Shown here one piece after another: positions 1 to 14,536 of a stretch of DNA of 14,536 nucleotides (positions are counted from its first letter, which is position 1; each line of letters starts with the position of its first letter). The notes beneath the pieces are model-generated. The model had not been told where the DNA came from, ran no database searches, and saw only the letters and a list, made by a program, of their open reading frames with translations. The DNA is from Planctomycetota bacterium. Its GTDB lineage: Bacteria > Planctomycetota > Brocadiia > SM23-32. The stretch is from contig JAGYMJ010000524.1 in the NCBI GenBank assembly GCA_018400625.1, forward strand, positions 1 through 14,536. Reading direction: 5' to 3'. A program made the translations under genes and the position numbers.

Positions 1-13
1 ACAGGTTCATGAG

Positions 14-1018
14 ATGAAACCAGATCGCTACCATCAGCGGTGCCCGCAGGCTCCGCTCATAAGCGAAGAACTGGCCCGGTACATCGGGGAAGAAAATATC
101 TTCGCCTCAGACGAAAGCATCAAAAAACGCTGCTCGCTTTCCGGAGTCGAGTTCGACGTTCCGGTCACTGGCGGCGAGTTCGTTCCATGGGTGGATGAGG
201 ATTACGTACTGGAGGAAAAACTTACCTATCGGCTGCTCCTCTCGCTGCGTGCGGGAGAGAAGACGCTTCTGGTTGGTCCGACGGGCATAGGCAAGTCAAC
301 GCTTATCGAGCAGATCGGGGCGCGTCTTAACTGGCCGGTCGTCAGGGTTGCCGCATCCGGCGGTCTGACAGAGAGTGATCTGCTGGGGGAGTGGACGGTT
401 CGCGACGGAGAGACCGTCTTTAACTACGGCTTCCTGCCCAGGGCCATGCGTATGGGAGCACTGTGCCTTATAGATGAAATAGACGGCATGGAGCCGTCGG
501 TGGCCTTCGCCATACATCAGCTCATGGAGGATGAAGGCCGGCTGGTGCTGCTTCAAAACGGCGGCGAGATAATAAAGCCCCATCCCAGGTTCCGCCTTAT
601 TGCCACTGCCAACACCCTGGGTCACGGCGACGAGACCGGACTCTACACCGGCACCAACGTCCTTAACGAAGCGTTTCTGGACCGGTTTGCGGTGGTTTTC
701 AAGATGAGCTACCTGGACGGACGCAAGGAGGCATCCATCGTCAGGCAGCGTGCGCCCGGCTGCGATGCCGATCTCGCACATAACCTGACCAGGATGGCCG
801 GAGACGTGCGGGAAGCAATCGAGCAGGAAGAGCTCTACTGCACCTTCTCAACCAGAAGGCTCATCAATTTTGCAAGGAAGTACTGTCAGCTCGGCGACTT
901 CGAGGCCGCTCTCGGACTCACCGTGCTTAACAAGCTGGCCGATTCCGACAGTCAGGTGGTCTATGAGATATGCCAGCGCCATTTCGGTTCCTTACTGGAG
1001 GGTAAACAAGATGCATAG
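14..1018 (+). CDS. CobS-like / MoxR-type AAA+ ATPase
   Basis: 334-aa single-domain AAA+ ATPase. Visible motifs are Walker A GPTGIGKS (residues 88-95), Walker B LCLIDEID (150-157), sensor-1 RLIATAN (194-200) and an arginine-finger-like LDRF (222-225). The segment GKSTLIEQIGARLNWPVVRV resembles the CobS subunit of cobaltochelatase, and the family belongs to the MoxR branch, whose members remodel partners together with a VWA protein. Such a partner follows at once: the next gene starts 8 nt before this stop, so the two are very likely translationally coupled. The role is inferred to be ATP-driven remodelling of a protein or metal-containing target in the cytoplasm. No CobN or other cobalamin gene is seen, so I do not call it cobS. 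The ATG at 14 has no clear ribosome site, and upstream sequence is cut by the window edge, so the start is only probable. Confidence 0.9.
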   Translation: MKPDRYHQRCPQAPLISEELARYIGEENIFASDESIKKRCSLSGVEFDVPVTGGEFVPWVDEDYVLEEKLTYRLLLSLRAGEKTLLVGPTGIGKSTLIEQIGARLNWPVVRVAASGGLTESDLLGEWTVRDGETVFNYGFLPRAMRMGALCLIDEIDGMEPSVAFAIHQLMEDEGRLVLLQNGGEIIKPHPRFRLIATANTLGHGDETGLYTGTNVLNEAFLDRFAVVFKMSYLDGRKEASIVRQRAPGCDADLAHNLTRMAGDVREAIEQEELYCTFSTRRLINFARKYCQLGDFEAALGLTVLNKLADSDSQVVYEICQRHFGSLLEGKQDA

Positions 1019-2780
1019 TAAAACACTCGAGACGAGTCTTGAGAAAGTAAGCCATATTCTGTCCCATAAATACGGCGTGAACGTGATTTTTGAGGGTAGT
1101 TCTTGCAAGACCGACGGCAACACTATATACCTGCCGTCACTGCCGGAAAATGTGCCTGATGACTTGATGGGGGCCGTCCGGGGGTGGTGTGATCACGAGG
1201 TCTCACATATCCTCTACACACAGACCGAACTCGGCCCTTATTTTCAGAAAAAGCATGGCAGGCAGGCTTTCGGCATACTCAACTCCCTGGAAGACGGACG
1301 GATCGAGCGCCTGCTCTCGGAAAAATACCCGGGAGCTTCCATCAACCTGAAGGAAGCGCTGCAGTTCGTGGCCAAAAAGGAACATGAGAATGCGTCCGGG
1401 CGTAGTCCTTTCAACCACTTTACTGCCGCCCTTTACACAAGAGCGGCCGGCAGACCGGATCAGGACTGGGTAGCGCCTCAGGGCTATATGGCTGCGGACG
1501 CCTTCAGTGAAGAGATCGAAGCCGCCGCCCGGGCCGAGACCACCGAAGAAGTAGCTGAGTCGGCTCGTCGCATCTGGGAACAGTTAGGTACCGATCTGAA
1601 AAAAGAAGACGCCCAAGAGGACGACGGAGCTCAGGGTGGAGATTCCTCCGACTCCTCTGAAGACCAACACCAGCAGGAAGGAGACGGAGAAGAGGAAACG
1701 GATGATGAATCCCCGGAAGAAAAGCCCGAAAGCGCTCCCGGAGGCCCGGAGCAGTCAGAAGAGCAGGAAGAAAAGGAACCTCAGGGCAAGCGCGGCAGCG
1801 GAAGCAGCGAAGGTTTTTCATCGGAAGAAAGTCCCATGGACAGGCTCTCCTCGCTCATCTCCAAGGAGGCGGAGCAAAGCTCTACAGAGGGTTCCGATTC
1901 CTACCGCGTCTATACCGACCGGTATGACGTTGTGGAAGTGCCGGAGCAGGCGGACGGTTATGACTATCGGGAAGAGCTGAAAAGCCTTGAGAGCTACGCC
2001 TCATGCATGCGGCGAAAGCTCCTTCAGACGCTACAGGGACGCCAGAAGGTCAGGTGGCTCAGGTCAAGGAGCCGCGGCAAGCTCGATCCTCGCGCGCTGC
2101 ACAGGCTGAGAACCAATGCGTCTCCGAAGGTGTTTCGCCAGCAAAGAGTGAGGAAAGGCGGCGACACCGCCTGCACTCTGCTGCTCGACGTATCGGCTTC
2201 GATGCGCGGGCCGCAGATAAAGCTTTGCAGGCATCTCGCCCTGGTGTTTGCCCAGACGCTCTCACTGCTCGAGTTCCCGACCGAGATCATCGCCTTCAGC
2301 ACGGCCGACAGGGACCTGCGCTACGAGATTTCTCAGGAAACTGGCGTGAGCGAACAGGAACTGGCCCGGCGCTACTCGCGCATAATTCCGCTCTACCACG
2401 CCGTATTCAAGCAGTTCGATGAGCCGTGGAAGAAGGCGGCAAGGAGGCTCGGGCAGCTGCGTTCACAAGCTCTTACGCCATTGGGCGAATCTCTACTTTT
2501 TGCAGCCGGACGTCTGGCAAGGCGCGAAGAAAGGCGTAAAGTGCTCATGTGTCTCACCGACGGCGAACCGGTTACGGGCGCGTGGAACGAACAGGTTACG
2601 TTCGAGCATGCACGAGAAGCAGTAAAGCGCATCAGCCATGCCGGCATAGAACCGGTCGGAATAGGCATACAGGCCGAGTGCGTGCAGGATCTTTTCCCAC
2701 GCAGCGCGGTGATCTACGTGCTGGAAGAGCTCACTCACACGTTCCTTTCGGAGCTGCGGAAGGTTTTGTCCCAGCAGTAA
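1011..2780 (+). CDS. CobT-like VWA-domain protein with HExxH motif
   Basis: 589-aa protein. I chose the ATG at 1011 because GGAGGG lies 8 nt upstream and the conserved protein begins there; an upstream in-frame ATG at 870 lies inside the ATPase gene. The N-terminal part carries HEVSHILYT (HExxH at 62-66) and LEDGRIER (93-100), both seen in CobT-like proteins. Residues about 195-300 are an acidic Glu/Ser/Asp-rich linker. The C-terminal VWA domain has a MIDAS: DVSAS (393-397), Thr in LTPLGE (489) and Asp in LTDGEP (517). In this family the VWA protein forms a complex with the MoxR/CobS ATPase encoded just upstream. The HExxH could bind a metal, and protease activity is possible but unproven. 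The VWA assignment is very firm, the pairing with the ATPase is firm and the substrate is unknown. Confidence 0.9.
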   Translation: MHSKTLETSLEKVSHILSHKYGVNVIFEGSSCKTDGNTIYLPSLPENVPDDLMGAVRGWCDHEVSHILYTQTELGPYFQKKHGRQAFGILNSLEDGRIERLLSEKYPGASINLKEALQFVAKKEHENASGRSPFNHFTAALYTRAAGRPDQDWVAPQGYMAADAFSEEIEAAARAETTEEVAESARRIWEQLGTDLKKEDAQEDDGAQGGDSSDSSEDQHQQEGDGEEETDDESPEEKPESAPGGPEQSEEQEEKEPQGKRGSGSSEGFSSEESPMDRLSSLISKEAEQSSTEGSDSYRVYTDRYDVVEVPEQADGYDYREELKSLESYASCMRRKLLQTLQGRQKVRWLRSRSRGKLDPRALHRLRTNASPKVFRQQRVRKGGDTACTLLLDVSASMRGPQIKLCRHLALVFAQTLSLLEFPTEIIAFSTADRDLRYEISQETGVSEQELARRYSRIIPLYHAVFKQFDEPWKKAARRLGQLRSQALTPLGESLLFAAGRLARREERRKVLMCLTDGEPVTGAWNEQVTFEHAREAVKRISHAGIEPVGIGIQAECVQDLFPRSAVIYVLEELTHTFLSELRKVLSQQ

Positions 2781-2888
2781 CGTAGCATCGTTTATGGTTT
2801 TGAGGGCACCCGCGGGTTTTTAGACATGTATCATAAAGACTTGCGGGGCGCTCTTTTTTCTTTTACTCAAAATACGGAGGTTTGCATT

Positions 2889-3491
2889 ATGAATGGAGCA
2901 GAAAATACTCAAGTGTTGGCGCAGGCGGTGGAAAAGCTTTGCAGCGATGATTTCGATTACCTGCACCAAAGCGGGGTGCTGGAGAATCCGCCGAGCCGTC
3001 CTCAATTCACTCCAACTGAGCAGTCAACGCCTGACCGGGAAGAAAGTGCTCAGGAAACGGGTTCTGAGAAAAATAATCCTCAGGAAAGCGCCTCTGAGGA
3101 ATCTGCCGGAGACGAAAGCATTTTCGATAGATCAGAAGAGGGAGAGGCAAAGAAAGGAGAGAAAGAGGAAGAAGGTGAAGCGAAAAAAAACGAACCGCTC
3201 GGAGGGAACAGTAGTGGCCACCAGTGGCCGGAGGTCGGCACCATTCTGGAGGCCGATTACGAGGGCTTGCACTACGAAGCGGAGGTTATAAGCGCCCCTC
3301 GATACAAGAGCGGCAAAGCCGTTCGCATCCTCACCGGCCCGGCCACCGATGCTGTGGAGCGGTCCATGTCGGGCGCGATGCTGAAGGCGACCGAGAAGCA
3401 GCGCAAGGCGAGCGATCTCGGCAAAAAAGGCGCATCCAACGGCTGGAAGTTCTGGAAGGTTAAGAAAACACCTTCATCCGCCGTCCGGTAA
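2889..3491 (+). CDS. Acidic-linker protein with C-terminal RAMA/DUF4357-like domain
   Basis: 200-aa protein. The start at 2889 is chosen because ACGGAGG lies 8 nt upstream; an in-frame ATG at 2826 has no comparable site. Residues about 40-105 are low-complexity and rich in Glu, Ser and Lys, with EEGEAKK occurring twice. The last 90 residues hold a small domain running from WPEVGTILEADYEG to NGWKFWKV. That layout (GT-L-A-Y-G-YEA-V, then a tail ending NGW-FWKV) resembles the RAMA/DUF4357/DUF2924 class of small domains found with restriction and DNA-modification proteins; this is by eye and not certain. It sits 108 nt after the CobT-like gene and ahead of a terminator hairpin, so it is probably the third gene of the same unit, perhaps an adaptor. 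An A8 run inside the gene is discussed under findings. Confidence 0.75.
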   Translation: MNGAENTQVLAQAVEKLCSDDFDYLHQSGVLENPPSRPQFTPTEQSTPDREESAQETGSEKNNPQESASEESAGDESIFDRSEEGEAKKGEKEEEGEAKKNEPLGGNSSGHQWPEVGTILEADYEGLHYEAEVISAPRYKSGKAVRILTGPATDAVERSMSGAMLKATEKQRKASDLGKKGASNGWKFWKVKKTPSSAVR

Positions 3492-3506
3492 AAACGCAAA
3501 GGAGCG

Positions 3507-3529
3507 GGCCCCGGTCAACAGCCGGGGCC
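3507..3529 (+). terminator. GC-rich hairpin after the CobS/CobT-like unit
   Basis: Perfect 8-bp stem, GGCCCCGG (3507-3514) against CCGGGGCC (3522-3529), with a 7-nt loop, followed by TTATCTT. It begins 16 nt after the stop of the acidic-linker gene and lies between convergent genes. The U-tract is imperfect, so termination may be partial. The remaining bases to 3666 are AT-rich and I see nothing else in them. Confidence 0.65.
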
Positions 3530-3666
3530 TTATCTTCCGTCTTTACGCCTATTTTCCCAACATAATAAGCCTCATAGATCACTGATACCATCACAATCTA
3601 CCCAATTTTTCTCGCTTATTCCCATTTCTTAAACATCATTTCTATAGCGGTTGGTTCCATCAAAAC

Positions 3667-4401
3667 TCAACCTGCAAGTTGATTATGGGTTGGGTTTTTG
3701 GATTTGCGGCCCGGGGAAAAATCCGGTCTCCTATACTTGGCCCGCCCTATGAGGTGATCGTCGGTCTCAAACCTTATGTAAATACCTTCTGCGAGAATAT
3801 TGCTATAGGCAGAAGTTGTCAAAACATTTTGAACGAGGTCGCTGAGCATTTCCGAAGAATGTACCTCTCCTCGCCATAATTCAGGTGTAGTGTGGAAAAC
3901 CTTTTGCAGCAGAGAATATAATCGCTTTGTGGTCAGAAACTGATTGTTTTCTCGGTCCAGCACATCGTATGCGATAAAGTATTCGGGCAATGAGTCATAG
4001 AAAACGGCATGGGTTTGCCACAGCCATTCGCCAAATATGACATATTTTTTGTTAAGGACGCTCCAAAGCCCTTGATAATTTTCCCATACCCAGTTGCGGA
4101 AAGCGTTGTATTGTTCTTTTTCCCTCACTTCCAGCAGCCCGGCCCGTTTTTGACAGACAGGCCGGTTCTTTTCGGCAAAGAACACCCCTACATTACAGCC
4201 ATCAAGCTTTTCCTGCAAAACCACTTCGCAGGAAGAGCACATATGGTCCACTTCCTTTGCAGCTATAATCCGGTCGTCATCGATAACAGCACTGCCCGAA
4301 AGATGCAGGGTACGTGGGAATTTGAATGCTGCAAAGGCGGAAGATTCATCTGATGAGTTATTGTCCTTTCCACACATGATACTAATTATGCTCCTTGTCA
4401 T
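3667..4401 (-). CDS. ATP-dependent RNA ligase family protein
   Basis: 244-aa nucleotidyltransferase with the full set of RNA-ligase motifs: motif I EKLDG (64-68) with Lys65 as the predicted adenylated residue, motif III FGEWLW (123-128), motif IIIa FIAYDVLD (142-149), motif IV AEGIYIRF (204-211) and motif V GRAKYRRPDF (219-228). It has no obvious extra domain, so it matches the compact Rnl2-like RNA_ligase family, which seals 3'-OH/5'-phosphate RNA ends. It is divergent from the phosphoesterase and TIM-barrel operon, with about 320 bp between starts. The start is uncertain. The ATG at 4401 has no clear ribosome site, while an in-frame ATG at 4377 has AAGGAG about 13 nt upstream, a longer spacing than usual. 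Substrate (tRNA, rRNA or other) cannot be told from sequence. Confidence 0.9.
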   Translation of the reverse strand: MTRSIISIMCGKDNNSSDESSAFAAFKFPRTLHLSGSAVIDDDRIIAAKEVDHMCSSCEVVLQEKLDGCNVGVFFAEKNRPVCQKRAGLLEVREKEQYNAFRNWVWENYQGLWSVLNKKYVIFGEWLWQTHAVFYDSLPEYFIAYDVLDRENNQFLTTKRLYSLLQKVFHTTPELWRGEVHSSEMLSDLVQNVLTTSAYSNILAEGIYIRFETDDHLIGRAKYRRPDFSPGRKSKNPTHNQLAG

Positions 4402-4493
4402 AAAGCCTATATGCGTTACCTTTGAGCTCCGCCCGCCCTTCCCGTCCTTGGTTCGTCCCTCCTAATTATCCTTTGCATATAAACTTCATGTCT

Positions 4494-4499
4494 ATTATA
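4494..4499 (-). promoter_or_regulatory. Possible -10 box for the RNA ligase gene
   Basis: On the minus strand this reads TATAAT, about 90 nt before the RNA ligase start. No good -35 match lies at 17 nt; TGGTCA at 15 nt is a partial match. A G-rich leader would follow in the transcript. Confidence 0.3.
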
Positions 4500-4583
4500 C
4501 TCATTAACAGTTCATGACCAAAAAGACTGACGCACGACATGCTTTTACCAAAGCGGACTTTTTCTTTGAATTTTTCCCCGGAC

Positions 4584-4599
4584 GTTCACAAATGTGAAC
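4584..4599. promoter_or_regulatory. Palindromic operator-like site in the divergent region
   Basis: GTTCACA-AA-TGTGAAC is a perfect 7-bp inverted repeat with a 2-nt centre, lying between the divergent RNA ligase and phosphoesterase genes. Its size and symmetry fit a dimeric repressor or activator site. A short hairpin is the alternative. The rest of 4402-4701 shows no gene. Confidence 0.4.
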
Positions 4600-4719
4600 A
4601 GCCCGTCAGGAGAAGGTCAGAATAACCCAACCCCAAAAGCATAGATAGGGTAGAAGGACAGCCGTAACAAAATTATACATTTTCTGAAAAACAATCGCAA
4701 AATGGCAGGAAAATATGAT

Positions 4720-5529
4720 ATGAAAGTTGCCTGGACAACCGATATTCATCTTGAATTTCTCGACAAATCAGGATGTAAGGAGTATGTTGATAGCCTTAAA
4801 GAGGTTAATATGGATGCTTTATTGATAACAGGGGACATTGGAACGGCCAGCACTGTTGTCGATTACCTGGCCTTTCTGGCGCATTCGCTCCATGTTCCCA
4901 TCTACTTTTGTCTCGGGAATCATGATTACTATGGAGGGACTCTGTCGACTGTGAGAGAAGGAGTTAAGAAAATTTCTTCCGAGATTCGTTGCCTGAACTG
5001 GGTGGCTGAGATGGGAGTAGCAACTTTATCGGAAGAGACCGCTTTAATAGGGCACGGAGCCTGGGCCGATGGACGTTTGGGGGATTACAAGAATTCGACA
5101 GTAAGAATAAGCGACTTCATATATATCGAAGATTTGGCGATGCTGGATGATGAGCAGAAGCTCGAAAAGATGCAGGAATTGGCGGACCAGGCAGCGGAAT
5201 ATTTCCAGCTTAATGTTCCGCAGGCGCTGGATATGGCCGACCATGTTATCGTTTTAACACACGTGCCGCCGTTTGCAGAATCCGCCTGGTATGACGGAAA
5301 ACAGTCCGGCCCGTATTGGCTGCCTTTTTTTGCTTCCGAAGCGACCGGAAAAGCATTGCTGGAGATAATGGAATCTCACCCGGGAAAAAAGATGACGGTT
5401 TTTTGCGGTCATACGCACGGCGAAGGAGTTGTCGACATCCTGCCCAACCTGAAGGTGATTACCGGCAAAGCCCAATATCGCAAACCGGATATTAACAGGA
5501 TATTCGATCTGGAAGAATTCACAAAATGA
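4720..5529 (+). CDS. Calcineurin-like metallophosphoesterase
   Basis: 269-aa cytoplasmic phosphoesterase. All two-metal motifs are present: D-x-H in TTDIH (D8, H10), GD (38-39), GNHD (66-69), the histidine in LTHVPP (181) and GHTH (230-233). I prefer the ATG at 4720 over the in-frame ATG at 4702 because AGGA lies 9 nt upstream and family members typically begin with a short M-x-V-x-W-x-T-D-I-H. Enzymes of this fold hydrolyse phosphomonoesters or diesters, including nucleic acid ends and cyclic phosphates. Its stop overlaps the next start as ATGA, so the TIM-barrel gene is translationally coupled. With a divergent RNA ligase next door, a role in trimming or dephosphorylating RNA or DNA ends is a reasonable inference, but the substrate is not shown. 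Confidence 0.9.
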   Translation: MKVAWTTDIHLEFLDKSGCKEYVDSLKEVNMDALLITGDIGTASTVVDYLAFLAHSLHVPIYFCLGNHDYYGGTLSTVREGVKKISSEIRCLNWVAEMGVATLSEETALIGHGAWADGRLGDYKNSTVRISDFIYIEDLAMLDDEQKLEKMQELADQAAEYFQLNVPQALDMADHVIVLTHVPPFAESAWYDGKQSGPYWLPFFASEATGKALLEIMESHPGKKMTVFCGHTHGEGVVDILPNLKVITGKAQYRKPDINRIFDLEEFTK

Positions 5530-6398
5530 ATAAAAAAGACAAGCCATGGTATCTTAAGAAGCGAAAGCCCATTCCACCCCCAAAGCAGGTTCACGAGGAC
5601 CGAAAAAAAGAGGCCCGTAGAACCGTTGCACGGGGCTCTGTACCCGATGAAGAGGTTAAAAAAGTTGAAAACCGGAAATCCGGGGCAGATGCAATCAGGG
5701 TAGGCGGGCGCGTTGGGTTCAATAAGATTGAGGAAATCCACGAACGCTTCCGGGATGTGGATTTCCCCATAGAGCTTGCACTTCCCTGGCGGTATGAACT
5801 GTGGGAGCAGGTCGAGCCGCAATTTGATGAGATGCTCGAATGTCTGGACTCCCTGGACTTCGAAGTCCTTTCGGTTCACGCCACACAGGGATGGATCAGC
5901 AAGGATACGTTCCTTTCATGGGGACCGAAGACATGTCAATTGGCTGACCGGTTTGGCGGCAGAGCTATTACCGTCCATCCCAACCGGGCAAAAAAACCGC
6001 GGGAAACCCATCAGGATATGGCCCGCCGTAATATAAAAAAAGTGCAGCGCGAAACAAGTGTCACCGTATCGGTCGAGACCTTCGGCGGTAAAAAGCGGGT
6101 CCTTACACCTCAAGAAATTATGGACTTTGGCCTGCCCATGACGCTGGATACTTCACATATTCGCGAGGACAAACTTATTATAGGTATAATAGAATCATAT
6201 TGGCAAAACATTCCGGTTATCCATCTTTCGGCACGCAACGCAAGAGAACAGCATCTCCCTGTCGACCGGTTTTGTCTTGATGTTGTGGAGTATTTATTGC
6301 AGCTTGGATGGACGGGTAATATAGTGCTTGAATATCTTCCCCAGTATCGAGAACGACTGCGCCCAGACATAAAAAAAGTCCGCGACGTGCTGGCTTAG
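5526..6398 (+). CDS. TIM-barrel AP-endonuclease-2 / sugar-isomerase-like protein
   Basis: 290-aa protein. Residues 1-60 are a basic, proline- and lysine-rich extension that could contact nucleic acid. Residues 61-290 form a xylose-isomerase-like TIM barrel, with metal-ligand-type residues at strand ends: His118 (SVHATQG), His151 (TVHPNRA), Glu184 (SVETFGG), Asp208 and His211 (LDTSHI), His233 (VIHLSARN) and Glu269 (VLEYLPQY). This fold includes both sugar isomerases/epimerases and endonuclease IV-type enzymes. The chemistry here is open, though the basic tail and the phosphoesterase and ligase neighbours favour a nucleic-acid substrate. The ATG overlaps the upstream stop by 4 nt, so the two proteins are probably made together. 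The 143 nt after it hold no gene and no convincing terminator. Confidence 0.85.
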   Translation: MNKKDKPWYLKKRKPIPPPKQVHEDRKKEARRTVARGSVPDEEVKKVENRKSGADAIRVGGRVGFNKIEEIHERFRDVDFPIELALPWRYELWEQVEPQFDEMLECLDSLDFEVLSVHATQGWISKDTFLSWGPKTCQLADRFGGRAITVHPNRAKKPRETHQDMARRNIKKVQRETSVTVSVETFGGKKRVLTPQEIMDFGLPMTLDTSHIREDKLIIGIIESYWQNIPVIHLSARNAREQHLPVDRFCLDVVEYLLQLGWTGNIVLEYLPQYRERLRPDIKKVRDVLA

Positions 6399-6541
6399 TC
6401 CACAGAAAAAGATTTATCTGCCCAAGGAAGCCCTTCAACATAAAAAGGGTACTACCTTCCCCGATTTCTCCCATTATGCACGAAAACATGTCATGACCGC
6501 TTATTTAGCATCCTCATTTTGTTTTTTCCCAGTCTGCTCTG

Positions 6542-7081
6542 CTATTCACTTTTGATCAGGGAATACATCTTCATATCATGAAATACACCTTTAACATAAA
6601 TATGTTGGCGTAGAATTCCTTCCAGGTGCATATTAACTTTTTCCATAACTCGTGCCGAAGCGGTATTATTTATCCGGCAATACCCTTCGATCTTATTCAA
6701 TTCCATCTCCCGAAATTCAAAATCGATAACGGCCTTGAGCGCTTCGGTTGCATAGCCGCATCCCCAATATTCTCGTGAAAGCGCGTAGCCGTCTTCCGCC
6801 CGCTGGTGTTTGGGATGATAAGCGCAAAACCCGCAGGTTCCTATAAGCAGGCCGGTATCCTTTAAAACCACTCCCCATGGAGATGGTTTATTGTTTTTGT
6901 AGGCTTCAATAACAGATGATATGAAAGCCTTGCTATCGTCCAGAGACTCATGAGGATCCCAGGTAGTCCAGCGAGCCACTTCCGGATCCGAAGCATAAGC
7001 GAAAACCGCCTCCGCATCATCGGCCCGGAGCCTGCGCAACTGGAGCCGTTCAGTTCGTATAGTCGGCAGGTTATGAAACAT
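6542..7081 (-). CDS. GNAT acetyltransferase, RimJ/RimL type
   Basis: 179-aa N-acetyltransferase of the Acetyltransf_3 class. It opens with IRTERLQLRRLRADDAEAVF and carries the acetyl-CoA pyrophosphate loop REYWGCGYATEA (103-114). It ends with the usual INNTASARVMEKVNM segment (137-151). Homologues acetylate protein N-termini, small molecules or antibiotics, and the substrate here cannot be told. The length is normal for the family. It lies 45 nt after the DUF1294 gene in the same direction and may be the last gene of the long minus-strand unit, or an independent neighbour. The ribosome site before 7081 is weak. Confidence 0.92.
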   Translation of the reverse strand: MFHNLPTIRTERLQLRRLRADDAEAVFAYASDPEVARWTTWDPHESLDDSKAFISSVIEAYKNNKPSPWGVVLKDTGLLIGTCGFCAYHPKHQRAEDGYALSREYWGCGYATEALKAVIDFEFREMELNKIEGYCRINNTASARVMEKVNMHLEGILRQHIYVKGVFHDMKMYSLIKSE

Positions 7082-7126
7082 AGTTCTTAGGGCAACTATC
7101 TTTTCCCTTAATATAATAATTCAGTC

Positions 7127-7477
7127 TCACTTCGTCATTACCGTGAATATAATGAGCAGAACCAACTGCGTTGCCGCTATTAAAAGGAATACCGTTCTAA
7201 AACAGCTCTTGCGTGTCTTGTGGCGGAAAATCTGCTGTCCTACGAAAGCACCCGGCGTGCCGCCGGCTGCCGCCATGATGTGCAGAACATACTCCGGCAC
7301 CCGCCTGACGCTGGAGCCGGCCGCATATTTGTCGTAGCCGTAAGCCAGTAGCGTGGCCGCATTGACGGCAATGAACACCGCCCGCAGAAAAGTAATTCCG
7401 GCCAGCATACACACCGCACCGATCAAAATAACCGAACAGCCCGCAGCCGTAAAAAAAAGCCTGTCTTTTTGTGTCAT
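7127..7477 (-). CDS. DUF1294 family membrane protein
   Basis: 116-aa integral membrane protein. It shows the DUF1294 signature: an Asn in the second helix (N39), YDKYAA (48-53), RRVPE (58-62), GGTPGAF (72-78) and RHKTRK (85-90). There are about four hydrophobic segments, at 8-28, 31-47, 62-83 and 94-114. The family is widespread and has no established biochemical role. Its ATG overlaps the stop of the upstream gene as ATGA, with GGTGG and AAGGA just upstream, so the two are translationally coupled. Being tied to another small membrane protein downstream of the caspase genes may be meaningful or may simply reflect operon drift. Confidence 0.88.
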   Translation of the reverse strand: MTQKDRLFFTAAGCSVILIGAVCMLAGITFLRAVFIAVNAATLLAYGYDKYAAGSSVRRVPEYVLHIMAAAGGTPGAFVGQQIFRHKTRKSCFRTVFLLIAATQLVLLIIFTVMTK

Positions 7478-7794
7478 TCCTTACCACCTTTTTTAGTCCT
7501 GAAAATTATACCAATCCAGGTTATTAGTAGAAGAGCAGCCAAGCCCATAAGGACGGCATATCCCATCGCGGCATAGGTCAGCAAAATAGGTCTTATGAAT
7601 ACCTGGTCCATGCCCAACACGGCAAGTGTAGTCACACAAAGCGCCACAATAGCTCGAGCCGGTTTTGAATTCTCACCGGAAAATATCGGTATGTCCTGCA
7701 TTGTCCGGAAAACGATAGCAAAGACAATCACAAATATTGCACCGACAGGTATCAGTACACGCAGGTCGGAATAAAGTTCCAATGCGTTCTCCAT
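7474..7794 (-). CDS. Small three-helix membrane protein, unknown
   Basis: 106-aa hydrophobic protein that I do not recognise. Likely membrane helices are at about 12-30, 46-62 and 70-97, with a charged tail RTKKGGKE that would sit in the cytoplasm. AAGGTG lies 8 nt before the ATG, supporting the start. It follows the 57-aa gene by 23 nt and overlaps the DUF1294 gene by 4 nt, so it belongs to the same transcript as the caspase-like protease upstream. A membrane partner or accessory protein is possible. No catalytic motif is visible. Confidence 0.75.
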   Translation of the reverse strand: MENALELYSDLRVLIPVGAIFVIVFAIVFRTMQDIPIFSGENSKPARAIVALCVTTLAVLGMDQVFIRPILLTYAAMGYAVLMGLAALLLITWIGIIFRTKKGGKE

Positions 7795-7817
7795 AACGAT
7801 TTCACCTTATTTTTTTG

Positions 7818-7991
7818 CTATCCCTGAACTTCAAGCTCCACTCCGTTGAGTTTACAAAGGCGTCTAACTTCATCCAAAGCTTCCTCACTCGCATTTTCCA
7901 GCAAGTGGCCGGGGAGAGTTATTTGAGTTTTCCCGGTGTTTATCATCTCCTGCACGTATTCCATTAATTGCTGGTCCGCTGCAGAATTCAT
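7818..7991 (-). CDS. 57-aa protein, unknown
   Basis: Small acidic soluble protein. The start at 7991 is chosen because AAGGAG lies 8 nt upstream; an in-frame upstream start at 8018 lacks this. A helix-like N-terminus (residues 2-19) is followed by TQITLPG, a second helical stretch (32-48) and a C-terminal strand VELEV. I recognise no family. It begins 33 nt after the caspase-like gene and is followed 23 nt later by the small membrane gene. Its size and position suit a regulator, inhibitor or adaptor of the protease, which is inference from context only. Confidence 0.65.
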   Translation of the reverse strand: MNSAADQQLMEYVQEMINTGKTQITLPGHLLENASEEALDEVRRLCKLNGVELEVQG

Positions 7992-8024
7992 TATCAAAAC
8001 TCCTTCCGTTAATATCAAAAACTG

Positions 8025-9635
8025 CTACTCCATTTCCTCAAACATCCGCTTGGCATGAGGCGAGCCCCAGTATTTCCACGCTCTTTCCAAAAGCACTCTT
8101 GCCATATTCATATATTCTTGTTCCTTTGCAACCTCGGCCAAAGATATAAGTAGCCTGCTACCTGTACTCTTATCCACACCTGCTTTTCCCATGGCCAAAG
8201 CGAAACTGGAACCACCATTGATGTCATTTACCTTCATACAAGATTCCGCACATTCAAGGCGGTACCTGTTCCTGTAATGCTCCAGCCATCTCCAGTGTAT
8301 AAAACCAGCAAGTCCGGGGCCGAATATCAACGCTGCTAGCAAACCTATAAATAAAGAAATTGGTTCACTGATTTCGAATATAGAATAAGCAAAAAGGCGT
8401 CCAGCAACTAATCCTGCGCCAGGACTCCCAAGCGCTATTGCGAACAGATAAAGACCGCCTATATCAAAATCTTTATTATAATCGGAAGCTTTCAACCATT
8501 TTTTCCATTCAGGCAGATCGGCCTTTTTAGGTGAAAATTGCTTCCCGCTGCTCTTCCCCAGCCCCGCCTCTTCATCTAAAACTCTTTTTATATCATCTTT
8601 GCGATCACTTAATACAGGATACTTGCTTGCGGCTTCGGTCACAAAAGACCTCCATTTTGCCTTTGAACCACCATGCTTTTCCAAAAAACCCCGAGCATCT
8701 TTACGAACTATCGTTTCCGCCTTCAGAGTCTCCAGTTCCTTTTTAAGTGATTCATCCGCTTCTTTGCCGGCCTGTTCAGCCTTTTTCTGCAACTGTTGAA
8801 TTTTTTTGTCCTTTTCGGCGAGTTCATCTTTCAGTCTACTCATCTCGTTTTCGGCTCGTTTCAAACGTTCTTCGGTTGTTAGCCGACGTTGAGCTATACC
8901 AAACGATCCGCTCCCCCGGCATATCCTCACAGGTTCCTGCTTAATGCGCTTACTGCGACTCCATTCAAGCACCCGTTCCCGGGTAGCATTATATACTCCA
9001 TCCAGCGTAACTCTTCCATCCGCCTCTGCCGGCGCAGACTCTTTTATGGCTTCGGCCAGAAAAAACGTGAACACTCCCTGCCCCTTCGCCGGCCATTCGT
9101 GTGATATCTGCTCGGCGTCGCAGCTCGCTATGGTGTAAAGACCGCGTCCGTCCTCGAGCTCGTCCTTGAAAGCGGCAGTCATAGGAGCAACATCACGCCC
9201 GGCGCCACTGTGGCACGCGTCGAGCATCAGCACCTTGCGGTCGGCGTTGCATCGTTCGAGCATTTCACGGATGTATTGTATTGGTATTCCTGTAACTCCA
9301 AGCGATTCCAGCGTGGCGTCACACGGCGCTAAAAAGCCGCTGCCTTTATACTCACGTCCGTGTCCCGCGAAATAAACAAGGACGAGGTCATCGGGTCCGG
9401 GCCGCTGCAGCCACGTGCCCAGCCAGGAATGGATGTTCCCGAAGGTCGGCTGATGTTCCCTGCTTTGATCTTCGGTCAGCATAAGCACGTTATCGGGCTC
9501 AAACCCGCACTGCTCGGACGTGAGCGTCTCCCGGAGCAGCTTTGTGTCGTTCACACAATAATTCAGAGGGCCGAGGCTCTCGTGGTAATCGTTTATGCCT
9601 ATAAGGACGGCGTATTTGTTGTTGGAATCTGCCAT
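8025..9635 (-). CDS. Caspase-like (peptidase C14) protease with coiled coil and two membrane helices
   Basis: 536-aa protein numbered from the ATG at 9635. GGAG is 11 nt from that ATG but only 2 nt from the alternative at 9644, so the downstream start is favoured. The N-terminal caspase domain (7-250) opens with KYAVLIGINDY and has the catalytic dyad His92 (YFAGHG) and Cys141 (LDACHSG). A charged coiled coil follows (253-309), then a helical, basic region (310-390), two hydrophobic helices (about 393-414 and 425-447) and a helical C-terminal tail. This predicts a protease tethered to the cytoplasmic membrane by a helical hairpin. Bacterial caspase homologues act in antiphage and cell-death systems and in signalling by proteolysis. 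The neighbouring second caspase and coiled-coil membrane protein suggest a shared complex. No sensor domain is obvious, so the activating signal is unknown. Confidence 0.92.
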   Translation of the reverse strand: MADSNNKYAVLIGINDYHESLGPLNYCVNDTKLLRETLTSEQCGFEPDNVLMLTEDQSREHQPTFGNIHSWLGTWLQRPGPDDLVLVYFAGHGREYKGSGFLAPCDATLESLGVTGIPIQYIREMLERCNADRKVLMLDACHSGAGRDVAPMTAAFKDELEDGRGLYTIASCDAEQISHEWPAKGQGVFTFFLAEAIKESAPAEADGRVTLDGVYNATRERVLEWSRSKRIKQEPVRICRGSGSFGIAQRRLTTEERLKRAENEMSRLKDELAEKDKKIQQLQKKAEQAGKEADESLKKELETLKAETIVRKDARGFLEKHGGSKAKWRSFVTEAASKYPVLSDRKDDIKRVLDEEAGLGKSSGKQFSPKKADLPEWKKWLKASDYNKDFDIGGLYLFAIALGSPGAGLVAGRLFAYSIFEISEPISLFIGLLAALIFGPGLAGFIHWRWLEHYRNRYRLECAESCMKVNDINGGSSFALAMGKAGVDKSTGSRLLISLAEVAKEQEYMNMARVLLERAWKYWGSPHAKRMFEEME

Positions 9636-9685
9636 ATTATCCATATCTCCAGATTTAAAAATATCTCTTCCCCTTTCGTCAGGGC

Positions 9686-9714
9686 ATTGTATGCCAATTA
9701 CTCATATCGTGCAA
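9686..9714 (-). promoter_or_regulatory. Possible internal promoter for the membrane caspase gene
   Basis: On the minus strand TTGCAC (9709-9714), a 17-nt spacer and TACAAT (9686-9691) lie in the 100-nt gap before the caspase-like gene. This gap is the longest within the run, so a separate promoter here is plausible. Confidence 0.35.
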
Positions 9715-9736
9715 CCCATTCAAACCAGCCCAATGG

Positions 9737-11113
9737 TTAGATATCATCCACAGTAGATTGATCTTTCTTCGCCTCCATTATCAGGGCACGAACATTGACT
9801 ATCTGATCGCGGAAGGCCTGATTAGCCTCACTGGCCACTTCCTTCGCCTCCACGTCCCCGCTTTGTTTTACCGAAGCGGAACTTCCTGCATCGCCTGACA
9901 TCCTGTAGGTCGTTCCGCTCGGCAGCTGCAGGCTCAAAGTATGTGTATGCTGCTCAATAGTCATGCCCGAGGCAGGATACCATTCGAGGTTCTGCTCCGT
10001 TTCCACACCTATGGAGACCACATCCGCATATGGAATTTTTATTGCCAATGTGTAAGGTATTCTACTATTTAAGATGTTGGCATAAGCGCGGAACACATTA
10101 ACGCATTCTTCCCCACATATAGCTATTTGGAAAAAGTAATGTCCTGCAAGGTAGGTTTGCCTGGCCTCGCTGAAACTGATAGCCGAAAAAGCATTCAATT
10201 CCTCGGACTCGGCCCCGGCATCTTTTCCGTCCTTATTTTCCGACAATCCCCATAAAGATATTACACGCCTCTTGAAATCCTCCCAGCAACGACTTTCCAG
10301 TTTGTCAAAAGCCCCTTTCATTGGTTTAACAAGTTCATCCGCCAAATTTCGTATTTCTTTTGCGGATTTACCAATTCCTGTCACAACGGATTTTGGAGCA
10401 GAGTGTGTCTGAAGGAATGTTGGCGACCATACTTCCGCACACCGCCTGTCCAGCATATCTGCTTTTTCTATTCCGAGAGCATCAAAGACCTGTTGGCGTA
10501 CCATATCAAGATGTCCTGCTATATATTCGCTTACTTCTTCTTCGGAGGCTATGGAGTCAAGGTAAAGGCTGTATAATTTTTCCAGAATTTGATCCAAATC
10601 AGTCAACCACTTTTTGCACTCCCTCTCTTTCTCCTTAATATCTCTTTGCACTTTTTCCTTAATTGATTGAATTTCCTTTTCAAATTTTTCCCTGATCTCG
10701 GACGTTTTTTGGCTTAACATTTTTTTTCTTAAACTTATAACTACGAAAAAAAGCACAAAAGAAACCACTACAGAGCCAAATCCATATCCAACAACGGGAG
10801 ATATCTCTTCTTCAACTCCATATAAACCCAATATCAATCCAACCGTACCAATCATAAAAAACAAGAACAACAGCTTATTTAAAAATGATCCAGTGGCACT
10901 AACTTTACCCTCTTCAGATTTCATAGAGGAACGTTTGGAGTCTATCCGCCGGTCGCCATCTCTTTGTATTCTCGACTTATCTTCCTCGAGTGATTGACGT
11001 ATTCTTGATTTTTCTTGTCTAATCTCTTCCTGCATATCTGCTTTCTCAAGACGCGGCAGGAAAAAGCGAATTACACGCAGCCTCTCTTCGTCCGTGTTTT
11101 CAACATCTTCCAT
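9737..11113 (-). CDS. Coiled-coil protein with a two-helix membrane hairpin
   Basis: 458-aa protein. The ATG at 11113 is chosen because GAGGTG precedes it by 5 nt; a TTG at 11128 would overlap the upstream gene. Residues 20-65 are charged and coiled-coil-like. Two membrane helices follow at about 79-99 and 107-128, then a long coiled coil (130-185), a helical region (190-290) and a strand-rich segment (310-410), including KIPYADVVSIGVE and TLSLQLPSG, that could be a PH-like fold. I recognise no family. The gene starts 4 nt after the soluble caspase gene, with its ribosome site over that gene's stop, so the two are coupled. It has no protease or ATPase motif. A scaffold, membrane sensor or protease substrate are the options I would weigh. 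Confidence 0.85.
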   Translation of the reverse strand: MEDVENTDEERLRVIRFFLPRLEKADMQEEIRQEKSRIRQSLEEDKSRIQRDGDRRIDSKRSSMKSEEGKVSATGSFLNKLLFLFFMIGTVGLILGLYGVEEEISPVVGYGFGSVVVSFVLFFVVISLRKKMLSQKTSEIREKFEKEIQSIKEKVQRDIKEKERECKKWLTDLDQILEKLYSLYLDSIASEEEVSEYIAGHLDMVRQQVFDALGIEKADMLDRRCAEVWSPTFLQTHSAPKSVVTGIGKSAKEIRNLADELVKPMKGAFDKLESRCWEDFKRRVISLWGLSENKDGKDAGAESEELNAFSAISFSEARQTYLAGHYFFQIAICGEECVNVFRAYANILNSRIPYTLAIKIPYADVVSIGVETEQNLEWYPASGMTIEQHTHTLSLQLPSGTTYRMSGDAGSSASVKQSGDVEAKEVASEANQAFRDQIVNVRALIMEAKKDQSTVDDI

Positions 11114-11117
11114 GAAA

Positions 11118-12449
11118 TCACCTCTCAAAAGATGAAATTAACTCTTTACCTTCCGAAATCACCGATGCAAGGTTCCTTTCCCTCTCCGTTAACTGCTCTA
11201 CATCAGTTTGTCCATTCAGAATAACTTGCAGTTCCTCGGGAACACGGCGGCGCAGCGGCCGGTAGTATTTTTGTTCGAGCAGCCGGGCCAGAAAACTTGC
11301 AAGCGAAGACCATTCCCCTCCGTGCAATTCAGCCAATCGTTCCGCAATTAATTTTGCCTCCCGATTGCGCAGTTTTCTTACCGGTTTTTGCGCCAATCTT
11401 GCCACACATTCCAGCACATCCGCCGTATCTGTAATCCGATTGTTTTTCCGAAGTATTGACTTTGCCCGCTTTGTTCGCCCGTCGATAAGAGCTTTTTCCG
11501 CTCCCAAAAGCACGGAACTTTCCTCTGTATTCGGCTGCACCCCAATATCAGTCTTGGGAGTTGCTGGTGCCGGTTCCTGTTCTGCAATGCCTTGATTTGT
11601 ATCGGTAGTAGTTCCTTGGATATTTCCGCCTGGCTCCGCTTGCAAAACCGGCACTTCCCCTGCGATTTCAAGATGCGGCATCTGGGACTGAGCCTCCGGC
11701 AGCAAATTCCAGCATGTCTCCTGCATCCTGTTTTTTACGCCTGAATGCAGGTCCGCAATGGATAAAGGTTCTTCGCCAGCCCCTTCAAGTTCCTTCAGCA
11801 GGTTATGGCAAAACCATCCGTGTTTTCCCTGTGGGTATTCGTAGGCCACCTGTCCTTCCCAGCAAGAACAGATAACCGCCTTGGCTATTGTTTGGGGGGA
11901 TGTAGCGCTTGCACCTGCGGAGCTGGCCACCGACTGGATATCCCGGCTCATCTGAGCAGGCATCTCATTGTCCGCTCCACTACGCGTGCCCGCTACGGAT
12001 ACGTTACGGCATGCGTCAAGGATCAGCAGGTGTTGTCCTGCAGTTATGCCGGCAAAAAACTCCCTGACCGTATCCAGCGGCACCGCCGTTTCTTTCAGGA
12101 GTATTTCCGAGCCAGGTTCTGTATCCGAAGTCCCGAGAAAAGTATGCCCGCCGCGGCAGAACCCGTGACCGGCGAAAAGGAATATAATGGTATCATTGGG
12201 TTTGACCGGAGCCTTGGAGAACCTATCAAGAGCTTTCAAAACCCTGCGCCTGTCCGGGTAGGAGTCGCCGGGAGCCTCATCAAGCAAAGAGATGCAATAG
12301 TTCGGCTCAAGTTTGAATCGACGCATAAACGCATTTCGCACGTCCCGCGCATCCGTACAGGCAAACCGAAGGTCGGCGATCTGCTCGCTGTCGTAGCGGT
12401 TAACGCCGATGAACAGGCCATAGAGTTTTCCCGGTTTTCTTTCGTTCAT
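11118..12449 (-). CDS. Soluble caspase-like (peptidase C14) protease
   Basis: 443-aa protein. The caspase domain spans about 8-235, opening with LYGLFIGVNRYD and bearing the dyad His95 (FLFAGHG) and Cys147 (LILDACRN). Residues about 240-310 form a Pro/Thr/Gly-rich linker. The C-terminal region (310-443) is helical and basic and contains no membrane segment or family I know. AAGGA lies about 6 nt before the ATG at 12449. It is the first gene of the minus-strand run and is followed after 4 nt by the coiled-coil membrane protein. A TATAAT reads on the minus strand at 12565-12560, about 110 nt upstream, without a good -35 box. Like its paralogue it should cleave after a specific residue, but the specificity cannot be read from sequence here. 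The helical tail may bind a partner or regulate activity. Confidence 0.92.
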   Translation of the reverse strand: MNERKPGKLYGLFIGVNRYDSEQIADLRFACTDARDVRNAFMRRFKLEPNYCISLLDEAPGDSYPDRRRVLKALDRFSKAPVKPNDTIIFLFAGHGFCRGGHTFLGTSDTEPGSEILLKETAVPLDTVREFFAGITAGQHLLILDACRNVSVAGTRSGADNEMPAQMSRDIQSVASSAGASATSPQTIAKAVICSCWEGQVAYEYPQGKHGWFCHNLLKELEGAGEEPLSIADLHSGVKNRMQETCWNLLPEAQSQMPHLEIAGEVPVLQAEPGGNIQGTTTDTNQGIAEQEPAPATPKTDIGVQPNTEESSVLLGAEKALIDGRTKRAKSILRKNNRITDTADVLECVARLAQKPVRKLRNREAKLIAERLAELHGGEWSSLASFLARLLEQKYYRPLRRRVPEELQVILNGQTDVEQLTERERNLASVISEGKELISSFER

Positions 12450-12619
12450 TGCAGTCCTTCAACTTTCAACACCAAAAATGCGAAATCCTTTAAAATCACA
12501 TCCACAAAATAAAACGAGAGAGTTTGGTCGATATTACATTTTAAGTGAAATAATAGAACATTATAGGTGAAAGTGCAAGTAAAAAGCCGAAGGCCGCACC
12601 GAAGTCGCGCCTGCCGAAA

Positions 12620-12647
12620 TCAAATTTGAGTCCGGTCTAAAAACCCT
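12620..12647 (+). repeat. Left 28-nt inverted repeat
   Basis: Contains TTTGAGTCCGGTCT, which is found exactly, in reverse complement, at 14407-14420. The outer 10 nt (TCAAATTTGA) are themselves a palindrome. Confidence 0.7.
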
Positions 12648-12657
12648 GAGGTCTTTA

Positions 12658-12750
12658 TGCCCTGAAAAGGGCAAGGTTCGGTAGCCGCGGGTTTTGAACC
12701 CGTGGAATAGGATGCCATACCACCACCGGGGTGCCCCGAACGGGGCACGG
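12658..12750 (+). repeat. Three-hairpin repeat, copy 1
   Basis: Three hairpins in series. The first is GCCCT-GAAA-AGGGC (12659-12672). The second is CCGCGGGTT-TTG-AACCCGTGG (12685-12705, one G-T pair). The third is GTGCCCCG-AA-CGGGGCAC (12731-12748). The link GGTTCGGTAGCC joins the first two. The same layout recurs inverted at 12851-12947, so this is a repeat family and not an isolated hairpin. The 450 bp from 12640 to 13090 show no credible gene. Confidence 0.75.
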
Positions 12751-12850
12751 TAAATGATGCTGAGATTGTCAACGGTATAATACCTCAATCCGCGGTGGGG
12801 AGTGAGTTTGAATGTCCAGCAAGGACTTTAATTACCATTTCCAAGGACGC

Positions 12851-12947
12851 TCCACCGCGCCCCCATTCGGGGCGCCCATCGCAGGGGGAGAACCGCAATC
12901 CCCGGGTTGGAGACCCGGGGCTACCGAACATCGCCTCTGTCGAGGCG
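12851..12947 (-). repeat. Three-hairpin repeat, copy 2 (inverted)
   Basis: Read on the minus strand it has CGCCTC-GACA-GAGGCG (12947-12932), the link GTTCGGTAGCC (12929-12919), CCCCGGGT-CTCCA-ACCCGGGG (12920-12900) and GCGCCCC-GAATG-GGGGCGC (12875-12857). Order and spacing match copy 1: 45-46 nt separate the starts of the second and third hairpins in each. Confidence 0.75.
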
Positions 12948-13122
12948 GGTTCGCCGAAGCTATAGCAACAGAACATTACACCATCTTTCAGTTCAAGCTT
13001 AATGGTTACAAGAAAAAACTGAAAAATGACGCACCGAGGAAAGGAAAAACCGGGGAGAAGCATCTCCCTCTAAATATTCCTTAAACCTTTCTATTAAAAT
13101 AGATTACATGTCAGATATTCAC

Positions 13123-13151
13123 TTGTGACAGATGTTTAATTGTGGTATAAT
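13123..13151 (+). promoter_or_regulatory. Promoter of the transposase gene
   Basis: TTGTGA (13123-13128), a 17-nt spacer and a perfect TATAAT (13146-13151), followed by an AT-rich leader of about 65 nt to the transposase start. Confidence 0.6.
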
Positions 13152-13223
13152 ATGGCCACTCAATAGCATATAATTTTTTTTTTACGGGCCATAAAAATAT
13201 CTTTCAAAAAAAGCTCTTCAGGT

Positions 13224-14312
13224 ATGCAGCTGAGTCTTATGGGATATTACTATCAACTCCCGGAGCATAAGCGTAAGAAGATGGATAACTCCAGGGAAGC
13301 GGCTTTCCACCGGAACGTAGTTGCGCGTATCGATGAGGAACCGTTCAGGGTGCTTTATTGCCAGGCTAACGGCGCCCCGAACAAGCCTATTCGCCAGATG
13401 GTGGGCGGTTATATACTGATGCATCACAAAAACTGGTCAACCAGAGAACTGTTTGAGCATATAGAGTTCAACCTGCTTACGATGAGAGCTCTGGGGATTG
13501 TTGATTTCGATCAGTCAGCTTTTTGCCGAGCCACTTATTTTAATTTTCTGGGCCGTTTGGCTGATCACTATATAGAGACAGGCGATAACCTTCTGGAGCA
13601 AGTTTTCGACCATCTTACCGCCAAGCAGCTGCAGGAGCTGGGTATTAAGGGAGATATTCAGCGTACGGACTCCTTTCAGGCTATTTCCAATATCGTCTCA
13701 TACACGCGGGTGCGGCTATTGGTGGAGATGCTCCTGCGGCTTCACAGAGTATTGTCGGAGTCCGACAAGAAGCGTCTTGCCGAGTTGTTTGGCCCTTATG
13801 TCAAGGATGATGCAGCTCATTACATTGACAATCTCCAGCAGTCAGATGTTCCCAAAGAGCTTGAGCAGTTGGGGCAAATATATTCCCAGCTGCATGAAGC
13901 ACTAAAAGGCAGATACGGTGATGTAGAAGTATTCCGTCTTTTTCAGCGCACTTTCGAAGAGCAGTTTGTCCGAACGGAAGAGAAAATCCAGGTGCGGGAG
14001 AGCAAAGATATACCGAGTGATTCGCTTCAATCTCCCGATGATCCGGATGCGACTTTTCGTCGCAAGAACGCCAAGAAGCATAGAGGCCAGGTGGTGAGCG
14101 TCACGGAGAAAGCCAACCCGGATAATGAAGTGAACCTGCTCACTGACGTAACCGTAGCTTCCAACAATAAGGATGATGCAGAGATACACAAAGAGCGTGT
14201 TGAGAAGATAAAAGAGAAAACCCCGGAGTTTAATGAAAATCATACGGACGGCGTCTGGCTGCAGAAAAATGGCGAATTTCACGTTTCGCCCACTAAAGAC
14301 ATTTGCCGATAG
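13224..14312 (+). pseudogene. IS1182-family transposase, C-terminally truncated
   Basis: 362 codons. The N-terminal DUF772-type region is clear (PIRQMVGGYILMHHKNWSTR at 55-74, then LFEHIEFNLL). QRTDS carries the first catalytic-type Asp (149). A later segment, DPDATFRRKNAKKHRGQVVS, and then NNKDDAE are standard for the family. The frame stops soon after HTDGVWLQKN, the site of the second catalytic-type Asp in relatives. The C-terminal part with the last catalytic Glu is missing, and a full enzyme would be roughly 100-150 residues longer. Reading other frames downstream gave no continuation I could recognise, so deletion is more likely than a simple frameshift. The right inverted repeat begins 86 nt after the stop. 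It is probably inactive alone. The ribosome site before 13224 is weak and an in-frame ATG at 13239 is possible. Confidence 0.8.
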
Positions 14313-14397
14313 AGTAAAAATGTGTTTTTGTTCGATTTTCAGGCAAAATAAAAAACGGGTCTCGGTTGCGTGGCCATTTTTCATTGCACGTTAAAAA

Positions 14398-14425
14398 AGG
14401 GTTCATAGACCGGACTCAAACTTGA
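14398..14425 (-). repeat. Right 28-nt inverted repeat
   Basis: Reverse complement of the left repeat with three mismatches. It begins 86 nt after the truncated transposase stop. Confidence 0.7.
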
Positions 14426-14434
14426 AAATATCTT

Positions 14435-14463
14435 TTGCACATTACTCACTCATAGTGTATAAT
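14435..14463 (+). promoter_or_regulatory. Promoter-like sequence pointing out of the window
   Basis: TTGCAC (14435-14440), a 17-nt spacer and a perfect TATAAT (14458-14463), starting 10 nt outside the right inverted repeat. No gene follows before the window ends, apart from a 16-codon frame at 14483 that I do not credit. Confidence 0.4.
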
Positions 14464-14536
14464 ATTAAACTGTAACTCTGGAATGAGAGGTGTGAGTATT
14501 TTAGACCTGTGTAACTGTCGTTTGGTCTATTAACAG

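Follow-up and report, generated by a model that had tools for sequence, protein, structure and literature searches.

Two caspase-like protease genes flank a gene for a coiled-coil membrane protein in the window analysed here, the whole 14,536-nucleotide stretch of planctomycete DNA. The locus raises the question of whether the three genes act as one unit, with the soluble caspase cleaving or activating its membrane neighbours, or whether a smaller partnership lies at its core. To our knowledge, the activation of bacterial caspases is largely an open question, and a dedicated dock and receptor pair whose dock occurs on both caspase and non-caspase proteins would offer a direct, testable handle on it.

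Organisation of the locus

The genes lie on the minus strand in the order caspase 1, coiled-coil membrane protein (the middle protein), caspase 2, a 57-aa ORF, a protein with three transmembrane (TM) helices and a DUF1294 protein. The arrangement of two caspases around a coiled-coil membrane protein, with the 57-aa ORF behind them, had been described from the sequence and was confirmed, and the junctions reported as 4, about 100 and 33 nt were computed as 4, 92 (101 from Met4) and 33 nt. The run had been taken to end at 7818, but co-directional genes continue past this point: a 106-aa protein with three predicted TM helices (7474..7794, minus strand), a DUF1294 membrane protein (7127..7477, minus strand; PF06961, E 2.6e-20) and a GNAT gene, following the 57-aa ORF with successive gaps of 23, -4 and 45 nt. 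The 57-aa ORF (7818..7991, minus strand) has a good ribosome site before its start, and no relative was found among the 50 loci examined. The DUF1294 gene is the sole copy found in the window's genome, and the sole copy found in a Phycisphaeraceae genome (G111) also sits at a caspase 1/middle locus (L008), with 55% identity over 96 aa. A weak match (E 0.006) between the 106-aa protein and a TM protein of locus L014 was set aside. Promoter and terminator scans gave no excess over expectation.

Ten window proteins, leaving the DUF1294, 106-aa and GNAT proteins outside, were scanned against PADLOC-DB 2.0.0, and no complete named antiphage gene set was found among them. The pair and caspase 2 matched a generic 'caspase' model (3.7e-9 and 9.4e-20) and, weakly, coiled-coil-type models (LeoBC, 1.7e-7); the LeoBC, LeoB and LmuB matches fall mainly in the coiled-coil/TM part and were set aside.

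Catalytic domains of the two caspases

Caspase 1 (443 aa; 11118..12449, minus strand) comprises an N-terminal caspase domain (about residues 9-270; 11640..12425), a disordered linker and an all-helical C-terminal domain (CTD; residues 308-443; 11121..11528). It matches PF00656 with 73.2 bits (E 3.2e-20; curated Pfam cut-off 21.4 bits), its AF2 model has a mean pLDDT of 81.5, and the matches of a fold search were all taken by the caspase domain. It lacks a TM segment, in line with the soluble protein first proposed. Caspase 2 (539 aa; 8025..9644, minus strand) scores 76.5 bits against the same family (E 3.3e-21; cut-off 21.4 bits) and consists of a metacaspase-like domain, a coiled coil, two TM helices and a helical tail; the two membrane helices of the original prediction were recovered as weak segments at residues 395-413 and 421-443.

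The His/Cys dyads are intact in both proteins, as had been claimed (H95/C147 in caspase 1, H95/C144 in caspase 2), and the catalytic contexts AGHGF/LDACR and AGHGR/LDACHSG contain the GHG and DxC of peptidase C14 (caspase superfamily). C144 had earlier been numbered Cys141, counted from the in-frame Met4. Both H95 and C147 are invariant in 17/17 aligned rows (caspase 1 and 16 relatives). The preference of metacaspases for a basic P1 residue depends on acidic S1-pocket residues, as in T. brucei MCA2; D33 aligns with a metacaspase Asp in HMMER alignments, and another Asp lies two residues before the catalytic Cys.

The conserved pair

Locus context was obtained from four loci, namely the window, L008, L014 and L015. 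In all four, the gene immediately 5' of the middle gene bears the CTD, the junctions being a 4-nt gap, a 1-nt overlap and gaps of 20 and 23 nt. At the three loci outside the window this partner is a caspase in one (L008, whose orthologue is 41% identical to caspase 1 across nearly the whole length) and a non-caspase in two, the distant loci L014 and L015, where the CTD is carried on a non-caspase N-terminus; a single comparison of the caspase 1 CTD with the L014 partner gave a match at E 1e-6. Whether homologues of the middle protein are rarely found beside caspases therefore has a mixed answer, given a caspase partner at one of three other loci and a presumed shared contig with a caspase 1 orthologue for five of the eight database homologues from outside the window (one being L008). 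A CTD profile search matched one of 246 genomes, a genome with the middle protein (at most 16 of up to 71 first-look candidates were scored per listed genome). Among five chosen genomes, three matched, exactly the three carrying the full middle protein.

Near-identical caspase domains bear other tails, of FGE or TPR-like type. P0015 (CTD) and P0020 (TPR-like) have 93.5% of the caspase domain in common, and caspase-FGE relatives have up to 88% in common with a CTD caspase. The types of C-terminal module are unclustered on the caspase-domain tree (7 changes versus a shuffled mean of 6.9; 16 labelled rows), a tree with few well-supported branches (2 of 14 starred). In a small sample of six caspase 1/middle pairs, four of them presumed from a likely common contig rather than read at the locus, divergence of the CTD follows that of the middle protein better than divergence of the caspase domain does. 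Pairwise distances gave r 0.88 for the CTD (5/720 permutations as high) and r 0.64 for the caspase domain (58/720), and with the window pair left out r was 0.92 (1/120) and 0.00 (56/120), respectively.

Because of the adjacency at all four loci, the non-caspase N-termini, the co-divergence and the other tails on near-identical caspase domains, we read the CTD as a probable dock for which the middle protein would be the membrane receptor and the caspase an exchangeable output. A common output role is assumed for the L014 and L015 partners. Judged from sequence, the conserved unit is caspase 1 with the middle protein, which changes the interpretation of the three-gene set: the proposed partnership of caspase and membrane protein proved real and conserved. 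Cleavage or activation of the membrane protein by caspase 1 becomes less likely, since two of the four loci pair the middle protein with a CTD protein that has no caspase domain.

Caspase 2 and the three-gene set

No gene with the layout of caspase 2 (caspase, coiled coil, TM hairpin) was seen at the three other middle-protein loci read, and the caspase 2 profile found no match in the L014 and L015 genomes. A paralog in its own genome (G000:C603, 54% identical over 315 aa) has different neighbours. The tail (residues 432-536; 8037..8351, minus strand) also occurs in a same-genus gene (L034:1495-2208; 34% identity over 105 aa) with no caspase in its visible part and a frame open to the contig edge. 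For L050, a reading as a tail without a caspase was softened since that gene runs off its contig. On plasmids, 102 records matched caspase 2 and 9 matched caspase 1, none of them over more than 80% of the query; no relatives of caspase 1 were found in viral contigs. Caspase 2 looks separate from the conserved pair, and the three-gene functional unit was not supported in its original form, given the layout not seen at the other loci and the paralog elsewhere.

The same results bear on a proteolytic cascade, in which the three proteins would form one unit and the middle protein, caspase 2 or both would be cut at the membrane by caspase 1. The common direction and short junctions of the genes, the dyads kept in both caspases and the availability of the middle protein and caspase 2 as plausible local substrates are all consistent with it. 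Upstream of the pair, locus L008 adds two other intact caspase genes, both hit in their caspase domains by the profile of caspase 2 (E 1.8e-22 and 1.9e-21), together with a caspase-2-like remnant of only 51 matched codons (E 6.9e-4), so several caspases together are a recurring theme there; these further genes would also fit a multi-caspase locus. Set against the layout not seen at the three other loci, the two loci lacking a caspase partner and the other neighbours of the paralog, this evidence leaves the cascade quite unlikely.

The middle membrane protein

The middle protein (458 aa from the ATG at 11113; 9737..11113, minus strand) opens with a conserved motif, LRxxRFFLPRL (residues 12-22; 11048..11080; 79% mean pairwise identity, 11 homologues). 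A predicted TM hairpin (residues 75-134; 10712..10891) lies between two long helices, and a C-terminal domain (residues 319-452; 9758..10159) is conserved at 61% mean pairwise identity. The coiled-coil protein with a membrane hairpin of the original prediction agrees with the hydrophobic segments and with the long helices modelled by AF2 on either side. Among 11 middle proteins, including that of the window, hydropathy gave two segments in six and one stretch of 33-49 residues in five. Three to five Lys/Arg lie within 15 residues before the hydrophobic part in 10/11 proteins and at least two after it in 7/11, which weakly favours a cytosolic location for both ends.

No Pfam or NCBIfam model is matched above its cut-off by this family. 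It is also rare, with 9 proteins found including the window's own and full-length matches in 4 genomes across all samples searched; on named genome contigs, a single-sequence scan gave nothing and an alignment-based scan gave one locus. Neither tblastn against plasmids and phages nor a pattern scan of viral contigs found relatives. The suggested PH-like C-terminal part found no PH match in Pfam or the PDB. The Pfam search, to E 10 with 8 of the 11 homologues, gave stray matches (best a luciferase catalytic domain, E 0.002, in 3/8), and the AF2 model of the region is unreliable (pLDDT blocks 28-45). Set aside were a DUF2207_C match in the hairpin part of the window and L014 proteins (E 2.3e-4 and 1.5e-4; 21-22 bits versus a cut-off of 33; absent in L015), an NCBIfam MAG1210 match below cut-off (19.5 of 275 bits) and PDB matches of the family profile, with AopB (E 0.007) and apolipoprotein A-I at their head, which fall for the most part in the coiled-coil/TM region. 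Partial genome matches in G544 (a 339-aa ORF with several hydrophobic stretches by eye) and G713 (a 131-aa coiled-coil protein) were taken as chance coiled-coil/TM matches.

A hairpin between long helices might suggest that killing is done by the middle protein, acting as a two-TM pore former with a coiled coil and SLATT- or gasdermin-like logic that is kept in check until its CTD partner frees it, and caspase-fired membrane killers are known, bacterial gasdermins among them (PMC9079055, accessible part). However, neither SLATT nor gasdermin models appear among Pfam matches up to E 0.1, a search by HMMER only that distant SLATT relatives may escape, and the AF2 model is too weak for fold comparison with gasdermins. 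With 24% mean identity, the hairpin ranks with the poorly conserved parts of the protein, whereas the N-terminal motif and the C-terminal domain are its most conserved, a pattern that would be odd for a pore former, and non-caspase partners exist. We regard a pore-forming role as quite improbable.

Neighbourhoods of relatives

The pair of the Phycisphaeraceae genome G111 has FGE genes nearby that are diversified by a retroelement, and one of these is fused to a caspase. Between the DGR template and four variable repeats, 65/123 template adenines differ versus 7/362 other bases. Two of the four repeats are on the contig of the caspase 1/middle pair, one of them at the end of a caspase-FGE gene located 1.6 kb upstream from caspase 1. 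Among the matches, none was a variable repeat within the L008 pair. The setting is immunity-like in this one relative. Neighbours of relatives also include E1/E2-like genes, integrase genes and a TerY-like triad. The DUF4384 proteins of L008 and L020 have a Pfam domain in common but no BLAST alignment, and the candidate link was rejected.

These surroundings weigh on the reading of the locus as a housekeeping or envelope-stress regulator, in which the membrane protein would tether a regulator (protease or other) unrelated to phages or death. The PADLOC result, the DUF1294 and three-TM genes that follow in the run and the existence of a caspase-free variant would suit such a role. Against it, the spread of the family is patchy, unlike that of housekeeping genes, and its neighbours in relatives include DGR-diversified caspase-FGE genes and the other genes listed above. 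A housekeeping role is therefore considered unlikely.

Proposed mechanism

A dedicated helical dock seems to link caspase 1 to an undescribed membrane protein, and a dock that bears a caspase here and another module in relatives resembles a plug-in switch for cell-death or immune signalling. We favour, with moderate confidence, a two-component membrane switch. The middle protein would form an inner-membrane hairpin with both coiled-coil arms and the conserved C-terminal domain in the cytosol, and would recruit a cytosolic output protein through the helical CTD of that protein, in the window a metacaspase-type protease on a flexible linker. On sensing a disturbance, or on clustering, the middle protein would gather the docked caspases, which would be activated by proximity and could then cleave cell proteins, possibly including the membrane caspase 2, leading to growth stop or cell death. 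Sequence shows the pair and its adjacency, the common CTD with its different N-terminal modules and, in a small sample, the co-divergence of CTD and middle protein; we infer the docking, topology, activation step, substrates and role in conflict or cell death. If true, bacteria would have arrived independently at the adaptor logic by which animals recruit caspases.

A broader proposal is that the pair is a caspase-recruitment platform apart from the published EACC/TRADD-N systems, whose membrane receptor takes any protein with a cognate helical CTD, a caspase in one lineage and something else in another, and into which, in some species, caspase-FGE antigen sensors encoded at that locus and hypermutated by a DGR would feed; this we advance tentatively, as a possibility that is rather doubtful. 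No description of the pair was found in titles and abstracts of the openly accessible literature, which is weak evidence of absence.

Comparison with known systems

Among modular caspase conflict systems, the pair may be called a variant; it is analogous to EACC1 systems without belonging to them. In bacterial gasdermin operons, a caspase-like protease likewise adjoins a membrane-acting protein; the middle protein differs in its TM hairpin, long helices and lack of a gasdermin match.

EACC1 systems, in the accessible part of their description, comprise adjacent genes for a protein with a membrane segment and a protein with an N-terminal caspase, with membrane sensing proposed to precede caspase activation (Kaur et al., 2020, PMC7159879). 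The pair shares with them two adjacent genes, a membrane partner and a caspase, and domain exchange that includes displacement of the caspase, a likeness of layout and not homology of the membrane partner. As far as that part of the source extends, the EACC1 membrane protein is the 5' gene with one TM helix, whereas the middle protein is encoded by the 3' gene, has a hairpin and two hydrophobic segments and, unlike its counterpart, adds long helices and a C-terminal domain conserved over 134 residues. EACC1 systems keep the caspase constant and vary its C-terminus, whereas the CTD is constant here. EACC1 systems are reported there from actinobacteria and some proteobacteria, whereas our four loci belong to one phylum, that of the Phycisphaeraceae genome (PMC7159879). 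Against NF047832, the NCBIfam model of the EACC1-associated caspase, the two caspases score 65.4 and 118.5 bits, below the 140-bit cut-off.

EACC2/TRADD-N systems share the theme of a constant caspase component with exchangeable modules, and EACC2 precedes the caspase within one protein in the sections available (PMC8195603). In the Pfam scan of the window proteins, none was assigned to TRADD-N or an EACC2-like family. Prokaryotic metacaspases with FGE or TM modules belong to the same catalytic family and show the same theme of added modules; the accessible text on them does not describe a dedicated CTD that goes with a membrane protein, and reports operons with several metacaspases only from Alphaproteobacteria, Bacteroidetes, Cyanobacteria and Deltaproteobacteria (PMC3501461). 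The DGR-diversified conflict systems of multicellular bacteria, as far as the available portion of their description goes, differ from L008 in that its caspase 1/middle pair is itself free of variable repeats among the matches, and resemble G111 in having DGR targets near genes for caspase-like peptidases (PMC10907252).

The minus-strand gene run

The window is one entire contig of the planctomycete genome G000, an 83%-complete assembly of 698 contigs. Its minus strand carries caspase 1 (12449-11118), the coiled-coil membrane protein encoded between the two caspases (middle protein; 11113-9737, starting with ATG), caspase 2 (9644-8025), a 57-aa ORF (7991-7818), a 106-aa protein with three TM helices (7794-7474) and a DUF1294 protein (7477-7127). 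The successive gaps are 4, 92, 33, 23 and -4 nt, and a GNAT gene follows after a 45 nt spacer. The original prediction of two caspases with intact His/Cys dyads was borne out (both exceed the Pfam cut-off and keep the dyad), and the expected junctions of 4, about 100 and 33 nt were found at 4, 92 and 33 nt.

Elsewhere in the window, positions 2-3491 encode an AAA_5/CbbQ_C ATPase and, after it, a CobT-like vWA protein on the plus strand, then a 221-aa protein lacking a Pfam match. Positions 3667-6398 hold an RNA ligase (minus), a calcineurin-like phosphoesterase (plus) and a TIM-barrel protein with a weak match (plus), possibly an RNA- or DNA-repair cluster. Close to the contig end, an IS1182-like transposase gene (13224-14312) scores 58 of 270 bits, under the NCBIfam cut-off.

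Caspase 1 and its membrane partner

Caspase 1 has an N-terminal caspase domain and a helical C-terminal domain (CTD). At L008, a locus of the Phycisphaeraceae relative G111, the gene of a 41% identical caspase 1 orthologue shares one base with the middle gene. The distant middle homologues of loci L014 and L015 (29 and 33% identity) are immediately preceded by genes for 308- and 295-aa proteins with no caspase match in Pfam, whose C-terminal halves align with the CTD of caspase 1. The N-terminal parts of these partner proteins are 53% identical to each other and gave nothing convincing in Pfam. A CTD profile matched one of 246 phylum genomes, which also has the middle protein; since scoring took in no more than 16 candidates for each listed genome, a match may have been missed. 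Among five chosen genome handles, it matched three, and these are precisely the ones that carry a complete middle protein.

Five of the eight middle homologues that the protein database holds besides the window's own share their longest-contig figure with a full-length caspase 1 orthologue (24538, 1111963, 11613, 9629 and 9252). No caspase 1 orthologue has a figure equal to those of P0002, P0005 and P0009, and no middle protein equals that of the caspase 1 orthologue P0011; the P0005 contig, at 2536 bases, is too short for both genes together. The pairing sample comprises four contexts, and some pairs rest on equal longest-contig figures. Docking of the two proteins, putatively through the CTD, and the topology, activation and role of the pair are matters that we infer.

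Distances were compared for the window pair and five pairs matched by equal longest-contig figures. CTD and middle protein distances correlated at 0.88 (5 of 720 permutations as high), versus 0.64 for the caspase domain and middle protein (58 of 720). With the divergent window pair left out, the values were 0.92 (1 of 120) and 0.00 (56 of 120), respectively. A small tree was built from 17 caspase domains, 16 of which carried a tail label (TPR-like being assigned by eye); 2 of its 14 inner branches are well supported. On it, the CTD, FGE and TPR-like tails required 7 changes, against a mean of 6.9 for shuffled labels. P0015 (CTD) and P0020 (TPR-like) have 93.5% identical caspase domains, and P0013 (CTD) and P0017 (FGE) 86.9%. 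Despite the small sample, the closest pairs by themselves, which combine near-identical domains with different tails, show the caspase domain to be a cassette, and the CTD goes together with the membrane protein.

The middle protein family

At least nine family members, including the window's own, were found in a database of 5.8 billion proteins, where scoring covered the roughly 8,000 candidates that had the most words in common with the query. Genome searches of overlapping samples gave 2/294, 4/397, 3/392, 2/75, 1/251 and 3/161, with full-length matches in four genomes (G000, G111, G636 and G615). Partial matches in G544 and G713 were discarded once inspected. Because a PF00656 genome search did not list caspase 1 itself, which hmmscan scores at 73 bits, the genome counts may understate the true numbers. 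Mean pairwise identity among 11 homologues is 21% over residues 1-11, 79% over 12-22, 31 and 23% over the arms (23-75 and 131-172), 24% over the hairpin (76-130), 49% over 173-292, 34% over 293-318 and 61% over the C-terminal domain (319-452). An AF2 model from nine sequences supported the long helices; its C-terminal domain is unreliable.

Caspase 2 and its proposed wider network

The two caspases and the middle protein had been proposed to form one unit, which was not upheld for caspase 2: its profile found no match in the genomes of L014 and L015, and its paralog (G000:C603, 54% identity over 315 aa) has other neighbours, namely a caspase fragment, a TM protein of ~290 aa, a DUF4384 coiled-coil protein and the end of an S8 subtilase. 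The S8 gene (L020:3-728, cut by the contig edge) lies downstream of the paralog, whose cluster may therefore include a second class of protease.

The ~290-aa TM protein has a relative in L008 (E 3e-18) and another adjoining an AAA ATPase in L050, from a genome of the window's genus. There (G784:C192, 2332-5771) a gene with the caspase 2 membrane tail adjoins a 198-aa coiled-coil protein, the ATPase and the TM protein; this gene is cut by the contig edge, and its 237 visible residues contain no caspase, which could lie past the edge. Two further caspase genes, both intact, lie in L008. Their caspase domains match the profile of caspase 2 (E 1.8e-22 and 1.9e-21); one of the two proteins has just one hydrophobic segment, and the other lacks any. 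A short N-terminal caspase-2-like remnant (L008:5613-5765, E 6.9e-4) lies immediately upstream of DUF1294 and caspase 1. In our reading, caspase 2 belongs to a wider modular network and is no fixed partner of the caspase 1/middle pair.

Genomic neighbourhoods

The only DUF1294 genes found in G000 and G111 both lie at the caspase 1/middle locus; in G636 the gene lies elsewhere in the genome, and G615 has none. Contig C95 of G111 encodes a reverse transcriptase (PF00078) and an AAC-rich template (L051:1639-1763). Relative to this template, four repeats (L008:536-660, L008:4408-4532, L052:6969-7093 and, at a contig edge, L051:1-110) have 65 of 123 adenines changed and 7 of 362 other bases, an adenine bias that marks a diversity-generating retroelement (DGR). 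A caspase-GYF-FGE gene that lies 1.6 kb upstream of caspase 1 has the repeat at L008:4408-4532 as its end, and the other L008 repeat is the end of an FGE gene truncated at the contig edge. The targets that the G111 DGR diversifies are FGE domains, two of which belong to caspase-FGE genes.

The caspase-free pair of L014 neighbours a TerY-like/PP2C/kinase triad (PP2C match slightly under cut-off), and that of L015 an E1-like ThiF protein, an E2 family E protein and an integrase. Both middle-protein loci (L014:913-8058 and L015:1-7473) lie divergent from a cluster, apparently common to both by eye, of a HerA-like ATPase, a ~195-aa protein and a weak sigma-70 region 4 protein.

Comparison with known systems

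Judged by gene content, the settings of the middle-protein loci resemble the conflict systems described in PMC7159879, PMC8195603 and PMC10907252. The EACC1-caspase system (PMC7159879) and the caspase 1/middle pair both have a membrane partner, a caspase and exchangeable domains. However, the pair falls outside the EACC1 family when tested: both window caspases stay below the cut-off of NF047832 (EACC1-associated caspase; 65.4 and 118.5 against 140 bits), and the membrane partner here is the product of the 3' gene and has two hydrophobic segments, where EACC1 is the 5' gene and has one TM helix. The pair is classed apart from EACC1 because of these scores and this partner, and is called here a putative new variety within the modular caspase conflict systems, one whose membrane family is apparently undescribed.
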